From NCBI GenBank assembly GCA_015063785.1, contig SVTM01000001.1, positions 62,001 to 126,000 of the forward strand: a stretch of 64,000 nucleotides of DNA, given 5' to 3'. Positions 1 to 64,000 of this stretch are shown in pieces. The DNA comes from Oscillospiraceae bacterium. GTDB taxonomy: Bacteria > Bacillota > Clostridia > Oscillospirales > CAG-382. The stretch's first letter is position 1; each line of letters opens with the position of its first letter. A program made the position numbers and the translations under genes. A model generated the notes under the pieces. It had not been told where the DNA came from and made no database searches. It worked only from the letters and a program-made list of their open reading frames with translations.

Positions 1-1
1 A

Positions 2-733
2 GTAGGTTCTGCTGCACTTCCTGCTGACAGACAGAAGGAAGTGTTCCACAGATACGTTCTTGGCGTATACGACCTTGCAGAGCGTCTGACAAGCACATTC
101 CCAGACATTCTTTTTGAAGGATGTTCGGGAGGCGGCGGAAGATTTGACTGCGGTATGTTCTATTATTTCCCTCAGATCTGGACCAGTGACGACACAGACG
201 CTTTTGAACGTTGCAAGATCCAGTACGGTAGCTCGATCTGCTATCCCACAAGCGTAATGTCTGCCCACGTTTCTGCTTCTCCCAACCATCAGACGGCAAG
301 AAAAATGTCTTTTGAGACCAGAGGAAACGTTGCAACCTCCGGTTCCTTTGGATATGAACTCGATCTCAGTATCATTTCCAATGAAGAAAAAGAAATGGTT
401 AAAGCTCAGGTCGAAAGATACAAGGATCTTTACGACACTATAGTAAACGGAGATAATTACAGACTTATCGATCCTTTCACAAACAGCCGTTGGTGCGCTT
501 GGGAATACGTTTCCGAAGACAAATCAAGAGCTGTTCTTACCTACGTCGTTACAAAGTATAAGATAAAGGGACGCTATCACATCAAACTTGCCGGTCTCGA
601 TCCAAATACTCTTTATAAAGAAAGCGTAACTGGCAGATGCTACTATGGTGACACACTTATGAATGCTGGCATCAACCTCGGCAACGATCTCCATGATGGC
701 GATTCTGCAATTCTTGTTTTTGATAAGGTATAA
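2..733 (+). CDS. Alpha-galactosidase, GH36 family (C-terminal part, cut by window start)
   Basis: The reading frame is open from the first bases of the window, so the gene begins upstream; about 243 C-terminal residues of a protein that is usually about 700 long are visible. GH36 enzymes remove terminal alpha-1,6-galactose from raffinose-type sugars and galactomannans. Family-typical stretches are LFEGCSGGGGRFD, which lines the galactose pocket, and WTSDDTDAFER, which by family knowledge carries the acid/base aspartate. The end (residues from about SRAVLTYVV on) is the usual C-terminal beta-sandwich. The nucleophile motif lies outside the window. No signal or neighbour of this gene can be judged upstream; downstream an unrelated AT-rich gene follows after 39 bases. 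Confident on family; exact substrate unknown. Confidence 0.93.
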   Translation, partial: VGSAALPADRQKEVFHRYVLGVYDLAERLTSTFPDILFEGCSGGGGRFDCGMFYYFPQIWTSDDTDAFERCKIQYGSSICYPTSVMSAHVSASPNHQTARKMSFETRGNVATSGSFGYELDLSIISNEEKEMVKAQVERYKDLYDTIVNGDNYRLIDPFTNSRWCAWEYVSEDKSRAVLTYVVTKYKIKGRYHIKLAGLDPNTLYKESVTGRCYYGDTLMNAGINLGNDLHDGDSAILVFDKV

Positions 734-772
734 TTCTATCAGGAGTTTGACTTTGACGAAAGGAGTCAGAAA

Positions 773-1207
773 ATGAAGGAAAATGGTTTTGTTAAACTTA
801 GAATAACAGGACAAGCTCTGGATTTTGAAAAAATAATTCAAGAGCTATCCCAAAAACCGAGTTTTGCATATCGTAAAGGTGATTGCTACACTCCAAAGTT
901 TGGTGATGAGCAACCAATTATTTACAAAGAAGATTGTTTGATTTTTGAATTAAAAAATCAAGAAGATGAAACGATCGACAGTATGTTGTATAAATTTTTA
1001 ACAGGATTTCTAAAATCAAAAGAATACATAAACGAATTATCACAAATTGCAGATGTTTCTCTATGGGTTTCGGTATATCCTGATAATGAACAAAGTAATA
1101 TTCATTTAGAAAATGAGACATTGAAACTTTTAACGGATATGGGGTTAAATATTGATTTTGACATTATGTTTCTGAAAGATTTTTACGACGGAACTTTTTC
1201 CCAATAA
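773..1207 (+). CDS. DUF4279 domain-containing protein
   Basis: A 144-residue protein starting at an ATG after the ribosome site AAAGGAG. The pattern fits DUF4279: an opening strand (VKLRITGQALDFEKI), a central YRKGD segment, and a closing VSLWVSVYPDNEQ...LTDMGLNIDFDIMFL. Function is not established; from memory, members of this family often sit near polymorphic toxin loci and some are proposed immunity proteins, which is inference here because no toxin gene is visible. No signal peptide or membrane segment, so cytoplasmic. Its codons are clearly more AT-rich than those of the flanking galactosidase and plsY genes, as are those of the next gene, which hints at later acquisition of the pair. 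Confidence 0.75.
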   Translation: MKENGFVKLRITGQALDFEKIIQELSQKPSFAYRKGDCYTPKFGDEQPIIYKEDCLIFELKNQEDETIDSMLYKFLTGFLKSKEYINELSQIADVSLWVSVYPDNEQSNIHLENETLKLLTDMGLNIDFDIMFLKDFYDGTFSQ

Positions 1208-1272
1208 ATTTTATACATAACCTAACATACACTATATGGCTATGTCGAATAATGTTGAAAAGAGGCGATAGT

Positions 1273-1644
1273 GTGAAAAGGCTTTTTAGAAAATTTAGAA
1301 AAGAAAAACGAATAGTTCCCCCAATGCCTGAATGGAATGAGATTGTTGAAATGCTTTATGACAAAAATCTTGATTTTTTAGATTTAACAGTAGAGAAAGT
1401 TATATATTCAAAAGATAAGTCAAAAAGATATGTTGTCTTAAAAAGTGATAAAGGTTTCTTTACCTATCGTCTTGAGAAAATATATCAGCTTGACGAAGAA
1501 GAATGGAGTTATCGAAGTAGTTACGATATGACTACGGCGTTTTGGCAACATGTAGATAATGCAAGCAGATCGATTTTTTCTAATTTAGATGATGCCTTAA
1601 AGGAATTGGAACAAGAAGCAGAGTACAAGGGTTTTAGTTCCTGA
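1273..1644 (+). CDS. Hypothetical cytoplasmic protein, possible orphan immunity-type gene
   Basis: I chose the GTG at 1273 rather than the ATG at 1252 because AGAGGCGA lies just before it at normal spacing; this gives 123 residues. The start is strongly basic (VKRLFRKFRKEKRI), followed by PPMPEWNEIVEMLYDKNLDF and then a small alpha/beta body with VIYSKDKSKRYVVLKSDKGFFTY and an acidic C-terminal helix (LDDALKELEQEAEYKG). No catalytic motif, signal or membrane segment is visible. Similar small proteins occur singly in Bacillota genomes, often beside other immunity-like genes, but I know of no assigned function. It is AT-rich like the DUF4279 gene before it and ends at a strong hairpin shared with plsY. 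Confidence 0.6.
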   Translation: MKRLFRKFRKEKRIVPPMPEWNEIVEMLYDKNLDFLDLTVEKVIYSKDKSKRYVVLKSDKGFFTYRLEKIYQLDEEEWSYRSSYDMTTAFWQHVDNASRSIFSNLDDALKELEQEAEYKGFSS

Positions 1645-1664
1645 CTTAACGCGAACTTGACACC

Positions 1665-1696
1665 AAAAAACGGAAGCATTAAGCTTCCGTTTTTTT
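1665..1696. terminator. Bidirectional rho-independent terminator
   Basis: The arms CGGAAGC and GCTTCCG are flanked by A-runs on the left and T-runs on the right, so the hairpin works in both directions. It serves the hypothetical gene ending at 1644 and the plsY operon; the plsY stop codon lies inside the loop region. Confidence 0.9.
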
Positions 1697-2338
1697 ACTT
1701 TCCATTGATTTTTTACTGAAAAGCGAAAATTTCGATTCTGTTCTTTTTACAAGCCTTTTTATGTTCTCTTTATGGCGCCATATCAACAGTACTGCACATG
1801 CCATCATTACACAAGGCACAGCCTTGTGATCGTATCCGAGAAACAGTACAGAAACAGGGCAGCTGGCCGCCGCAAGCATTGATGAAAGAGACATATATTT
1901 TATAGTAAAAAGGACCAGAAGAAATACAGTAAGGAATATAAGCGCCATACGCAGATCCACAAACCATACCGTGGTTGCAAAGGCCATAAAGGTTTTTCCG
2001 CCTTTGAATTTGTACCAAACAGGATATGCGTGTCCGATCATGCAGAATAACCCTGTGATTGAAGCTCCAAGTGCGTAAGAATAGTTATAATACGCAAACA
2101 GTTTGCTGAAAACAAGCACAGGAACCAGGGTTTTTGCAATATCAATAAGCATTACGCACCAGGTGGAAATTCCGTTGCCAAAAACCCTTTTGTAATTTGT
2201 AAATCCAGGGTTTTTGCTGCCATATTCACGGATATCTTTACCGAAAACAGTCTTTGAAAGAATGATAGCACCGTTTATTCCGCCAAAAAGATAACCTACA
2301 ATAGCAGATATAGATAGAAGAACATAAAAAATTGTCAT
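1679..2338 (-). CDS. plsY: Acyl-phosphate:glycerol-3-phosphate acyltransferase PlsY
   Basis: Membrane enzyme that transfers the acyl group of acyl-phosphate to glycerol-3-phosphate, the first step of phospholipid synthesis. The three conserved PlsY motifs are present: GKDIREYGSKNPGFTN near residues 33-48, GHAYPVWYKFKGGK near 102-115, and WRHKENIKRL near the C-terminus. Several hydrophobic segments fit the polytopic topology. The last roughly 25 residues form a charged tail longer than in many homologues. It is the last gene of a minus-strand operon that also carries fakA and fakB, whose product is acyl-phosphate; this makes the operon chemically coherent. It starts 12 bases after the activase stop. 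Confidence 0.95.
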   Translation of the reverse strand: MTIFYVLLSISAIVGYLFGGINGAIILSKTVFGKDIREYGSKNPGFTNYKRVFGNGISTWCVMLIDIAKTLVPVLVFSKLFAYYNYSYALGASITGLFCMIGHAYPVWYKFKGGKTFMAFATTVWFVDLRMALIFLTVFLLVLFTIKYMSLSSMLAAASCPVSVLFLGYDHKAVPCVMMACAVLLIWRHKENIKRLVKRTESKFSLFSKKSMESKKTEA

Positions 2339-2350
2339 ACCAAAAACCTC

Positions 2351-5275
2351 TTATTTGTTGTCATTCATTACAGCGAACAAACTGCGAAGTCTGATCTTTA
2401 TCGCACCGAGATTTGATATTTCATCGATCTTGATCTGTGTGTAAATTTTTCCTGCGCTCTCAACAATGGCGCGTGTCTCGTCGGTTGTAACAGCATCAAC
2501 TCCACATCCGAAAGATACAAGCTGAACGAGATTCATATTCACTTCTTCGTTGTTGTTGCCGGCAACGTATTTTGCCGCGGCATACAGACGTGAATGGTAG
2601 GTCCATTGATTAAGAACGCTGGTTTTAAATCTCTTTATATTGCTACAGACAGAGTCTTCCGAAACAACAACAGCGCCAAGATCACATATCAGACGAGAAA
2701 TGCCGTGATTTATCTCGGGGTCGATGTGATACGGCCGACCGCAGAGTACGATGACGGGCAAATGGTTTTGCTTGGCATAGTCTATGTATTTTTCCGCCTC
2801 AGATCTTAAAGTCTGCATATGCTTTTCGTACTCAATATACGCCTTTGTCGATGCAGTCTTGACTTTTTTTTGATCTAGTTTTATGCCATAAGTATTCATC
2901 ATTTTAACAAAGTGAGGCGCAAAATCCTTCTTGGAATGAATACCAACAAAACCATCAACAAAAACGGTATTCTGCAGTTCCTTAACGTTTGCTTTGATAA
3001 CTTTGGGATAATATGCAACAACAGGGCAGTTGTAATGGTTGTCGCCGAGATCCTCATCGATGTTATACGTCATGCTGGGATAGAAGATGATGTCTGGTTT
3101 CTTTTCGATCAGAGCCTCTATGTGGCCGTGAATAAGCTTTGCAGGGTAGCAGGCGGTATCTGAGGGAATGGTGTGCTGTCCAAGCCTGTAGAGCTTGTGA
3201 GACGATTGCGGAGATACCAAAACGTTGAATCCAAGCTCATCGAACAAAGTATACCAGAAGGGGAGAAGCTCGTACATATTAAGCCCCATGGGGATCGCAA
3301 CAGTTTGCTTTGCAGGGTCTATTATATTTTTTCTGTATTCGTCAAGCAGCTTCTTTTTGAACTCAAAAAGATCGTAAGCTTGCCTTTCGGTGTTTTTCTT
3401 AACGGGTTTGTCGCATCTGTTTCCTGCAATATAAGAACCACCGTCAGAGAAGGTATTTATCGTTAGTTTACAATGATTGTTGCATCCGTTACATGTGACT
3501 GCTTTTACCGTATGAGTAAAATCCGCTAGCTCTTGTTTTGACAATACTCCCTTAGTGTTACTGCTTGCGTGCGTCATGGCATATAGAGCCGCACCATATG
3601 CGCCCATAAGCCCCGAAACAGAAGGTCGTACAACATTTCGGCCGATATCAAGTTCAAAAGCGCGCAAAACAGCATCATTCAGGAAAGTTCCGCCCTGAAC
3701 TACTATGTTTTTGCCGAGACTGTCGGCATTAGCACATCTAATAACTTTGTACAAAGCATTTTTTACAACGCTTATTGACAGCCCTGCAGAAATATTTTCA
3801 ATACTCGCTCCATCTTTTTGCGCTTGTTTTACAGAACTATTCATAAAAACTGTGCAGCGCGATCCAAGATCGACAGGAGCATCAGCAAAAAGTCCTATCT
3901 TGGCAAATTCTTCGGGCGTATATCCGAGAATAGACGCAAAAGTTTGCAAAAATGATCCGCATCCCGACGAGCATGCTTCGTTAAGAAACAGACTGTCAAT
4001 AGCTCCGGAACGTATTTTGAAACATTTGATATCCTGACCGCCAATGTCAACTATAAAATCTACATCTGGACAAAAACGCGAAGCAGCGGTGTAATGCGCA
4101 ACAGTTTCTACTATTCCATGATTGATATGAAATGCATTTCTTATAATATCCTCGCCATAGCCTGTAACTGCGGACGAAACGATATTTATATCCGGATATT
4201 CTTCGTAGAGCGAAGAAAGATATTCTTTGATAAGAGGCACAGGGTTTCCGCTGTTACTGCGGTACAGTTCCTTGAAAATGTTACCGTCTTCGTCGCAGAG
4301 CAGGGCCTTAACGGTTGTTGAACCTGCATCTATGCCAAGAAACATACGGCTTTTGGGCGTATCAATCTTTTTTATCATAGAAGAATTTGCCTTGTGACGT
4401 TCTATAAATTCTTCGTATTGAGCGCGATCTTTAAAAAGAGGTTTGCAACTGTTATATCCGGTGCTTGATGAATAATTCTTTATTATATCCGAAAGATGAT
4501 CAGGCAAAAACTCACATGCTTCGCTCGAATATGCTGCACCAAGGGCTACGTAAAGAAGCGAGTTGTCAGGGCAGATACCTTTTATATTCAATTGTTCGTC
4601 GAATGCAAGGCGAAGCTGAGAAAAGAATGTGAGGGGACCGCCGAGAAACAAAATGTTTCCTTCGATCTCGCGTCCTTGTGCAAGTCCTGCGACAGTTTGG
4701 TTAACTACAGCGTGAAAAATACTTGCAGCAATATTTTCTTTGCGCGCACCCTGATTGATAAGGGGTTGAACGTCGGATTTTGCAAAAACACCGCAACGAG
4801 ATGCAATGGTGTATATCTTGTCGTGGTCTTTCGCGAGCTCGTCAAGCGCATCAGGTTCGAGTGCGAGAAGGGTTGCCATCTGATCAATAAAAGCACCTGT
4901 TCCGCCTGCGCAACTTCCGTTCATTCGAACCTCAAGGGCACCGTCGAGAAACAGAATTTTTGCATCCTCTCCACCAAGCTCGATAACAACATTTGTTTCG
5001 GGATAATTTTTGAGTACAGCTGTGCGCGTTGCATATACTTCCTGAACAAAAGGCAAACCAAGATCGTTGGCAATCCCCATACCTGCAGAACCCGAAACAG
5101 CAGTGAGCATTTTTTCGTTGCCGAACATTTCGGCAATTTCAGTAAGCAGAGAAGAAGTTACTGCAGTTATACGGGACATATGTCTTTCATATTTTGAAAA
5201 AAGTATTTGCCCGTTTTCGTCAAGCACAACGCACTTGACGGTGGTTGAACCGAGGTCAAGACCTAATCTTTTCAA
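2351..5275 (-). CDS. 2-hydroxyacyl-CoA dehydratase activase-like ATPase (two BcrAD/BadFG domains plus DUF2229)
   Basis: A 974-residue protein of the HgdC-like activase family, whose characterised members use ATP and a [4Fe-4S] cluster to inject an electron into a radical acyl-CoA dehydratase. Two actin-fold repeats are visible: LGLDLGSTTVK at the N-terminus with SCAGGTG and SRCGVF cysteines near residues 122 and 161, and a second from about residue 310 (LGIDAGSTTVK, ACSSGCGSF, SRCTVF). The C-terminal 400 residues fit DUF2229, opening with the cysteine cluster CNGCNNHC. The start is a TTG that overlaps the upstream stop (TTGA) and follows AAAGGAGG at good spacing, so translational coupling is likely. 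In many Clostridia this protein is fused with the next entry into one polypeptide of about 1400 residues; here it is split. The substrate is unknown. Confidence 0.88.
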   Translation of the reverse strand: MKRLGLDLGSTTVKCVVLDENGQILFSKYERHMSRITAVTSSLLTEIAEMFGNEKMLTAVSGSAGMGIANDLGLPFVQEVYATRTAVLKNYPETNVVIELGGEDAKILFLDGALEVRMNGSCAGGTGAFIDQMATLLALEPDALDELAKDHDKIYTIASRCGVFAKSDVQPLINQGARKENIAASIFHAVVNQTVAGLAQGREIEGNILFLGGPLTFFSQLRLAFDEQLNIKGICPDNSLLYVALGAAYSSEACEFLPDHLSDIIKNYSSSTGYNSCKPLFKDRAQYEEFIERHKANSSMIKKIDTPKSRMFLGIDAGSTTVKALLCDEDGNIFKELYRSNSGNPVPLIKEYLSSLYEEYPDINIVSSAVTGYGEDIIRNAFHINHGIVETVAHYTAASRFCPDVDFIVDIGGQDIKCFKIRSGAIDSLFLNEACSSGCGSFLQTFASILGYTPEEFAKIGLFADAPVDLGSRCTVFMNSSVKQAQKDGASIENISAGLSISVVKNALYKVIRCANADSLGKNIVVQGGTFLNDAVLRAFELDIGRNVVRPSVSGLMGAYGAALYAMTHASSNTKGVLSKQELADFTHTVKAVTCNGCNNHCKLTINTFSDGGSYIAGNRCDKPVKKNTERQAYDLFEFKKKLLDEYRKNIIDPAKQTVAIPMGLNMYELLPFWYTLFDELGFNVLVSPQSSHKLYRLGQHTIPSDTACYPAKLIHGHIEALIEKKPDIIFYPSMTYNIDEDLGDNHYNCPVVAYYPKVIKANVKELQNTVFVDGFVGIHSKKDFAPHFVKMMNTYGIKLDQKKVKTASTKAYIEYEKHMQTLRSEAEKYIDYAKQNHLPVIVLCGRPYHIDPEINHGISRLICDLGAVVVSEDSVCSNIKRFKTSVLNQWTYHSRLYAAAKYVAGNNNEEVNMNLVQLVSFGCGVDAVTTDETRAIVESAGKIYTQIKIDEISNLGAIKIRLRSLFAVMNDNK

Positions 5276-6567
5276 TTGTTCTTTTCCTCCTTTGCAACGG
5301 CAAGCATAAGCTTGATACGGTTTTCCTGGTTAACTTTTGAAGCGCCAGCATCGTAATCAACAGGGCAGATATTCGCTTCGGGATACATATCTCTCAAAGT
5401 TCTGATGACACCCTTGCCAACAATATGATTTGGCAGACAACCGAAAGGTTGAGCACATACGACGTTGTTGTAGCCATTTTCGATAAGCTCTGCAATTTCA
5501 GCAGGCAACAGCCAGCCTTCGCCCATTCTCACGCCGCGACCAATAACCGCATCACCCAATTCCTTTATGCGTGAAAAGGGAGCAGGAACGGTAAATTGCG
5601 GAAAATCACGAAGAATGTCATGCATGATAGTTTCTATTTTAGTGGCTGCAGAAAGTCCGAGCTTTGACACATTCTGCTTCATCTTACTGCCGCCATACAG
5701 ATCGTAATCTGTTATGCGATTATCAAACATGAATTGGAAAAATCCCAGTACACCTGGCACCATAAATTCACAATCCTGCGATTCAAGAAAAGCTTCAAGA
5801 CCGTTATTGCCGAACTGTGAGTACTTTACATAGATCTCTCCGACAATACCGACCTTTGTTTTTTTGATATCAAGCCGCTCGATCTTGCTGAAATCTTCTG
5901 CCATATTGCGCAAATTCTTTTTCAAAGATCTGCCGATAAGGCCCTTGTTGTGTTTCAGCTGGTCCACAAGAAAAGAAATCCATTTGTCAACAAGAGCTTG
6001 CGTTTCTCCCTTATTTTTTTCATATGGTTTGATCTGATTTCTCAAAAGCATCAGCATATCGCCGTATACAACCGAAATAAGACCTTTAAAGATAAGCGAA
6101 GGAGATGCCTTAAAACCGCTGTGTTTCTCAATACTGTGAAAGCTTAAGGAAATGACAGGTATATGGCCAAGCCCCATATTGTGCAAAGCTTTTCTTAAAA
6201 GCCAGATATAGTTGGACGCTCGACACCCGCCGCCCGTCTGAAACTGAATGAGAGCAACCTTGTCAAGGTCATAGCCGCCTTCTGTCAAAGCATAAAGCTG
6301 CTGTCCGCTTAAGCAGATGGCGGGATAGCACATATCATTGTGCAGATATTTCAGTCCTGTGTCGATAACCTTTTTTCCCTCGCATCTCAATACTTCGAGC
6401 TTGTACCCATACATAATAAAAATCTGTTTTATAAGCTCCATGTGCAAAGGAAAAATATCCGGGGAAAGAATAGTATGAGTTTTTTTCATTTCCTTTGTAA
6501 ATTCGGGAGTTTTAAAGAGATGCGTGCTTTCGGTAACCTCCTGCTGCACCGCATTGTTTTTTGTCAT
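5272..6567 (-). CDS. 2-hydroxyacyl-CoA dehydratase-like protein (C-terminal half of the large activase family)
   Basis: A 431-residue protein matching the C-terminal portion of the fused activase/dehydratase proteins of Clostridia. Conserved family segments include HNDMCYPAICLSGQ near residues 75-90 and QFQTGGGCRASNY near 110-122, whose cysteines could hold a metal cluster, and a later VGIVGEIYVKYSQFGNN block. It is translated just before the activase and overlaps it by four bases, so the gene order is reversed relative to the domain order of the fused form; that argues against a simple frameshift split. Probable role: electron-transfer or dehydratase-like partner of the activase. Actual reaction is unknown; it is not close enough to classical HgdA/HgdB for me to name a substrate. 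Confidence 0.82.
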   Translation of the reverse strand: MTKNNAVQQEVTESTHLFKTPEFTKEMKKTHTILSPDIFPLHMELIKQIFIMYGYKLEVLRCEGKKVIDTGLKYLHNDMCYPAICLSGQQLYALTEGGYDLDKVALIQFQTGGGCRASNYIWLLRKALHNMGLGHIPVISLSFHSIEKHSGFKASPSLIFKGLISVVYGDMLMLLRNQIKPYEKNKGETQALVDKWISFLVDQLKHNKGLIGRSLKKNLRNMAEDFSKIERLDIKKTKVGIVGEIYVKYSQFGNNGLEAFLESQDCEFMVPGVLGFFQFMFDNRITDYDLYGGSKMKQNVSKLGLSAATKIETIMHDILRDFPQFTVPAPFSRIKELGDAVIGRGVRMGEGWLLPAEIAELIENGYNNVVCAQPFGCLPNHIVGKGVIRTLRDMYPEANICPVDYDAGASKVNQENRIKLMLAVAKEEKNN

Positions 6568-6576
6568 ATATTCTCC

Positions 6577-8226
6577 TTATTCAGCTACGATAATGTAACT
6601 ATAAACATCCTGCCCGCCATCTATGGTGTACACTTCGGCGAAAGGATTACATTTTTTTACGTGTTGTGATATAGCATCTGTTTCAATTGCATCAGAGTCG
6701 ATACCGCGTATAACGATTACGATGTCATGCTCTGAGATTTTTGATCTATCAATCGTGTTGACCACAGCATCAAGTCGACACTTATCCGATGTCAAGATTT
6801 CTTTGCCGACGATACCTATATAGTCACCGCAGGCGACGGGGACGTTCTCTTGCATGATGGAATCGCGGACGCTTTTTGATATTTCTGCAGTCACAACACC
6901 TTCCATGGCAGAAGCAAATTCGCAAAGAATTTCGTTTTCCGATTCAAGGTCGGGATTCATCATCGAAAGAGCAGCATATCCATGTCCGATAGTTTTTGAT
7001 TCAACAACGTAAACTTTGCCGTCTGTAAAAATGTTTGCAGCCTGCTTTGCTGCAAGGATTATATTGCTGTTGTTGGGAAAAACAAAAATAGTATCGGCAT
7101 TAGCCTTTTCAAAAGCTTTTATAAAGTCGTCTGTCGACGGATTCATACTTTGACCGCCGTCAACAACGACGTCTGCGCCAAGCTCATAAAATGTGTTTTT
7201 TATACCATCTCCGGAAGCAACTGCTACAACACCGTATTTTGTACGTTCTTTCTTTTGTTCGTTGTCAGAAAGAATGGGGGAGTCGTTGTTGGAATGTTGC
7301 AGGGTCATGTTCTCAATCTTTACAGTCAAAAATTCACCAAAGCCTCTGCAGTATTCCAAAACTTTTTCGGGTGTCAGGGTGTGTACGTGTATTTTTAGTA
7401 TAGAATCGGTTTTTACACATACAATTGAATCTCCGACGTTTTCAAGAAATCTTGTAACATTTGCTGTATCAAAATTTTCAATATCGGTTTTGCTTGTCTG
7501 AAGTCTGACAAGAAGCTCTGTGCAGTAACCGAAAGACATTTTTGAATTTTCATCAAAAAGCGAAAAATCAAGTGAACGATTATCCTTGCTATAATCAAAC
7601 TTTTCTTCTGCAATGTTTTCGCCTCTAAGTGTGCGAAGCATGCCTTCCATTATGTATATAAGACCAGCTGCACCTGAATCCACAACTCCTGCTTTTTTCA
7701 GAACCTCGAGAAGCTCGGGCGTGCGATCGAGAGAACGTCTTGCTTCGTCAATGAATGCTTCCATAAAGCTTTCAAGATCGTTTGCACCCGAATTGCATGC
7801 AAAATTTGTAGCTTCCTTTGCAACCGTAAGAATAGTACCTTCTGTGGGGCGCAAGACTGAGCTATATGCGTGTTCCACGCCAACAAGGAACGCGGAGCAT
7901 ACGTCATCTGCGCTTGCACTGTTGAGTCCGCAAAAGCCTTGTGCGATGCCATCGAAAAATTGAGATAGTATTACACCCGAGTTTCCTCTTGCACCGAGAA
8001 GCATTCCTTTTGCCACATGCGAGGAAGCGGCGGAAATGCTGTCATCTGTATCGGATATTTCAGCCCCGCCAAGCATTGTGAGAAGCATATTGTCTCCGGT
8101 GTCTCCGTCCGGAATAGGAAATACGTTAAGATCGTTGACAGTTTTGACGTGGTGACGCAGATATGATGCGCCGCCTCGTATAAGATCAATGTATTTTTGT
8201 CCTGTCAAATGAGTAGTTGCGTTCAT
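6577..8226 (-). CDS. fakA: Fatty acid kinase catalytic subunit FakA (DAK2 domain, YloV family)
   Basis: Phosphorylates a fatty acid bound to a FakB protein, giving acyl-phosphate. The N-terminal DAK2 domain has the nucleotide/metal motif NVFPIPDGDTGDNM at about residues 34-47 and GARGNSGVILSQF; VDSGAAGLIYI marks its end. The middle and C-terminal regions (TKYGVVAVASGDGIK..., FVFPNNSNI) match the DUF1949-like and DegV-like C-terminal part of FakA proteins. Length of 549 is normal. The gene follows fakB after only three bases and precedes the dehydratase-like gene by nine, so it is operonic. Cytoplasmic. The known link of FakA product to PlsY is supported by plsY being the last gene in the same transcription unit. 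Confidence 0.93.
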   Translation of the reverse strand: MNATTHLTGQKYIDLIRGGASYLRHHVKTVNDLNVFPIPDGDTGDNMLLTMLGGAEISDTDDSISAASSHVAKGMLLGARGNSGVILSQFFDGIAQGFCGLNSASADDVCSAFLVGVEHAYSSVLRPTEGTILTVAKEATNFACNSGANDLESFMEAFIDEARRSLDRTPELLEVLKKAGVVDSGAAGLIYIMEGMLRTLRGENIAEEKFDYSKDNRSLDFSLFDENSKMSFGYCTELLVRLQTSKTDIENFDTANVTRFLENVGDSIVCVKTDSILKIHVHTLTPEKVLEYCRGFGEFLTVKIENMTLQHSNNDSPILSDNEQKKERTKYGVVAVASGDGIKNTFYELGADVVVDGGQSMNPSTDDFIKAFEKANADTIFVFPNNSNIILAAKQAANIFTDGKVYVVESKTIGHGYAALSMMNPDLESENEILCEFASAMEGVVTAEISKSVRDSIMQENVPVACGDYIGIVGKEILTSDKCRLDAVVNTIDRSKISEHDIVIVIRGIDSDAIETDAISQHVKKCNPFAEVYTIDGGQDVYSYIIVAE

Positions 8227-8229
8227 TTC

Positions 8230-9123
8230 TTATTCTCCGCCTTTATATGTTACCTCTTGCCCAAATGCAAACACTCCGATGGCGTCGGGACCGATTGACG
8301 CGCCGATTATGGGTCCGAGTGTCAGCACACAAGTGTCTTTACAATTGATTTCTGCTTCAACGAGTTTTTTAAACTGTTCAAGTTCTGCTGGATCACAATC
8401 GGAATTTATGATATATACAGTTTGATTTTCGGATTCGGTTATAGTGTCCTTAAGAAGCGAAACGAGCTCTTTCAAAGAAGGACCTCTACCTTTCACTTTC
8501 TTGTATGCAATGTTGTATCCCTCTGCATCGCTAATAAGTATAGGTTTTACGCCGAGAAGATTTCCAAAAAATGCAGCGGAACCGGCAACTCGTCCTGCTC
8601 TTTTAAGAAAATCGAGCGAATGAACAGTGACATACTGTCTGACGTTGTTTCTTACCTTAATGATTTCACGCTCGATTGCATCAGCATCAAGACCTTGTTG
8701 TGCAAGCAATGATGCATGGATAGCAAGCATACCTATGCCAACACTTGCGTTGTATGAATCAATACACACAATCTTGGCACCGGGATTTTCCTCCATCATT
8801 TTTTTAGCAACCAGCGCTCCCGTGTTGACAGAACCCGAAAGCTTGTTGCTGCAACCTATATAAATGATATCGTAGCCTTGCGATATATATTCGCCAAAGA
8901 TGCGCTGAAATTCTTCAACAGGTACCTGTGTTGTCGTAATCCTTTTTCCTTCGCGCATGCTCGTATAAAATTCAGCAGGGGAGTAATATTCCCACGAAAG
9001 GGAAGCCGGGGTAGTCTTCTCTTCATATACCGTATTCATACGCGCGTAATCAATATTATATTTTTCAAGAAGTGTCGGAGAAAGATCCGAGCAAGAGTCT
9101 GTTATAACCTTTATTTTATTCAT
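8230..9123 (-). CDS. fakB: Fatty acid-binding protein FakB (DegV family)
   Basis: DegV-family proteins bind one fatty acid and present it to FakA for phosphorylation. The opening VITDSCSDLSPTLLEKYNI is diagnostic, followed by ITTTQVPVEEF, which in characterised members contacts the carboxylate, and GCSNKLSGSVNTG. The C-terminal lobe (LDFLKRAGRVAGSAAFFGNLLGVKPIL) is also typical. Length 297 is slightly longer than the usual 280. Placed directly ahead of fakA with a three-base gap, so a dedicated FakA partner is likely. Which acyl chain it prefers (saturated or unsaturated) cannot be told from the sequence. Confidence 0.93.
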   Translation of the reverse strand: MNKIKVITDSCSDLSPTLLEKYNIDYARMNTVYEEKTTPASLSWEYYSPAEFYTSMREGKRITTTQVPVEEFQRIFGEYISQGYDIIYIGCSNKLSGSVNTGALVAKKMMEENPGAKIVCIDSYNASVGIGMLAIHASLLAQQGLDADAIEREIIKVRNNVRQYVTVHSLDFLKRAGRVAGSAAFFGNLLGVKPILISDAEGYNIAYKKVKGRGPSLKELVSLLKDTITESENQTVYIINSDCDPAELEQFKKLVEAEINCKDTCVLTLGPIIGASIGPDAIGVFAFGQEVTYKGGE

Positions 9124-9147
9124 GATAAAGTCCTTTCAATCTGTTCA

Positions 9148-9732
9148 TCAGTCTTCGTTTGCTTCGATTTCGTCTGGTTTCTGATGTTTTATTATCTTTA
9201 CCGTGAAAATGACAACCAAAAGGTTGAGAACACCTTCTGTCATGAGCAGTATTCCTACAAAAAGAGTCATAAGTCGCAAAAACTCGCCGGGTCTGAAAAG
9301 CAGCCCAAGGCCAACGCAACAGCATAGAATTGCGACAGCAAAGATAAGCCACCAGAGATTGATGCCGAATTTTTTCGAATCGATAGCAATCTGTATTTTC
9401 AAAAGTCCGTCTGCGGTTGCAAGGACAGCGAGGATGAGATGAATGTTGTTTGCTGCATCATCAGGCTTGAAAAGAACGAAAACTCCGATTATTGCCATCA
9501 GCAATCCCGATGCCATATCGTGTTGGAAAGCAAGACGGAAAAGATCTTTTGAAAAATATCCAACAAGCTTTATCGCACCAAAAACAATCATTGATATGCC
9601 GATCAAAGTACCAAAATCCGAAAGAATTAGATTTTTGTTTCCAATAACCAGGGCTGTTCCAAAAAAAGCGCAAACAGCGGACATGATGATATATCCTATT
9701 TTTGCGGCAAGCATGGGCTTTGTAGAACGCAT
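9148..9732 (-). CDS. DUF308 (HdeD-like) membrane protein
   Basis: A 194-residue polytopic membrane protein made of about six hydrophobic segments arranged as repeated pairs, for example IGYIMSAVCAFFGTALVI, LIGISMIVFGAIKLVGY and LLMAIIGVFVLFKP, which is the DUF308/HdeD pattern. A strong ribosome site (AAGGAGG) precedes the ATG. The family has no agreed biochemical role; in E. coli HdeD is linked to acid stress. It is the promoter-proximal gene of the fakB-fakA-plsY operon, 24 bases before fakB, so a membrane or lipid-stress role fits but is inference. The C-terminus is charged and acidic. Confidence 0.85.
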   Translation of the reverse strand: MRSTKPMLAAKIGYIIMSAVCAFFGTALVIGNKNLILSDFGTLIGISMIVFGAIKLVGYFSKDLFRLAFQHDMASGLLMAIIGVFVLFKPDDAANNIHLILAVLATADGLLKIQIAIDSKKFGINLWWLIFAVAILCCCVGLGLLFRPGEFLRLMTLFVGILLMTEGVLNLLVVIFTVKIIKHQKPDEIEANED

Positions 9733-9805
9733 ATATATCCTCCTTAAGCATCAAGTGCGTAAGCACACTTTTATGTGTACATTATAAAGGCGTTTTTTAC
9801 GTTTT

Positions 9806-9833
9806 GGTATAGTCATTTTTTCATAAATGTCAA
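9806..9833 (-). promoter_or_regulatory. Putative sigma-A promoter of the DUF308-fakBA-plsY operon
   Basis: On the minus strand TTGACA (plus 9828-9833) is followed after 16 bases by TATACC (plus 9806-9811), about 75 bases before the DUF308 start. The -35 box directly abuts the palindrome at 9834-9867. Confidence 0.6.
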
Positions 9834-9867
9834 AAATTCAGACATTTTGAAGAAAATGTCTGAATTT
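9834..9867. promoter_or_regulatory. Perfect 15-bp inverted repeat: tetR terminator and/or TetR operator
   Basis: AAATTCAGACATTTT, a four-base gap, then its exact complement AAAATGTCTGAATTT. On the minus strand it covers the tetR stop codon and is followed by a short T-run, so it could end the tetR transcript. It also touches the -35 box of the fak operon promoter and has the size of a TetR operator. Both uses are possible; the sequence alone does not decide. Confidence 0.6.
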
Positions 9868-10441
9868 AAGTTTGTTTTTCGATATTTTGTTGGCGCGCTT
9901 TTGATATCATCATTTCAAGTATTCCGCTTTGCAGATAACTTGTGCGGCTGATAAGACGTCCAATATCGTCGCTCATACCATTTTTAAACCAATCTATAAA
10001 AAAACCTGTGTACTGGTAAATGAAGAAACGAACTATTATCTCGCGATCGTCATCTGAAACAATGTCGGGCTCAACAGTTTTTTCTATGTACTTTGAAATG
10101 ATATAACCAAATACTTTATTCATATATTTTTCGTAGGTGGATCGATCAATAAACGACAGGCAATTATTTACTATTTTTCTGTTTTCTTTGGCGAGAGACA
10201 GAACGTATATAATCCAATCTTCAATAGAATCTTGTTCGGAATATTTTTCCATAATTCTTTGGCAGAGAATGTCTATTTCTTCGGTCAAAAGGGAAGGGAT
10301 GTCCTCAAAATAATAATAGAAGGAATTTCTATTGACACCGCAATCTGTAACTATATCTTTAACAGTGATCTGATTCAGCTGTTTTTTCTGCAAAAGATTG
10401 TAAAACGAATCTACAATAGCTTTTTTTGTGAAGCTTGCCAT
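9866..10441 (-). CDS. TetR/AcrR family transcriptional regulator
   Basis: I place the start at the ATG at 10441 (MASFTKKAIVDSF...), giving 191 residues, because AGAAGGGAG precedes it and because the promoter found upstream would start transcription too close to the longer ORF's start at 10477. The N-terminal helix-turn-helix is clear: ITVKDIVTDCGVNRNSFYYYFEDIPSLL. The C-terminal ligand domain is divergent. It matches the DhaS/TetR-like type with an all-helical second half. It lies just upstream of, and on the same strand as, the DUF308-fak-plsY operon, and next to a perfect palindrome, so control of that operon by an acyl ligand is a reasonable guess. Confidence 0.88.
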   Translation of the reverse strand: MASFTKKAIVDSFYNLLQKKQLNQITVKDIVTDCGVNRNSFYYYFEDIPSLLTEEIDILCQRIMEKYSEQDSIEDWIIYVLSLAKENRKIVNNCLSFIDRSTYEKYMNKVFGYIISKYIEKTVEPDIVSDDDREIIVRFFIYQYTGFFIDWFKNGMSDDIGRLISRTSYLQSGILEMMISKARQQNIEKQT

Positions 10442-10477
10442 ATAATACTCCCTTCTGTTAAATTTCAAACCATACAC

Positions 10478-10506
10478 ATTATATATTATTTGTCGATTTA
10501 TGTCAA
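10478..10506 (-). promoter_or_regulatory. Sigma-A promoter of the tetR gene
   Basis: Minus strand TTGACA (plus 10501-10506), 17-base spacer, TATAAT (plus 10478-10483). A consensus promoter; transcription would start near 10471, which supports translation from the ATG at 10441. Confidence 0.8.
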
Positions 10507-10533
10507 GTTTTTAAAACCAGCAAAAAATCAAAC

Positions 10534-10561
10534 AAAAATTGCAATGAATATTGCAATTTTT
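10534..10561. repeat. 12-bp inverted repeat overlapping a promoter
   Basis: AAAAATTGCAAT and ATTGCAATTTTT separated by four bases. The right arm contains the -35 box of the kinase-like gene's promoter and lies between the divergent tetR and kinase-like promoters, so it may be an operator. No factor can be assigned. Confidence 0.5.
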
Positions 10562-10579
10562 TATCAAATCTGCTATAAT
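10551..10579 (+). promoter_or_regulatory. Sigma-A promoter of the cytidylate kinase-like gene
   Basis: TTGCAA at 10551-10556, a 17-base spacer and TATAAT at 10574-10579, 35 bases before the ATG at 10614. Confidence 0.75.
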
Positions 10580-10613
10580 ATAATCAACATATAACGTTGA
10601 AGGGAGATTCAAT

Positions 10614-11228
10614 ATGTCAGGATCAATAATCACAATAAGCAGACAGTACGGTAGCGGCGGAAGGTTTGTAGGTAAAAAACTCGCAGAAAAACTCGGCATC
10701 CCGTTTTATGATAATGAGTTGATCTCAATGGCAGCAAAAGAAAGCGGTTTTGCAGAAAGTCTTTTTGAAAACGCCGAGAAGAATACCACTTACAGTTTGC
10801 TTTATTCTCTCTCTATGTTCGGCACAAGTTCGGGAGGAATGTACGGACTTCCGCTCAGCGACAAGGTTTTTCTCATTCAATCCGATATAATCAAAAAAGT
10901 TGCCGATCAGGGACCTTGTGTTATCGTGGGACGATGCGCAGACTACGTTCTTCGCGAGCGCAATGACGTTGTGCACTTTTTCTTCTACTCAGATATAGAA
11001 AATCGCGTTGAGCGCGCCATGAAATATTATGGCCTGGAAGAAAAGAAAGCAAAAGAAGCAATTGAAAAAACAGACAAGAAAAGAGCTGCATACTACAACT
11101 ACTACACAGGAGAACGCTGGGGAGAGATAAAAAATTATCACCTTTCTCTCAACACAGATTCAATCGGTATAGACGCTTGTGTTGACGTGCTCTCAAATTA
11201 TATCGAAGCAAAAAATACCAAAAACTAA
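10614..11228 (+). CDS. Cytidylate kinase-like family protein
   Basis: A 204-residue P-loop protein of the cytidylate kinase-like family common in Clostridia. The opening IITISRQYGSGGRFVGKKLAEKLGIPFYDNELI is characteristic: the Walker A region reads SRQYGSGGRFVG instead of a canonical GxxxxGKS/T, which is the norm for this family and differs from true Cmk. Later features include GPCVIVGRCADYVL and a lid-like DKKRAAYYNYYTGERWG. The family substrate is not established, so I give no gene symbol. A ribosome site (AAGGGAG) precedes the ATG. It is a single-gene unit between its own promoter and a strong hairpin. Confidence 0.88.
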   Translation: MSGSIITISRQYGSGGRFVGKKLAEKLGIPFYDNELISMAAKESGFAESLFENAEKNTTYSLLYSLSMFGTSSGGMYGLPLSDKVFLIQSDIIKKVADQGPCVIVGRCADYVLRERNDVVHFFFYSDIENRVERAMKYYGLEEKKAKEAIEKTDKKRAAYYNYYTGERWGEIKNYHLSLNTDSIGIDACVDVLSNYIEAKNTKN

Positions 11229-11230
11229 AA

Positions 11231-11261
11231 TAAAGGCTTTGCGAAATATTCGCAAAGCCTT
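11231..11261. terminator. Bidirectional terminator
   Basis: 14-bp perfect stem AAAGGCTTTGCGAA / TTCGCAAAGCCTTT with a three-base loop, between the convergent kinase-like and LOG-family genes. Confidence 0.9.
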
Positions 11262-11265
11262 TTGC

Positions 11266-11811
11266 TTATTTGTATTGAAACTCTTTGATTCTTTCAAGCA
11301 AATCTTCCGGATCATCAGAAACGATAAGGCGATCAACAGCGCTTTGCGCAAGAAAACCTTTTTCTACAAGTTCATTCAACATTTGAAGCATTGTGTCATA
11401 AAATCCGCAAATGTTATATATCGCAACAGCCTTTTGATGCTGATTGAGATTTTGAAGGGTGAATATTTCAAAAAATTCATCGAGAGTACCGATGCCGCCC
11501 GGTGTAATAATAAAAGCAGAGGACATTTCCTCCATCAATTTTTTGCGTTCGCGCATTGTGTCTGTGAATATTGTCTCGGTACATTTTTCAAACCTTATCC
11601 CATCACCCGTGAAAAATCGAGGGACAATACCGATTATTTTACCGTTTTCAGAGTAAACACCTCTTGCGCACGCACCCATAAGACCGTTGGCGCCGGCACC
11701 GAACACAAGGCCTATCGATTGACGAGCCATTTGTTTGCCGAGTTGTTCGGTTTTTTCTACATACACTTTGTCGATCTTGTTGCTTGCTGCGCCATATACG
11801 CAGATATTCAT
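11266..11811 (-). CDS. LOG-family protein (TIGR00730), cytokinin riboside 5'-monophosphate phosphoribohydrolase-like
   Basis: Start placed at the ATG at 11811 (MNICVYGAAS), preceded by AGAGAGG; the longer ORF has no ribosome site. 181 residues fit the family. Motifs are the Rossmann start ICVYGAASNKI, GLVFGAGANGLMGACARG, and the signature region ITPGGIGTLDEFFEI, equivalent to the family's PGGxGTxxE. Characterised members hydrolyse nucleoside 5'-monophosphates to base and ribose 5-phosphate; older annotation as lysine decarboxylase is not supported. The physiological role in bacteria is unclear. It follows the zinc-ribbon gene but a terminator lies between them. Confidence 0.9.
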   Translation of the reverse strand: MNICVYGAASNKIDKVYVEKTEQLGKQMARQSIGLVFGAGANGLMGACARGVYSENGKIIGIVPRFFTGDGIRFEKCTETIFTDTMRERKKLMEEMSSAFIITPGGIGTLDEFFEIFTLQNLNQHQKAVAIYNICGFYDTMLQMLNELVEKGFLAQSAVDRLIVSDDPEDLLERIKEFQYK

Positions 11812-11842
11812 ATAAAACCTCTCTTTCGGTTGTCGGATGAAA

Positions 11843-11866
11843 AACTCCCCCAAAAAAGGGGGAGTT
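11843..11866 (-). terminator. Terminator of the zinc-ribbon gene
   Basis: Nine-bp stem AACTCCCCC / GGGGGAGTT with an A6 loop on the plus strand and a T-run after it on the minus strand. It lies 148 bases beyond the zinc-ribbon stop. The same core stem recurs at 15447-15468. Confidence 0.8.
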
Positions 11867-12014
11867 CAACAGCTTCATAAATTCAGATAAAAACATACTC
11901 TAAAAGCAGTTATAAACTGCCCGAATAACTGCGGCAAAAAGCCGAAATTCAATCGGTGGAAAATTGTCGAAAACAACTCACCCTGTCAGTGTATGCACAC
12001 CTAAAGAGCTATGA

Positions 12015-12296
12015 TTACTGCTGTTCAGCCTTCATTGCTGCGAAGCATTCGCTGCAATATACGGGTCTGTCATTGCTGGGCTCGAAAGGAATCTTAGCCT
12101 CTCCGCCGCAGTTTGCACAGGTTGTGGTAAAGAGTTCTCTGGGAGCTCTGCCGGCGTTCTTCTTGGCCATACGGCAAGCCTTACACTTCTTGGGTTCGTT
12201 CTGGAAGCCCTGCTGAGCGTAAAACTCCTGTTCGCCTGCGGTGAAGATGAATTCCTGTCCGCACTCTTTGCAAACTAATGTCTTGTTCTCGTACAT
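12015..12296 (-). CDS. Zinc-ribbon domain-containing protein
   Basis: Start at the ATG at 12296 (MYENKTLVCKECG) after GAGGGAA; the upstream extension of the ORF lacks a ribosome site. The 93-residue product has two zinc-binding halves: CKECGQEF...KKCKACR, typical of the probable zinc-ribbon family, and CANCGGEAKIPFEP...YCSECF. The motif QEFYAQQGFQNEPKKC is well conserved in this family. Small, soluble, probably nucleic-acid or protein binding; no experimental role that I can name. It sits between the SigH-like gene and the LOG-family gene, all on the minus strand. Confidence 0.85.
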   Translation of the reverse strand: MYENKTLVCKECGQEFIFTAGEQEFYAQQGFQNEPKKCKACRMAKKNAGRAPRELFTTTCANCGGEAKIPFEPSNDRPVYCSECFAAMKAEQQ

Positions 12297-12384
12297 GATT
12301 TTCCCTCGCTTTGGATTATAAAAAATTTCGGTTCCCGGACGGAATTGCACCGCCGCTTTCGCCATCTATGTGCGGGACCATATA

Positions 12385-12972
12385 TCAATTCTTTGCCGTT
12401 CTGAGTTTTTTTCTCATTCGGAAAAGAGAATTGTCGCAAGATTTTTTTGTGATATTAAGTGCTTTGCAGATCTCATCGTTAGAAAAACCCTTGATGTAAA
12501 GTGAAAACACCTTGTATTCAGTGTCGGATAATATAACTTTTGCTTTATCAAAAAGCTCGCGAATCTCATTCTTTATTATAAAATCATCTTCAAAATTTTC
12601 CTGGATCATGCCTATGCGCGAAAGTTCATTGTCATCGAGCTCCGAAAGAGGCAAAGACGACAGGGAAGGAGTAACGTTTTTTTCGATCCAGTTGATCATT
12701 CTTCTTTTTATGCACACAGTTGCATAAGTAGAAAACTGAGCTTTGGCGCTGTCATATGTAAGTGCAGCGTTGTAAAGCGCTATATAGCCTTCTTGAATAA
12801 GGTCATCACGTTCAGATCCACAGAAGCCAAACGAAAAAGCGATGGATATAATTCTGTCGCGGTAGGAGTCTGCAAGAAAAACGAAAACGTCTTTGTTACC
12901 GTTTTTTATCAATTCTATAAAATTTGATATCTTGTCTGAGTTATTGGTGCTGAGAGGAAGAGAATGTGACAT
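12385..12972 (-). CDS. Sigma-70 family RNA polymerase sigma factor, SigH-like
   Basis: A 195-residue sigma factor with region 2 (RDDLIQEGYIALYNAALTYDS...FSTYATVCIKRRMINWIEK, the core-binding and -10 recognition part) and region 4 (LSDTEYKVFSLYIKGFSNDEICKALNITKKSCDNSLFRMRKKL). No region 1.1 or 3 is evident. The length, the CIKRRMI-type region 2.4 and the SxDNALxR-like region 4.2 are closest to the sporulation/stationary factor SigH, but with notable divergence, so I leave the symbol empty. It is transcribed away from mgtE. Genes with spore functions (yunB, cwlD, GerMN) occur in the window, in line with a sporulating host. Confidence 0.82.
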   Translation of the reverse strand: MSHSLPLSTNNSDKISNFIELIKNGNKDVFVFLADSYRDRIISIAFSFGFCGSERDDLIQEGYIALYNAALTYDSAKAQFSTYATVCIKRRMINWIEKNVTPSLSSLPLSELDDNELSRIGMIQENFEDDFIIKNEIRELFDKAKVILSDTEYKVFSLYIKGFSNDEICKALNITKKSCDNSLFRMRKKLRTAKN

Positions 12973-13014
12973 GTAGCTCCATGGTGAATTATAATACTTT
13001 TTTCATCTATTTTA

Positions 13015-13042
13015 ATTATAGCATCTAAATTTCCCTTGTCAA
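13015..13042 (-). promoter_or_regulatory. Promoter of the SigH-like gene
   Basis: Minus strand TTGACA (plus 13037-13042), 16-base spacer, TATAAT (plus 13015-13020), about 43 bases before the sigma gene start. Confidence 0.7.
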
Positions 13043-13175
13043 GAGATTTCGTGAATTTATTTGTATTTTTTACTGATTTTTTTAAGCCTTTAGCATAAAT
13101 CGAACGAGATTCGTGTCTAAAATATGTATATTTTGACGAAAACCGAATTTGATTTACTCATCAAAAACTTTTCTA

Positions 13176-13204
13176 TTGATAAGAATATTTTTTTATGTTA
13201 TAAT
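13176..13204 (+). promoter_or_regulatory. Promoter of the leader ORF-mgtE unit
   Basis: TTGATA at 13176-13181, 17-base spacer, TATAAT at 13199-13204. It is about 40 bases before the leader ORF and 95 before mgtE. The rest of this 326-base intergenic stretch holds only the sigma-gene promoter; I see no M-box-like structure and the transcribed leader (about 85 bases) is too short for one. Confidence 0.75.
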
Positions 13205-13247
13205 AATCAAGGAATATATATTTTGCTACAAATTTTCAGGAGGTGAA

Positions 13248-13286
13248 ATGTTATTTTGTCGCACAGTAACACAAAATACTATATAA
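13248..13286 (+). CDS. Possible 12-codon leader peptide upstream of mgtE
   Basis: An ATG at 13248 follows the near-perfect ribosome site AGGAGGTGAA and opens a short frame encoding MLFCRTVTQNTI, ending in TAA at 13286, 12 bases before the mgtE ATG. The mgtE ribosome site (AAGGAG) begins in the stop codon of this frame, so translation of the two could be coupled. Bacterial Mg2+ transporter genes are sometimes controlled through leader peptides, but this peptide has no proline run or acidic stretch as in known ones. It could also be an accidental frame. Confidence 0.4.
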   Translation: MLFCRTVTQNTI

Positions 13287-13298
13287 GGAGCTGATCTT

Positions 13299-14678
13299 AT
13301 GGAAGAAAAAAACATTAACGAAACAATCGAGCTTTTGGAACAAAAGAGCTTTCCCGCTCTGAAATCAATCCTGAACGACATGATGCCTGCTGACATCGCT
13401 CTTTTGTTCGAGGAACTTGATAATACGGACAAGGTTATCGCTTTTCGTCTGCTCGGAAAAGAACTTGCTGCAGAAACCTTTGCGTACCTTGATTCCGATT
13501 CTCAAATCAACCTTACACAAGCTATAAGCGACAAGGAAATCCACGACGTGTTCGACCGTCTGTTTATTGACGATGCCGTTGATGCCATCGAGGAAATGCC
13601 TGCGAATGTTGTAACCCGTATTCTCAACAACACCGATTCCGAAACCCGCAAACTAATCAACGATATATTAAAGTATCCTGAAAGAAGTGCCGGCAGTATT
13701 ATGACTGTCGAATATGTAAATCTGCGCAGGGATATGACTGTGTCGCAAGCAATTGAAAAGATCAGAAGAGAAGGTTCTGACAAAGAAACAATATACACAT
13801 GTTACGTTACCGAGAACAGAAAACTCGTCGGTATTGTCGGAGTCAGCACACTTTTGACATCAAAAGACGATCAAATTGTTGAAGATATCATGGAAAAGAA
13901 TGTCATTTCGGTTTCGGCTTATGACGACAAAGAAGACGTGGCAATGACGATAAACAAATACGGTTTTATCGCAATTCCCGTTGTTGACAAAGATTCACGC
14001 CTTATCGGCATCGTCACAGTCGACGACGCAATTGAGGTTATCCAACAGGAAACGACCGAAGACATCTCTATCATGGCGGCGATGGAACCTATTGAAGAGA
14101 GTTATTTCAAAACCTCTGTGTTTTCGCATGCAAAAAAGCGTATGCTTTGGCTTATGATTCTTATGATTTCTGCCACTGTTACAGGCGTAGTAATGCAGAA
14201 CTATGAAAACGCCATAAGTGCTTTTCCTATACTTGTAAGCTGCATTCCGATGCTTATGGATACCGGCGGAAACAGCGGATCGCAGTCTGCGACAATGATG
14301 ATCCGTGGTATTGCGCTTGGCGATATTCGATTCAGTGATATTTTCCGCGTAGTATTCAAAGAGTTCAGAATTTCAATTCTGGTTAGCGTTGCTCTTGGTG
14401 TTGTAAATTTTGTAAGAATAATTATAATGCACAGTTTCGGCATTCTTGGCGACACCGGAGGACAATCGGTATATCTTATAGCAGCAATAGTTTCGCTGTC
14501 GCTGATTCTTGTTGTCATCCTTGCAAAATTTATCGGCTGTACACTGCCTCTCCTTGCTGATAAGATTGGACTTGACGCTGCACTCATGGCTTCTCCGATC
14601 ATTTCGACAATAGTTGACGCTTTTGCAGTTTTCATTTATTTTAAAATAGCAACTACTTTCCTAAATATTGGATTTTAG
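13299..14678 (+). CDS. mgtE: Magnesium transporter MgtE
   Basis: A 459-residue Mg2+ channel/transporter. Residues 1-120 form the helical MgtE N-domain (MMPADIALLFEELDN...), residues about 130-255 carry the two CBS domains (RSAGSIMTVEYVNL..., VEDIMEKNVISVSAYDDKEDVA), and the last 170 residues hold five membrane helices with the pore motif GGNSGSQSATMMIRGIALGD. In the family the cytoplasmic part senses Mg2+ and gates the pore. Preceded by AAGGAG and a possible leader peptide; ends at a hairpin that overlaps the start of yunB. Length and domain order are normal. Confidence 0.96.
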   Translation: MEEKNINETIELLEQKSFPALKSILNDMMPADIALLFEELDNTDKVIAFRLLGKELAAETFAYLDSDSQINLTQAISDKEIHDVFDRLFIDDAVDAIEEMPANVVTRILNNTDSETRKLINDILKYPERSAGSIMTVEYVNLRRDMTVSQAIEKIRREGSDKETIYTCYVTENRKLVGIVGVSTLLTSKDDQIVEDIMEKNVISVSAYDDKEDVAMTINKYGFIAIPVVDKDSRLIGIVTVDDAIEVIQQETTEDISIMAAMEPIEESYFKTSVFSHAKKRMLWLMILMISATVTGVVMQNYENAISAFPILVSCIPMLMDTGGNSGSQSATMMIRGIALGDIRFSDIFRVVFKEFRISILVSVALGVVNFVRIIIMHSFGILGDTGGQSVYLIAAIVSLSLILVVILAKFIGCTLPLLADKIGLDAALMASPIISTIVDAFAVFIYFKIATTFLNIGF

Positions 14679-14686
14679 TTTCAAAC

Positions 14687-14728
14687 AAAATCACCTTTTC
14701 GCATATTATGTGAAGGGGTGATTTTTTT
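14687..14728 (+). terminator. mgtE terminator hairpin that also contains the yunB ribosome site
   Basis: A stem of about 17 bp with a few G-T pairs joins AAAATCACC...TTTTCGCA to TGTGAAGGGGTGATTTT, loop TATTA, followed by seven T. It has every mark of a terminator of mgtE. The 3' arm contains GAAGGGGTGA, the only ribosome site for yunB, and the yunB start codon lies in the T-run. Confidence 0.8.
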
Positions 14729-15440
14729 GCATTTTTCAAGAGATAAAACGAATAAATCATTAAAACCGTGGCTAGTATTTGTATTTTTTCTCTTGTTATC
14801 AGTATCTTTTATGATCATAACAGACATGATTATGTTTCCAATGATAAAATCAGCATCAGCGCAGATAGTCAAGTCAAGAACAACACTAATAATAAACGAA
14901 GCTGTATTTAACGTGTTGGAATCCGAAGAGTACGATTACAAAGATATGATAAACCTGGAAAAGAACGACGAAGGAAGAGTGATAGCACTCACAACAAAAA
15001 CCCAAACAATGAACACATTAAAATCCAGAGTTATGACCGAGATATATACAAGAATGCAAGCATATTCGGAAGATGAAATATTATTGCCCTTCGGAAATAT
15101 TTTTAACACAAGTTTCCTCCTTGGAAAAGGTCCGGATATCAAAATTTCAATGACACAATTTGGTGAATGCAATTGCGATTACAGAAACGTTTTTGAAAGT
15201 TGTGGTATCAATCAGACAAATCACAGAGTTATGCTTGATATAAAAATGACCGTTTCCATTATTATGCCATTAAGATGTGTAAAAGAAAGAATCGCAACCA
15301 GTATATGCATTGCTGACACAGTAATCGTAGGAGAAGTTCCGCAGGCATTTACAAACGTTCAAAATTACTCTGCAAGCGACGAGGGGGCAACAGTTGCGGA
15401 CGAGGTTGTGGATTTTGGCGCACACAACTACATAAACTAA
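14727..15440 (+). CDS. yunB: Sporulation protein YunB
   Basis: A 237-residue protein with an N-terminal signal-anchor (about residues 13-35, LVFVFFLLLSVSFMIITDMIMF) and an extracytoplasmic domain. Diagnostic YunB stretches are the ARTTLIINEAV-like segment SRTTLIINEAVFNVL, LPFGNIFNTSFLLGKGPDIKI and the closing TSICIADTVIVGEVPQAFTN. In B. subtilis YunB is made in the mother cell under SigE and contributes to spore formation; its biochemical role is unknown. I chose the TTG at 14727 because the purine-rich GAAGGGGTGA lies six bases before it; the ORF's GTG at 14718 falls inside that site. The site is buried in the mgtE terminator hairpin. Confidence 0.9.
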   Translation: MHFSRDKTNKSLKPWLVFVFFLLLSVSFMIITDMIMFPMIKSASAQIVKSRTTLIINEAVFNVLESEEYDYKDMINLEKNDEGRVIALTTKTQTMNTLKSRVMTEIYTRMQAYSEDEILLPFGNIFNTSFLLGKGPDIKISMTQFGECNCDYRNVFESCGINQTNHRVMLDIKMTVSIIMPLRCVKERIATSICIADTVIVGEVPQAFTNVQNYSASDEGATVADEVVDFGAHNYIN

Positions 15441-15446
15441 AAGAAA

Positions 15447-15475
15447 CAACTCCCCATACGGGGAGTTGAAAGATT
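15447..15475. terminator. Bidirectional terminator between yunB and glnS
   Basis: Nine-bp stem CAACTCCCC / GGGGAGTTG with loop ATAC, between the convergent yunB and glnS genes, with T-rich sequence on the right. Confidence 0.85.
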
Positions 15476-17143
15476 TTATTTTGCTTCAGGCTTGTAGCTA
15501 CCCTTGAGGGTAACGATTCTGTTGTAGGTGCCGGGATGCTTTGAGTCTGCGCAGAAATATCCGCTTCTCACAAACTGGAACTTTTCGCCGGCCTTGACGT
15601 CTGCCATGCAACCTTCGAGCTTTGCGTTTGTCATCACCTTGAGAGAATCGGGATTAAGATAATCTCTGAAGGTCTTTTCCTCATCCATATCGCCGGGATC
15701 TTCGATGGTAAAGAGATTGTCATAAAGGTTTACGGTTGCATCAACTGCATTATCCCTGCTTACCCAGTGAATAGTACCCTTGACCTTTCTGCCGTCGACA
15801 GGCATGCCGTTGGATGTCTCAAGATCCGCTGTGCAAAGGAGCTTTTCCACACGTCCGTCTGCGCCGTAGATCACTTCGTTGCACTTAACAATATATGCAC
15901 CCATAAGTCTTACTTCGCAGTCAGGCTTAAGTCTCTGGTACTTGGGAGGAGGATTGTCCGAAAAATCCTCGCGATCGATGTAAAGCTGTCTTGTAAAGGC
16001 AACCTTTCTTGTTCCGTCATCAGGATTTTCGGGATTGTTTGACACCTCAAAGTATTCGGTCTTTCCTTCGTCAAAATTTGTAATTTCAACTTCGATAGGA
16101 TCAAGAACAGCCATTCTTCTGGGCACAACATGGCCGAGTTCTTCGCGGATACAATATTCGAGAAGTCCGATATCGCAAAGAGAAAGGGAAGTGGAAACAC
16201 CCGAACGCTTTACAAATTCAAAAATGGATTCAGGAGTATAACCTCTTCTTCTAAGACCGCAAAGGGTGGGCATTCTGGGATCGTCCCAACCATCAACAAG
16301 CTTTTCTTCGACAAGAGCACGGAGATATCTTTTGCTCATAACGGTGTGAGTTACATTCATTCTTGCAAATTCACGCTGCTTGGGCTTAATTTCAAAACCT
16401 ATGTTGTCGATTACCCAATCGTAAAGAGGACGGTGATTCTTAAACTCGATCGAGCAGAGAGAATAGGTGATACCTTCTGTCGCATCCTGGATGGGATGTG
16501 CAAAGTCGTAAAGGGGATAGATGCACCATTTGTTGCCCTGTCTGTGGTGTGATGTGTGAATGATTCTGTATATAGCAGGGTCACGCATATTCATATTTGG
16601 AGATGCCATATCTATCTTGGCGCGGAGAGTGCGTGTTCCATCGGCAAACTCGCCGTTTTTCATTCTTTCGAAAAGATCGAGGTTTTCTTCAACGCTTCTA
16701 TCGCGATAAGGGCTGTTTTTACCGGGTTCTGTAAGAGTTCCGCGGTATTCGCGCATTTCATCGGCAGAAAGGTCACAGACGTACGCTTTGCCGTCCTTTA
16801 TAAGCTTTACGGCATATTCGTAACATTTGTCAAAATAGTCGGAACCATAGAAAATGCCGCCTGTTGGTTCTGCACCAAGCCAGCGAAGATCTTCTTCAAT
16901 AGACTGAACATACTCGTCGTCTTCCTTTACAGGATTTGTGTCGTCGTATCTGAGGTTAAAAAGTCCGCCGTATTTTTTTGCGGTCATCACGTTGATCCAG
17001 ATTGCCTTCGCGCTACCGATGTGAAGGTATCCGTTGGGCTCGGGCGGAAATCTTGTGTGAACGGTGTTGATCTTTCCCTCGCGGAGATCTTCGTCTATTT
17101 CGTCGTGGATAAAATTGGAATTTGCAAGTTCTTCAAATGCCAT
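15476..17143 (-). CDS. glnS: Glutamine--tRNA ligase
   Basis: Class I aminoacyl-tRNA synthetase that charges tRNA(Gln) directly. The HIGH-type motif is in RFPPEPNGYLHIGSAKAI near residues 31-48, with FNLRYDDTNP after it; the KMSKS-type motif is VMSKRYLRALV near 268-278. The GlnRS-specific middle (NKWCIYPLYDFAHPIQDATEGITYSLCSIEF) is clear and distinguishes it from GluRS. The C-terminal beta-barrel anticodon domain follows (VPRRMAVLDPIEVEI...). Length 555 is normal. Ribosome site AAAGGAG precedes the ATG. It is the last gene of a unit with gltX. Its presence means the GatCAB further on is not needed for Gln-tRNA(Gln). Confidence 0.97.
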   Translation of the reverse strand: MAFEELANSNFIHDEIDEDLREGKINTVHTRFPPEPNGYLHIGSAKAIWINVMTAKKYGGLFNLRYDDTNPVKEDDEYVQSIEEDLRWLGAEPTGGIFYGSDYFDKCYEYAVKLIKDGKAYVCDLSADEMREYRGTLTEPGKNSPYRDRSVEENLDLFERMKNGEFADGTRTLRAKIDMASPNMNMRDPAIYRIIHTSHHRQGNKWCIYPLYDFAHPIQDATEGITYSLCSIEFKNHRPLYDWVIDNIGFEIKPKQREFARMNVTHTVMSKRYLRALVEEKLVDGWDDPRMPTLCGLRRRGYTPESIFEFVKRSGVSTSLSLCDIGLLEYCIREELGHVVPRRMAVLDPIEVEITNFDEGKTEYFEVSNNPENPDDGTRKVAFTRQLYIDREDFSDNPPPKYQRLKPDCEVRLMGAYIVKCNEVIYGADGRVEKLLCTADLETSNGMPVDGRKVKGTIHWVSRDNAVDATVNLYDNLFTIEDPGDMDEEKTFRDYLNPDSLKVMTNAKLEGCMADVKAGEKFQFVRSGYFCADSKHPGTYNRIVTLKGSYKPEAK

Positions 17144-17169
17144 TATTTCATTCTCCTTTGCAATGAGAT

Positions 17170-18762
17170 TTATTTCATAATATTGTTTTTGATAACTTTA
17201 TTTCGAAAACCGGCAACAGTTAATGCTTTGTTTTTGAACCCGTCAAAAACATTGTCTGTTATTGTGATGTTCTCGTGAATAAGGGGAGCGTTTTCGCTGT
17301 CATATCCTGAAACACCTGTTATAACAAAACCGTCGCCGTATCTTGCATTTTTGAAGGTGTTATTTTTGATGGTGAGATTTTTGATTCTGCCTGATTCATA
17401 CCAATATTGTGCAAGATCATAGGCGTAAACAGGGCATCCGCAGTCATCGTAGTAATTATTTTCAACAAGAATGTTTCCTGCACCCGAAATGCGCCAATGC
17501 GGAATATTGGTACTTTTGTTGTTGTAAATGTGCACATCAGGCATCCGTAACGGATTTTCTACAAGATATCCGCATTTTAAACCCTCGGGCAGATTCGAAT
17601 TTGATACCAAACGTATTTTCATGCCCGAGTCATCTGTAAAGCTACATTCGGATACCTCAAATGTGCAAAGCTCGTCAAGCGTTGTGTTATCAATCACCGT
17701 AAGTACATCGCCCGGCTTATACATTTCAAGGAATGAATGTGCTTCATGCTTATATTCCACATCAATGTGTTTGTCTGCAATATCCGATATAACAGTATAA
17801 TTGCCGTGGATGTTGCAGGCATCATCAAGGCTTGATTCAAATTCACAGTCATGAATTGAAAGCTTGCCGCTGCAATTCACAAAATGCAGTATATCTGCTG
17901 TCAGTGTTACAGGTTCGTTTGCTTCGGGTTTTACACGCAGATTTGATATCTCTACATTTTCACAGAGCTGAGCTATAACGCCCATTCCTCCGCCTCTTCT
18001 GATGTTGATATCCGATATAACGACATTTTGCGAGTCTTCAAGGAAAAATCCATCACGCAGACGATTTTCCTCAAGATTGATAGAAATCAATTCGCCCACA
18101 TCATATACGCATTTTTCTGCTTTTCCGTCATCAGCATAATAAAAATCGACAGTATCGTTGTTTTCGCATATTCTGCAATTCATATACGGAGCTGGCAGGT
18201 TTTCCCTTGACTTTTTACAATCTACAGAAAACATATAGCGTATAACCACTCTTGAAAGTGCATGGAAAGACAGAATCTTATTCTTTGTATTCAGTTCTCC
18301 GCTGTCTGTAAGAAATGCGAGGTTGCCGTCACTCACTTTGCAGGGCATTTTTTCGCTGTCAAAACGACATGAAAATTTTTCCTCGCTCTTTTCGGTGATC
18401 TGCAATAATGCATACGGTGCACGGTAGGTTGTGAGTGTTATATTTTTGATCGTAATGTTTTTGCTGTGCTGTATTATAAATGGCGAAACTCGACCGTGAA
18501 ATACAAAAGTCGAACCGTTTCCGTCTATAGTGATATCACTTAATCCTATCAAAGGAAATGCTACTCTTTTTATACCTGTTTCGTTGTTTGTCGGTGCGAA
18601 AAAGCCTTCGAATGCACCCTCTTCAAAAAAATGATATGTTCCTTTCTCAAAGAACAGTGTTTCACCGTTTTTGATATGCGAGAGTTCGCTGATTATCTCG
18701 GGTGTGTAGTTTTTTTCGCAATTACATTTTGAAATGATAATCATAGCGTTTTTTGCATTCAA
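17170..18762 (-). CDS. Right-handed beta-helix protein, GH110 (alpha-1,3-galactosidase)-like
   Basis: A 530-residue parallel beta-helix protein with many short strand repeats (ITIDGNGSTFVFHG, ITIKNITLTTYRAP, VEISNLRVKPEANE, LTIKNNTFKNARYGDGF). The central block LHFVNCSGKLSIHDCEFESSLDDACNIHG resembles the conserved core of GH110 alpha-galactosidases, whose catalytic acids lie in a DDA-type motif; I infer this family but cannot confirm it. No signal peptide is visible, so it would act inside the cell. The start is a TTG overlapping the gltX stop by four bases (weak ribosome site); an ATG at 18744 is the alternative. It is oddly placed between gltX and glnS and is probably co-transcribed with both. 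Confidence 0.72.
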   Translation of the reverse strand: MNAKNAMIIISKCNCEKNYTPEIISELSHIKNGETLFFEKGTYHFFEEGAFEGFFAPTNNETGIKRVAFPLIGLSDITIDGNGSTFVFHGRVSPFIIQHSKNITIKNITLTTYRAPYALLQITEKSEEKFSCRFDSEKMPCKVSDGNLAFLTDSGELNTKNKILSFHALSRVVIRYMFSVDCKKSRENLPAPYMNCRICENNDTVDFYYADDGKAEKCVYDVGELISINLEENRLRDGFFLEDSQNVVISDINIRRGGGMGVIAQLCENVEISNLRVKPEANEPVTLTADILHFVNCSGKLSIHDCEFESSLDDACNIHGNYTVISDIADKHIDVEYKHEAHSFLEMYKPGDVLTVIDNTTLDELCTFEVSECSFTDDSGMKIRLVSNSNLPEGLKCGYLVENPLRMPDVHIYNNKSTNIPHWRISGAGNILVENNYYDDCGCPVYAYDLAQYWYESGRIKNLTIKNNTFKNARYGDGFVITGVSGYDSENAPLIHENITITDNVFDGFKNKALTVAGFRNKVIKNNIMK

Positions 18763-20423
18763 GCCTGTGCTTGTATTCTTGCTTTTACTCTGTCTTCACC
18801 GAGGAGATTACATATTGCGAAAAGATCTGGGGAGTTCTGACGTCCTGTGACAGCCACACGGATGACAGTTGAGACATCAGCAACAGAACCCTTGAAAGCA
18901 GAAGGATCAGCCTTGTATGCCTTCATATCGGATGTGAATCCGTGCTTTTCCGAAAGGGTCTTTACTGTTTCAAACCATTCGTTATTATCAGCTGCTGTCT
19001 TATAGATCTGCGCATATTCAGAAAGAATGGCTTTTCTGTCATCAACCGAAATGTGTGCAGGATATTCGTCTTTGTTTACTGCAAATAGTTCGTCGAAGAA
19101 ATACGAAATAAAGTCTTTTACTTCAGACCAGCAGGCAATATCTTTTCTGGGCTTTTTGCCGCCGCGTCCGATAGCAAAAATGGCGGTTGAATAAGCAGGG
19201 TCTTTTGAAACAAGAGAATAGAAATCCTTGTCATACTCCTGCGCCCACTGTGCAACTCCCTCGTAAACCTGCTCGGCGGTCATTCTTGCAACAACATTTT
19301 TAGAAATGTCATTGAATTTCGCAAGGTCAAAAAGCGCACCCGATGCGCTCATTTTGTTAGTAGAGAAGGGGAATTCACGATAGCTCTTGTCCGCATTTGC
19401 GCTTCTCCACTGTTCGTAGTTGGAGTTGAGAAGTGTCATGAGATATTCAATGACAGATTCCTTGGGATAACCTGTTGTATAGTAAAACTCAAGAGAACAC
19501 TCAGGGTCCTTGCGCTTGGACATCTTACGTTTTGTTCCGAGTTCTTCATCGAATTTAAGCACCTGAGAGGTGTGGCAATATCTGGGACGTCGGAAACCGC
19601 AGGCATTCCAGAGTTCCAGATGCCAGGGAAGTGTAGAAAGCCATTCTTCGCCGCGGATAACGTCTGTTGTGCGCATAAAATGGTCGTCAACGATATGAGC
19701 GAGGTGATATGTGGGGATTCCGTCAGATTTAAGAAGTACAAAATCCTGATCGTTTTCGGGAACTTCAAGATTGCCCTTTATCGAATCCTTAAAAGGAGTC
19801 TTCTTTGAAGGATCACCCATAGACTTGAATCTGAGGACGAACTTATCGCCGTTTTTGATTTTTTCGATAGCTTCATCAATTGGCATATCACGGTGAATGG
19901 CGTATTTGCCGTAATAACCGAAGTTATCTTTTGCCTGTTCCTGTGCTTTGTGTGCGTTTTCAAGATCTTCTTCCGAACAGAAGCAAGGGTATGCTCTGCC
20001 GTCAAGCAAAAGCTTACGGGCAACGATATGATAAAATTTTGCACGCTGGCGCTGACGATACGGACCGTACTCGCCAAAATCCGCATCAGCGGTTGCTCCT
20101 TCATCAAAAGTAAGACCAAAACCACCGAGATACTTGATTATTTTTTCTACAGCACCTTCAACTTCGCGTTTGTCATCGGTATCCTCGATTCTAAGCATGA
20201 AAACACCGTTACCAGAAGAGTGGGCAACTCTTTCGTCTGCAAGAGCGCCATAGAGGTTCCCGAGATGCATAGAGCCTGTGGGGCTGGGAGCGATTCTTGT
20301 TACCTTTGATCCTTCGGGCAGGCCTCTTTCAGGAAATTTTGCCTCGAGCGATTCGATAGTGTCGTCGTCGCTAAGATCGGGGAAAATAACGGATGATAAT
20401 TCCAAAAGCTTTGAGTTTTCCAT
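18759..20423 (-). CDS. gltX: Glutamate--tRNA ligase
   Basis: Class I synthetase charging tRNA with glutamate. Start placed at the ATG at 20423 (MENSKLLELSS), preceded by GAAAGGT, which also removes an overlap with the upstream gene; 554 residues. The HIGH-type motif is RIAPSPTGSMHLGNLYGAL and the ATP-binding KMSKS-type motif is KRKMSKRKDPE. VFMLRIEDTDDKREVEGAVEKI and LTFDEG are also diagnostic. The N-terminal extension before the HIGH motif and the total length exceed the classical bacterial form of about 480 and match the longer form found in many Clostridia. It overlaps the beta-helix gene by four bases. Confidence 0.95.
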   Translation of the reverse strand: MENSKLLELSSVIFPDLSDDDTIESLEAKFPERGLPEGSKVTRIAPSPTGSMHLGNLYGALADERVAHSSGNGVFMLRIEDTDDKREVEGAVEKIIKYLGGFGLTFDEGATADADFGEYGPYRQRQRAKFYHIVARKLLLDGRAYPCFCSEEDLENAHKAQEQAKDNFGYYGKYAIHRDMPIDEAIEKIKNGDKFVLRFKSMGDPSKKTPFKDSIKGNLEVPENDQDFVLLKSDGIPTYHLAHIVDDHFMRTTDVIRGEEWLSTLPWHLELWNACGFRRPRYCHTSQVLKFDEELGTKRKMSKRKDPECSLEFYYTTGYPKESVIEYLMTLLNSNYEQWRSANADKSYREFPFSTNKMSASGALFDLAKFNDISKNVVARMTAEQVYEGVAQWAQEYDKDFYSLVSKDPAYSTAIFAIGRGGKKPRKDIACWSEVKDFISYFFDELFAVNKDEYPAHISVDDRKAILSEYAQIYKTAADNNEWFETVKTLSEKHGFTSDMKAYKADPSAFKGSVADVSTVIRVAVTGRQNSPDLFAICNLLGEDRVKARIQAQA

Positions 20424-20454
20424 TTTTATATTTACCTTTCGTATAAATTCATTT

Positions 20455-21018
20455 TTAATACAGATATGCCATTTCAACCATTATCTCGTCATACTCTTCG
20501 TCGATATTTGAATAAAAAAACAAATTTGTACCCGAAAAAACGAAGCCTTGTTTGAGATAAAAATCAATAGCAGGGACGTTGCAAGATTGCGTTTCAAGTG
20601 TTATGATGCGTCGATCTTCCTTGCAGGCTATTTCTTTTGCTTTTTCAATAAGAAATCTGCCGATGCCGCAACGCCTGTATTCTTCTTTTACAAGAAGATT
20701 GGTTATCCTTAATCTGTCGTTCCATTCTTCGCGGGAAAGTTCAAGATATGCAACAGGTTCGGTTTGATCATCAACAAACACACCGTATGCTTCACAATCC
20801 TGCCACACATCGTCATATAGAGTGTCGTATGAATCATGTTCATAAACTTCGTCACGCATTTTACGATTGTAGGTGAAGGAAAAAGAGTTACGAGAAGTCA
20901 CCTTTTCAAGCTTGTAATGCTCAAAAGACTTGTAGGTGTAGTGCAATTCATGATATTTATATTCGTTTTGGGGCAGCTCCTTAATAACAAAATCCAAAAT
21001 ATCACCGTCCGGAAACAT
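20455..21018 (-). CDS. GNAT family N-acetyltransferase
   Basis: A GNAT fold protein with the acetyl-CoA pyrophosphate-binding loop EEYRRCGIGRFLIEKAKEIA and the following strand-helix pair RRIITLETQSCNVPAIDFYLKQGFVF. The substrate is not evident. The ORF opens at a GTG at 21039, but a promoter (TTGCAA, 17 bases, TATACT) overlaps that codon, so translation should begin at the ATG at 21018 or later, on an almost leaderless message; the exact start is uncertain. It precedes gltX by 31 bases and may share its transcript. Confidence 0.85.
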   Translation of the reverse strand: MFPDGDILDFVIKELPQNEYKYHELHYTYKSFEHYKLEKVTSRNSFSFTYNRKMRDEVYEHDSYDTLYDDVWQDCEAYGVFVDDQTEPVAYLELSREEWNDRLRITNLLVKEEYRRCGIGRFLIEKAKEIACKEDRRIITLETQSCNVPAIDFYLKQGFVFSGTNLFFYSNIDEEYDEIMVEMAYLY

Positions 21019-21029
21019 ATTTTCATTAT

Positions 21030-21058
21030 AGTATAACACATTACGATAATTTTTGCAA
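21030..21058 (-). promoter_or_regulatory. Promoter of the acetyltransferase-gltX-glnS unit
   Basis: Minus strand TTGCAA (plus 21053-21058), 17-base spacer, TATACT (plus 21030-21035). The expected transcript start is only about five bases before the ATG at 21018. Confidence 0.6.
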
Positions 21059-21081
21059 TATTTTTCAGCAAAATACTGCCA

Positions 21082-21110
21082 TTCACTTTTAATATTTTAT
21101 AACATATAAT
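21082..21110 (+). promoter_or_regulatory. Promoter of the DUF3343-desulfurase pair
   Basis: TTCACT, 17-base spacer, TATAAT at 21105-21110, about 75 bases before the DUF3343 ATG. Confidence 0.6.
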
Positions 21111-21184
21111 GTACATTGGAAGCGAAAAGAAAGGCATCTGCCGACAGACGTTTTTATGTTAAATCCCGAAAGGAAGAAAGCAAT

Positions 21185-21406
21185 ATGCTATATTGCATCA
21201 TGGTTATGAGCTCGGTCACCTATGCTCTGAAAGCGCAAACTGTGCTTTCACGAGAAGGGATCGGTACAAGACTTGAAAAGCTTACCAGAAACCGCAGCCT
21301 TAAAGGATGCGGATATGGATTGCGTATCGAAAAAAGCAAACTTTCTGAAGCGGAAGCTTTGTTGAAAAGAGAAGGAATAAAAATCGTTGAAGTGATAGAA
21401 TACTGA
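21185..21406 (+). CDS. DUF3343 family protein (putative Se/S carrier-like)
   Basis: A 73-residue protein starting at the ATG at 21185 after GAAAGGAAG; the longer ORF is not supported. It has the DUF3343 outline: an opening beta strand and helix (VMSSVTYALKAQTVLSREGIGTRLEKL), then a conserved glycine-flanked cysteine in GCGYGLRI, then a C-terminal helix-strand (LSEAEALLKREGIKIVEVIEY). The family is described as putative selenium/sulfur carriers because it often accompanies a cysteine desulfurase-like enzyme; exactly that enzyme follows 18 bases downstream. The single cysteine would be the carrier residue. Function remains inferred. Confidence 0.85.
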   Translation: MLYCIMVMSSVTYALKAQTVLSREGIGTRLEKLTRNRSLKGCGYGLRIEKSKLSEAEALLKREGIKIVEVIEY

Positions 21407-21424
21407 TACTGATCGGGGTTTGCT

Positions 21425-22558
21425 ATGGAAAAGATCATATATTTTGACCACGCTGCTACAAGCTGGCCCAAACCTCAAAGCGTTTTTAATTCAATATCAT
21501 ACGCTTTGCGAGAAAGAGGGGGAAATCCCGGACGCAGCGGACACAAGCTGTCAGTAAACGCAGCACGAGCAATATACGAATGCAGGGAAGCAGTTTGCAG
21601 ACTTTTTTCGTTCGACTCACCTGAAAGAGTTATATTTACTCAAAATACAACCTACGCACTCAACATGGCAGTCAAAGGTCTGTGCCGCAGGGGAGATCAT
21701 GTTCTGATATCGAATTTCGAGCACAATTCTGTGCTTCGTCCGCTTTATTCGCTTTTAGCTTATGGTGTTGAATACAGCATGTTTGAAGCATCAGACGAAA
21801 ACGAAGAAGAAACTATTTTTTGTTTTAAAAGAGCGATCAAAAGCAATACAAAAGTTGCTGTGGTCACCGCGGCATCAAATGTATGTGGCAAAATCATGCC
21901 TATCGAAAAAATAGCAATGATTTGCAAAACAAACAATATAAAGTTAATTATAGACGGTGCACAGGCTGGTGGGGTATACCCATTTGATTTTAATCGCACC
22001 GGTGCAGACGTTATATGTCTTGCCGGTCATAAAGGTTTATATGGACCACAGGGAACGGGAATTATGATCTGTTCGCACAGCTGCGAACCCGAAAGTATTA
22101 TCGAGGGCGGAAACGGTATGATGTCCGAAGACAGAACCATGGGTAATTTTCTTCCCGAAAAGCTTGAAGCAGGAACTCTGAACACTCCCGGCATCTGCGG
22201 ATTGCGAGCAGGAATTGAATATGTGATCTCGCAAACTCCTGAAAGAATATTCGGAACAACTCTTTTGCTCACAGACTATGCAACCGAGGGTCTGTCTGTA
22301 ATTGATGGTGTCAGGTTGTATGGAACCTATAGCGTAAAAGCTCCTATTATTCTGTTTAATAAAATAGGGTATTCGCCCTCAGAGCTTGCAACCTATCTTT
22401 CAGAACGGGGTATATGCGTCCGTTCAGGTTTGCACTGCGCGCCAACAGCACACGCCGCACTTGGAAGTGCACCCGAGGGAGCAGTTCGAATATCATTTGG
22501 TCACAACAACACTAAAAATGAGATAGATAGATTTCTTTCAGCTGTAAATAGAGCTTAA
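21425..22558 (+). CDS. Cysteine desulfurase-like PLP enzyme (aminotransferase class V, TIGR01977-type)
   Basis: A 377-residue PLP enzyme. The N-terminal YFDHAATSWPKPQSV is characteristic of the EF2568-like subfamily linked to selenium- or sulfur-handling clusters. The PLP lysine is in LAGHKGLYGPQGTG near residue 200 and the active cysteine in VRSGLHCAPTAHAALG near residue 338, so both desulfurase and selenocysteine-lyase chemistry are possible. It follows the DUF3343 gene by 18 bases, an arrangement seen in other Bacillota. No selD, selA, yqeB or molybdenum hydroxylase gene is in this window, so the acceptor pathway is unknown. Confidence 0.9.
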   Translation: MEKIIYFDHAATSWPKPQSVFNSISYALRERGGNPGRSGHKLSVNAARAIYECREAVCRLFSFDSPERVIFTQNTTYALNMAVKGLCRRGDHVLISNFEHNSVLRPLYSLLAYGVEYSMFEASDENEEETIFCFKRAIKSNTKVAVVTAASNVCGKIMPIEKIAMICKTNNIKLIIDGAQAGGVYPFDFNRTGADVICLAGHKGLYGPQGTGIMICSHSCEPESIIEGGNGMMSEDRTMGNFLPEKLEAGTLNTPGICGLRAGIEYVISQTPERIFGTTLLLTDYATEGLSVIDGVRLYGTYSVKAPIILFNKIGYSPSELATYLSERGICVRSGLHCAPTAHAALGSAPEGAVRISFGHNNTKNEIDRFLSAVNRA

Positions 22559-22559
22559 A

Positions 22560-22597
22560 AAACCCGAGAAAACAAGTGTGTTTTCTCGGGTTTTTTT
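22560..22597. terminator. Bidirectional terminator
   Basis: 15-bp perfect stem AAACCCGAGAAAACA / TGTTTTCTCGGGTTT with loop AGTG and T7 tail, between the convergent desulfurase and dapF genes. Confidence 0.93.
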
Positions 22598-23462
22598 AGT
22601 TGTCAAGCAAATAATGGGGGAGATGAAGGGTGCCGTCAAAAACTATGTTTGACGGTGCTGTGATATACAGGCTATTGTTTTCTGCTCTCCATTCAACTTG
22701 CGTTACGCCACCAATTTGCTCTACGTCAACTTTGCGATCGCATCTATCGGTGAGTACTCCACCAACTATGCAGGTGGCACATCCTGTGGCACAGGCAAGA
22801 GTTTCGCCGGTTCCTCTTTCCCATGTGCGAAGCCTCAGATGACTTCTGTCACGAACTTCACAGAATTCTGCGTTTATTCTGTTGGGGAAGAGCTGATTAT
22901 TTTCCATAAGTGGACCGTATTTTTCAAGATCGAGATCGTCGAGATCACTTACAAAGCTAACACAATGGGGATTTCCCAAAGAAATAGCAGTTGTGTCAAA
23001 CTTTCTGCCGTCAAGTATCACCGTTTTATCAATAAAACATTCAGATTTTGTGATGGCCGGAACTTTATCAGCTTCAATAATAGGTGCGCCGATGTTCGCA
23101 GTAATATTGGATACATGGCCTCCCGAAAGGGTAAGGTATATCTTTTTGAGTCCACCAAGAGTTTCAACAGTGATCTCGGTTTTATCAGTAAACCCCTTTT
23201 CAAAAACAAGCATACCAACACTACGAAGGGCGTTTCCGCACATCTCGGCCTCGGTTCCGTCTGGATTGAAAACTCGCATTCTGAAATCTGCAACATCAGA
23301 TGGACAAACAAGTATCATTCCATCAGAACAAACACCAAAATGTTTTTTGGATACAAATTTCGCAAGCTCATTAAGATTTGAAAGCTCCTGCGTTAAAGTA
23401 TCAATATAAACGTAATCATTGCCGTAGGCTTGCATTTTTGTAAAAGTAATTGCTCTGTTCAT
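22596..23462 (-). CDS. dapF: Diaminopimelate epimerase
   Basis: Converts LL- to meso-diaminopimelate for lysine and peptidoglycan synthesis. The start at 23462 (MNRAITFTKMQAYGNDYVYID) follows GGAG and lies just after the stop of the upstream gene; 288 residues. Both catalytic cysteines are present: EMCGNALRSVG and ETLACATGCATCIVG. The first motif usually reads GNGxR after the cysteine; here it is GNALR, and the second reads ACATG rather than ACGTG, modest departures. It follows the trans-sulfuration gene by four bases. The stop overlaps the bidirectional terminator. Confidence 0.95.
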   Translation of the reverse strand: MNRAITFTKMQAYGNDYVYIDTLTQELSNLNELAKFVSKKHFGVCSDGMILVCPSDVADFRMRVFNPDGTEAEMCGNALRSVGMLVFEKGFTDKTEITVETLGGLKKIYLTLSGGHVSNITANIGAPIIEADKVPAITKSECFIDKTVILDGRKFDTTAISLGNPHCVSFVSDLDDLDLEKYGPLMENNQLFPNRINAEFCEVRDRSHLRLRTWERGTGETLACATGCATCIVGGVLTDRCDRKVDVEQIGGVTQVEWRAENNSLYITAPSNIVFDGTLHLPHYLLDN

Positions 23463-23466
23463 CAAG

Positions 23467-24630
23467 TTATTCTCCAAGAACAGAAGCAAGATCCGCGATT
23501 ATGTCTTCTTTATCCTCAATACCGACAGAAAGACGGAGAAGTTTGTCTGTGATACCAATGGAATCACGAACTTCTTTGGGAATAGAAGCATGGGTTTGAG
23601 TGAGGGGATAGGTAATAAGCGTCTGCACACCGCCCAACGATTCGGCAAACATGATCATCTGATAGTCACAAAGAGCGTGTCTTACGATCGATGGGTCTTT
23701 AAGAGTAAAAGAGATCATTCCGCCGTAGCCTGTGCACTGCTTGTCAACGATAGCCTTTGCCGGATGAGAATCGAGGCCGACAAAGAAAACTTCGTCGACT
23801 GCCTTGCACTTAGAAAGCCACTGTGCAACAGCAATGGCGTTTTCTTCATGCTTTTTCATGCGGAGCGTAAGAGTCTTGATACCACGGAGAACAAGCCAGG
23901 AATCAAAGGGTGCAAGGGCTGCGCCTTCCGTATTTCTGTTATATGCAACACCGTTGTAAACTTCCTCATCCGAAGTGATAAGGAAACCTGCCATGGTGTC
24001 GTTGTGACCTGCAAGATACTTTGTACCGCTGTGGATAACAACATCTGCCCCAAGAGAAAGGGGTTTTTGGAAAACAGGGGTCATAAAAGTATTGTCAACA
24101 ATAAACTTCGCACCGCTCTTTTTGGCAATATCTGCAATTACACGAATATCACAAACCTTCATCATGGGGTTTGTGGGTGTTTCAACATAAAGGAACTTTG
24201 TGTTGGGCTTTATAGCTGCCTCAACCTTTTCGGGGCAGGAAAAGTCAACAACCGAAAATTTAACGCCGTATCTTGGGAATACATCTCTTGAAAGGCGGTA
24301 TGTTCCACCGTAAACGTCATCGCCGATAACAACGTGATCACCTGCAGAAAGTGTAGAGAAAAGTGCTGTTTCTGCAGCAAGACCGCTGGAGAATGCAAAG
24401 CCGTATTTTCCGCCCTCAAGAAGAGCCACTGTCTTTTCGAGCTCGTCTCTTGTGGGGTTTGCACAACGAGAATATGAAAAGTCGATATCGCCGCCAAAAT
24501 TTTTATTGATGTATGTAGATGTCTGATAAATAGGGAAGCTGACCGCGTTAGCATGAGTGTCGTGTCCCATGTTGCCGTGAACTGCGAGGGAATCGGGTCT
24601 GAGATTTGCGGGAGTCAATTTCTTTGTCAT
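23467..24630 (-). CDS. Trans-sulfuration PLP enzyme (cystathionine gamma-synthase/lyase type)
   Basis: A 387-residue Cys/Met metabolism PLP enzyme. Typical segments are DFSYSRCANPTRDELEKTVALLEGG, FSSGLAAETALFSTLSAGDHVV, FIVDNTFMTPVFQKPLSLGADVVIHSGTKYLAGHND with the PLP lysine in SGTKYLAGH, and the closing LRLSVGIEDKEDIIADL. The reaction (gamma-synthase on acylated homoserine, or gamma-lyase on cystathionine) cannot be chosen from the sequence. Preceded by a clear ribosome site GGAGGAT. It is the first gene of a pair with dapF. Confidence 0.9.
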   Translation of the reverse strand: MTKKLTPANLRPDSLAVHGNMGHDTHANAVSFPIYQTSTYINKNFGGDIDFSYSRCANPTRDELEKTVALLEGGKYGFAFSSGLAAETALFSTLSAGDHVVIGDDVYGGTYRLSRDVFPRYGVKFSVVDFSCPEKVEAAIKPNTKFLYVETPTNPMMKVCDIRVIADIAKKSGAKFIVDNTFMTPVFQKPLSLGADVVIHSGTKYLAGHNDTMAGFLITSDEEVYNGVAYNRNTEGAALAPFDSWLVLRGIKTLTLRMKKHEENAIAVAQWLSKCKAVDEVFFVGLDSHPAKAIVDKQCTGYGGMISFTLKDPSIVRHALCDYQMIMFAESLGGVQTLITYPLTQTHASIPKEVRDSIGITDKLLRLSVGIEDKEDIIADLASVLGE

Positions 24631-24742
24631 ATCAATTATCCTCCGATATATTATTTATAATCTGTCAAACTAACCTTACAATAATATTTTATATAAAAGT
24701 TTTTGCAATGTACAGTGCAAATAATACTGTATGTATTGCAAA

Positions 24743-24769
24743 AAATGCACATCAAAAAGACGTGCATTT
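24743..24769 (-). terminator. Terminator of the pcrA unit
   Basis: On the minus strand AAATGCACGTC, loop TTTTT, GATGTGCATTT followed by more T; 11-bp stem with one G-T pair, eight bases after the pcrA stop. Confidence 0.85.
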
Positions 24770-24776
24770 CAGACAG

Positions 24777-27203
24777 TTATTCTTTTGAAAGTTTGGCGTA
24801 AGTGCCCATTAGTTTTTTCGTTCCGAATTCATCAAAAGCAATCTCATACATAACATCCGCCCCCATCGGCTTTGCGGAAATAACAAGCCCAGCACCGAAT
24901 TTTGCGTGCGTCACTCTGTCTCCGCTCTTGAACTGTTCCAAAGAAGGTGCGGTTTTTTGTGTAGACTGCATAACGCCTACTGTGCGTGGCTTTTGACCAA
25001 ACACCGATCTGACATTTTGCTGTGCGCCCGAACCTGCGCGGAAACCGCTGTTCTGTGCAAAAGAATGAGAATAAAAACCCTGGGGTGTAGCTTCGTAAAA
25101 ATTCTGCACATCACAAAGCTCCCCGGGTATTTCGTCAATAAATCTTGATCTTTGATTGCACACAGTTCTACCGAAATACAGTCTGTTCTGACAATATGTT
25201 ATAATAAGTTCTTTCTTAGCGCGTGTCACAGCAACGTATGCAAGTCTTCGTTCTTCTTCGAGTTCTGCCTGCTCAAAAGTCGATTGTGCACCCGGGAAAA
25301 TGGTTTCTTCCATACCGGGAAGGAACACAACAGGGAATTCAAGGCCTTTTGCACTGTGTATAGTCATCAAAACAACTGCGGGGGAGTCTGGATCATAATT
25401 ATCGACGTCCGAAATAAGAGCAACTTCTTCAAGAAAGCCTGACAACAAAGCTTGTTCGTTAGACGCTTCATACTGCACGGCGTTTGAAACAAGTTCTTTC
25501 AGGTTATCAATTCTGTCTGCTTCTTCCTGACCGCCGTCAATAAGCATTTGCATATATCCGCTTTTTTCTATTACCTTTTCAAAAAGAACAGGCAAAGTCT
25601 CGTTGTCAACTGTTTTTCTGAAATCGCTGATAAGATCGCAAAAAGAAACGAGTTTTATGGCGCTGCGCGAAAGGGAAGGATAACTCTGTGCAGTTGCCAT
25701 AATATCAAGCATTGTACGTCCGTTTTCAATGGCAAGACGCTCAATTTCGTCAACCGTTGCATCGCCAATACCCCTTTTTGGAACATTGATTATTCGTTTG
25801 AGGCGAAGATTGTCCGACGGATTGTTAATTACACAGAGATAAGACATGATGTCCTTGATCTCCTTGCGATCGTAAAAGCGAGTACCGCCTAAGATTCTAT
25901 AGGGGATGCCGCTTTTTGCAAAAGCTTTTTCAAGATTATTGGAAAGGGCGTTTACTCGGTAAAGAACGGCAAAATCAGAATACTTATATCCCTTTTCCAA
26001 TGCCATTTTTGATATCTTATCCGTTATGTACGATCCTTCAAAGTTATTGTCACCACATTCTTTGAGAATGATCTTTTCTCCATCGTCATTACCCGTCCAT
26101 AGTTCTTTGCCTTTTCTGCCTTCATTGTTTTTGATAATAGCGTTCGCGGCGGCAATGATGTTCGAGGTAGAACGATAATTTTGCTCGAGTTTAATTACCT
26201 TAACGTCATCAAAGCTTCTGTCGAAATTAAGAATGTTTTCAATAGTTGCTCCTCTGAACTTGTAAATACTCTGATCGTCATCTCCAACGACCATTAGATT
26301 GTTGTGGGACCCGCAAAGCAGCTTAACAAGATTGAACTGGGATATGTTGGTATCCTGATACTCATCTACAAGAATATACCTGAAGCGTCTTTGATATTCA
26401 CTTCGGATATCTTCATTTTCTGCAAGAAGTTTAACTGTAAAGAAAATAATATCGTCAAAATCCAGGGCATTTGCCGCAGCTTTTCGCTGTTCATACATTT
26501 CAAAAAGCTGGGCAATTATGCCTTTTCTAAAGTCAGCACCTGCATTTGTAGCGTAGGCTGAATATCCCTCGAGCTTGTCTTTCGATCGGCTGATCTCTCC
26601 GAGGATCGAACGGGGCTGAAAGGTTTTTTCATCAAGATTTTTTTCTTTGATACACGCTGTTATAAGTCGTTTTTGATCATCTGTGTCATAGATAGTAAAA
26701 CTTTTGTCATATCCGAGCCTGTCAATATAACGGCGCAATATTCGCACGCAGATTGAATGGAAAGTACCTGCCCAGATGTCCTGCGCAGCATCTCCAAGGA
26801 TCTTCTGAAGGCGCTCTTTCATTTCGTTTGCCGCTTTGTTTGTAAAGGTAATCGAAAGTATTTGCCAGGGAGTTGCAGGATCAACAGCAAAGCAATTCAT
26901 AGCTTCTTCAAGGTCTTCTTTGGTTGCAAGAGGGCTTTCGGCGATATACCTAAGGACAGCAAGGTTCTCGTCAGTGAGCACATCGTCGGGTATGTATTCG
27001 GAAAAATATGCGTTGCCGTACTTTATAATAAAAGCGATCCTCTGAACGAGTACTGTGGTCTTTCCACTGCCTGCTCCCGCAAGAATGAGAAGGGGGTTTT
27101 CTGTAGTAAACACAGCTTCTCTCTGTTTATCGTTAAGAAAAGAATAAGCTTTATTAAATATTTCTTCTCTATATTTTTTGTATTCTGCAATTCTTTGTGT
27201 CAT
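24777..27203 (-). CDS. pcrA: ATP-dependent DNA helicase PcrA/UvrD
   Basis: Superfamily 1A helicase for repair and removal of roadblocks. I place the start at the ATG at 27203 (MTQRIAEYKKY) because TGGAGAA precedes it; an ATG four codons upstream is the alternative, and the ORF's first 24 residues look untranslated. 808 residues. Helicase motifs: I LLILAGAGSGKTTVL, Ia ILSITFTNKAANEMKER, II YILVDEYQDTN, III LMVVGDDDQSIYKFRGA, IV IKLEQNYRST, V VVLMTIHSAKGLEFPVVF, VI EERRLAYVAVTRAKKEL. The C-terminal tail with VTHAKFGAGLVISA...FGTKKLMGTYAKL is the RNA polymerase-binding PcrA C-domain. It follows the two-repeat membrane protein gene by 82 bases. Confidence 0.96.
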   Translation of the reverse strand: MTQRIAEYKKYREEIFNKAYSFLNDKQREAVFTTENPLLILAGAGSGKTTVLVQRIAFIIKYGNAYFSEYIPDDVLTDENLAVLRYIAESPLATKEDLEEAMNCFAVDPATPWQILSITFTNKAANEMKERLQKILGDAAQDIWAGTFHSICVRILRRYIDRLGYDKSFTIYDTDDQKRLITACIKEKNLDEKTFQPRSILGEISRSKDKLEGYSAYATNAGADFRKGIIAQLFEMYEQRKAAANALDFDDIIFFTVKLLAENEDIRSEYQRRFRYILVDEYQDTNISQFNLVKLLCGSHNNLMVVGDDDQSIYKFRGATIENILNFDRSFDDVKVIKLEQNYRSTSNIIAAANAIIKNNEGRKGKELWTGNDDGEKIILKECGDNNFEGSYITDKISKMALEKGYKYSDFAVLYRVNALSNNLEKAFAKSGIPYRILGGTRFYDRKEIKDIMSYLCVINNPSDNLRLKRIINVPKRGIGDATVDEIERLAIENGRTMLDIMATAQSYPSLSRSAIKLVSFCDLISDFRKTVDNETLPVLFEKVIEKSGYMQMLIDGGQEEADRIDNLKELVSNAVQYEASNEQALLSGFLEEVALISDVDNYDPDSPAVVLMTIHSAKGLEFPVVFLPGMEETIFPGAQSTFEQAELEEERRLAYVAVTRAKKELIITYCQNRLYFGRTVCNQRSRFIDEIPGELCDVQNFYEATPQGFYSHSFAQNSGFRAGSGAQQNVRSVFGQKPRTVGVMQSTQKTAPSLEQFKSGDRVTHAKFGAGLVISAKPMGADVMYEIAFDEFGTKKLMGTYAKLSKE

Positions 27204-27285
27204 ATCGTTCTCCATGGTATTTTTTCTTTTGTCAGTATACCACAAAACGAGAACTTTTTCAACTGCCAAGAGAAAAAACGTCAAT

Positions 27286-28125
27286 TTATTTGTCAACAAA
27301 TTCGTAACCTATGACAAAATAATCTTCGTTGAAGACAACAACAAGATCCGACGATCCTCCCGAAAAATTACTGCGGTAAAAGCTTGGATTCATGTCTTTG
27401 TATATCCACCGATATTTATGATATGTATCTGGCGACCCCAATTTTGTTACAACTCTGGCTGCGTTGTCGCCAAGGGTGACAACGGGGTTTATGTCGTCAT
27501 CTCTGAATCCAACCGTAACGGGAAAATAATCAAAACTGTCCTTATGATACCCGACAACCACATCGTTTTCAACAATAATGTAAGAATTTCCATAAAAATA
27601 CTGATCTTCGCTGCCGGGAGTGGGGAGGCCCAAAATTTCAATTGCGTCCTCGTAGCTTGTGCCGATGGTGACGTATCCTTCAAAATCACCGTAGATGTAA
27701 TTTCCATCGGAAGAAATATGCTTGTCCCCGAATACAGCATTGATGATTTTCTGACCGCTCGATGAATTGACAAAGAACCCTGCAATAATGGCCAAAACAA
27801 TAATTATGGTGACCGTCAAAACACACGCGTATATTGTTTTTTCAATTTTCGTATTGATTCGCCTGGCATTTTCGTATTTAGGATCGACGATTACTATCTT
27901 TCCACGACGATTTTTTACCGCTGGATAAACGCTATTCTCATTTCGTCCTATTTTCATTGTCTCTGCATATGCCATCTTTTCAACGTCTGTGGCGTTTTCA
28001 AGCTTTACAAATTCATGCACAGGCGGAGCGGCAGATTCTATGCCGACATTTTTCTTGCTGCTGCGTTTTCTGTAATGAACTCGCATTTTGTCATTGTCAG
28101 TTATTTTAAGATCATCTTTGTGCAT
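27286..28125 (-). CDS. Membrane-anchored protein with two BamE-like repeats
   Basis: A 279-residue protein I do not recognise as a named family. The first 100 residues are charged and probably disordered; one membrane helix follows (about 101-125, TIYACVLTVTIIIVLAIIAGFFV), placing the rest outside the cell. The outer part contains two similar units: FEGYVTIGTSYEDAIEILGLPTP...YFYGNSYIIVENDVVVGY and INPVVTLGDNAARVVTKLGSPDTYHKYRWIYK...VVVFNEDYFVIGYEF. Their order (glycine turn, helix, LGxP, aromatic strand, FxxxxVIGY strand) recalls the BamE/SmpA fold; that is inference. It overlaps the end of the GerMN gene by 14 bases, so the two are co-translated and may act together at the cell surface. Confidence 0.7.
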   Translation of the reverse strand: MHKDDLKITDNDKMRVHYRKRSSKKNVGIESAAPPVHEFVKLENATDVEKMAYAETMKIGRNENSVYPAVKNRRGKIVIVDPKYENARRINTKIEKTIYACVLTVTIIIVLAIIAGFFVNSSSGQKIINAVFGDKHISSDGNYIYGDFEGYVTIGTSYEDAIEILGLPTPGSEDQYFYGNSYIIVENDVVVGYHKDSFDYFPVTVGFRDDDINPVVTLGDNAARVVTKLGSPDTYHKYRWIYKDMNPSFYRSNFSGGSSDLVVVFNEDYFVIGYEFVDK

Positions 28126-28633
28126 AGGGTGTATCTTTCGAAATGGATATATGTCCGCTTTCGTAGTCCTTTCCTTCTTGTGTAAAGTAAACGCGATCTA
28201 TATCGTGAAACACAGAAAGCATTGTATCGCTGATGCTATCGAGAATGCAGCTTTCCTCGTATGCTCCCGTTCCATTCAACGGAGCTGTGACAGACGAAAA
28301 ATCTATTATCATATCTTTGCCGGATACATTGATAGAATTTACGCCTATCCTTATCTGCATAAGTTCCGAAAGCTTTGATATAAAGAATATCGGATCAGGC
28401 GCGTTATCAAAGCTTACAATATCTGAATATTCAATAATTTTGTCTTCAATAACATCATAATACCTTATTGTGTAGTCAACCTCAACCGGCATAACACGAT
28501 CTGTCGTTTGACTGTCCGTTAAAACATCAACATCGCCGGAGACAATATCTGATTTCGTTGTTTTTTCACATGACGTCAAAAGAAAAACAGCAAGTAACAT
28601 TACAAAAGCAATTACAGTACAAACTTTCTTCAT
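28112..28633 (-). CDS. GerMN domain lipoprotein
   Basis: Start at the ATG at 28633 (MKKVCTVIAFVMLL) after GGAGGTAA; 173 residues. The N-terminus is a lipoprotein signal with lipobox LLTSC, so the mature protein is tethered on the outer face of the membrane. Residues from about 50 on match a GerMN domain (VDYTIRYYDVIEDKIIEY..., MIIDFSSVTAPLNGTGAYEESCILDSISDTML, IDRVYFTQEGKDYESGHIS), found in the spore germination protein GerM and in surface lipoproteins. Role: possibly sporulation/engulfment as for GerM, or a general cell-surface function. It overlaps the next gene by 14 bases. Confidence 0.85.
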   Translation of the reverse strand: MKKVCTVIAFVMLLAVFLLTSCEKTTKSDIVSGDVDVLTDSQTTDRVMPVEVDYTIRYYDVIEDKIIEYSDIVSFDNAPDPIFFISKLSELMQIRIGVNSINVSGKDMIIDFSSVTAPLNGTGAYEESCILDSISDTMLSVFHDIDRVYFTQEGKDYESGHISISKDTPYAQR

Positions 28634-28929
28634 AAAATTACCTCCGTCGGTATTAAACAATAATATTATAATGCAAAAAAACAGAAAGTTCAACACAGTT
28701 TTAAGATCAGGAATGATAATATGTGTATAAACTTGCAACAATTTGTAAGAAATAATAATTATCGGCTGTTTTTAACAAAAATTTTATCTTTGTTAACGTA
28801 TTTTGTCATATTGAATGATATAATAATCAAGCATTTAAGAAGAAATACGTTTTTAACTCAGCGGTCTTGTTGCATTTGCAACATCCGCTGTGTTTAGTCT
28901 ATTGCAAGTTAACAGAAGAGTGGTATTTT

Positions 28930-29754
28930 ATGTCTATCAAAACCAACGAAAAAGACTGCACACTATGGCAGTTGCCAATCATTGGAAGTTTCAAAAGTAT
29001 GTCTTACTGTATCAAGACGCCTGACGGACAACATTTTGTTATTGACGGTGGAGATTCTCCCGAAACCGAGTATCTTGTTCAGTTTATAAATGACAATCTT
29101 CAAGGCAGGGTTGATGCTTGGTTCGTCACCCATCCTCACAAATCACACGTTGGAGCTTTCATCAATATTATCAACGGAAAACTCGTGAGTGTAAAGAAGA
29201 TCATTTATTCTTATCTCGACCCCGAGATCATTGCAAAGCGAGATATTTCCTGCGTTCAAGATATTGAAAACTTCAACAGCGCCATAAAAGCATCAAAAAT
29301 CCCGTCGTTGCGTGTCAGAAACGGGGACAGATTGAAGATCGGCAAAAACATCGTAAAGATTATAGGCGCAGAATCCCTTGATTCTGATCGCAATTATCTT
29401 AACAACATCGGCGTTATTTATAAGTTCAACTTCAAATCTGCATCTGTTTTGTTTCTCGGAGATGCAGGATACGAAGCCGGTCTTTCGCTTCTTTCAGCCT
29501 TTAAGGACGAGCTGAAGAGTGATATACTTCAGATGGCGCACCACGGTTTTTACGGTGTATCCCACGAACTTTACAGTATAATATCACCGGATATCTGCTT
29601 GTGGCCAACCAGAAAAGAAATTTGGCCTGACGGCAAAAATATTCTGACCAGCGAGAGCAACGACATCAAGTCTACATATGATCATATGTGTTCTCTTGGA
29701 GTTTCAGAACACTATATTTCAGGAATCGACGGACTTTCAGAAATACATTTCTAA
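28930..29754 (+). CDS. MBL-fold (ComEC-like) metallohydrolase with altered zinc motif
   Basis: Start at the ATG at 28930 (MSIKTNEKDCTLW); 274 residues, no signal peptide. The fold follows ComEC C-terminal hydrolases: FVIDGGDSPETE, the metal motif region FVTHPHKSHVGAF, SVLFLGDAGYEAGL, ILQMAHHGFYG. In the canonical HxHxDH motif the aspartate (residue 72 here) is serine and the usual GG is GA, while the first two histidines, the third histidine, the later GDAG aspartate and HHG histidine are kept. It may bind one metal or be less active. The 296-base stretch before it holds an imperfect GC-containing inverted repeat near 28859-28890 and no clear promoter. Confidence 0.8.
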   Translation: MSIKTNEKDCTLWQLPIIGSFKSMSYCIKTPDGQHFVIDGGDSPETEYLVQFINDNLQGRVDAWFVTHPHKSHVGAFINIINGKLVSVKKIIYSYLDPEIIAKRDISCVQDIENFNSAIKASKIPSLRVRNGDRLKIGKNIVKIIGAESLDSDRNYLNNIGVIYKFNFKSASVLFLGDAGYEAGLSLLSAFKDELKSDILQMAHHGFYGVSHELYSIISPDICLWPTRKEIWPDGKNILTSESNDIKSTYDHMCSLGVSEHYISGIDGLSEIHF

Positions 29755-29761
29755 TAATAAT

Positions 29762-29790
29762 TGATCCCCTTGTCATAAACAAGGGGATCA
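29762..29790. terminator. Bidirectional terminator
   Basis: 12-bp stem TGATCCCCTTGT / ACAAGGGGATCA with a five-base loop, between the convergent metallohydrolase and ROK kinase genes; T5 follows on the plus strand. Confidence 0.9.
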
Positions 29791-29795
29791 GCTTT

Positions 29796-30695
29796 TTATA
29801 GACTCTTACCAATAAAAGCCGCACCAATAAGACCTGCATCACTTTTAAGCTTTGCTATTTTTACAGGAGTCGAACCTTTATAATACTTTGATATGTATTC
29901 CATAAGGAGTTCTTTATCGTTCGTTATTCCGCCCGCAAGGATGATCGCATCGGGTTGGAGAAGGGAACAGATCGATTCAATTCCGTCAACAAGATATTTT
30001 GCATATTTGTCAAGCACTTCTTTGGCGTCTGTTGCACCTTTTCTGATATAATCAAATACTGTTCTTCCATCAATGCTATCAATTTTATTTTTCATCTCGG
30101 AAGACATAAGGCCGTCGCTTTTTTTGACCTTTTCTTTTGTAAGTCTGACAAGTGCCGTTGCCGAAGCATACTGTTCGTAACAACCTCGCTTTCCGCAGGG
30201 GCAGGCGAGACCCTCGTGTCTGATAACGATGTGTCCGATCTCTCCGGCCAAACCTGTGCTACCCGTGAAAAGTTTTCCGTTAAGGATAATTCCGCCGCCA
30301 ACACCTGTGCCGATAGTGATCATAACGAAGTTCTCGGTGTCGGTTTGACCGTAAATGTATTCGCCGTATGCTGCACAGTTTGCATCGTTTGCAACGTACG
30401 TCTTGAAACCGGTTTTTTTCTCAACGTAGTCAACGACTGCGGTATGTTTAAAGGGAGTGTTTGCAGAACCCTCGATATAGCCTTTTTTGGAATCAACAAA
30501 CCCCGGGGCACCAATACCTATATAGTCAAAGGAATACTTTCCTTTCATATATTCAACAGCGTTACAGATATCATCAAGAACGGCGATGTCAGAATGTTGA
30601 TTTGTTGCAAAACTCGACTTTTCGATGATATTGAAGTTTTCGTCCACAATACCGTATTTTACCGATGTGCCGCCTATATCAAATCCGAGATACAT
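29796..30695 (-). CDS. ROK family sugar kinase
   Basis: A 299-residue ROK kinase. It has the phosphate-binding start MYLGFDIGGTSVKYGIVD, the sugar-binding/catalytic region YVANDANCAAYGEY, GTGVGGGIILNGKLFTG, the EIGH sugar motif (LAGEIGHIVI), and the zinc-binding ROK signature CPCGKRGCYEQYAS. The substrate is not fixed by sequence: glucose is common, but co-location 13 bases after nagA makes GlcNAc (or ManNAc) kinase plausible, giving the GlcNAc-6-P that NagA uses. It is the last gene of the nagB-nagA-ROK unit. Confidence 0.93.
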   Translation of the reverse strand: MYLGFDIGGTSVKYGIVDENFNIIEKSSFATNQHSDIAVLDDICNAVEYMKGKYSFDYIGIGAPGFVDSKKGYIEGSANTPFKHTAVVDYVEKKTGFKTYVANDANCAAYGEYIYGQTDTENFVMITIGTGVGGGIILNGKLFTGSTGLAGEIGHIVIRHEGLACPCGKRGCYEQYASATALVRLTKEKVKKSDGLMSSEMKNKIDSIDGRTVFDYIRKGATDAKEVLDKYAKYLVDGIESICSLLQPDAIILAGGITNDKELLMEYISKYYKGSTPVKIAKLKSDAGLIGAAFIGKSL

Positions 30696-30708
30696 ATTTT
30701 TTCACTCC

Positions 30709-31842
30709 TTATTTATAAAAGCTTCCGCGTATCATTATTTTTTCAATGTTGTATTCTTCATCAAGTACAAGAAGATCTGCACGTTTACCAACAGAAATAC
30801 TACCGCATTCTTCTGATATACCGCACGCGGTGGCGGGGGTGAGAGATGCCATTTTGAATGCGCTGTTTGCAGGAATGCCGAAATCTATTGCGTTTTTTAC
30901 ACAGTCGTATAAAGTTACCGTACTACCTGCGATAGTGCCATCAGAAAGATGCGCTTTTCCGTTCTTTACAAAAAAGGGAAGACCTGCAAGTGAATACTCT
31001 CCGTCTGCCATACCTGCTGCCCTTATTGAATCACTGATAAGGCACATTTTCTCGTCGCCGAGAAGCTTGTACATAATGCGAATAACAGCTTTGTCTATAT
31101 GGAATCCATCGCAGATAAACTCGCAGAATATTCCGTGTTCAAGTGCCGCTCCCACAGCTCCGGGTGCTCTGTGGAGCAAAGGTCTCATAGCGTTGAAGGT
31201 GTGAGTCATTACACTTGCGCCACATTCGATGGCACGGCATCCTGTGTCATAATCAGCATCTGTGTGACCTATCGAAACAGCACATTTTTGCGATATTTTT
31301 GAAATAAAATCATAAGCTCCGTCAAGCTCGGGAGCAACGCTTATAAGTTTTATTCCACCATCCGAGAGATCAAACAATTCATCAAACTCGCAAACATCTG
31401 GCAATCTCAGATAATCTGGGTTCTGAGCTCCTTTGCGTTCTTTGGAAAAATAGGGGCCCTCCATATGGATGCCGCCGATATTTGCACCTTTGTTTTCGCT
31501 TTTTGCTTTTGAAAGAAGTTCAATTGCCGTTTCCGTATCGATTTTTGCGCTAGTTGTAACGGTGGCAAGATAGGTTGTTACCCCGTGAGAAGCGTAAAAA
31601 TCACGCATTATTGATATTTCGTCCGAGTTTTGACAGTCTGCACTGTCAAGTCCCAAGCACCCGTGTGTATGTATATCCACAAGACCGGGCACAATTATCT
31701 TTCCGCCAAGATCAATAATTTCGCAATCTTCGTTCGGAAGATCTCCGACATAGCATATTTTATCTGCCGAAACACCGATATCCGCTATTACAAAAGAGAA
31801 GCTATCGTCAAGTATCGTAGCATTTTTAAGAACCTTATCCAT
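30709..31842 (-). CDS. nagA: N-acetylglucosamine-6-phosphate deacetylase
   Basis: Removes the acetyl group from GlcNAc-6-P to give GlcN-6-P. Metal and catalytic positions are visible: VPGLVDIHTHGCLG, IHMEGPYFSKERKGAQNP, SIGHTDADYDTG, VMTHTFNAMRPL, and the catalytic aspartate in LISDSIRAAGMADGEYSL. Length 377 is normal. It overlaps nagB by eight bases and is followed by the ROK kinase gene, so the three steps GlcNAc to GlcNAc-6-P to GlcN-6-P to fructose-6-P are in one transcript. Confidence 0.96.
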   Translation of the reverse strand: MDKVLKNATILDDSFSFVIADIGVSADKICYVGDLPNEDCEIIDLGGKIIVPGLVDIHTHGCLGLDSADCQNSDEISIMRDFYASHGVTTYLATVTTSAKIDTETAIELLSKAKSENKGANIGGIHMEGPYFSKERKGAQNPDYLRLPDVCEFDELFDLSDGGIKLISVAPELDGAYDFISKISQKCAVSIGHTDADYDTGCRAIECGASVMTHTFNAMRPLLHRAPGAVGAALEHGIFCEFICDGFHIDKAVIRIMYKLLGDEKMCLISDSIRAAGMADGEYSLAGLPFFVKNGKAHLSDGTIAGSTVTLYDCVKNAIDFGIPANSAFKMASLTPATACGISEECGSISVGKRADLLVLDEEYNIEKIMIRGSFYK

Positions 31843-32557
31843 GGTAAGCCTCTTTATCGCAAATCACCACAAGATCTCTGTGCACATTAAGCATAGTTGC
31901 AGGGCATAAAGTTGTGATTTTACCGGAAATCAGTTTACTTATGGCGTCATGCTTGCTTTTTCCGCAGGCGAGAAGGACAATTTTCTTTGATTTGAGGATG
32001 GTTGCTATACCCATGGTAAGAGCATTCTTGGGAACATCACCTGCAGAGGCAAAAAAACGTGAGTTTGCGCTGATGGTACTTTCCGTAAGACCCGTTTTGT
32101 GAGTATTTGAATACAGAAATTCATCCGGCTCATTAAAACCAATGTGACCGTTCTGGCCAATGCCGAGAATCTGAAGATCGATGCCGCCGAAAGAGGCGAT
32201 CTTGTTTTCATATTCTTCGCATTCCTTTTCAGCATCGCACGCTTCACCATTTGGTATATTTATGTTTGCTTCGGGGACATTTATATGCGAAAAAAGATGT
32301 TTTTTCATGAAAAAGTCATAGCTTTGAGAATTCGACTTTGAAATGGGGTAGTACTCATCGAGATTGAAGGTTGTAACTTCGGAAAAATCAACTTCTTTGT
32401 TGTTGTACATATCAACAAGAATCCTATACATCCCCTCGGGAGTAGAACCTGTAGCAAGGCCAAGAACAGCATTAGGTTTCATGTTGATCTGACTTGCAAC
32501 GATAAGAGCAGCTTTTTTTGACATTTCGTCATAGTTGTCACAAATAACGATTCGCAT
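31835..32557 (-). CDS. nagB: Glucosamine-6-phosphate deaminase
   Basis: Converts glucosamine-6-phosphate to fructose-6-phosphate and ammonia. Start at the ATG at 32557 (MRIVICDNYDEMSKKA) because AAAGGTGG lies seven bases before it; 240 residues. Family motifs: LGLATGSTPEGMYR, FNLDEYYPISKSNSQSYDFFM and GIGQNGHIGFNEPDE with the catalytic His; the Asn before GH is common in Bacillota enzymes. First gene of the nag operon; the divergent AraC gene and an 8-bp palindrome lie directly upstream. Confidence 0.96.
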   Translation of the reverse strand: MRIVICDNYDEMSKKAALIVASQINMKPNAVLGLATGSTPEGMYRILVDMYNNKEVDFSEVTTFNLDEYYPISKSNSQSYDFFMKKHLFSHINVPEANINIPNGEACDAEKECEEYENKIASFGGIDLQILGIGQNGHIGFNEPDEFLYSNTHKTGLTESTISANSRFFASAGDVPKNALTMGIATILKSKKIVLLACGKSKHDAISKLISGKITTLCPATMLNVHRDLVVICDKEAYHG

Positions 32558-32622
32558 ACCGATACCACCTTTCATAAATATTTTATACTAAAAACATTTC
32601 AATTTATTTGCACATTCCGTCA

Positions 32623-32644
32623 TTATCATTGCACAAAATGATAA
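32623..32644. promoter_or_regulatory. Candidate operator between nagB and the AraC gene
   Basis: TTATCATT and AATGATAA form a perfect 8-bp inverted repeat separated by six bases, in the middle of the divergent intergenic region and just upstream of the AraC-gene promoter. The binding protein is unknown; the AraC regulator itself is the obvious candidate. Confidence 0.5.
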
Positions 32645-32650
32645 AAGATA

Positions 32651-32679
32651 TTGATTTTAGGCGATTTATGAAATATAAT
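32651..32679 (+). promoter_or_regulatory. Promoter of the AraC-family gene
   Basis: TTGATT at 32651-32656, 17-base spacer, TATAAT at 32674-32679, 35 bases before the ATG at 32714. Confidence 0.65.
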
Positions 32680-32713
32680 ACAAGTATAATTGATACAATG
32701 TGTGGTGATACAA

Positions 32714-33592
32714 ATGAGTTATTATATCGGAACAGAGCTTCAGGACGAGCTTATAATCGACAAAGTATATACTATCCATTATTTTGAATACGCAAAGGGA
32801 TTTGCTTTTAAAGGAGAAAGCCACGATTTCTGGGAATTTGTATATATCGACAAAGGTGAAGCTCAGGTTACAGCAGGAAACCACACCATGTCCTTGCCCC
32901 ACGGAAATATCATTTTCCATAAGCCGGGCGAATGGCACAACATCTGCTCGGAGGCTGCATCAAATTCTGTCATCGTCTCGTTTGAAAGTCATTCACCGGC
33001 TATGAGTTTTTTTGAAAACAAGATTCTACAGATCGGCAACATTCAAAAAAGACTTATTTCCAAGATTATCGCTGAACGCATAAATACTTTTGAAGGACCT
33101 CTCGGAGACCCATATGCCGCAAGACTTAACAGAAAAAAAGATTCACCCATCGGCTCCGAACAGCTAATAAAACAGTATATTTCCGAACTTCTGATACTTC
33201 TTATGCGAAATGATGACACCATGCAAATGACAACCTTTAAAAGTCACATAACAGACACCACATTTGACGAGATCGAGGCGTTTATGTCAAAAAACATCCA
33301 CCGCTCTCTTTCGCTCACGGAGATTGCATCTGTTGCAAACATTAGCGTTTCTTCGCTTAGAGAAATTTTCAGAACTAACGCCTCATGTGGAGTTATTGAA
33401 TACTTTATTAATATGAAGATAGAGCAGGCAAAAAGGTTTATACGCGATGACAACTACAATATAACTCAAATTGCCGAGCTTCTGGGGTACTCTGGACCGC
33501 ATTATTTTTCTCGTCAGTTCCGACAAAAAACCGGAATGTCGCCTTTGCAATATTCAAAGTCGATAAAATCGATGGTAAAAGAAGATATATGA
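32714..33592 (+). CDS. AraC family transcriptional regulator
   Basis: Start at the ATG at 32714 (MSYYIGTELQDEL) with GGTGAT before it; 292 residues. N-terminal half is a cupin-like sensor (HDFWEFVYIDKGEAQVTAGNHTMSLPHGNIIFHKPGEWHNI). The C-terminal 100 residues are a double helix-turn-helix: SLTEIASVANISVSSLREIFR and ITQIAELLGYSGPHYFSRQFRQKTGMSPLQY, the second being the AraC signature. It is divergent from nagB-nagA-ROK, so it most likely controls amino-sugar use. Confidence 0.92.
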   Translation: MSYYIGTELQDELIIDKVYTIHYFEYAKGFAFKGESHDFWEFVYIDKGEAQVTAGNHTMSLPHGNIIFHKPGEWHNICSEAASNSVIVSFESHSPAMSFFENKILQIGNIQKRLISKIIAERINTFEGPLGDPYAARLNRKKDSPIGSEQLIKQYISELLILLMRNDDTMQMTTFKSHITDTTFDEIEAFMSKNIHRSLSLTEIASVANISVSSLREIFRTNASCGVIEYFINMKIEQAKRFIRDDNYNITQIAELLGYSGPHYFSRQFRQKTGMSPLQYSKSIKSMVKEDI

Positions 33593-33598
33593 TCTCAC

Positions 33599-33636
33599 AA
33601 AATCGACCCGTCAGTCATGGCGAGTCGATTTTTTTC
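33599..33636 (+). terminator. Terminator of the AraC-family gene
   Basis: AAAATCGAC and GTCGATTTT arms around a 16-base loop, followed by T-rich sequence, seven bases after the stop. Confidence 0.75.
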
Positions 33637-33696
33637 TAAAAATAGGATAAATATCAGATATTTTGTAATTTTTTTGCTTAATGAATAAATTTTCTA

Positions 33697-33725
33697 TTGA
33701 ATTATTGCAAAAAAAGTGATACAAT
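33697..33725 (+). promoter_or_regulatory. Promoter of the CofE-like/GMP synthase unit
   Basis: TTGAAT at 33697-33702, 17-base spacer, TACAAT at 33720-33725, about 80 bases before the CofE-like ATG. Confidence 0.55.
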
Positions 33726-33803
33726 TTTATTCGTGATATTTTTTGTATATGTCACAATTAGCTTTGTTTAAAGAAATTCACATATAAAGAGAGGTTGTTA
33801 TTT

Positions 33804-35003
33804 ATGACAAGCAAAGAAAGAAGAGTCGGCACAGTATCGCGCGGAATACGTTGTCCAATCATTCGCGAAGGCGACGATCTTGCAAAGATAGTTGCAGACA
33901 GCGTGATTGAAGCGGCAGAATGCGAAGGTTTTGAACTACGAGACAGAGATGTTATTTCCATCACTGAATCAATCGTTGCACGCGCACAAGGAAACTATGC
34001 TTCTGTTGATGACATCGCCGCCGACGTCAAAGAAAAACTTGGCGGAGACACGGTCGGCGTAATTTTCCCCATTCTTTCGAGAAACCGTTTTGCAATCTGC
34101 CTTCGAGGTATTGCAAAAGGTGTTAAAAAGGTAGTTCTTATGCTTAGTTATCCTTCTGATGAAGTTGGAAACGAACTTGTAAGCCTTGATAAGATAGACG
34201 CCGCCGGTGTAAATCCTTATTCCGACGTACTTACACTTGAAAAATATCGTGAACTTTTCGGCGAAAACAAACATGAGTTCACAGGTGTTGACTATGTTGC
34301 ATATTATGGAGATCTTATCCGCGAAATGGGCGCAGAAGTTGAAATAGTTTTTGCAAACCAGGCAAAAGCTATCCTTGATTATACAGATTGCGTCCTCACG
34401 TGCGATATCCACACACGCGCACGTACAAAGAGAATCCTCAAGGCAGCGGGTGCTAAGATTGTTTGCGGTCTTGATGATATTCTTACTGCTCCCGTAAACG
34501 GTAGCGGATGCAACGAAAGCTATGGCCTTCTTGGTTCGAACAAATCAACAGAAGACAAGATCAAGCTTTTCCCCAGAGAGTGCAAGCAGCTTGTTCTTGA
34601 TATTCAAAAGAAGATTTTTGATACAACAGGCAAGCATGTTGAAGTAATGGTATACGGCGACGGAGCTTTTAAAGATCCCAAGGGAAAAATATGGGAGCTT
34701 GCAGACCCTGTTGTTTCTCCTGCGTTCACAGATGGACTTGTTGGTACCCCCAATGAGCTCAAGCTTAAATATCTTGCCGACAACGATTACAAAGATCTTT
34801 CGGGTGAAGAGCTTAAAAAAGCTATCTCCGAAAGTATCAAAGCAAAGGGTGACAACCTTGTCGGAAACATGGCTTCTCAGGGCACGACCCCCAGACAGCT
34901 TACCGACCTTATCGGTTCGCTCTGCGACCTCACATCCGGCTCGGGCGACAAGGGAACTCCCGTTGTTCTTGTACAGGGATATTTCGATAACTATACAAAC
35001 TGA
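33804..35003 (+). CDS. Coenzyme F420-0:L-glutamate ligase (CofE)-like protein
   Basis: A 399-residue protein, start at the ATG at 33804 (MTSKERRVGTVSRGIR). The N-terminal half fits the F420 ligase domain: GIRCPIIREGDDL, LRDRDVISITESIVARAQGNY, and FPILSRNRFAICLRGIAKG. In methanogens and actinobacteria CofE adds glutamate to F420-0 using GTP, but Clostridia of this kind are not known to make F420, so the true substrate is open. The C-terminal half (VMVYGDGAFKDPKGKIWELADP, MASQGTTPRQLTDLIGSLCDLTSGSGDKGTPVV) is well ordered and probably catalytic too. It precedes the GMP synthase gene by 30 bases and is probably co-transcribed. Confidence 0.82.
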   Translation: MTSKERRVGTVSRGIRCPIIREGDDLAKIVADSVIEAAECEGFELRDRDVISITESIVARAQGNYASVDDIAADVKEKLGGDTVGVIFPILSRNRFAICLRGIAKGVKKVVLMLSYPSDEVGNELVSLDKIDAAGVNPYSDVLTLEKYRELFGENKHEFTGVDYVAYYGDLIREMGAEVEIVFANQAKAILDYTDCVLTCDIHTRARTKRILKAAGAKIVCGLDDILTAPVNGSGCNESYGLLGSNKSTEDKIKLFPRECKQLVLDIQKKIFDTTGKHVEVMVYGDGAFKDPKGKIWELADPVVSPAFTDGLVGTPNELKLKYLADNDYKDLSGEELKKAISESIKAKGDNLVGNMASQGTTPRQLTDLIGSLCDLTSGSGDKGTPVVLVQGYFDNYTN

Positions 35004-35033
35004 AATATGCGAATAATGCAGGAGGCAAACACT

Positions 35034-36020
35034 ATGAAAATGAATAGCAATATTCGTCCCGATTCAATGGAAAGAATCACAACAAAAGAACTGGCAGATG
35101 CTTTTATCGACGAGCAGATTGCTTTAATTCGCGAACAGGTTGGCGACAAGAAAGTTCTTCTTGCCCTTTCGGGTGGAGTTGACTCGTCTGTTGTTGCCGC
35201 ACTTCTTATCAAAGCTGTTGGCAAGCAACTCGTGTGCGTACACGTAAACCACGGACTTATGAGAAAAGGGGAGAGCGAACAAGTTATCGAAGTTTTCCGT
35301 AATCAACTTGACGCCAATCTCATCTACATAGATGCCACAGACAGATTTCTTGACCTTCTCGCAGGCGTTGATGAACCCGAAAAAAAGCGCAAAATCATCG
35401 GTGGAGAATTTATCAAAGTCTTCGATGAAGAAGCAAGCAAGCTTGAAGGCATTTCCTTCCTTGCGCAGGGAACGATTTATCCCGATATTCTCGAGAGCGA
35501 CGGCGTAAAGGCTCATCACAACGTTGGTGGACTTCCCGAAGATATGCAGTTTGAACTCTGCGAACCTATCAAGCTTCTTTACAAAGATGAAGTAAGAGTT
35601 GTTGGTAAAGCCCTCGGCCTTCCTTCTTCTATGGTCGACCGTCAGCCTTTTCCGGGACCCGGTCTTGGTGTAAGATGCCTCGGTGCCATCACTCGTGATA
35701 GACTTCACGCTCTTCGCGAAGCAGATGCAATCCTTCGTGAAGAATTTGATCTCTGTGGCCTTGCAGGCAAGGTATGGCAGTATTTCATCGCAGTTCCCGA
35801 TTTCAAGAGCGTTGGCGTTCGCGACAGCAAGAGATATGAAGGTTGGCCCGCTATTATCCGTGCCGTAAATACAACCGACGCAATGACTGCTACTATCGAA
35901 GAAATCCCTTACGAAGTTCTTCATAAGATCACAAACCGCATCACAGCAGAGGTTGAAGGTATCAACCGCGTTCTCCTCGACCTCACTCCCAAGCCTGTTG
36001 GCACAATTGAGTGGGAATAA
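35034..36020 (+). CDS. guaA: GMP synthase ATP-pyrophosphatase subunit (GuaA C-terminal domains only)
   Basis: Start at the ATG at 35034 (MKMNSNIRPDS) after AGGAGG; 328 residues. It converts XMP to GMP with ATP and ammonia. The PP-loop LLALSGGVDSSVVAALL, the XMP-site region HHNVGGLPEDMQFELCEPIKLLYKDEVR, RQPFPGPGLGVRCLGA and the dimerisation domain ending LDLTPKPVGTIEWE are all present. The N-terminal class I glutamine amidotransferase domain of the usual 510-residue bacterial enzyme is missing, as in archaeal split GMP synthases; no separate glutaminase subunit gene is in the window, so it must be elsewhere or free ammonia is used. Confidence 0.93.
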   Translation: MKMNSNIRPDSMERITTKELADAFIDEQIALIREQVGDKKVLLALSGGVDSSVVAALLIKAVGKQLVCVHVNHGLMRKGESEQVIEVFRNQLDANLIYIDATDRFLDLLAGVDEPEKKRKIIGGEFIKVFDEEASKLEGISFLAQGTIYPDILESDGVKAHHNVGGLPEDMQFELCEPIKLLYKDEVRVVGKALGLPSSMVDRQPFPGPGLGVRCLGAITRDRLHALREADAILREEFDLCGLAGKVWQYFIAVPDFKSVGVRDSKRYEGWPAIIRAVNTTDAMTATIEEIPYEVLHKITNRITAEVEGINRVLLDLTPKPVGTIEWE

Positions 36021-36171
36021 TACTATAAGGTTTTTAAGTGCCTTGAAGCCTTATTCCAAGCCACTTTTTCATATTTTGCGATTTAGTGTTTCAATAACTT
36101 TTGAGCGTAATTAACACTGCCGCGGCAAATGTTAGCCGCGCAAGCTCTGTTTAAAAAGAAAGACAAATTAT

Positions 36172-36765
36172 ATGGAATTCAAAGAAAAACTACAAGAATT
36201 GAGAAAACAAAAAGGGATAACTCAAGAAGATCTCGCAGAAGCCTTATACGTATCGCGGACTGCCATATCAAAATGGGAATCGGGCAGGGGATATCCAAAC
36301 ATAGAATCATTAAAAGCAATATCAAAATTCTTTGGTGTGACAATAGATGTTCTTCTGTCCGGCGAAGAATTGCTTGACGTAGCGGAAAACGACAGTAAAC
36401 AAAAAGAAACTCATATCCGCAACATCTTGTTTGGACTTTTGGATATCAGCGTATTGATTTTGTTTTTCTTGCCTTTTTTCGGTCAAAACATAGGCTCTCT
36501 TATCAAGGAAGTTTCTCTTTTGTCAATTGAAGGTATTTCAAATTACCTCAAATTTATATACACCGCGTCGGTTTTTCTGATAGCGCTTTGCGGCATTTTC
36601 ACTCTTGCTTTTCAAAATTCAAAAAAATCACTCTGCACAAAAACATCTTTGTTGCTAAACTTTGTCGGAGTAATTATTTTTATTGCAGGTTCTCAACCGT
36701 ATGCAGCTGTATTTCTCTTTATCCACCTTTCGATCAAAGCTTCAACACTTATAAAATTGCGATGA
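36172..36765 (+). CDS. XRE family transcriptional regulator with C-terminal membrane segments
   Basis: A 197-residue protein. Residues 1-65 are a Cro/C1-type helix-turn-helix (LRKQKGITQEDLAEALYVSRTAISKWESGRGYPNIESLKAISKFF). After a linker, the remainder has three or four hydrophobic helices (ILFGLLDISVLILFFLPFF, FIYTASVFLIALCGIFTLAF, LLLNFVGVIIFIAGSQ), so it is membrane-bound, a common design in Clostridia. Target and signal unknown. It starts a series of plus-strand genes (PAP2, P-loop kinase), but 150 bases separate it from guaA, including a GC-rich inverted repeat GCGGC...GCCGC at about 36122-36139. Confidence 0.88.
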   Translation: MEFKEKLQELRKQKGITQEDLAEALYVSRTAISKWESGRGYPNIESLKAISKFFGVTIDVLLSGEELLDVAENDSKQKETHIRNILFGLLDISVLILFFLPFFGQNIGSLIKEVSLLSIEGISNYLKFIYTASVFLIALCGIFTLAFQNSKKSLCTKTSLLLNFVGVIIFIAGSQPYAAVFLFIHLSIKASTLIKLR

Positions 36766-36871
36766 CACGAAAGGTATCATCAATGTGAAGCACCGATTCT
36801 TTCATTTTCTCCCGTTTCATTTTAGAATGTGTTAAGGCGAAAGCCTAATACATACAGAAAAGGTGATAAAA

Positions 36872-37528
36872 ATGAAAGAAAAAAAGACGTGGCTGAAACT
36901 TACAACAATTTTTATTGTTTTGTTTATGTTCTGGACACTTGCAGTGTGTTTTTTTGACGTTGGAGCTATAAGTCCCGAGCGATCAAAAGTGGGTTTTGCA
37001 TACATTAACAAAGCTGTACACGACTTCACAGGGGTAAATTTTTCATTGTACATTTTAACAGATTGGCTCAGTTTTGTTCCGATTTGCTTTGTTGCAGGGT
37101 TTGGATTTTTTGGGTTCGCCCAATCGCTCAAAAGGAAAAGTCTGTTGAAAGTTGACAAGGATATTCTTTTGCTCGGAGTCTTTTATTTGATAGTCTTAAC
37201 CGTATTTTTATTTTTCGAGAAGCTGGTTATAAATTACAGACCAATTCTCATCAACGGCGTTGCCGAAGCATCATATCCTTCATCCACAACCATGCTTGTG
37301 ATCTGTGTAATGTCAAGTGCGGCAATTCAATTTAACAGGCGGATAAAAAAGAGAACTTTAAGACTTTTTATCAATCTTGTTATAGCCATTTTCACTATTT
37401 TTATGGTGGTTTGCAGATTGCTGTCAGGTGTTCATTGGTTCTCTGACATCATCGGCGGTGCATTGATAAGCACGGGACTTGTTTCGGGCTATTACTGTTC
37501 GATATGTGCAACAGAAAAAAGAATATAA
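36872..37528 (+). CDS. PAP2 family membrane phosphatase (PSSTT variant)
   Basis: Start at the ATG at 36872 (MKEKKTWLKLTTI) after AAAGGTGAT; 218 residues with about six membrane helices. Motifs of the lipid phosphatase family are present but altered: LVINYRP for motif 1, YPSSTTML for motif 2, where the usual PSGH histidine is threonine (about residue 139), and CRLLSGVHWFSDIIGG for motif 3, which keeps the nucleophile histidine and its aspartate. It would act on a lipid phosphate or pyrophosphate at the membrane; the loss of the proton-donor histidine makes activity uncertain. A similar variant may exist in other Bacillota. Confidence 0.82.
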   Translation: MKEKKTWLKLTTIFIVLFMFWTLAVCFFDVGAISPERSKVGFAYINKAVHDFTGVNFSLYILTDWLSFVPICFVAGFGFFGFAQSLKRKSLLKVDKDILLLGVFYLIVLTVFLFFEKLVINYRPILINGVAEASYPSSTTMLVICVMSSAAIQFNRRIKKRTLRLFINLVIAIFTIFMVVCRLLSGVHWFSDIIGGALISTGLVSGYYCSICATEKRI

Positions 37529-37568
37529 GTTGCATTTTACAAAAAACGAAAATCGAGGTAGATTATAA

Positions 37569-38093
37569 ATGAAAAAAATAATCGTAATCGGCAGCCCGGG
37601 AGCCGGCAAAAGCACTTTTTCAAGAAAACTGTGCAAGGTATGTGATATTCCGATTTTTTATCTCGATATGATATGGCACAATCCCGACAAAACAACCGTT
37701 TCAAGAGAAGAATTTGACAGCAGACTTTCCGAAATTCTGAAGCGTGACAATTGGATAATTGACGGAAACTATTCCCGCACGCTCGAAACCCGTTTAAAAG
37801 AATGCGACACCGTCTTTTTGTTTGATATTCCTTTATCAGAATGTCTCTCGGGAGTTGAAAGCAGAATAGGGAAGTCAAGGCCCGATATGCCATGGGTCGA
37901 AGAAGAGTTTGATGTGCAATTCAGACAGTATATATGCGATTTCCCGCAAAGCACACTTCCAAAAGTATACGAGTTGCTCAAAAACCACGCTAACAACAAA
38001 AGCATTACCGTATTCAGAACACGATCCGATGCGGACAATTTTGTAAAAGAGCTTGAAAATGCGTATAATTCTGATAATTCCGCAAAAAAATAA
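37569..38093 (+). CDS. P-loop nucleotide kinase-like protein (FlaR/adenylate-kinase-like)
   Basis: A 174-residue P-loop protein with Walker A GSPGAGKSTFSRKL near residues 8-21 and the FlaR-like segments IFYLDMIWHNPDKTTVSREEF and WIIDGNYSRTLETRLKECDTVFLFDIPLSECL. Such proteins are annotated as DNA topology modulation protein FlaR or as adenylate kinase-like; the substrate is unproven. The lid region is charged (SRPDMPWVEEEFDVQFRQYI). It ends just before the aspS promoter and T-box. Possible co-transcription with the PAP2 gene 40 bases upstream. Confidence 0.82.
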   Translation: MKKIIVIGSPGAGKSTFSRKLCKVCDIPIFYLDMIWHNPDKTTVSREEFDSRLSEILKRDNWIIDGNYSRTLETRLKECDTVFLFDIPLSECLSGVESRIGKSRPDMPWVEEEFDVQFRQYICDFPQSTLPKVYELLKNHANNKSITVFRTRSDADNFVKELENAYNSDNSAKK

Positions 38094-38103
38094 AGTCAAA
38101 TTA

Positions 38104-38132
38104 TTGACAAGAGAATTTTTATGTGATATAAT
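38104..38132 (+). promoter_or_regulatory. Promoter of the aspS-gatCAB operon
   Basis: Consensus sigma-A promoter: TTGACA at 38104-38109, 17-base spacer, TATAAT at 38127-38132, immediately before the T-box leader. Confidence 0.9.
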
Positions 38133-38137
38133 CAATG

Positions 38138-38387
38138 TGTTAAAAGCTATGATGAAGACAGTAGTTTCGGTCAATCATTCGCAGAGAGCCGACGGTGGTG
38201 CAAGTTCGGCAATGACATCGGAATGAATAACACTTCGGAGCCTGCGGAAGAAAGCCTTTGGCAATTAGAACCGCACGTTCATCCCGTAAGGATGTTTGAG
38301 AGGATCGGTTTATCCGGTCAATTTGGGTGGTATCGCGGAAGTTTAGCCTTTCGTCCCATGTTTGTGGGCGAAAGGCTATTTTATTTT
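38138..38387 (+). promoter_or_regulatory. T-box riboswitch leader controlling aspS-gatCAB
   Basis: A T-box leader of about 250 bases. Visible parts: the stem I distal region AGAGAGCCGACGGTGGTGC, a likely specifier GAC at 38214-38216 followed by A, and the T-box sequence TTTGGGTGGTATCGCGG at 38323-38339 carrying the TGGN that pairs with the tRNA acceptor end, then a terminator hairpin at 38344-38378. GAC is an aspartate codon, matching aspS. Uncharged tRNA(Asp) would favour the antiterminator and raise expression of aspS and probably of the gat genes behind it. An AAT codon overlaps the specifier, but GAC has the expected 3' purine. Confidence 0.9.
38344..38387 (+). terminator. T-box intrinsic terminator
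   Basis: TAGCCTTTCG / CGAAAGGCTA outer stem with inner CCCA/TGGG pairing and a TTTTATTTT tail, the off-state hairpin of the aspS leader. Confidence 0.9.
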
Positions 38388-38443
38388 GTCCGCACAAATA
38401 AAGTTTTAAATTTAAATTATAATATGTTTGGAGGATTTAACTT

Positions 38444-40219
38444 ATGTTGAGAACCCATACTTGTAACGAACTTAATACCGAACACATCGGTCAGAACGTA
38501 GTCCTCACGGGTTGGATGGACACTGTGCGCGACCATGGCGGCGTTCTTTTCGTTGACCTTCGCGACCACTACGGAATCACACAGATCGTCTTTTCTGACG
38601 ATAGCATGATCGCAGGCATGGCTAAAGAAACAGTTATCCTTGTCGAAGGTACTGTTACAAAGCGTGACGAAGAAACCGTAAACCCTAAGATCGACACCGG
38701 TCTTATCGAAGTACGAGCAACAAAGGTCGAAGTTCTCGGCCCCTGCAAGTCTTCAATTCCTTTTGAAATTGATGCTTCTACGCAGACAAGGGAAGATGTA
38801 AGACTTAAATACAGATATCTTGATCTCCGAAACCGTAAGATCCACGACAACATTGTTCTTCGCTCGAAGATACTCAGCTATCTCAGAAGCCAGATGGAAG
38901 AGCTCGGATTCCTTGAAATCCAGACTCCCATCCTCACCGCCTCTTCTCCCGAAGGCGCGCGTGACTATCTTGTTCCCAGCCGTAAGCACAAGGGCAAGTT
39001 CTATGCTCTTCCTCAGGCTCCTCAGCAGTTCAAGCAACTTCTTATGGCATCGGGATTTGACAGATACTTCCAGATCGCACCTTGCTTCAGAGACGAAGAT
39101 GCACGCCAGGACAGATCTCCCGGAGAATTCTATCAGCTCGACTTCGAAATGTCCTTTGCTACACAGGAAGACGTTTTTGCTGTTGCTGAACAGGTTGTAT
39201 ACAACACTTTTACAAAATTCTCGGACAAAAAGGTATCCAAGCCTCCTTTCCAGCGTATAACTTTTGCTGACGCTATGCTCAAGTATGGCTCTGACAAACC
39301 CGACCTTCGCAACCCTCTCATCATCAAGGACCTCACGGATTTCTTCGGCAAGCACGAGTTCCTTGAAGTAAACGGCAGAACAGTTCCTTTCAAAAACAAG
39401 CTTGTTCGCGGTATTGTAGCAAATTACATGGTTAAGAAGGACGGCGACGGCGACGGAAAAAAAGCGTTTGAAAAGGCTATCGACGCTTATTCCAGAAGCA
39501 TCGGCATGAAGTTTGGTATCGGTTACATCACTCTTGAAAACGGCGAGTACAAGGGCCCTATCGCAAAGTTCCTTTCCGAAGAACAAAAGGCGGAACTTAC
39601 CGAACTCGTCGGAATCAAAGAAGGCGAATCGCTCTTCTTCATCAGCGACAGCGCTTCTGTTATTGACAAGCTTTCGGGCGAAATGAGAACATGGATCGGA
39701 AACGAACTCGGTCTTATCAAGAACGATTCCTTCGAATTCTGCTTTATCGTTGATTTCCCCATGTACGAGCGCAACGAAGAAACAGGCAAGATTGACTTTA
39801 CACACAATCCCTTCTCGATGCCTCAGGGCGGTATGGATGCTCTTCTTAACAAGGATCCTCTCGAGATCTTTGCCTATCAATACGACATCGTCTGCAACGG
39901 TGTAGAGCTTTCTTCCGGTGCTGTCAGAAATCACAATCCCGAGATCATGAAAAAGGCGTTTGAGATCGCAGGATACGGCGAAGAAGACGTAAAAGCAAAA
40001 TTCGGTGCCCTTTACACCGCATTCTCGTACGGTGCTCCTCCTCATGCAGGCATGGCTCCCGGTGTTGACCGCATGATCATGCTTATTGCAGAAGAGGAAA
40101 CCATCCGCGACGTTATCGCATTCCCTCTTAACGGAAATGCACAGGATCTCATGATGGGTGCCCCCGGTGAAGTAACCGAGCAGCAGCTTCGCGAAGTTCA
40201 CATCAAAGTCAGAGACTGA
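38444..40219 (+). CDS. aspS: Aspartate--tRNA ligase, probably non-discriminating
   Basis: Class II synthetase of 591 residues. N-terminal OB-fold anticodon domain (VVLTGWMDTVRDHGGVLFVDLRDHYGITQIVF), class II motif 2 FRDEDARQDRSPGEFYQLDFEMSF, bacterial GAD insertion in the middle, and motif 3 GMAPGVDRMIMLI. The RDHGG sequence in the anticodon domain is the form associated with non-discriminating AspRS, which also charges tRNA(Asn), whereas E. coli has RDLGS; this is family knowledge applied by eye. The operon with gatCAB downstream supports Asp-tRNA(Asn) formation as part of its job. Preceded by a T-box and a GGAGG ribosome site. Confidence 0.97.
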   Translation: MLRTHTCNELNTEHIGQNVVLTGWMDTVRDHGGVLFVDLRDHYGITQIVFSDDSMIAGMAKETVILVEGTVTKRDEETVNPKIDTGLIEVRATKVEVLGPCKSSIPFEIDASTQTREDVRLKYRYLDLRNRKIHDNIVLRSKILSYLRSQMEELGFLEIQTPILTASSPEGARDYLVPSRKHKGKFYALPQAPQQFKQLLMASGFDRYFQIAPCFRDEDARQDRSPGEFYQLDFEMSFATQEDVFAVAEQVVYNTFTKFSDKKVSKPPFQRITFADAMLKYGSDKPDLRNPLIIKDLTDFFGKHEFLEVNGRTVPFKNKLVRGIVANYMVKKDGDGDGKKAFEKAIDAYSRSIGMKFGIGYITLENGEYKGPIAKFLSEEQKAELTELVGIKEGESLFFISDSASVIDKLSGEMRTWIGNELGLIKNDSFEFCFIVDFPMYERNEETGKIDFTHNPFSMPQGGMDALLNKDPLEIFAYQYDIVCNGVELSSGAVRNHNPEIMKKAFEIAGYGEEDVKAKFGALYTAFSYGAPPHAGMAPGVDRMIMLIAEEETIRDVIAFPLNGNAQDLMMGAPGEVTEQQLREVHIKVRD

Positions 40220-40257
40220 TTTAAAATTTAAAACTATTATAAAAAGGAGATCGTAAT

Positions 40258-40539
40258 ATGGACAGAGAAACACTCAGAAAACTCGAAATGCTCAATCAGC
40301 TGAGTCTGACCGAAGAGCAGAAAGAATCTGTGATCTCATTTTTTGAAAAAAGAGACTCCGAACTCGAAATCCTCAACGCCATCGACACATCAAACGTCGA
40401 AAGAATGGTTCACGTCTTGCCAATAATGACAGTAGTGCGCGAAGACGAAGTGATAAAAACTTTCTCCCGTGAGGATCTTCAGAAGGATGCACCCGAAACC
40501 GACGAAGGCTACTGGTGCGTTCCACGTGTTGTCGAGTGA
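40258..40539 (+). CDS. gatC: Asp-tRNA(Asn)/Glu-tRNA(Gln) amidotransferase subunit GatC
   Basis: A 93-residue GatC, the belt that links GatA and GatB. The N-terminal helix pair (LRKLEMLNQLSLTEEQKESVISFFEKR) and the conserved C-terminal run LNAIDTSNVERMVHVLPIMTVVREDEV...EGYWCVPRVVE match the family along its full length. Ribosome site AAAAGGAG. It lies 38 bases after aspS and 20 before gatA. Its good conservation contrasts with the unusual GatA next to it. Confidence 0.93.
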   Translation: MDRETLRKLEMLNQLSLTEEQKESVISFFEKRDSELEILNAIDTSNVERMVHVLPIMTVVREDEVIKTFSREDLQKDAPETDEGYWCVPRVVE

Positions 40540-40559
40540 TCGGCAGAAAGGAGATTACT

Positions 40560-41753
40560 ATGGAATTCTTTACAGTAAAAAAAGACGTCCAGTCCGATCT
40601 CAAGATCGTACTCGACGATATGATTCTTACAAAAGATATGCCCACCACTGCGGGTTCAAAAATGCTCGACGGATATATGAGCCTTTTCGACGCGCAAGTC
40701 ATCACAAAACTTACTGAAGCAAATTATGCCATCTGCGGCAAATCTGCCGTTGGCGAATTTGCATTTGACCTTATGGGCGAAACAAACTACAAAGGCGCTC
40801 TTTGTGCCGACGGAAAAATTCTTAACGCTTCCGCCGAAATAGTATCAGCAGGGGATGCAACCGCTGCGATCTGCCTTGACGCCAACGGATCGGTAAGAAG
40901 AGCTGCTGCTCAGTACGGTCTTGTAAGCATAAAGCCCACCTACGGTACAGTTTCCCGTTACGGCATCGTTCCCGTTGCATGTTCCGGAGACACTGTTAGC
41001 GTTATGGCGAAATCAAGCGATATATGCACAGATGTACTTTCTGTCATCGCAGGTCACGATGAAAAGGATGGTACAAGCCACTCTGACGAGCTTTGTGCAA
41101 AGCTTGCAAGCGGAGCAGAAATTCAGCCCGTTAAAAAGATAGCGCTTCTTAAATCCATGCTCGCAGGCGCAAACGCAGAAGTTTGTGCAAAAATCGAAAA
41201 AGCCAAGAACACACTTTCTGAAAATGGTATTGAGGTATGTGAGATCGACGACAGTGTTATCTGCGCGTCGCGCGTTGCATGGAACATTCTTATGAGTGCA
41301 GAACTGTGCAACAACGTTTCGAAGTATGACGGTGTAAAATACGGTTATCGCGCACAGAAGTTCTCGAATATCGACGAACTATACACAAACAGCCGTACAG
41401 AAGCTTTCGGCGAGCTTTTGAAAACAGCAATTCTTTTTGGTTCCGAAACTCTTTCTACAGACAATTACATGAAAGTATATGACAAAGCATTGAGAATGCG
41501 CAGAGTCATTGTCGAAGCTTTTACAGAAATTTTCAGCAGATTTGACGCAGTTCTTATGCCAGCTTGTTCTTCAATGTCGTATCCCGAAAACATCGAAAGC
41601 ACAAAGGCGTTTGAAGAAAACACGTACACTGCTCCCGCATCTATCACAGGACTTCCTGCTGTCGTTTCGGGTTCTGTACAGCTTGTCGGCAAGGCATTTT
41701 CCGACAGAAGCCTTCTTGCTGTTGCAAAGATTCTTGAAAAGGAGGGCAAATAA
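40560..41753 (+). CDS. gatA: Divergent GatA-like amidase subunit, catalytic motifs eroded
   Basis: Start at the ATG at 40560 (MEFFTVKKDVQSD) after GAAAGGAG; 397 residues against about 485 for normal GatA. The fold is recognisable (TKDMPTTAGSKMLDGYMSLFDAQVI, SIKPTYGTVSRYGIVPVACSGD, YDGVKYGYRAQ), and the position between gatC and gatB is correct. The N-terminal helical segment of about 60 residues is absent. The catalytic lysine of VKDNI is leucine (IVLDDMI, residue 18), the GGSSGGSAAA loop is ILNASAE with perhaps one serine kept (residue 91), and TGGSIRQPA is ANGSVRRAA, keeping the nucleophile-position serine (111). MDEFAMG is VGEFAFD. By my reading it would not hydrolyse glutamine normally. 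Confidence 0.85.
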   Translation: MEFFTVKKDVQSDLKIVLDDMILTKDMPTTAGSKMLDGYMSLFDAQVITKLTEANYAICGKSAVGEFAFDLMGETNYKGALCADGKILNASAEIVSAGDATAAICLDANGSVRRAAAQYGLVSIKPTYGTVSRYGIVPVACSGDTVSVMAKSSDICTDVLSVIAGHDEKDGTSHSDELCAKLASGAEIQPVKKIALLKSMLAGANAEVCAKIEKAKNTLSENGIEVCEIDDSVICASRVAWNILMSAELCNNVSKYDGVKYGYRAQKFSNIDELYTNSRTEAFGELLKTAILFGSETLSTDNYMKVYDKALRMRRVIVEAFTEIFSRFDAVLMPACSSMSYPENIESTKAFEENTYTAPASITGLPAVVSGSVQLVGKAFSDRSLLAVAKILEKEGK

Positions 41754-41755
41754 TA

Positions 41756-43198
41756 ATGAGATACGAAACAGTCATCGGACTTGAAGTCCACGTTGAACTC
41801 GCCACAAAATCTAAGATCTTCTGCTCTTGTTCTGCCCATTCCTACGGCTCCGAACCAAACGATCACGTTTGCCCAGCATGCTGTGGTATGCCAGGTATGT
41901 TGCCCGTTGTTAACAAGAGAGTAGTGGATTACGGCATGAAAGCAGGCCTTATGCTTAACTGCCACATAAACAGAACTACTACTTTTGATAAAAAGAGCTA
42001 CTACTATCCCGACCTTCCTGCAGCTTATCAGACCACACAGTGGTTTGCTCCTGTTGCCGTTAACGGCCTTGTGGAAATAGAAACAAAGGAAGGCAAAAAG
42101 AATATCCGCATAAAGCAGATCCACATGGAAGAAGACGCAGGCAAGCTTGTACACGATATCCGCGAGGACACAACACACGTAGATTTTAACCGTACAAGCG
42201 TACCCCTTATCGAAATCGTAAGCCAGCCAGACCTTTCGAGCGCTGAAGAGGTTGAAGCATACCTCGAAAGACTCAAATCACTGCTTCGTTTTGCAAAGGT
42301 TGCAGAATGTGAAATGGCACACGGTACAATGCGTTGCGACGTTAACCTTTCGGTACGTCCCGAAGGCTCCGACAAGCTTGGCGTTCGTACCGAAATGAAA
42401 AACATGAACTCGATCGAAGCCATCAAGCGTGCCATCGAATACGAAACAGCACGTCACATTGACGCCATTGAAAACGGCACCGAAGTGCTTGTTCAGGAAA
42501 CCCGTCGCTGGGACGACATCAAGGGCAAGAGCTACGCCATGAGAACGAAGGAAACAGCGGGAGACTATCGTTATTTCCCTGATCCCAACGTAATGCCTGT
42601 TGTCATCGACGACGAATGGTTTGATTCGATAAAAGAATCTCTCCCCGAATTTCCCGAGGTCAAGCGCGAACGCTATGCAGGCGAATACGGTCTTGGAGAA
42701 TATGATGCAGAACGCCTTACTCAGAGTATCGCTCTTTGTGAATGTTTCGAAGGTGCATATGCAGTTTGCAAAAATGCAAAGGATGCAGCAAACTGGATGA
42801 TCTCTGACATCATGAGAATACTCAACAACAAACAGATGACCTATGATATGCTTTCGCTCGACGGCGCAACACTCGGCAAGCTTATCCTGCTCGTAACAGA
42901 CGGAAAAGTCAGCCGCGCAAACGGAAAGAAAATTCTTGAAGCTATGTTTGAAGATTCTTCGATCGATCCTGAAAGCTACGCAAAGGAAAATGATTTCATC
43001 ATATCCAACGACACAGGTCTTGTTGACAAGGTAGTAAAAGAAGTTATTGCCGCAGATCCTAAATCTGTTGCCGACTTTAAGGGAGGCAAGGAAAAAGCTC
43101 TTATGGCACTCTTTGGAAAGTGCATGAAGGAACTCAAGGGCAACTGCGATCCCCAGACTCTCAGAAGCATCCTCATTGATGCAGTAAACAAAGCATAA
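41756..43198 (+). CDS. gatB: Asp-tRNA(Asn)/Glu-tRNA(Gln) amidotransferase subunit GatB
   Basis: A 480-residue GatB, which phosphorylates the misacylated aminoacyl-tRNA and accepts ammonia. Conserved segments run the full length: YETVIGLEVHVELATKSKIFC, NDHVCPACCGMPGMLPVVN, KKSYYYPDLPAAYQTTQW, IRIKQIHMEEDAGKLVH, DFNRTSVPLIEIVSQPD, MRTKETAGDYRYFPDPN, and the C-terminal YqeY-like tail domain. Zinc cysteines (CSC and CPACC) are present. It starts two bases after the gatA stop, so it is coupled to it. No sign of decay, unlike GatA. Since GlnRS exists in this genome, its likely substrate is Asp-tRNA(Asn). Confidence 0.96.
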   Translation: MRYETVIGLEVHVELATKSKIFCSCSAHSYGSEPNDHVCPACCGMPGMLPVVNKRVVDYGMKAGLMLNCHINRTTTFDKKSYYYPDLPAAYQTTQWFAPVAVNGLVEIETKEGKKNIRIKQIHMEEDAGKLVHDIREDTTHVDFNRTSVPLIEIVSQPDLSSAEEVEAYLERLKSLLRFAKVAECEMAHGTMRCDVNLSVRPEGSDKLGVRTEMKNMNSIEAIKRAIEYETARHIDAIENGTEVLVQETRRWDDIKGKSYAMRTKETAGDYRYFPDPNVMPVVIDDEWFDSIKESLPEFPEVKRERYAGEYGLGEYDAERLTQSIALCECFEGAYAVCKNAKDAANWMISDIMRILNNKQMTYDMLSLDGATLGKLILLVTDGKVSRANGKKILEAMFEDSSIDPESYAKENDFIISNDTGLVDKVVKEVIAADPKSVADFKGGKEKALMALFGKCMKELKGNCDPQTLRSILIDAVNKA

Positions 43199-43204
43199 AT
43201 TTCA

Positions 43205-43231
43205 AAAACTCTGCCTTGTGCAGAGTTTTTG
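43205..43231 (+). terminator. Terminator of the aspS-gatCAB operon
   Basis: AAAACTCTGC / GCAGAGTTTT, ten-bp stem with a five-base loop and T-rich tail, six bases after the gatB stop. Confidence 0.88.
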
Positions 43232-43272
43232 TTTTGTATGCGAGGAAAAGACTATATTATATTGGTTTTTTA

Positions 43273-43301
43273 TTTACAAATTAAATTATTTATGGTAAAA
43301 T
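43273..43301 (+). promoter_or_regulatory. Promoter of the glycosidase-like gene
   Basis: TTTACA at 43273-43278, 17-base spacer, TAAAAT at 43296-43301, 36 bases before the ATG at 43338. Confidence 0.6.
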
Positions 43302-43337
43302 AAGCATAATCGTATATTGAAATTGTGAGGTGAACCA

Positions 43338-44735
43338 ATGAAAGACAACATCATTGTTTTTGGCAAATACAGAGGAATTCAAGAAAACGCGATCAATTAT
43401 TTATCTGAACTGATTTTTGATTATACAGGCACTGTACCTGCGTGCGTCAGCAGCAGCGAATATTTAGCAAAAGAAAACGCAAGATGCTTTTTTGTTGGTA
43501 CGCTGAATGACAATATGCAAATCAAAAATATTTCTAACAATAGGCTTTGCAATGCCGAGGAATACAGAATTAAAATAACTGACGGTAATGTATATATTGA
43601 AGGTTATGACGATGGCGGAGTACTTTATGGATGTCTTGATTTTTACAACGAATATCTGATGAAACAAGAAAAAACTCAAAGCTCCGATCCATATATTACA
43701 AATCCATTCGATTCCGATTTTGTAGAATTCGATTTTTCTGCATGTCCATCTGTGAAAAATCGAGGTTTGTGGACATGGGGTCATGTTGTGTACAATTATA
43801 GGTCTTACATCAAAAATATGGCAATGCTGAAGCTTAATACTCTGATTATTTGGAACGACCACGTGCCGCTTAATGCCGCATCGGTTATCGAATATGCGCA
43901 TAGCTATAACATAAAGTTGATATGGGGTTATCCTTGGGGATGGGATACAAACTGTAACGAAATTGACCTTGCTTCGCTTGAGAAATATACCGAGAACATC
44001 GTCGAATACTACGAGAAAAACTATGCTGATCTCGGCGGTGACGGAATTTATTTTCAGTCTTTTACCGAACTTTCAACCGATAAGATAGGTGACAAGCTGA
44101 TTGCTGAGACTGTTACTGATTTTGTAAACAAGACTGCAGGCATTCTTTTGGATAAACATCCGGATCTCAAGCTTTTATTCGGGCTTCATGCAACTTCTGT
44201 AAAAGAAAAACTCGAATTTATAAAAAATACCGATAAAAGGATACACATCATATGGGAAAACTGTGGCGCTTTCCCATATGATTATCTACCTCAAAATGTC
44301 GAAAATTTTGCTGAAACACTTGATTTTACAACTAAGATTTTTACACTTCGCGGTATGGATGAAAAAGCCGGTGTTGTACTGAAAGGATGCACAAAACTTG
44401 ATTGGAGCAAATTTGTTCATCAGCAAGGAAGTTACTGTCTGGGGCAGATGTCAGATGAATTCATAGAGAAAAAAGCTTCAGAAAAGAAAGATATTTGGCG
44501 TTATGTGCAGGCGTTTTGGCTGAGAAACGCCGATAAAGTGTATGAAACGATAAAAACCATCCATGATATTTCCAATGGTGACACATATATCACAGCGTTG
44601 GTAGAAGATGGTGCATTTGAAAAAAACATATATTTTCAGGTAGCGTTGCTTTCAAATATGTTGTTTGATTGTAATAAGCCTTATGAAGATATCATAAGCG
44701 ATACAGCCCAAAGCAAATACGTTGTTTTTGCATGA
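43338..44735 (+). CDS. Putative glycoside hydrolase with GH20/GH67-like N-terminal domain
   Basis: A 465-residue protein without a signal peptide. The first 120 residues resemble the small alpha/beta domain that precedes the barrel in GH20 and GH67 enzymes, ending in DDGGVLYGCLDFYNEYL. From residue 135 a TIM-barrel seems to follow: VKNRGLWTWGHVVYNYRSYIKNMAMLKLNTLIIWNDHVP, IKLIWGYPWGWDT, LGGDGIYFQSFTEL, LKLLFGLHA, IHIIWENCGAFPY. The acidic residues in GDGIYFQSFTEL and IWENCG are candidate catalytic groups. I cannot assign a CAZy family or substrate. It stands alone with its own promoter; base use is more AT-rich than the aspS-gat operon. Confidence 0.65.
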   Translation: MKDNIIVFGKYRGIQENAINYLSELIFDYTGTVPACVSSSEYLAKENARCFFVGTLNDNMQIKNISNNRLCNAEEYRIKITDGNVYIEGYDDGGVLYGCLDFYNEYLMKQEKTQSSDPYITNPFDSDFVEFDFSACPSVKNRGLWTWGHVVYNYRSYIKNMAMLKLNTLIIWNDHVPLNAASVIEYAHSYNIKLIWGYPWGWDTNCNEIDLASLEKYTENIVEYYEKNYADLGGDGIYFQSFTELSTDKIGDKLIAETVTDFVNKTAGILLDKHPDLKLLFGLHATSVKEKLEFIKNTDKRIHIIWENCGAFPYDYLPQNVENFAETLDFTTKIFTLRGMDEKAGVVLKGCTKLDWSKFVHQQGSYCLGQMSDEFIEKKASEKKDIWRYVQAFWLRNADKVYETIKTIHDISNGDTYITALVEDGAFEKNIYFQVALLSNMLFDCNKPYEDIISDTAQSKYVVFA

Positions 44736-44778
44736 TATTAACTATTTTTTGCACAAAACGATGAATTTTTAATATCTC

Positions 44779-44807
44779 TTGATATTTTTGTTAAAATATG
44801 ATAAAAT
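44779..44807 (+). promoter_or_regulatory. Promoter of the 76-residue protein gene
   Basis: TTGATA at 44779-44784, 17-base spacer, TAAAAT at 44802-44807, 29 bases before the ATG. Confidence 0.6.
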
Positions 44808-44836
44808 ATATAATATTAAAAAATGGAGGAACAAAA

Positions 44837-45067
44837 ATGAAAAAGATCATTTGCAAAGTCGAGTACGATACTGAAAAGTCGGAACTTGTACAGAAGTTTA
44901 CCAGCGGAAATATCGGGGACCCCGCAGGCTACGAAGAAAGCCTTTATGTAACCGAAAACGGAAAGTACTTCCTTTACACAAACGGCGGTGCAGAATCCGC
45001 GTATCCTGAAGAAGGAATCACCAGAATGTCGGCAGCAAAAGCCGACGAATGGCGCAAAAACCACTGA
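44837..45067 (+). CDS. Small conserved-type protein of unknown function
   Basis: Start at the ATG at 44837 (MKKIICKVEYDTEKSEL) after TGGAGGA; 76 residues. It has its own promoter and a strong terminator, so it is a real single-gene unit. The pattern YDTEKSELVQKFTSG...EESLYVTENGKYFLYTNGGAESAYPEEGITRMSAAKADEWRKN recalls a family of small Bacillota proteins with an LYxTxxGxxFLYxxGGxxSxY core and a final EAxxW helix; no function is known to me. Soluble, two- or three-stranded sheet plus helix by appearance. Confidence 0.75.
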   Translation: MKKIICKVEYDTEKSELVQKFTSGNIGDPAGYEESLYVTENGKYFLYTNGGAESAYPEEGITRMSAAKADEWRKNH

Positions 45068-45081
45068 AACACCATGACGCA

Positions 45082-45116
45082 AAAAGTCACTTGCATTATT
45101 TGCAAGTGACTTTTTT
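45082..45116. terminator. Bidirectional terminator
   Basis: 14-bp perfect stem AAAAGTCACTTGCA / TGCAAGTGACTTTT, five-base loop, T-rich tail, between the small protein gene and the convergent HAD gene. Confidence 0.93.
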
Positions 45117-45117
45117 A

Positions 45118-45918
45118 TTATATATCAGCTGTTTTACCGCTAATTATATCACCGACTCCGTCGTATATATAAGAGGGGCGATAGGGGAATTTTTGAAGGA
45201 TTTCAGGTGTAGTAACACCCGACAGAACAAGAACGGTTTCAATACCGGACTCAACGCCTGCTATGATATCGGTATCCATTCTGTCGCCGACAATAACAGC
45301 ATCTTCGGGGGCAACCCCAAGAATTTTAATACCTGATTTCATCATCAAAGGATTGGGTTTTCCCAAATAATAAGCAACCTTGCCTGTTGTGAGTTCAATA
45401 GGTGAAACAAGAGCGCGGCAGGCAGGAACAATGCCGTTTTCAGAAGGCCCGGTCATATCAGGATTTGTACCAATAAGTTTCGCACCATTAAACACATATC
45501 TAACCGCACGAACGATGTTCTCGTAGTTATAATTCTTTGTTTCGCCCACAACCACGTAATCAGGATTTACGTCATTCATAATGATACCTTGTTCATACAA
45601 GGCATTCAAAAGACCGGGTTCACCAATAACATACGCGGTACAGTTTGGTTTTTGTGTTTTAAGAAAATGAGCTGTTGCAAGAGCGCTGGTGTAAAAATGT
45701 TCCTCACCAACGTCAAGACCCATTCTCAAAAGCTTTTGACGCAGTTCAAGGGGAGAGCGCTCGGAACTGTTGGTAAGAAAAAGAAAACGTTTATTTTCCT
45801 TCTGAAGCCATTCCACGAATTCACGAACGCCCGGTAGAATTTGGTTTCCGTGATATATAACACCGTCCATATCACATATAAAACCTTTTTTGGATTTGAT
45901 ATCAAGAACATTGTTCAT
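45118..45918 (-). CDS. HAD-IIA family phosphatase (NagD-like)
   Basis: A 266-residue HAD phosphatase with capping domain type IIA. Motif I GFICDMDGVIYHGNQILPG holds the nucleophile aspartate, motif II FLFLTNSS, motif III lysine in YYLGKPNPLMM, motif IV VIVGDRMDTDIIAG. Members dephosphorylate nucleotides, sugar phosphates or 4-nitrophenyl phosphate; the natural substrate cannot be inferred. It overlaps the HD-domain gene by four bases, so the two are translationally coupled and may act on related nucleotide or phosphate compounds. Confidence 0.92.
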   Translation of the reverse strand: MNNVLDIKSKKGFICDMDGVIYHGNQILPGVREFVEWLQKENKRFLFLTNSSERSPLELRQKLLRMGLDVGEEHFYTSALATAHFLKTQKPNCTAYVIGEPGLLNALYEQGIIMNDVNPDYVVVGETKNYNYENIVRAVRYVFNGAKLIGTNPDMTGPSENGIVPACRALVSPIELTTGKVAYYLGKPNPLMMKSGIKILGVAPEDAVIVGDRMDTDIIAGVESGIETVLVLSGVTTPEILQKFPYRPSYIYDGVGDIISGKTADI

Positions 45919-46490
45919 TGTTTGTGAGTCTCCTCAATAAGATATGTTGCCTCAATATCGGCAATATGAAGCATTACGGCGAGAGGATAGCGCTCGAATG
46001 CGTTGCCGGCACAAAAGCTTCCACCGCGCACAGCATCATCAAAACCGCCCATGTGCCAGCGAATGGCAATAGCTTCGTCGATCTTGAGTTTCATAAAACG
46101 TTCAATAAGAAAAACAGATTTTTCGCCGTGTCCAAAAGGATATTTATCTTCAACAACATAATAGGGGACCTTGTCCCATTTTCCTGTAGCTTCATTCTTT
46201 ACATTTCTGTAGTTGATCTTATAAAATTCCGCCTTGCAAAGATCGTGAAGCAAAGCGCAGATAGCCATTGTTTCGTCGGGATTGCCGTTGTTATAACGGT
46301 TTATCATAACGCGATATACATTAAGACTGTGATCACAAAGACCACCCTCGTAAGCGCTATGAAATTTAGAGCTTGCAGGGGCGGTAAAAAAGTCGGTTGT
46401 TTTCAACCATTCCAAAAGTTCGGCAGATCCTTGTCTCGTTATAGTTTTTTTGTATTCGTCTATAAATTCCTGTGTTGAGCTCATCATCAT
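45915..46490 (-). CDS. HD domain phosphohydrolase
   Basis: A 191-residue HD-domain protein. Metal ligands: GLCDHSLNVYRVM (first His), ALLHDLCKAEFYK (HD pair), HGEKSVFLIERFM, and HIADIEATYL (final Asp). These fit a metal-dependent phosphohydrolase acting on nucleotides or cyclic nucleotides; similar proteins appear both in chromosomes and phages. GGAGGA precedes a run of three ATG codons, any of which could be the start; the third has the best spacing. It precedes and overlaps the HAD phosphatase. Confidence 0.87.
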   Translation of the reverse strand: MMMSSTQEFIDEYKKTITRQGSAELLEWLKTTDFFTAPASSKFHSAYEGGLCDHSLNVYRVMINRYNNGNPDETMAICALLHDLCKAEFYKINYRNVKNEATGKWDKVPYYVVEDKYPFGHGEKSVFLIERFMKLKIDEAIAIRWHMGGFDDAVRGGSFCAGNAFERYPLAVMLHIADIEATYLIEETHKQ

Positions 46491-46693
46491 TCCTCCAATG
46501 TTTATTTATTCTATTCTAACATAAAACGAAAGAGATGTAAATAGTAAACCATGTTTTATATCAAAAATTTACCACTTGTGCAAAATACACAACAAGGGAA
46601 GGGAAGAGCGCAAAATTCAAAAACAAGAAATCTGTATATTGATAAAAGAACACAAAACGACCTGCATATTGTGTCAGCATGCCGTTTTGCATG

Positions 46694-46721
46694 GTTTACA
46701 TAATGTTGTTTACATAAACAA
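46694..46721. repeat. Operator-like repeats in the HD/SpoIIM-like intergenic region
   Basis: GTTTACATAA occurs twice, 14 bases apart (46694-46703, 46708-46717), and the second copy is part of a perfect palindrome TTGTTTACATAAACAA (46706-46721). This 356-base intergenic stretch between divergent genes otherwise holds only AT-rich sequence and the hairpin at 46809-46843. Confidence 0.5.
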
Positions 46722-46808
46722 ATAATTAAATTGCACAAACTTTACAAAAATGCTCTCAACTTCTTGAATAAATTAAAAAAATGAGGTATCATATTATCGT
46801 GAGAATGA

Positions 46809-46843
46809 ATCACCTCTGAACCGCATAAGTTGTATGGGGTGAT
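46809..46843 (+). promoter_or_regulatory. Hairpin sequestering the ribosome site of the SpoIIM-like gene
   Basis: ATCACCTC pairs with GGGGTGAT (one T-G pair) across a 19-base loop; the 3' arm is the only ribosome site of the GTG start at 46847. The preceding gene is on the other strand, so this hairpin is not a terminator. The loop contains CATAAGT. Confidence 0.55.
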
Positions 46844-46846
46844 AAT

Positions 46847-47356
46847 GTGAAAAACAAAGTGCTTGAAAAATACGAAAAGCTATCGCTTGCTATTCTTTGT
46901 GCAAACGTGATTTTTTCGATTATTGCAGTTGTCACAGCGCTAAAGCTTATATCCAACAGTGCGTTTTTGTACACACAGGACATTTCATGGACAAAGCTTT
47001 TGTTTACCGACGTTTTTGTCACGGTACTTTTGGGGTTTTCCCATTTTTGCGGAGTAATCGCTGCCATGTCACCGATCTTCTGTTTCGCTTTTTCATTCTT
47101 CAACGCATTTGCATTTTTTATTAGCATCGCAAACTGTGATATTCCATCCATGTCAATTGTTTTTGCAACTTTGCCGCTCTGTCTGGCGCTTTTATACTTT
47201 TGTTTTTCCGCACATGCGGTTAGCAACAGCGTGATAACAGACAGACCCGGCACAACCCGCGCAAAAAAGCATATTCTTTATGATTTGTTACGCTTTTTTG
47301 TTTTTTCCATGATATCATTATTATTGATGCTTGCCGTTAGTTTAATCATCCAATAA
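46847..47356 (+). CDS. Polytopic membrane protein, possibly a divergent SpoIIM
   Basis: A 169-residue protein starting at GTG after GGGGTGAT, with about five membrane helices (SLAILCANVIFSIIAVVTAL, LLFTDVFVTVLLGFSHFCGVI, PIFCFAFSFFNAFAFFISIA, MSIVFATLPLCLALLYFCFSAHAVSNS, FFVFSMISLLLMLAVSLII). The spacing of helices and the pattern LPxxLxLLYFxFSAxAxSNS resemble the stage II sporulation protein M, part of the engulfment machinery, but identity is low and it is shorter than usual. Support comes from context: a xerD-type gene follows after 12 bases, as it does near spoIIM in many Bacillota. I call it SpoIIM-like only tentatively. Confidence 0.5.
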   Translation: MKNKVLEKYEKLSLAILCANVIFSIIAVVTALKLISNSAFLYTQDISWTKLLFTDVFVTVLLGFSHFCGVIAAMSPIFCFAFSFFNAFAFFISIANCDIPSMSIVFATLPLCLALLYFCFSAHAVSNSVITDRPGTTRAKKHILYDLLRFFVFSMISLLLMLAVSLIIQ

Positions 47357-47368
47357 TTCGGAGGAAGT

Positions 47369-48262
47369 ATGAAGGAAGACGCTCTTCTTGAGCTGTTTTA
47401 CGACTATTTGCAATACGAAAAACGCGTATCTCCCAACACATTCCATGCATACAAAAACGATCTTTCAAGTTTTTACTCTTTTTTGAACAGCCAAAGCCTT
47501 GTCGATATATCAGTTACTTCAGACGATATCGAAAGCTTTAAAAACCATATCAAAGAAGAAGGCCGTGCCACATCAAGCGTTTCGCGTTGCTTATCGTCTG
47601 TCAGAGCTCTGTACACATTTTTGCATAAGAACGATATTATAAAGCAGAATCCTGCTCGCAGTGTCAAAAATGACAAATCTTGCGAGAAACATTTAGATAT
47701 TCTCTCTGCCGACGAAATAGACACCCTTATCGGGCAGCCTTCCGGCACAGACGAAAAATCCATTCGCGACCGTGCCATGCTCGAGCTGCTTTATGCCACA
47801 GGTCTCAAGGTATCAGAGCTTATTTCTCTTGATATTTCTGACTTTAATCAATCGCTTTCCACCATAAGATGCAAAAGTTCTTCCGGTAAAAAAGAGCGCA
47901 TCATTCCGCTTTATCCGAAGATCAAAAAGCTTCTTTCTCATTACATCACTAATTCGAGAAAATACCTTGTTTTCAGTGATGACGAAACCGCACTTTTTGT
48001 TAATATAAGCGGTTCTCGAATGACACGACAAGGATTGTGGAAGATTATAAAGCAATATGCAACACAAGCCGGAATAAAAAAAGAAATAACCCCTTGCACA
48101 CTTCGTCATTCTTTTGCCGCCCACCTTCTTGAGAATGGTGCTGACGTTTTTCAACTTCGCGACGTTCTTGGTCATTCGGATATTTCTTCAACCAACGTTT
48201 ACGTAAGTTTTCTTAAGCAAAAAAGCACAAACTCGCTTTTGAAATTTCATCCTCACGCTTGA
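47369..48262 (+). CDS. XerD-like tyrosine recombinase with altered catalytic residues
   Basis: A 297-residue protein with the XerC/D layout: SAM-like N-domain (residues 1-95) and catalytic domain. Sequence context is strongly XerD-like (RDRAMLELLYATGLKVSELISL, ALFVNISGSRMTRQGLWKIIK, CTLRHSFAAHLLENGADVFQLRDVLGHSDISSTNVYVSF). Catalytic positions differ: Arg I in ATGLRVSEL is Lys147, His II in HTLRH is Cys243; the beta-strand Lys (KKER), Arg II (246), the LGHSD histidine (269) and the tyrosine (278) are kept. It lies 12 bases after the SpoIIM-like gene, the normal place for xerD. Either a weakened recombinase or one repurposed to bind DNA. Confidence 0.88.
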   Translation: MKEDALLELFYDYLQYEKRVSPNTFHAYKNDLSSFYSFLNSQSLVDISVTSDDIESFKNHIKEEGRATSSVSRCLSSVRALYTFLHKNDIIKQNPARSVKNDKSCEKHLDILSADEIDTLIGQPSGTDEKSIRDRAMLELLYATGLKVSELISLDISDFNQSLSTIRCKSSSGKKERIIPLYPKIKKLLSHYITNSRKYLVFSDDETALFVNISGSRMTRQGLWKIIKQYATQAGIKKEITPCTLRHSFAAHLLENGADVFQLRDVLGHSDISSTNVYVSFLKQKSTNSLLKFHPHA

Positions 48263-48375
48263 GCAAGCTTCATTTTTTACATATATACCAACGTTGTTAA
48301 TATGATGTTAATATATTTGAAGTAGAATATATGTGTTTGGTTTTCCGACACATATATTTTTTATGGAGATTATAA

Positions 48376-49359
48376 ATGGCAAAAAAGAAATTTGGATTTT
48401 TTGATTTCACCAAAGAGGGAAAAGGCGTAAAAAAAGAAAGCTACGTGGAAGACAAGCCTTTTACTTTATCTACCTTTTTTAAGACGCTTGGCCGAAATTT
48501 TTGGAATTTTTCCGGTCTCAATTTCCTATATATAGTTATCAATCTTCCGATATTTTTCGGATTATACGCTCTCTCGGGCAATCTCAATTTCACTTCGCAA
48601 ACGCCTCTTAATCCTTTATACTCACAGCTTTTCGGAATCACACACGCCGCCACCGAAGCATCTCCCATAACACAGTTGCACTTCAGTAAGCTCTACGAGG
48701 AATATTCGCTTTCTCTTCCGTCAACCGCGACCATAGTTTTCTTTTTTATAACACTTCTTGTAGTTTTCACCTTTGGTATTACAAACTGTGGAATGGCGGC
48801 TGTCCTTCGCGGTTACACGAGAAAAGAACCCGTTTTTCTAGCATCTGACTTTTTTGGTTCAATCGCAGCAAATTGGAAACAGGCATTACCCATGGGAATT
48901 ATTGATGTCGTTGCCACCTTTGTCACTTTCTACGTCTTCAATTTCTGGCGTACCTATGCGCAAGGATTTGTCAATGACATTATGTTCTATCTCAGCATTT
49001 TCCTACTTGTTATCTATTTCTTTATGCGCTTTTACATCTACACACTTATGATAACGTTCGATCTTTCTATATACAAAATACTCAAAAATTCGTTCATTTT
49101 TGCACTGCTCGGTTTCAAGAGAAATTTTGTAGCTCTCCTTGGTATTCTGCTTACTGTGTTTATCAACTTCTACATTTTCGCTCTGTTTATGCCACTCGGA
49201 ATTATTCTTCCTTTCATCATCACCATTTCGTTATGCTCTTTCATTGCGATATACTGCACTTATCCGAACGTAAAGAAATTCATGATAGACCCATATTATT
49301 CAGAAAAAGATGACGATTCCGACGACGAAGAAGACCCCATATTTGTCGATAGAGGATAA
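48376..49359 (+). CDS. DUF624 family membrane protein
   Basis: A 327-residue polytopic membrane protein with about six helices and an acidic C-terminus (EKDDDSDDEEDP). The DUF624 hallmarks are the opening FFKTLGRNFWNFSGLNFLYIVINLPIFFGLYAL, FGITNCGMAAVLRGYTRKEPVFLASDFFGSIAANWKQALPMG, and YIYTLMITFDLSIYKILKNSFIFALLGFKRN. The family is common in Bacillota, often near sugar ABC transporters, but its function is unknown; no transporter genes are near here. Ribosome site TGGAG. Ends at a strong hairpin. Confidence 0.88.
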   Translation: MAKKKFGFFDFTKEGKGVKKESYVEDKPFTLSTFFKTLGRNFWNFSGLNFLYIVINLPIFFGLYALSGNLNFTSQTPLNPLYSQLFGITHAATEASPITQLHFSKLYEEYSLSLPSTATIVFFFITLLVVFTFGITNCGMAAVLRGYTRKEPVFLASDFFGSIAANWKQALPMGIIDVVATFVTFYVFNFWRTYAQGFVNDIMFYLSIFLLVIYFFMRFYIYTLMITFDLSIYKILKNSFIFALLGFKRNFVALLGILLTVFINFYIFALFMPLGIILPFIITISLCSFIAIYCTYPNVKKFMIDPYYSEKDDDSDDEEDPIFVDRG

Positions 49360-49371
49360 AACAAAAAACAA

Positions 49372-49398
49372 CCGTAAGAAGCATGTTGCTTCTTACGG
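49372..49398. terminator. Terminator between the DUF624 and Xer-type genes
   Basis: 12-bp perfect stem CCGTAAGAAGCA / TGCTTCTTACGG with a three-base loop, extended by AACAA/TTGTT; it lies between convergent genes. Confidence 0.88.
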
Positions 49399-49417
49399 CG
49401 TTGTTTAATTTATATGA

Positions 49418-50410
49418 TCATTCTTCCTTGGTCTTTACAGGTTTTGACGGTTTGATGGACGAAAGGGGATTCGACTGTGCCGCTTTCTGCATCTGCTCGT
49501 CGCTGAGATGTGTATATATCTGCGTGGTGGACAGATCCTCGTGACCGAGAATGTCCTTAAGTACTCTGACGTCGGTGTGGCCGTGTTGATACATAAGGGT
49601 GGCCGCCGTGTGTCTTAGTTTGTGCACAGACATATTTCGATTTTCAAGTCCTGCTTCTTTCAGTCTTTTATATACAAGCCACTGAATGGTTTTTACGTTC
49701 AGTCGATTTCTGTTGCGAGAGATAAAAAGAGCATCCTTATCCTTGCCCTTGATGTCTTTTGGGCGAACGGCAAGATAGGCTGAAATTGCAGCTTTGCAGG
49801 CATCGTTGAGATAAACCATGCGCTCTTTATTTCCCTTGCCGACAACGCGAAGCTTTGAAAGATCCTGCTCGATGTCCTTTAGTGATATGCCCTCGAGTTC
49901 AGAAACACGAAGTCCGCAGTTAAGGAATATAGTGATGATTGCATAGTCTCTCTCGTAATTTGGGGGAGAGATGCTGGATAACAGCTGTTGAGCTTCTTCC
50001 AGATTCAGATATTTCGGCAGACTTTTCTTTTTCTTTGGCGAGTCAAGCTTATCCGACGGGTTTTCATCAACTTCAAAAGAGTTTTTTAGAAATTTATAAA
50101 GGTTTCTGATGGCGCACAGTTTTCGTGCACGGGCAGCTTCTTTGTTCTTTCTGTCGGTCTGAACGTAAAGCATGAAATTATATATATCCCTTTGTGTGAC
50201 TCCGCGGACATCGTCATCTGTACAATCCGAAAACTCAATTTCGGTTATGTCACAATCATATCGGTCGGGATATTTATTTTTTAGCACGAATCTGAAAAAA
50301 TGTCTGATATCATGATAATATTGAAACACGGTTTGTTCCGAACGTCCCTGTATTGTACCCTTATACGAAAGAAAATTCAGAACAAGCTGCGGAGCATCGT
50401 TGTATTGCAT
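49418..50410 (-). CDS. Tyrosine recombinase, XerC/XerD type, catalytically intact
   Basis: A 330-residue site-specific recombinase. The N-terminal SAM-like domain (VLNFLSYKGTIQGRSEQTVFQYYHDIRHFFRFVL) and a full catalytic set are present: Arg I in NCGLRVSELEGI, Lys in VVGKGNKERMVYL, HKLRH (His and Arg II), LGHEDLSTTQIYTH with the third histidine and the tyrosine. The charged C-terminal tail after YTHLSDEQMQKAAQ is longer than in XerD. This form is common in Clostridia as a chromosomal Xer protein; nothing nearby suggests an integrative element. It may be the working chromosome-dimer recombinase of this genome, given the altered XerD-like protein 1 kb away. Confidence 0.93.
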   Translation of the reverse strand: MQYNDAPQLVLNFLSYKGTIQGRSEQTVFQYYHDIRHFFRFVLKNKYPDRYDCDITEIEFSDCTDDDVRGVTQRDIYNFMLYVQTDRKNKEAARARKLCAIRNLYKFLKNSFEVDENPSDKLDSPKKKKSLPKYLNLEEAQQLLSSISPPNYERDYAIITIFLNCGLRVSELEGISLKDIEQDLSKLRVVGKGNKERMVYLNDACKAAISAYLAVRPKDIKGKDKDALFISRNRNRLNVKTIQWLVYKRLKEAGLENRNMSVHKLRHTAATLMYQHGHTDVRVLKDILGHEDLSTTQIYTHLSDEQMQKAAQSNPLSSIKPSKPVKTKEE

Positions 50411-50494
50411 CGTTACCTCTCAGCATTGTTTTTTATAATTATAGCACACAAAAATCCACATAACAATATCTTTATCTAAAAAAGGATGGAAAAA

Positions 50495-51085
50495 ATGAAA
50501 AACTTGTTCAAACAAAAAGGTTATCTCATGCTCAAATGCCTTATAAACCAGATTGCGCTTTCACTTTTTGGTCTTATGGTTTCGGGTTTCACTATCACCG
50601 ACGGCGGCACGGGATGGCTTTTACCAATTGGTATTTTTTCAATACTTTTCTACTACTTTATTCTTATCTCTTTCATCCGCGAAGATGGACTTAAGGATGG
50701 GCTTAAAGTCGAAGGCGGCAGAATGAAAAAAGACGTTTTTCTGTCTGTAAAATACTGTGCGATCGCATCAGTACCCGGTTTGCTTTTCCCACTTATAAAC
50801 CTCATTGTGCGTCTGATCGCACATTTTGGATCCTTTACTAATGATCTTATAATCAATATATCCGGCATATGTAACGCAGTTACAAGAATACTTACATACG
50901 GCATGTATAACCCCGTTGATTCTTATCTTTTCAACCATCAGTATGGTCTTTTGAAGAGCATTAGCTTTGTTTCGGATTGGGGAATCAGCTTTTTGATCTA
51001 CACCTTACTCACTATTGCAGTTGCATTCTTTGCATACTTTACAGGCGTAAATCAGATGTTTACCAAAAAGGAAAACAAAGAATAA
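50495..51085 (+). CDS. Polytopic membrane protein of unknown function
   Basis: Start at the ATG at 50495 (MKNLFKQKGYLML) with AAAGGATGG before it; 196 residues. Five hydrophobic segments are visible (LINQIALSLFGLMVSGFTI, WLLPIGIFSILFYYFILISF, YCAIASVPGLLFPLINLIVRLIAHF, IINISGICNAVTRIL, WGISFLIYTLLTIAVAFFAYF). No motif ties it to a known family. It precedes cwlD by 53 bases with the cwlD hairpin in between, so it may be read into cwlD. Function unknown. Confidence 0.75.
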   Translation: MKNLFKQKGYLMLKCLINQIALSLFGLMVSGFTITDGGTGWLLPIGIFSILFYYFILISFIREDGLKDGLKVEGGRMKKDVFLSVKYCAIASVPGLLFPLINLIVRLIAHFGSFTNDLIINISGICNAVTRILTYGMYNPVDSYLFNHQYGLLKSISFVSDWGISFLIYTLLTIAVAFFAYFTGVNQMFTKKENKE

Positions 51086-51101
51086 TTCTATAATAAAACA
51101 T

Positions 51102-51137
51102 AAATCACTCCAATATATTTATATAAAGGAGTGATTT
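51102..51137 (+). promoter_or_regulatory. Hairpin sequestering the cwlD ribosome site
   Basis: AAATCACTCC and GGAGTGATTT form a perfect 10-bp stem around a 16-base AT-only loop. The 3' arm is the cwlD ribosome site and the GTG start follows one base after the stem. CATAAAT, like a sporulation-sigma -10 element, lies just before the 5' arm at 51098-51104. The T-run is too short for a good terminator. Confidence 0.6.
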
Positions 51138-51138
51138 T

Positions 51139-51885
51139 GTGAATAACCGCATATTTAATATGCATCGTAAAGTTTTCATCCGTCTGATCTTTTTTATAGT
51201 CTTTACGACTGTCTTCGTTTTGTCCTCGCTTTTGATTTTGTGGATATCCGGTTCGTTTTCAACCGCCACGGGAGCAGAAGTTTTTTCTGAAGAAGATCCG
51301 ACGCCGGTTGTTATCATTGACGCAGGACACGGCGGGGAAGACGGCGGTGCGCTTTCGGCCGACGGATTGTGCGAAAAAGATATTAATCTTGATATTGCAA
51401 AAAAGATTTACGACTTTATGTCATTATCCGATTTTAAAGTGATAATGACAAGGGACGACGACAGGCTTTTGTACGACAAAAGCACAACGGGCGGTAAAAA
51501 GCACCAGGATATATCAAACCGCATAAAAATTGCATCATCTTATGAGAATTCAATTTTTGTAAGTGTTCATCAAAACAAATTTCCCATACGAAAATACAGC
51601 GGTTTTCAGGTGTATTTTTCAAAAAACAATCCCGAAAGCCAAAAACTTGCAAGCGTTATTCAACAAAACGTCAAATCACATCTGCAACACGAAAACAAGC
51701 GTGAAATAAAAATGGCAGACAAAAACATTCGTCTTCTTGACAGTGTGCAAATACCCGCAGTTCTTGCAGAATGCGGTTTTTTATCTAACGAGCATGAAGC
51801 ACAATTGCTTGCCGACCCGGAATACAGAAGCAAGATTGCATATCTTATATATATTTCAATTATAAGCTATTTGAGTGAATATTAA
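51139..51885 (+). CDS. cwlD: Germination-specific N-acetylmuramoyl-L-alanine amidase CwlD
   Basis: A 248-residue Amidase_3 enzyme beginning at GTG after GGAGTGAT. An N-terminal signal-anchor (about residues 11-35, FIRLIFFIVFTTVFVLSSLLILWI) exports it. Zinc ligands are in VVIIDAGHGGEDGGA, DGLCEKDINLDIA and SIFVSVHQNKFP, and the catalytic glutamate in VLAECGFLSN. SVHQNKFP followed by GFQVYFSKNNPES is the CwlD pattern. In spore-formers CwlD trims peptide side chains to start muramic lactam formation in the spore cortex, which germination enzymes need. Followed by radA after 15 bases. The ribosome site is buried in a hairpin, so translation may depend on which promoter is used. Confidence 0.9.
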   Translation: MNNRIFNMHRKVFIRLIFFIVFTTVFVLSSLLILWISGSFSTATGAEVFSEEDPTPVVIIDAGHGGEDGGALSADGLCEKDINLDIAKKIYDFMSLSDFKVIMTRDDDRLLYDKSTTGGKKHQDISNRIKIASSYENSIFVSVHQNKFPIRKYSGFQVYFSKNNPESQKLASVIQQNVKSHLQHENKREIKMADKNIRLLDSVQIPAVLAECGFLSNEHEAQLLADPEYRSKIAYLIYISIISYLSEY

Positions 51886-51900
51886 GGAGTTACAAAATCA

Positions 51901-53277
51901 GTGAAAAACAAATCAGAGTTTGTATGTACCGAATGCGGTTACAGGTCTACAAAATGGTACGGAAAGTGTCCGGGATGTGACAGCTGGAACACTCTTGAAG
52001 AAAATGAAACTGTCGAAAACGAACCCTCTGCCGCTTCCAAGCGCAAAGTGTCGCGACCTGCAAAAACCACATATTCCGCATCCAAGCTTAATGATATAGA
52101 GATACGAGACAGTATCAGAATCAAAACCGAAATAGGGGAGTTCGACAGAGTTCTCGGCGGCGGCATTGTGGAAGGATCTGTTGTGCTTTTGTCAGGCGAA
52201 CCGGGCATTGGAAAATCAACAATGCTCTTGCAGGTCTGTGCAAGTCTTGGAGCCAACGAAAAGCTTTTGTACGTCTCTGGCGAGGAATCGCAGGGGCAGA
52301 TAAAACTGCGCGCAAAACGGCTTGAGATCGACTCTGACAACCTTTATATTCTTACAGAAACAGAGATCAACGGAATATGCGACGAAATAGAAGTTTTGTC
52401 GCCCGACGTTGTAATCATAGACTCAATACAAACCATGTATGACGAAAATTCGTCATCTGCACCCGGCGCAGTATCTCAGATAAAAAACTGTGCTCAAGCT
52501 CTGATAAGACAAGCAAAAACAAATAATTGCGCCGTGATTATCGTCGGACACGTTAACAAAGACGGAGCAATCGCAGGACCTAAGGTGCTAGAGCACATGG
52601 TGGATACAGTACTTTACTTTGAGGGCGAAAAGCAACACTCATATAGAATTCTTCGCGCAGTTAAGAACAGATTCGGATCTACCAATGAAATAGGTGTTTT
52701 TGAAATGCACGAAACAGGGCTGTGTGAAGTTGAAAACCCATCAGAAATGCTCCTTTCAGAGCGTTCCGGAGATGTTTCGGGCAGTTGTACCATGTGTGTG
52801 ATGGAAGGATCGCGTCCCATTCTTGCTGAAATACAAGCTCTTGTTTCGGCAACCTCGTATCCGTCACCGCGCAGAATGGCATCAGGCCTCGATTACAACA
52901 GAGTATCTCTTATAACCGCGGTGCTTGAAAAGCGACTGGGACTTAAGTTTTCATCACAGGACGTATATATCAACATTGCAGGTGGACTCAGAATTGATGA
53001 GCCGTCTTGTGATCTCGCAGCATGCATCGCCTTGATCTCGGGTTACAAAGACATTTCGGTCCCCGAAGACGTCGTTGCTATCGGTGAAATCGGACTGTCG
53101 GGCGAATGCAGAGGAGTTGGATTTATAGAAAACAGAATCAACGAAGCTGCAAGGCTTGGTTTCAAAAAAATTCTGATTCCTCACAAAAACTATCAAAAAA
53201 TGTCAAAAATCCATCGTTCGGACATTGAAATCGTTCCGATCAAGAGTCTTTTTGACGCATTGAAGCTTTTTGTATGA
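51901..53277 (+). CDS. radA: DNA repair protein RadA
   Basis: A 458-residue RecA-like ATPase acting in branch migration during recombination. The N-terminal C4 zinc finger is CTECGYRSTKWYGKCPGCDSWNT; Walker A is LLSGEPGIGKSTMLLQV near residues 96-112; the RadA-specific KNRFGSTNEIGVFEM follows, and the C-terminal Lon-protease-like domain is complete (YINIAGGLRIDEPSCDLAACIALISG...LTGECRGV-type LSGECRGVGFIENRINEAARLGFKKILIP). Starts at GTG after AAGGAG. It overlaps the DUF6873 gene by four bases. Confidence 0.96.
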   Translation: MKNKSEFVCTECGYRSTKWYGKCPGCDSWNTLEENETVENEPSAASKRKVSRPAKTTYSASKLNDIEIRDSIRIKTEIGEFDRVLGGGIVEGSVVLLSGEPGIGKSTMLLQVCASLGANEKLLYVSGEESQGQIKLRAKRLEIDSDNLYILTETEINGICDEIEVLSPDVVIIDSIQTMYDENSSSAPGAVSQIKNCAQALIRQAKTNNCAVIIVGHVNKDGAIAGPKVLEHMVDTVLYFEGEKQHSYRILRAVKNRFGSTNEIGVFEMHETGLCEVENPSEMLLSERSGDVSGSCTMCVMEGSRPILAEIQALVSATSYPSPRRMASGLDYNRVSLITAVLEKRLGLKFSSQDVYINIAGGLRIDEPSCDLAACIALISGYKDISVPEDVVAIGEIGLSGECRGVGFIENRINEAARLGFKKILIPHKNYQKMSKIHRSDIEIVPIKSLFDALKLFV

Positions 53278-53972
53278 AAAAGGTATTGGCGATTGATTCA
53301 AGAGTCAGCAATGAAATTCTTGAAAACATTAAAAAAATCAATAACAATATTGTGTTGATACAGAAGAATCCTTTGTTTGACGAAGCTGTTAGCGCACATC
53401 CAGATATGAACATCTTACAAGTAAAGGATAGAATTTTTACCTACGCAGGCACAAATGTTCGATTGAGAAACACATCAAAAATCAAAAGCACAAAAAGAGG
53501 GAAGTTGCAATATCCTGAAGACGTCAGTCTGAACGCAGTGTGCATCAGTAACGATTTTATATGCAGAAAGAAATCAGTTGATCAAGTCATTCTCGAGCAC
53601 GCGGCTAATATTGGCATGAATATTATCGACATAAATCAAGGATATGTAAAATGCAATATCGCAGTTGTTGACGAAGAAAACAAGGCTGTTATAACTGAGG
53701 ATGAGGGAATCCATAAAACTCTCACAGAAAACGGATATAAAGTTTTATTATTAAAAACCCATGACGTACTGCTTGAACCGTACAAATACGGTTTTATCGG
53801 TGGCGCCACAGGACTTTATGAAAACACGCTGTTGTTCACGGGAAACGTCAAAAAGCACGCTGAATATGAGAGAATGAAAGCTTTCTGCGATTTTTTTGGG
53901 GTAGAAATCAAATCTCTTTCCAAAGATTACCTCTATGATTACGGTAGCATCCTCACGATTTTTACTGAATAA
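53274..53972 (+). CDS. DUF6873 family (GME fold) protein
   Basis: A 232-residue soluble protein overlapping radA by ATGA. Its pattern matches the DUF6873 GME-fold proteins of Clostridia: an opening VLAIDSRVSNEILENIKKI, DEAVSAHPDMNILQV, the central YPEDVSLNAVCISNDFICRK, MNIIDINQGYVKCNIAVVDEENKAVITEDEGIHK, and YKYGFIGGATGLYENTLLFTG. The GME fold is shared with amidinotransferases and related hydrolases; the catalytic residues of those enzymes are only partly visible (the His in HPDM and the Cys in VKCNIAV). Activity unknown. Translational coupling to radA is the only functional hint. Confidence 0.75.
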   Translation: MKKVLAIDSRVSNEILENIKKINNNIVLIQKNPLFDEAVSAHPDMNILQVKDRIFTYAGTNVRLRNTSKIKSTKRGKLQYPEDVSLNAVCISNDFICRKKSVDQVILEHAANIGMNIIDINQGYVKCNIAVVDEENKAVITEDEGIHKTLTENGYKVLLLKTHDVLLEPYKYGFIGGATGLYENTLLFTGNVKKHAEYERMKAFCDFFGVEIKSLSKDYLYDYGSILTIFTE

Positions 53973-54004
53973 CACACTCGGGGAGACGGGGAAAAATTAT
54001 AGTC

Positions 54005-54034
54005 AATTATATAAAATCAGAATTTTATATAATT
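54005..54034. repeat. AT-rich perfect inverted repeat
   Basis: AATTATATAAAAT, a four-base loop, then ATTTTATATAATT: 13 bp of perfect complement made almost only of A and T, 32 bases after the DUF6873 stop. There is no T-run, so it is a weak terminator at best; it may act as an operator or be cruciform-prone. The rest of the 206-base gap holds nothing I recognise. Confidence 0.5.
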
Positions 54035-54178
54035 CGGGGCAGTGTAAAAGGAATATTATAAGGTTTTTGCCTTCATCTGTCGCTTTGTGCTGTTTTCAGC
54101 GAATTCTCGTATTTTTCAAAAAATTAAGGCAAACACAAAACAAACACTATAATATATAAAAGATTTACAGGAGCAAAA

Positions 54179-54898
54179 ATGTTTGTAAAAGAAATCAAAA
54201 TCAAAAGTTATGATGTTGATAAAAACAACAACGCGAAAATTTCTTCTATCATGAAATACTTTCAGCAAATCGCGCGCGAAAACCTCGATCAATTTGGAAT
54301 GACGTATGATTATCTGCGTGAGCACAATATCGTTTTTGTTCTTACGAAATATAAATTCAAGTTCCATAAGAATCTGCATTGTGACGAAAAATTCATTTTT
54401 AAAACGAGTCCTTGCGATATTCATGGCGTTTCATTTATCCGCGATTTTATTGTCGAAGATTCTAATGGAAATCTTTGTTGCGAATCTTCCTCCTCCTGGG
54501 TTATTATTGATTTTGAAAAACGTTCGATCCTACGTCCCAACAGACTTCCTTTACCTATTACTGCGGATTCGAAGCTTGTCGACTTTCTGCCCGATCGAAT
54601 AAGCACAAATGTTCGAGAGGGGATTTTACCTTGCTATAACACCACAGTAACCTACAGTCAACTCGATGCAAACAACCATTTAAACAACTGCAACTACGCG
54701 GATATAATGACTGACGGCATATACGCGCTCAAAAACGAAGTTCCGTTTATAAGAGAACTTGATATGTCATTTGACCACGAAGCCGCCGTCGGCTCTGAAC
54801 TTGGTGTTGTGTATGATTTCGGCAATGATGAATGCATTATTTCCTGCTATAACAAAACAAGCGGTCTTTCGTGCTTTACAGCACGTATCGTCTATTGA
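54179..54898 (+). CDS. Acyl-ACP thioesterase (FatA/FatB-like)
   Basis: A 239-residue double hot-dog thioesterase that releases free fatty acid from acyl-ACP. The first hot-dog (FVKEIKIKSYDVDKNNNAKISSIMKYFQQIARENLDQFGMTYDYL) and the second, with the conserved catalytic run YSQLDANNHLNNCNYADI (Asp, Asn, His of the plant-type motif), are both present. Ribosome site CAGGAG. Free fatty acids it makes could be reclaimed by the FakAB system encoded earlier in this window. It ends at a strong terminator and has its own upstream region, so a single-gene unit. Confidence 0.9.
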   Translation: MFVKEIKIKSYDVDKNNNAKISSIMKYFQQIARENLDQFGMTYDYLREHNIVFVLTKYKFKFHKNLHCDEKFIFKTSPCDIHGVSFIRDFIVEDSNGNLCCESSSSWVIIDFEKRSILRPNRLPLPITADSKLVDFLPDRISTNVREGILPCYNTTVTYSQLDANNHLNNCNYADIMTDGIYALKNEVPFIRELDMSFDHEAAVGSELGVVYDFGNDECIISCYNKTSGLSCFTARIVY

Positions 54899-54944
54899 CA
54901 CTTTTTCTGCACATATTCCCCTGCTCTATTTATTGTGAAACAAC

Positions 54945-54979
54945 AAAAACCTCATTTGCGAGATGCAAATGAGGTTTTT
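54945..54979. terminator. Bidirectional terminator
   Basis: 15-bp perfect stem AAAAACCTCATTTGC / GCAAATGAGGTTTTT with loop GAGAT, between the convergent thioesterase and tpiA genes. Confidence 0.93.
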
Positions 54980-54999
54980 GGGTATAATGTATAAGTAAT

Positions 55000-55767
55000 T
55001 TACTGAGCTGCGTCGATGATAACACCGAAATCGGGAGCTTTAAGAGAAGCACCACCAATAAGACCACCATCAACATTTTCCATAGAAAGGAGTTCTGCAG
55101 CGTTCTTGGCGTTCATAGAACCGCCATACTGAATTGTTGTTGCATCAGCAACTGCCTTATCAAAGATGGAAGCAACTGTATCACGAACGATACCGCAAGC
55201 TTCGTCTGCCTGCTGTGCAGTAGCAGTCTTACCGGTACCGATAGCCCAAACGGGTTCGTAAGCGATGATAACCTTCTTCATCTGTTCAGCTGTAAGACCC
55301 TTAAGAGCTTTCTTTGTCTGCATGGAAAGGACCTCAGCTGTGATACCGTCTTCTCTTTCGTTGAGAAGTTCGCCGATACAAAGGATGACTGTAAGACCTG
55401 CTTCAAGAGCAGCCTTTGTGCGAAGGTTTACTGTGTCGTCTGTTTCACCGAAGTACTGTCTTCTTTCGCTGTGGCCGATGATAACATAGTTAACACCGAG
55501 TTCAAGAAGCATATCCGCGGAGATTTCACCGGTGAAAGCACCGCTCTTTTCAAAGTGAACGTTCTGTGCGCCAACCTTGATATCTGTGCCCTTGCAAGCT
55601 TCTACAGCTGCAGGAAGATCAACAAAAGGAACGCAAATAATGATATCACAGTTCTTCTTGTTTTCAGCAACGACCTTAAGTTCTTCGATAAGCTTTACTG
55701 CTTCTGCGGGAGTTTTGTTCATTTTCCAGTTACCGGCGATAACTGTCTTTCTCAAGTTTCTGTTCAT
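55000..55767 (-). CDS. tpiA: Triose-phosphate isomerase
   Basis: Start at the ATG at 55767 (MNRNLRKTVIAGNWKMN) after CAGGAG; 255 residues. Interconverts dihydroxyacetone phosphate and glyceraldehyde-3-phosphate. The substrate lysine is in GNWKMN, the catalytic histidine in VIIGHSERRQYFGE, the glutamate in IAYEPVWAIGTGKTA, and the phosphate loop in IQYGGSMNAKNAAEL and VDGGLIGGASLKAPDF. It follows pgk by 69 bases on the same strand. Confidence 0.97.
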   Translation of the reverse strand: MNRNLRKTVIAGNWKMNKTPAEAVKLIEELKVVAENKKNCDIIICVPFVDLPAAVEACKGTDIKVGAQNVHFEKSGAFTGEISADMLLELGVNYVIIGHSERRQYFGETDDTVNLRTKAALEAGLTVILCIGELLNEREDGITAEVLSMQTKKALKGLTAEQMKKVIIAYEPVWAIGTGKTATAQQADEACGIVRDTVASIFDKAVADATTIQYGGSMNAKNAAELLSMENVDGGLIGGASLKAPDFGVIIDAAQ

Positions 55768-55836
55768 TTTATAATTCTCCTGAATATATATAATGTATTC
55801 GGCGGACGAATACACTTCATCCGCCGATAAATGGAA

Positions 55837-57135
55837 TTACTTGTTGTCGAGGCTTGCGATACCGGGAAGTTCCTTGCCCTCGAGGAATTCGAGAGAAGCA
55901 CCGCCGCCGGTGGAGATGTGAGTCATCTTGGGAGCAAAGCCGAGCTTTTCAACTGCAGCAGCAGAGTCGCCACCGCCGATGATAGAAACAGCGCCGCTGT
56001 CAGCAACTGCTGTTGCAACTGCGATTGTACCGCCTGCAAAGTTTGCCCATTCGGAAACGCCCATAGGACCGTTCCAAACAACAGTACCGCTGTTTGCGAT
56101 CTTGCTTGCAAAGAGTTCGCGTGTCTTGGGACCAATATCAAGACCCATCCAGCCGTCAGGAATGTTATCAGAATCAACACCTGAAAATTCTGTGTTTTCA
56201 TCATATTCCTTACCGATAACGTTATCTACAGGGATAAGGAAGTCAACTCCTTTTGCCTTAGCCTTGTCCATGAGTTCCTTTGCAAGTTCAACTTTGTCTT
56301 CTTCGCAAATGGAAGTACCTACGTTATAGCCAAGCGCGCGGAAGAATGTATACGCCATACCGCCACCGATGATGAGTGTATCAACCTTTTCGATGAGGTT
56401 CTGGATAACACCGATCTTGTCGGATACCTTTGCGCCGCCAAGAATAGCAACGAAAGGACGCTTGGGATCAGCAAGAGCGCCGCCCATGATGGTGATTTCT
56501 TTCTGGATAAGATAACCGCAAACGCAGTCATCAACAAATTCTGTTACGCCTGCAGTCGAGCAGTGTGCTCTGTGAGCAGAACCGAACGCGTCGTTTACAT
56601 ATACGTCGCAAAGTTCAGCAAAAGCCTTGGAAAGCGAAGGATCGTTCTTTGTTTCTCTTTCATCAAAACGAACGTTTTCGATAAGAACAGCCTTGCCGTT
56701 TTCAAGAGCTGCAATCTTTGCCTTTGCGTCGTCGCCGATGATATCGGAAGCAAATGTTACCTTGCCGTCGAGATACTCATTGAGTCTGTCGGCAACAGGC
56801 TTAAGAGTAAACTTCTTTGCGTCATCAGCAGCTGCCTTTGCAAGCATTTCTGCCTTTGCTGCTGCCTGCTCTGCTTCGGGGAGCTCTGCGATCTTTGCCT
56901 TTTCCTTCTTGTTAAGGCCAAAACCTTCGGTGAAAATACCGTGGGGCTTGCCCATGTGAGAACAGAGAATTACCTTTGCGCCGTTGTCAAGAAGATACTT
57001 GATTGTGGGAAGAGCTTCTACAATTCTCTTATCGCTGGTGATCGCACCGTCCTTAAGGGGTACGTTGAAGTCGCAACGGACAAGAACTTTTTTGCCGGAG
57101 ACTTCGATGTCTTCAATGGATTTCTTATTCAGCAT
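55837..57135 (-). CDS. pgk: Phosphoglycerate kinase with an N-domain insertion
   Basis: Start at the ATG at 57135 ([30 protein letters not shown]) after GAGGTGA; 432 residues. Transfers the 1-phosphate of 1,3-bisphosphoglycerate to ADP. Substrate-binding DFNVPL, the [27 protein letters not shown] segment, [36 protein letters not shown] and the closing [13 protein letters not shown]...[23 protein letters not shown] are all present. About 40 extra residues, rich in Ala, Lys and Glu ([18 protein letters not shown]...[12 protein letters not shown], about 72-108), separate the SHMGKP loop from [10 protein letters not shown]; most PGKs have fewer than ten residues there. It is likely a surface helical hairpin. 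Confidence 0.96.
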
Positions 57136-57271
57136 TTTCGTCACCTCATAATATAATAATTATTTTTTTAACAATCAAACATAGTGATTATAACACATCA
57201 CAATTAAATTTTCAAGCAAATATATTCCAATTATTCTTTGATTTTATAATATTTACAAATTGTAAATATTT

Positions 57272-57769
57272 TCAAGGTCTGTTGATGTGTTTAAGCAACA
57301 GATCCGCGTTTGGAACGTATTTTTCGACGTCCTCGTTGTACTTCAGCATTTCGCGCACAAAGGTTGAACTTGCGTGAATATAAGCATCGTCCGCCTGCAT
57401 AAAAAAGGTTTCGGGTGCTTTGCCATATTTATCAGCAAAAATCCTGTCATTATACGCTTTCAATTCTGTTTCATAAGAATAGTCAGAAGAATTTCTGACG
57501 CCTTTGACTACGACGTTAATGCCGTTTTCCTGGCAATAGTCAGCAAAGAGTCCACCGCAGCAATCAACCTTGACATTTTCAAGATCTTTTACAGCATCTT
57601 CGGCAAGGATTTTTCTGACTTCAGCGTCGACAAAACCACGTTTTGAAGAATTGATGCAGATAAGAACAGTTACTTCATCAAAAAACTCGGTAGCTCTTTT
57701 GATAAGATCAAGGTGACCATTTGTGATGGGATCGTAACTTCCGGGAATAACCGCTCTTTTAATCTTCAA
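57272..57769 (-). CDS. coaD: Pantetheine-phosphate adenylyltransferase
   Basis: A 165-residue nucleotidyltransferase making dephospho-CoA from 4'-phosphopantetheine and ATP. The T/HxGH-type motif is AVIPGSYDPITNGHLDLIKRA; VVKGVRNSSDYSYETELKAYND is the conserved substrate region and YIHASSTFVREMLKYNEDVEKYVP the C-terminal signature ISSTxVRE-like block. Length normal. It overlaps rsmD by 11 bases, the usual coaD-rsmD pairing in Bacillota. Confidence 0.96.
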   Translation of the reverse strand: MKIKRAVIPGSYDPITNGHLDLIKRATEFFDEVTVLICINSSKRGFVDAEVRKILAEDAVKDLENVKVDCCGGLFADYCQENGINVVVKGVRNSSDYSYETELKAYNDRIFADKYGKAPETFFMQADDAYIHASSTFVREMLKYNEDVEKYVPNADLLLKHINRP

Positions 57770-58328
57770 ACCTCTCCCCTTCTTTCTTTCTGAATATTAC
57801 AACATAAGTGGTACCGTATTTATATTTTTTCACAAATTCAAGACCATAAATGTCTTCTTTCATATTGTCCTTGTCGCTTTCGCAGACAACAATTGCATCC
57901 TCTGCAAGAATATCTGCGCGAGAAAGTTTTTTAAGGATCTCACCGGGCATATCCTTGGCATAAGGCGGATCGAGAAACACAATGCCAAACTTTTCCCTAC
58001 CCTTTGCGGATTTCAGATACTCGCTGTAATCCTGACGAGCAATTCGGGTCTGCTTCATAAGATTAGTTTTTTTTGCATTGTTTTTAATGATCTCAACAGC
58101 TTTTTCGCTTTCGTCGATAATAACTGCGCTTTCTGCTCCGCGGCTCAGCGCTTCAAGCGCAAGCTGTCCGCTTCCGGCAAACAGATCAAGGACTCTTTTG
58201 CCGGCAATTTCAAATTGTATCGCGCTGAACATTCCTTCTTTAACCCTTGACGAAGTGGGTCTTGTTATTTCTGCTCCCTCAAGAGTTTCAAGATTCATGC
58301 CTCTTGCTGTACCTGTTATGATTCTCAT
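57759..58328 (-). CDS. rsmD: 16S rRNA (guanine(966)-N2)-methyltransferase RsmD
   Basis: A 189-residue Rossmann methyltransferase. The start MRIITGTARGMNLETLEG and TRPTSSRVKEGMFSAIQFEI are diagnostic of RsmD; motif I is VLDLFAGSGQLALEALSRGA and the catalytic motif IV is FGIVFLDPPYAKD. Methylates a guanine in the small-subunit rRNA. It overlaps uvrC by four bases and coaD by 11, so uvrC-rsmD-coaD form one coupled unit. Confidence 0.94.
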   Translation of the reverse strand: MRIITGTARGMNLETLEGAEITRPTSSRVKEGMFSAIQFEIAGKRVLDLFAGSGQLALEALSRGAESAVIIDESEKAVEIIKNNAKKTNLMKQTRIARQDYSEYLKSAKGREKFGIVFLDPPYAKDMPGEILKKLSRADILAEDAIVVCESDKDNMKEDIYGLEFVKKYKYGTTYVVIFRKKEGERFED

Positions 58329-60193
58329 TTTTTAACCTCGCTTTTATTTCCATGGAAATATTCGTATATTTTTTCTGCATTTTTGCGGCTGACAGACGGA
58401 GCTTGCGTTAGTTCGTCAATACCGGCGTTTTTTACTGCAGTAACTGTTTTAAAATGCTTCAAGATCGCCTTTGCTTTGGCAGGTCCTATCCCGTCAATCT
58501 TTTCAAGTGTACTTGTCTTGACTGTGGCTCGTCTTGAAGCGTCCATCTTTGAGAAGGTGTATCTGTGAACCTCTTCTTGTATCTTGTAAACAAAAGTGAA
58601 AATATCCTGCACGTGGGAAATACTTATCTCGTTCTCCCCATCTGTAAGGGTTCTTGTTTTGTGAAAGGCATCCTTGACCATGCCAAAAAGACTGATCGGC
58701 AATCTCAACTCATCAAGCACAGGCTTGATTGCAGAAACGTGTCCAACACCACCATCAAGAAGTATAAGGTCGGGCAGCGCCGAAAACGACGGGTCGTCGC
58801 TTACCCCATACTTGCCATCAAGTGCATCGCGAAGACGCGTCAAACGCCTTGTCAAAGCCTCACGCATGGCAGCATAATCATCTGTACCGTCGACAGTCTT
58901 TATTGAAAACGATCTGTAATCGCTTTTTTTGAAAACTCCGTTTTCAATAACGATCATTCCTGCATACATGCTGTCCTTGCCGTTATTTGAAATGTCATAT
59001 GCTTCAATTCGCATTGGGATAGAGTCAAGAGCAAGGTGCTCGTAGATATGCTCGAGAACCTTGGAGCTTCTTCCCTGTTCTTTTGAATACTGAAGAGCAG
59101 CCTGCTGTGCATTTTCACAGGCAAGGTTTGCAAGCTCTCGTCCCATGCCTTTTTTCGGGGTTCGTACTTCAACTTTTTTCTTAGATCTAGAAGACAGAAA
59201 CTCTGCAACCGCAGAAGTATCGTCATCGTCCATATCGAATGCTACGAGAACGCTTTTGGGAATATATTCGTGGGTAGAATAATAACGCATCACAAGATCG
59301 GAAAGAACCGCACTTTCGGTCAGCTCATCAGAGGAAAAGAAGATCAGCTCTTTATCGATAAGTCTTCCGGAACGGATGAAAAGTATTGCAATGACGCAGA
59401 GAGTTTCACCTTCGTATATACCAAAAACATCTCGATCGGTGTTGAGATCCGAAATGATCTTCTGATTTTCGCGAAGTCTTTCAAGTGCAGCTAATCTGTC
59501 ACGATATTGAGCGGCTGCTTCAAACTTCAAATCTTCTGCTGCTTCAGTCATTTTGCATTTAAGGTTGTCGATGACTTTAACAAAATCACCGTTAAGGAAA
59601 TCGCCGATATCATCAAATATTGCCTTGTATTCTTCGGGTGGTATATTTCCGGTACACGGAGCAATGCACTTGCCGATATGATAATTAAGACAAGGTCGGC
59701 AGACCTGCTTTCGCTCCTCAAATCTTTTTCCGCAGGAAGCAATTTTGAAGGTACGCGATACTGTTTCTATTATATCGTGCACCGCCTTTGACGAAGTGTA
59801 AGGTCCGTAATACTTGCACTTATCATTCTTTCTTGTACGCGAAAGAGAAATTGTCGGGTAAACCGAATTTGAAATTCTGACGTAAGGATAGCTTTTTGAA
59901 TCTTTGAGCTTGATATTATATTTAGGTGTATGACGCTTAATAAGCTCATTCTCCAAAATAAGGGCTTCTGTTTCTGTGTCTGTGTAAACGCACTTAAAAT
60001 CACAGATATTAACCGAAAGCTTGGCGGTCTTTGCATTTAGACGAGAAATCGGCTGAAAATACGATGAAACACGATTACGCAAAGACTTGGATTTGCCGAC
60101 GTATATTATCTTGCCGTTTGCGTCAAGCATCATATAGACTCCGGGCGATTGCGGCAAAAGTTTTACTTTTTCAATCAGTTCACTGCGTGTCAT
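58325..60193 (-). CDS. uvrC: Excinuclease ABC subunit C
   Basis: Start at the ATG at 60193 (MTRSELIEKVKLL) after GAGGTGA; 622 residues. Makes both incisions in nucleotide excision repair. N-terminal GIY-YIG nuclease (SPGVYMMLDANGKIIYVGKSKSLRNRVSSYF), cysteines CGKRFEERKQVCRPCLNYHIGKCIAPC, the UvrB-binding UVR motif (AAEDLKFEAAAQYRDRLAALERL), the RNase H-like 3' endonuclease domain (MRIEAYDISNNGKDSMYAGMIVIENG, LILLDGGVGHVSAIKPVLDEL), and C-terminal helix-hairpin-helix (LEKIDGIGPAKAKAILKHF). First gene of the uvrC-rsmD-coaD unit; preceded by the HPr terminator. Confidence 0.96.
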   Translation of the reverse strand: MTRSELIEKVKLLPQSPGVYMMLDANGKIIYVGKSKSLRNRVSSYFQPISRLNAKTAKLSVNICDFKCVYTDTETEALILENELIKRHTPKYNIKLKDSKSYPYVRISNSVYPTISLSRTRKNDKCKYYGPYTSSKAVHDIIETVSRTFKIASCGKRFEERKQVCRPCLNYHIGKCIAPCTGNIPPEEYKAIFDDIGDFLNGDFVKVIDNLKCKMTEAAEDLKFEAAAQYRDRLAALERLRENQKIISDLNTDRDVFGIYEGETLCVIAILFIRSGRLIDKELIFFSSDELTESAVLSDLVMRYYSTHEYIPKSVLVAFDMDDDDTSAVAEFLSSRSKKKVEVRTPKKGMGRELANLACENAQQAALQYSKEQGRSSKVLEHIYEHLALDSIPMRIEAYDISNNGKDSMYAGMIVIENGVFKKSDYRSFSIKTVDGTDDYAAMREALTRRLTRLRDALDGKYGVSDDPSFSALPDLILLDGGVGHVSAIKPVLDELRLPISLFGMVKDAFHKTRTLTDGENEISISHVQDIFTFVYKIQEEVHRYTFSKMDASRRATVKTSTLEKIDGIGPAKAKAILKHFKTVTAVKNAGIDELTQAPSVSRKNAEKIYEYFHGNKSEVKK

Positions 60194-60213
60194 TTTCACC
60201 TCGAAAAACAAAT

Positions 60214-60242
60214 AAAGGAGTCGACGAAAAAGCGACTCCTTT
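60214..60242 (-). terminator. Terminator of the HPr gene
   Basis: Ten-bp stem AAAGGAGTCG / CGACTCCTTT with a nine-base loop; on the minus strand a T-rich tail follows. It lies 20 bases after the HPr stop and just ahead of uvrC. Confidence 0.75.
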
Positions 60243-60261
60243 CTTTAGTGGTTAAAAAATC

Positions 60262-60525
60262 TTATTCAGCAAAGCCGCTGTTGATAAGTTCTGCGAGAGC
60301 ATCGAGAGCTTCGTTTTCGTCAGAACCGTCAGCGATAAGAGTGATGTCGGTGCCCTTGACAATAGCAAGCGAGAGAACGCCGAGAAGACTCTTTGCGTTG
60401 GCACGGCGATCGCCGCATTCAACCCAAATCGAGCTTTTGAAATTGTTAGCTTTCTGGATAAAAAATGTTGCAGGTCTTGCATGCAATCCCACGCTGTTTT
60501 TTATGCTTATATCTCTTGAAGTCAT
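60262..60525 (-). CDS. ptsH: HPr family phosphocarrier protein
   Basis: Start at the ATG at 60525 (MTSRDISIKNSVGLHARPA) with GGAGGAGAGAAGG before it; 87 residues. The phospho-accepting histidine is in NSVGLHARPATFFIQ and the regulatory serine in NAKSLLGVLSLAIVKGTDI, so both PTS phosphotransfer and HPr(Ser-P) catabolite control are possible. IWVECGDRRANAKS replaces the more usual VxVxxxGKxVNAKS. It stands alone between two terminator-like regions; no EI gene follows, as is common in Clostridia with dispersed PTS genes. Confidence 0.92.
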   Translation of the reverse strand: MTSRDISIKNSVGLHARPATFFIQKANNFKSSIWVECGDRRANAKSLLGVLSLAIVKGTDITLIADGSDENEALDALAELINSGFAE

Positions 60526-60657
60526 AAGTGCCTTCTCTCCTCCATCGGAATTATTGAATTTTGTACTGATATATATTATATCAAAAAGAAAAATCAAAAT
60601 CAAGTGTTTTTTTCAAATTCTGTATTTTCTGTACAATTTGAACATATAATATGATTT

Positions 60658-61074
60658 TTACGTAGAGTATTCTACCTTTTTTACAAGAGACGAGAAAACT
60701 TTATTATTTTTTAAACAAAAATCCAGCTGTTTTCCGGGGGCTATAAAGGTTGAATTGCCGATATAATTGCCGCGATCGTCGTGTTTTCCAACGGTAGATA
60801 TCGTAAGCACTGTTTTCATTCGATCGTCGGAGACAGTCTTTTTTGCAATAATACCAAAGCTGTTCCCTTCACCATCAAAAATCTCTACATCTTTCTTGAG
60901 TTCGGGCACGTTCATACCGGTTATCTCGACTGTATATGTGATATCTGCTTTATAAAAAAGATTGTCCACAAGCTTTTCAAAGCTCGAACGGAAAACAACT
61001 CCCAAAAGTATAGCCGCAATAGCAATGATGATTACAAAATCGGTAACATTAAAGCTCTTGATCTTACTCTTCAT
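60658..61074 (-). CDS. DUF4330 family membrane protein (second copy)
   Basis: Start at the ATG at 61074 (MKSKIKSFNVTDFVIIIAIA) nine bases after AAAGGCGG and just past the stop of the first copy; 138 residues. One N-terminal membrane helix (VIIIAIAAILLGVVF), then an extracytoplasmic beta-rich domain (ADITYTVEITGMNVPELKKDVEIFDGEGNSFGIIAKK..., FIAPGKQLDFCLKNNKVFSSLVKKVEY). It is a paralogue of the next gene. DUF4330 has no known role; the context beside an O-antigen-ligase-like gene suggests surface polysaccharide assembly. Confidence 0.85.
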   Translation of the reverse strand: MKSKIKSFNVTDFVIIIAIAAILLGVVFRSSFEKLVDNLFYKADITYTVEITGMNVPELKKDVEIFDGEGNSFGIIAKKTVSDDRMKTVLTISTVGKHDDRGNYIGNSTFIAPGKQLDFCLKNNKVFSSLVKKVEYST

Positions 61075-61075
61075 T

Positions 61076-61516
61076 TCAATCAACCGCCTTTCTGATCACA
61101 GAAGAGCATACTCCGTCGTACATAAGCTCAGGAGTTCTAAAAGCTATCTGTGTTCCGCTTTTAAGAGGTATTCCGTTGATATATAACACCCCGTGCTCTT
61201 CTTCCGCCTTGGCAGCAACATAAAGCTTCATAGTTGTATAATCGTCATTTATAAAAGAAAGATCAATGTAAGTAACTCTACCCAAAGAGAAAGAAGAGTT
61301 CTGATCGAATATCTCTGTGTCAACAGAAATGTTATTGACAAACTCTGTGGGAAGGTAATCTATAGAAATGACATATTCAACATCTACCTTGTTCTGGGTG
61401 AAAAGACCTTTGCCGAGAAAGAAGAATACCGCGGTCGTACACAAAGATGCGAAAATCAGAAAAACGGCAATAAAGTCAACTATATTAAATTTGATTCTCT
61501 TTTTGTTGTTTTTCAT
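61076..61516 (-). CDS. DUF4330 family membrane protein (first copy)
   Basis: A 146-residue paralogue of the preceding entry, starting at ATG after GAGGAGTAGGAT. One N-terminal membrane helix (FNIVDFIAVFLIFASLCTTAVFFFLG) and an outer domain with the same order of strands: VDVEYVISIDYLPTEFVNNISVDTEIFDQNSSFSLGRVTYI..., VLYINGIPLKSGTQIAFRTPELMYDGVCSSVIRK. The two copies keep the IDYLPxEF/ITGMNVPEL and FxxGxxIxF features but differ in most positions. It lies between the O-antigen-ligase-like gene (three-base gap) and the second copy, so all three are likely one transcript. Confidence 0.85.
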   Translation of the reverse strand: MKNNKKRIKFNIVDFIAVFLIFASLCTTAVFFFLGKGLFTQNKVDVEYVISIDYLPTEFVNNISVDTEIFDQNSSFSLGRVTYIDLSFINDDYTTMKLYVAAKAEEEHGVLYINGIPLKSGTQIAFRTPELMYDGVCSSVIRKAVD

Positions 61517-61519
61517 ATC

Positions 61520-63382
61520 CTACTCCTCGAAAAGCACGTCAAAATCATTCGAACCGCGATAATAAACAGCGGCAGAAAAACCTATTATAACGAAAAGCAT
61601 CAGCGAAACTCTGGGATTACTTAACGGGTAATCTGTAAATCCTCGCAAAAGGACAGTGGACACCGATGCAATAGACGAGATCGAAACAACAGACGAAACG
61701 AGATTTTTGCTTCTATTTTCGGAAATTGAAGTGAATTGCATTTTGTAATAATTTACAAAAAGGACTAACATAAATATGCTTCCAAAAACGCCGAAGCAAG
61801 CAAGAGTATGCAAAAACACATTGTTGCTGTACATAACGGCATTATCGGAAAAATGAGTGTATGCACTGAATACCGAAGAGAAATTGTCTGTACCAAAGCC
61901 TATTCCGCTGACAAAATTATCGGAAATTATCTGTGTGGTGGTAACCGTCATACTCTTAGTGTAATCGCTGACACTGAGAAAACGGTCTGAACCGAGAAAC
62001 GGTGCATTGGTAATAGCAACTGAGATAATAACGTATACCACTACGACTGTCAGAAGCGAAGTAAATGGATTTTTAAACGACGAAACAACGTAAATCAGTA
62101 CACAAACAGCAACGCCTATAATAAACCCTTTGGAGCCGGTGCTCAAGAGAGCAGCCGCAGAAAGAAACACAGTGATCAAAGTGAAAAGTTTTCCACGGTT
62201 ATATTTTGACGAAGCCAGCGACGACAAAACAAACGGGAAGATGATCAGAAGAAATCCACAAAGCGAGAACACGTCAACAAGAGGAGCTTTGAATGCGATT
62301 CCTGTATATTCACGTACAATATCAGTATACCCCCATGCGCAAAACCTGGAATAAAGTATAGTGAGAGCCGAGATCATTCCACACAACACGGCGGTATTGA
62401 TTATTTTTTTTGATGCCTTATCGTTTCTAACGCAATTTCTGAAAATAAAGTAGACAGAAACATAAGAAACAATACGCAGGGTATATCTATCTGAAAAGCC
62501 GCTTTTGGTCGTATTGAATCCTGCCATTATGATGACAAAAGCAAAGAGAAGATATAAAACGTCAAAGTATTTCAGATCAAAACTGCGCTTCCCGCGTAAA
62601 ACCTTGAAGAAATATGCAAAGAAAGCTACGATACAAAGGATGCACAATTGTTGTGCAGTAGCAAACATGGTGAAAACAATGATAACAGGCAGCGAATTTT
62701 CAGGTGTTTTGAAAAATGAAAGCACAAGAAAAGCAAAAGCTGCCGCTGCGAGAATGCTTTTGATCGGGACAAAAGCAGTAAGAAGTCCAAGCGATGTTCC
62801 AATAAGCATTACACCTGCATTATGTGTACCGGGAATGTATGAAGCAGATCTTTCAGAAAAAGAAACAGGCATAAAGAAAAGATCTGCCATGCGCGATAGA
62901 ATCTTGCTTCTTGAGACTATGTCCTTAAGCGAACCCTTAAGCGGCATAAGTATTAACGATACAACAAGCAAAATCAACGATGAATATATATCTCCAACGC
63001 CCGAAACCGACGAACGATCAAAGGTATAACCCGACGCGCTTACAGCAAAGGCGTAAATCGAAAAGTAAAACAGGACACTGGCGTAATTTCTGAAATTACA
63101 AAGGAGCATTCTCTCATAAAAATCTCTGAGAAAAGTTACGATAAAACTGGTTTCTGTCTTTTGAGCAAAAGAATTTTTAAAAGTCTTTGCAGAAGTATAA
63201 ATCGAGACAGACGAAAGAAGCTTTCCAAAAATACCGTTACTGAAACGTTCTTCCGACAAACGGTGCGAGCGGAAAAAGTTATAAAACATGGAAGATCTGA
63301 AGCTTTTGTCAACAGAAGACGATGCTTTTTTTGCAACAGCAGACGGTTTGACGCGTATCATTTTTGATCTGTGCTCTTTCAT
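61520..63382 (-). CDS. O-antigen ligase/polymerase-like membrane protein
   Basis: A 620-residue protein with a basic cytoplasmic N-terminus of about 90 residues and ten or more membrane helices. The C-terminal half has the O-antigen ligase (Wzy_C-type) outline: repeated long hydrophobic helices, a large outer loop ending FVSGIGFGTDNFSSVF...NNVFLHTLACFGVFGSIFMLVLFV, where the GxGxGxxxF and NxxLHxLxxxG positions match the family. It would join or polymerise lipid-linked glycans at the membrane. Ribosome site AAAGGAGG. It follows trmD by 20 bases, which is unusual company, and precedes the two DUF4330 genes. Confidence 0.82.
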   Translation of the reverse strand: MKEHRSKMIRVKPSAVAKKASSSVDKSFRSSMFYNFFRSHRLSEERFSNGIFGKLLSSVSIYTSAKTFKNSFAQKTETSFIVTFLRDFYERMLLCNFRNYASVLFYFSIYAFAVSASGYTFDRSSVSGVGDIYSSLILLVVSLILMPLKGSLKDIVSRSKILSRMADLFFMPVSFSERSASYIPGTHNAGVMLIGTSLGLLTAFVPIKSILAAAAFAFLVLSFFKTPENSLPVIIVFTMFATAQQLCILCIVAFFAYFFKVLRGKRSFDLKYFDVLYLLFAFVIIMAGFNTTKSGFSDRYTLRIVSYVSVYFIFRNCVRNDKASKKIINTAVLCGMISALTILYSRFCAWGYTDIVREYTGIAFKAPLVDVFSLCGFLLIIFPFVLSSLASSKYNRGKLFTLITVFLSAAALLSTGSKGFIIGVAVCVLIYVVSSFKNPFTSLLTVVVVYVIISVAITNAPFLGSDRFLSVSDYTKSMTVTTTQIISDNFVSGIGFGTDNFSSVFSAYTHFSDNAVMYSNNVFLHTLACFGVFGSIFMLVLFVNYYKMQFTSISENRSKNLVSSVVSISSIASVSTVLLRGFTDYPLSNPRVSLMLFVIIGFSAAVYYRGSNDFDVLFEE

Positions 63383-63402
63383 ATTCAGATCCTCCTTTCC
63401 GA

Positions 63403-64000
63403 TTATTTTTTCTTTTGGTTTTCTTTTAGTTCAGAAAGAAACTCCTGTTCAGATTTATCAAATTTCTTCTTTCTGATAAGGTCTTTGCGCCTTAGAAAAG
63501 TCTTTTCTATAGCTTTCCGTCTGCGCCATTTTACGATATTGGCGTGATGCCCGCTTAAAAGCACGTCAGGTACTTTCATACCTTCGTATTCTGCAGGCTT
63601 TGTATACTGTGGATATTCGAGAAGCCCGGATTCAATGCTTTCGTCCTCGTGACATTCATCGTCAGGAAGCACACCGGGAATAAGACGCGAAACGCAGTCT
63701 ACAAGAACGGCAGCAGGAAGCTCCCCTCCTGTCAGAACGTAGTCACCGATTGAAATCTCTTCGTCGACAATCGAGTCGATCACTCTCTGATCAATTCCTT
63801 CGTAATGACCACAAAGAATAATGATGCGCTTTTGCTTTGCAAGCTTCATTGCCATCTTCTGTGTAAGCACTTTTCCGCCGGGAGACATATAAACAGTAAG
63901 AACGTCTTTGTCCTCCCCCACTACAGCTCTGTGGCAATCCATGATAGGCTGGCAGGTCATAACCATGCCCCATCCACCGCCGTACGGAGTATCGTCGGTA
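63403..64000 (-). CDS. trmD: tRNA (guanine(37)-N1)-methyltransferase TrmD (5' end beyond window)
   Basis: The frame stays open to the window end, so the N-terminus is missing; about 198 residues are visible. SPOUT-class enzyme that methylates G37 of tRNAs to prevent frameshifting. Diagnostic segments: DDTPYGGGWGMVM at the cut edge, IILCGHYEGIDQRVIDSIVDEEISIGDYVLTGGELPAAVLVDCVSRLIPGVL, which forms the trefoil knot and SAM site, and the C-terminal YPQYTKPAEYEGMKVPDVLLSGHHANIVKWRRRKAIEKT. YGGGWGMVM has Trp where Ala or Pro is more common. The C-terminal tail is lysine-rich. Upstream genes (rimM, rpsP) are not visible. Confidence 0.96.
   Translation of the reverse strand, partial: TDDTPYGGGWGMVMTCQPIMDCHRAVVGEDKDVLTVYMSPGGKVLTQKMAMKLAKQKRIIILCGHYEGIDQRVIDSIVDEEISIGDYVLTGGELPAAVLVDCVSRLIPGVLPDDECHEDESIESGLLEYPQYTKPAEYEGMKVPDVLLSGHHANIVKWRRRKAIEKTFLRRKDLIRKKKFDKSEQEFLSELKENQKKK

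Follow-up and report, generated by a model that had tools for sequence, protein, structure and literature searches.

The window, meaning the whole 64,000-nt stretch of DNA analyzed here (Oscillospiraceae bacterium, assembly GCA_015063785.1, contig SVTM01000001.1, positions 62,001-126,000, forward strand), contains three genes whose SD sits in the 3' arm of a hairpin according to RNA folding: yunB, cwlD, and a gene at position 46847 (Table 1). The first-pass annotation had placed hairpins at these genes, and all three are present there, as the folds confirm. When isolated hairpins were compared with 200 dinucleotide shuffles, those of yunB (14687-14725; -21.6 kcal/mol, z -7.1) and cwlD (51103-51136; -15.6 kcal/mol, z -4.9) were equaled by none, and that of the 46847 gene (46809-46843; -11.6 kcal/mol, z -2.0) by 9 of the 200. 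An Rfam search of the window revealed no known RNA family at the hairpins, its sole match being a T-box leader elsewhere (38140-38361, +, 122.6 bits).

All three genes also carry a σE-like motif, with -35 and -10 elements at σE spacing, that is likewise found in relatives: TCAAACA-N14-CATATTAT at yunB, GAATGAA-N14-CATAAGTT at the 46847 gene, and TAATAAA-N14-AATATATT at cwlD. Likeness to σE was judged by the spacing and by the letters of the B. subtilis σE consensus. For the promoter PWM, only cwlD relatives from genera other than that of the window served as the training set. CATA-type 7-mers had earlier been pointed out in or directly before each hairpin; a σE-like -10 does lie in or at the loop at all three genes, but the CATAAAT singled out at cwlD is not that element, with a PWM score of 2.7 versus 8.5 for AATATATT, whose -35 stands at the right distance.

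Table 1. Genes, predicted promoter elements, and hairpin arms at the three loci of the window
Feature	Position	Strand	Basis and remarks
yunB -35, TCAAACA (σE-like)	14681..14687	+	PWM score 8.3, within the highest 0.044 % in the window
yunB hairpin 5' arm, complementary to SD region	14687..14704	+	RNA fold of -21.6 kcal/mol with 18-bp stem
yunB -10, CATATTAT, hairpin tip	14702..14709	+	14 nt past -35
yunB hairpin 3' arm with SD, GGGGTGATT, continuing into T-tract	14708..14725	+	RNA fold; possible mgtE terminator
yunB	14727..15440	+	TTG start; TIGR02832 158 bits, above cut-off
σA-like promoter upstream of 46847 hairpin, TTGAAT-N17-TATCAT	46764..46792	+	Consensus match only; kept in sister genome G003
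46847 -35, GAATGAA (σE-like)	46803..46809	+	PWM score 12.0, within the highest 0.005 % in the window
46847 hairpin 5' arm, ATCACCTC	46809..46816	+	RNA fold
46847 -10, CATAAGTT, in loop	46824..46831	+	PWM
46847 hairpin 3' arm = SD, GGGGTGAT	46836..46843	+	Sequence, RNA fold
46847 gene, membrane protein of unknown family	46847..47356	+	Occupies the spoIIM position of relatives, ahead of xerD
xerD-type recombinase	47369..48262	+	12 nt downstream of 46847 gene; TIGR02225, 291 bits
cwlD -35, TAATAAA (σE-like)	51091..51097	+	PWM score 8.5, within the highest 0.037 % in the window
cwlD hairpin 5' arm, AATCACTCC, within promoter spacer	51103..51111	+	Sequence, RNA fold
cwlD -10, AATATATT, in loop	51112..51119	+	PWM; same degenerate form in family members L018, L020
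cwlD hairpin 3' arm with SD, GGAGTGAT	51128..51136	+	RNA fold
cwlD	51139..51885	+	GTG start; TIGR02883 201.5 bits, below cut-off 221.55, best match of family set
radA	51901..53277	+	15 nt downstream of cwlD; TIGR00416 612.7 bits; negative control in relatives

The name "SpoIIM-like," previously attached to the 46847 gene, finds no support in its sequence, as the protein matches nothing in Pfam or NCBIfam and hhalign gives SpoIIM a probability of 0.9 %. We therefore rejected homology to SpoIIM; the link is positional only, since xerD comes after spoIIM in relatives. The one usable relative at this locus, the sister genome, has GAATAGA-N14-CATAGTAT as the counterpart promoter and ATCCCCCG against CGGGGTGAT as hairpin arms. 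The xerD-type gene is one of two XerC/XerD-type tyrosine recombinase genes located near each other on opposite strands, the other at 49418-50410 (-).

In read-through RNA, opening the SD would cost 14.3 (yunB), 11.7 (46847), and 13.8 kcal/mol (cwlD), versus 1.8, 1.5, and 0.6 kcal/mol, respectively, in the predicted own transcripts. Within a 464-kb sample of the host genome comprising 292 starts (mean z 0.03), the three genes rank 1st, 3rd, and 6th by the cost of freeing the SD. The literal motif ATCAC-N12-30-GRGTGAT has 13 matches in the 2.5-Mb genome and none in a reversed control. It was rejected as a genome-wide signature because only the three window copies stand at a gene start; the remaining flanks inspected resemble coding sequence. 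Non-ATG starts, which had been associated with the hairpins, show no such tie among cwlD relatives, occurring in 15/43 with a hairpin and 7/23 without.

The comparison with relatives, whose genomes are mostly MAGs or drafts, used gene starts assigned by a single rule, and the SD-opening cost of each locus was set against shuffles in which the SD was retained and only the sequence ahead of it was permuted. Starts, promoters, and transcript ends are predictions throughout. Among 96 order-level relatives, the cwlD SD hairpin has a median cost of 9.4 kcal/mol and a mean z of 1.87, with 43/96 at p<=0.05; radA, the control at the same loci, has a median of 1.6 kcal/mol and z -0.30, with 5/78 loci at p<=0.05. 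The arms themselves differ, for instance CCCGTGT-CATATAAT-ACACGGG (L085), AAATCACCCCACGC..GCGTGGGGTGATTT (L145), and CCCCATA..TATGGGG (L152). In a swap test, in which upstream regions were matched with the SDs of all other species in turn, own pairs of cwlD reached 9.13 versus 5.87 for foreign pairs (z 13.8), and radA showed no own-pair advantage (z -0.8). Because own arm and own SD outdo swapped arms, the arms of cwlD covary, which is direct evidence that selection keeps the arm-SD pairing.

These results bear on two rival explanations. Chance folding of strong SDs in AT-rich leaders would accord with the approximately 7 % of sampled host starts that attain p<=0.05 (20/292), and the 46847 hairpin, taken by itself, reaches only z -2.0 and may be fortuitous. 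For cwlD, however, chance is contradicted by the swap test and by its null outcome at radA, and we consider this explanation very unlikely. That the inverted repeat is instead a DNA operator for a regulator, involving no RNA structure, would suit its overlap with the promoter, a plausible operator position, but is scarcely credible: arm sequences vary freely from genus to genus, conservation being confined to their complementarity to the SD, and no conserved half-site was seen. The shared ATCAC...GTGAT sequence emphasized in the first-pass annotation is thus not the conserved feature.

Aligning 67 cwlD loci at the CATA nearest the SD gave the σE-like promoter logo KMATAAA-N14-CATANANT, in which the KMATAAA element emerges independently 14 nt ahead of the CATA anchor, and a purine-rich start lies approximately 13 nt past the C with the SD immediately after. 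No position of the 14-nt spacer is conserved in these relatives, and the blocking arm is located there. B. subtilis σE promoters have the same -35/-10 spacing (PMC517825), and cwlD of C. difficile has a σE promoter (PMC3789822). In all 39 strong cwlD hairpins, every SD partner precedes the predicted start; relative to the -10 box, most partners fall between -8 and +1. With the 5' arm upstream of that start, the own transcript is predicted to lack the hairpin, and the median SD-opening cost in cwlD relatives falls from 8.6 in the long transcript to 2.0 kcal/mol in the predicted own transcript. This geometry makes it decidedly unlikely that the hairpin tunes the gene's own transcript, as does the 5-bp RBS hairpin of B. 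subtilis sigG, which cuts translation 2-4-fold (PMC5942855): the predicted own transcripts begin past the 5' arm in 39/39 strong cwlD cases, and opening their SD is predicted to cost about 0.6-2 kcal/mol.

At yunB, the pattern in relatives has the same direction. The SD hairpin has a mean z of 1.08 over 29 loci, 8 of them at p<=0.05; the swap test gives z 4.4; and the PWM promoter score exceeds the shuffled 95 % level in 13/29, compared with 4/78 for radA. Alternatively, the hairpins could serve the upstream gene as intrinsic terminators, their overlap with the start of the next gene being incidental. The yunB hairpin does resemble an intrinsic terminator of mgtE and may also end mgtE transcription, having an 18-bp stem with a T-tract directly after it, kept in the genomes G003 and G004; hairpin-bearing cwlD loci are also slightly T-richer past the SD (3.5 against 2.5 of 8). 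Judged by eye, however, a G+C-rich stem with a T-tract fits yunB and not the 46847 gene, where no terminator-like site was detected and the upstream neighbor lies on the opposite strand, as had been argued before. Most cwlD relatives do not fit either, with just 4/44 hairpin-bearing loci having at least 6 T among the 8 nt that follow the SD. Nor does a terminator need the SD to fall in its 3' arm, as happens repeatedly across species. We regard termination as an unlikely general explanation of the hairpins.

The best explanation, which we consider likely, is a self-releasing translation lock. Transcription initiated upstream, at a neighboring gene or at a σA-like promoter perhaps serving the downstream gene, would reach each locked gene, and in this long transcript the SD would pair with the stretch immediately ahead of the gene's own -10 box, blocking ribosome start. 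During sporulation, a σE-like factor would use the promoter whose -10 is in or at the hairpin loop, and the resulting short mRNA, starting beside the SD and devoid of the blocking arm, would be translated. A locked spore gene would thus be silent in ordinary transcripts and opened in sporulation alone. The hairpins, the SD in their 3' arm, the covariation, the promoter-like motif at fixed spacing, and the position of the blocking arm ahead of the predicted start are observations, whereas σE use of these promoters, the existence of the long transcripts, and blocked translation are inferred. Counting against the lock are the very short leaders predicted for the own transcripts of the three window genes, about 8-16 nt, its lack at spoIIIAA and most spoIVA loci, and the single relative available at 46847. 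An own-promoter lock on spore genes had been proposed in the first-pass annotation; it is strongly supported at cwlD by covariation and promoter geometry, and more weakly supported at yunB and the 46847 gene.

Gene surroundings suggest why such a lock is useful. Two of the three window genes directly precede housekeeping genes (46847 before xerD, cwlD before radA), and radA lies <=150 nt from cwlD in 77/98 relatives. Given this gene order and the σA-like promoter, RNA polymerase transcribing radA or xerD during growth could pass through the spore gene. A link between hairpin strength and a co-directional upstream gene was considered for cwlD and rejected, as strength does not differ where the upstream gene appears divergent (z 1.90 against 1.91); this equality counts against the lock as regards the source of the long transcripts, and could fit an upstream σA-like promoter, as at 46847.

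To assess how widespread the arrangement is, we combined a promoter score >=8 with a strong hairpin (>=11 kcal/mol), cut-offs picked after inspection of the data. Only four starts in the 464-kb sample have both: yunB, cwlD, the 46847 gene, and a DUF4830 gene. The latter (L182:9821; host genome G000, contig C32, +), with CACCTCACGCATATC...GTGTGAGGTG over the SD and a promoter score of 16.2, is a candidate unrecognized spore gene. Two relatives, G052 and G058, sampled over 400 kb apiece, both yielded cwlD. The second of these, the cultured Clostridium sp. D33t1_170424_F3, also yielded a D,D-carboxypeptidase, with an opening cost of 24.4 kcal/mol, and spoIIM (loci L398:6471 and L388:15603). The culturable Anaeromassilibacillus senegalensis mt9 likewise carries the cwlD form. 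Across the host sample and those of the two relatives, with cwlD excluded, strong hairpins occur at 5/34 promoter-bearing versus 16/794 other starts (Fisher p 0.001, with these post hoc cut-offs).

Homologues differ in how often they have a hairpin at p<=0.05: 7/14 for spoIIM, 6/29 for spoIVA, and 1/24 for spoIIIAA, with a hairpin in 6/30 for cwlD in the rest of the class, outside the order. The lock therefore appears recurrent yet selective; the low counts of spoIIIAA and spoIVA led us to reject it as a general property of σE genes, and the earlier idea of a device common to spore genes does not extend to all of them. Outside the order, four cwlD loci (L340, L359, L364, L365) have strong SD hairpins costing 13-20 kcal/mol, for instance CCTCCAAGAAT...ATTCTTGGAGG, and possibly represent independent origins of the lock.

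Hiding of the ribosome site is known from early and late transcripts of phage T4, as for the lysozyme gene e. There, as proposed here, a long versus a short transcript sets SD accessibility; T4 gene e uses a phage late promoter, whereas a sporulation sigma factor would act here. The mechanism is a principle already proposed for B. subtilis sigG (spoIIIG), in which transcripts entering from spoIIG were suggested to stay untranslated owing to a hairpin that RNA initiated at the gene's own promoter is unable to form (Masuda 1988, Sun 1991, via PMC5942855). As far as that system is described there, the likeness includes an SD hidden in read-in RNA and freed in the own sporulation transcript, a GTG start, and a sporulation gene. 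By the same account, the sigG system comprises one gene, a forespore σF/G promoter, and a stem of 20+ pairs, whereas here we find a mother-cell σE-like promoter, other genes, covariation across many genera, a -10 that lies within or beside the loop, and a blocking arm inside the promoter spacer. The small RBS hairpin of sigG similarly has an upstream arm that sequesters the SD of a sporulation gene, but it forms in the gene's own transcript (PMC5942855), from which the arm is predicted to be absent here. The present analysis adds that the arrangement recurs, at cwlD and yunB among other genes, that the arms covary, and that the promoter spacer doubles as an SD-blocking arm. In the open-access literature, outside which most subscription papers lie, we found no such lock for cwlD, yunB, or the other genes.

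At the level of the order, we advance more tentatively, as a conceivable but rather uncertain generalization, that spore genes amid housekeeping genes may be silenced as single cistrons within vegetative mRNAs that are polycistronic. The lock would be recurrent, would have re-evolved repeatedly, and would derive from their own σE promoter spacer, so that one DNA stretch would hold two codes, sigma-factor recognition and SD complementarity. If true, the single B. subtilis case would become a lineage-wide, sequence-testable rule, explaining how a developmental gene can sit amid vegetative genes yet stay untranslated. The signature, a σE -10 in the loop and the SD in the 3' arm, would find locked sporulation genes, including uncharacterized ones such as DUF4830, and could be applied to gut Clostridia, where sporulation is hardly studied.

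An order-wide search for CATA with a strong SD lists cwlD, sigK, spoIIM, spoIIIAA, YlmC/YmxH, and others. This pattern is inherently biased to sporulation genes and was therefore used to list candidates, not as proof of hairpins. In several genomes, TspO/MBR-like membrane proteins (L210, L214, L216, L229), not a known sporulation family, stand behind CCTCATA...TGAGGTGAT hairpins.
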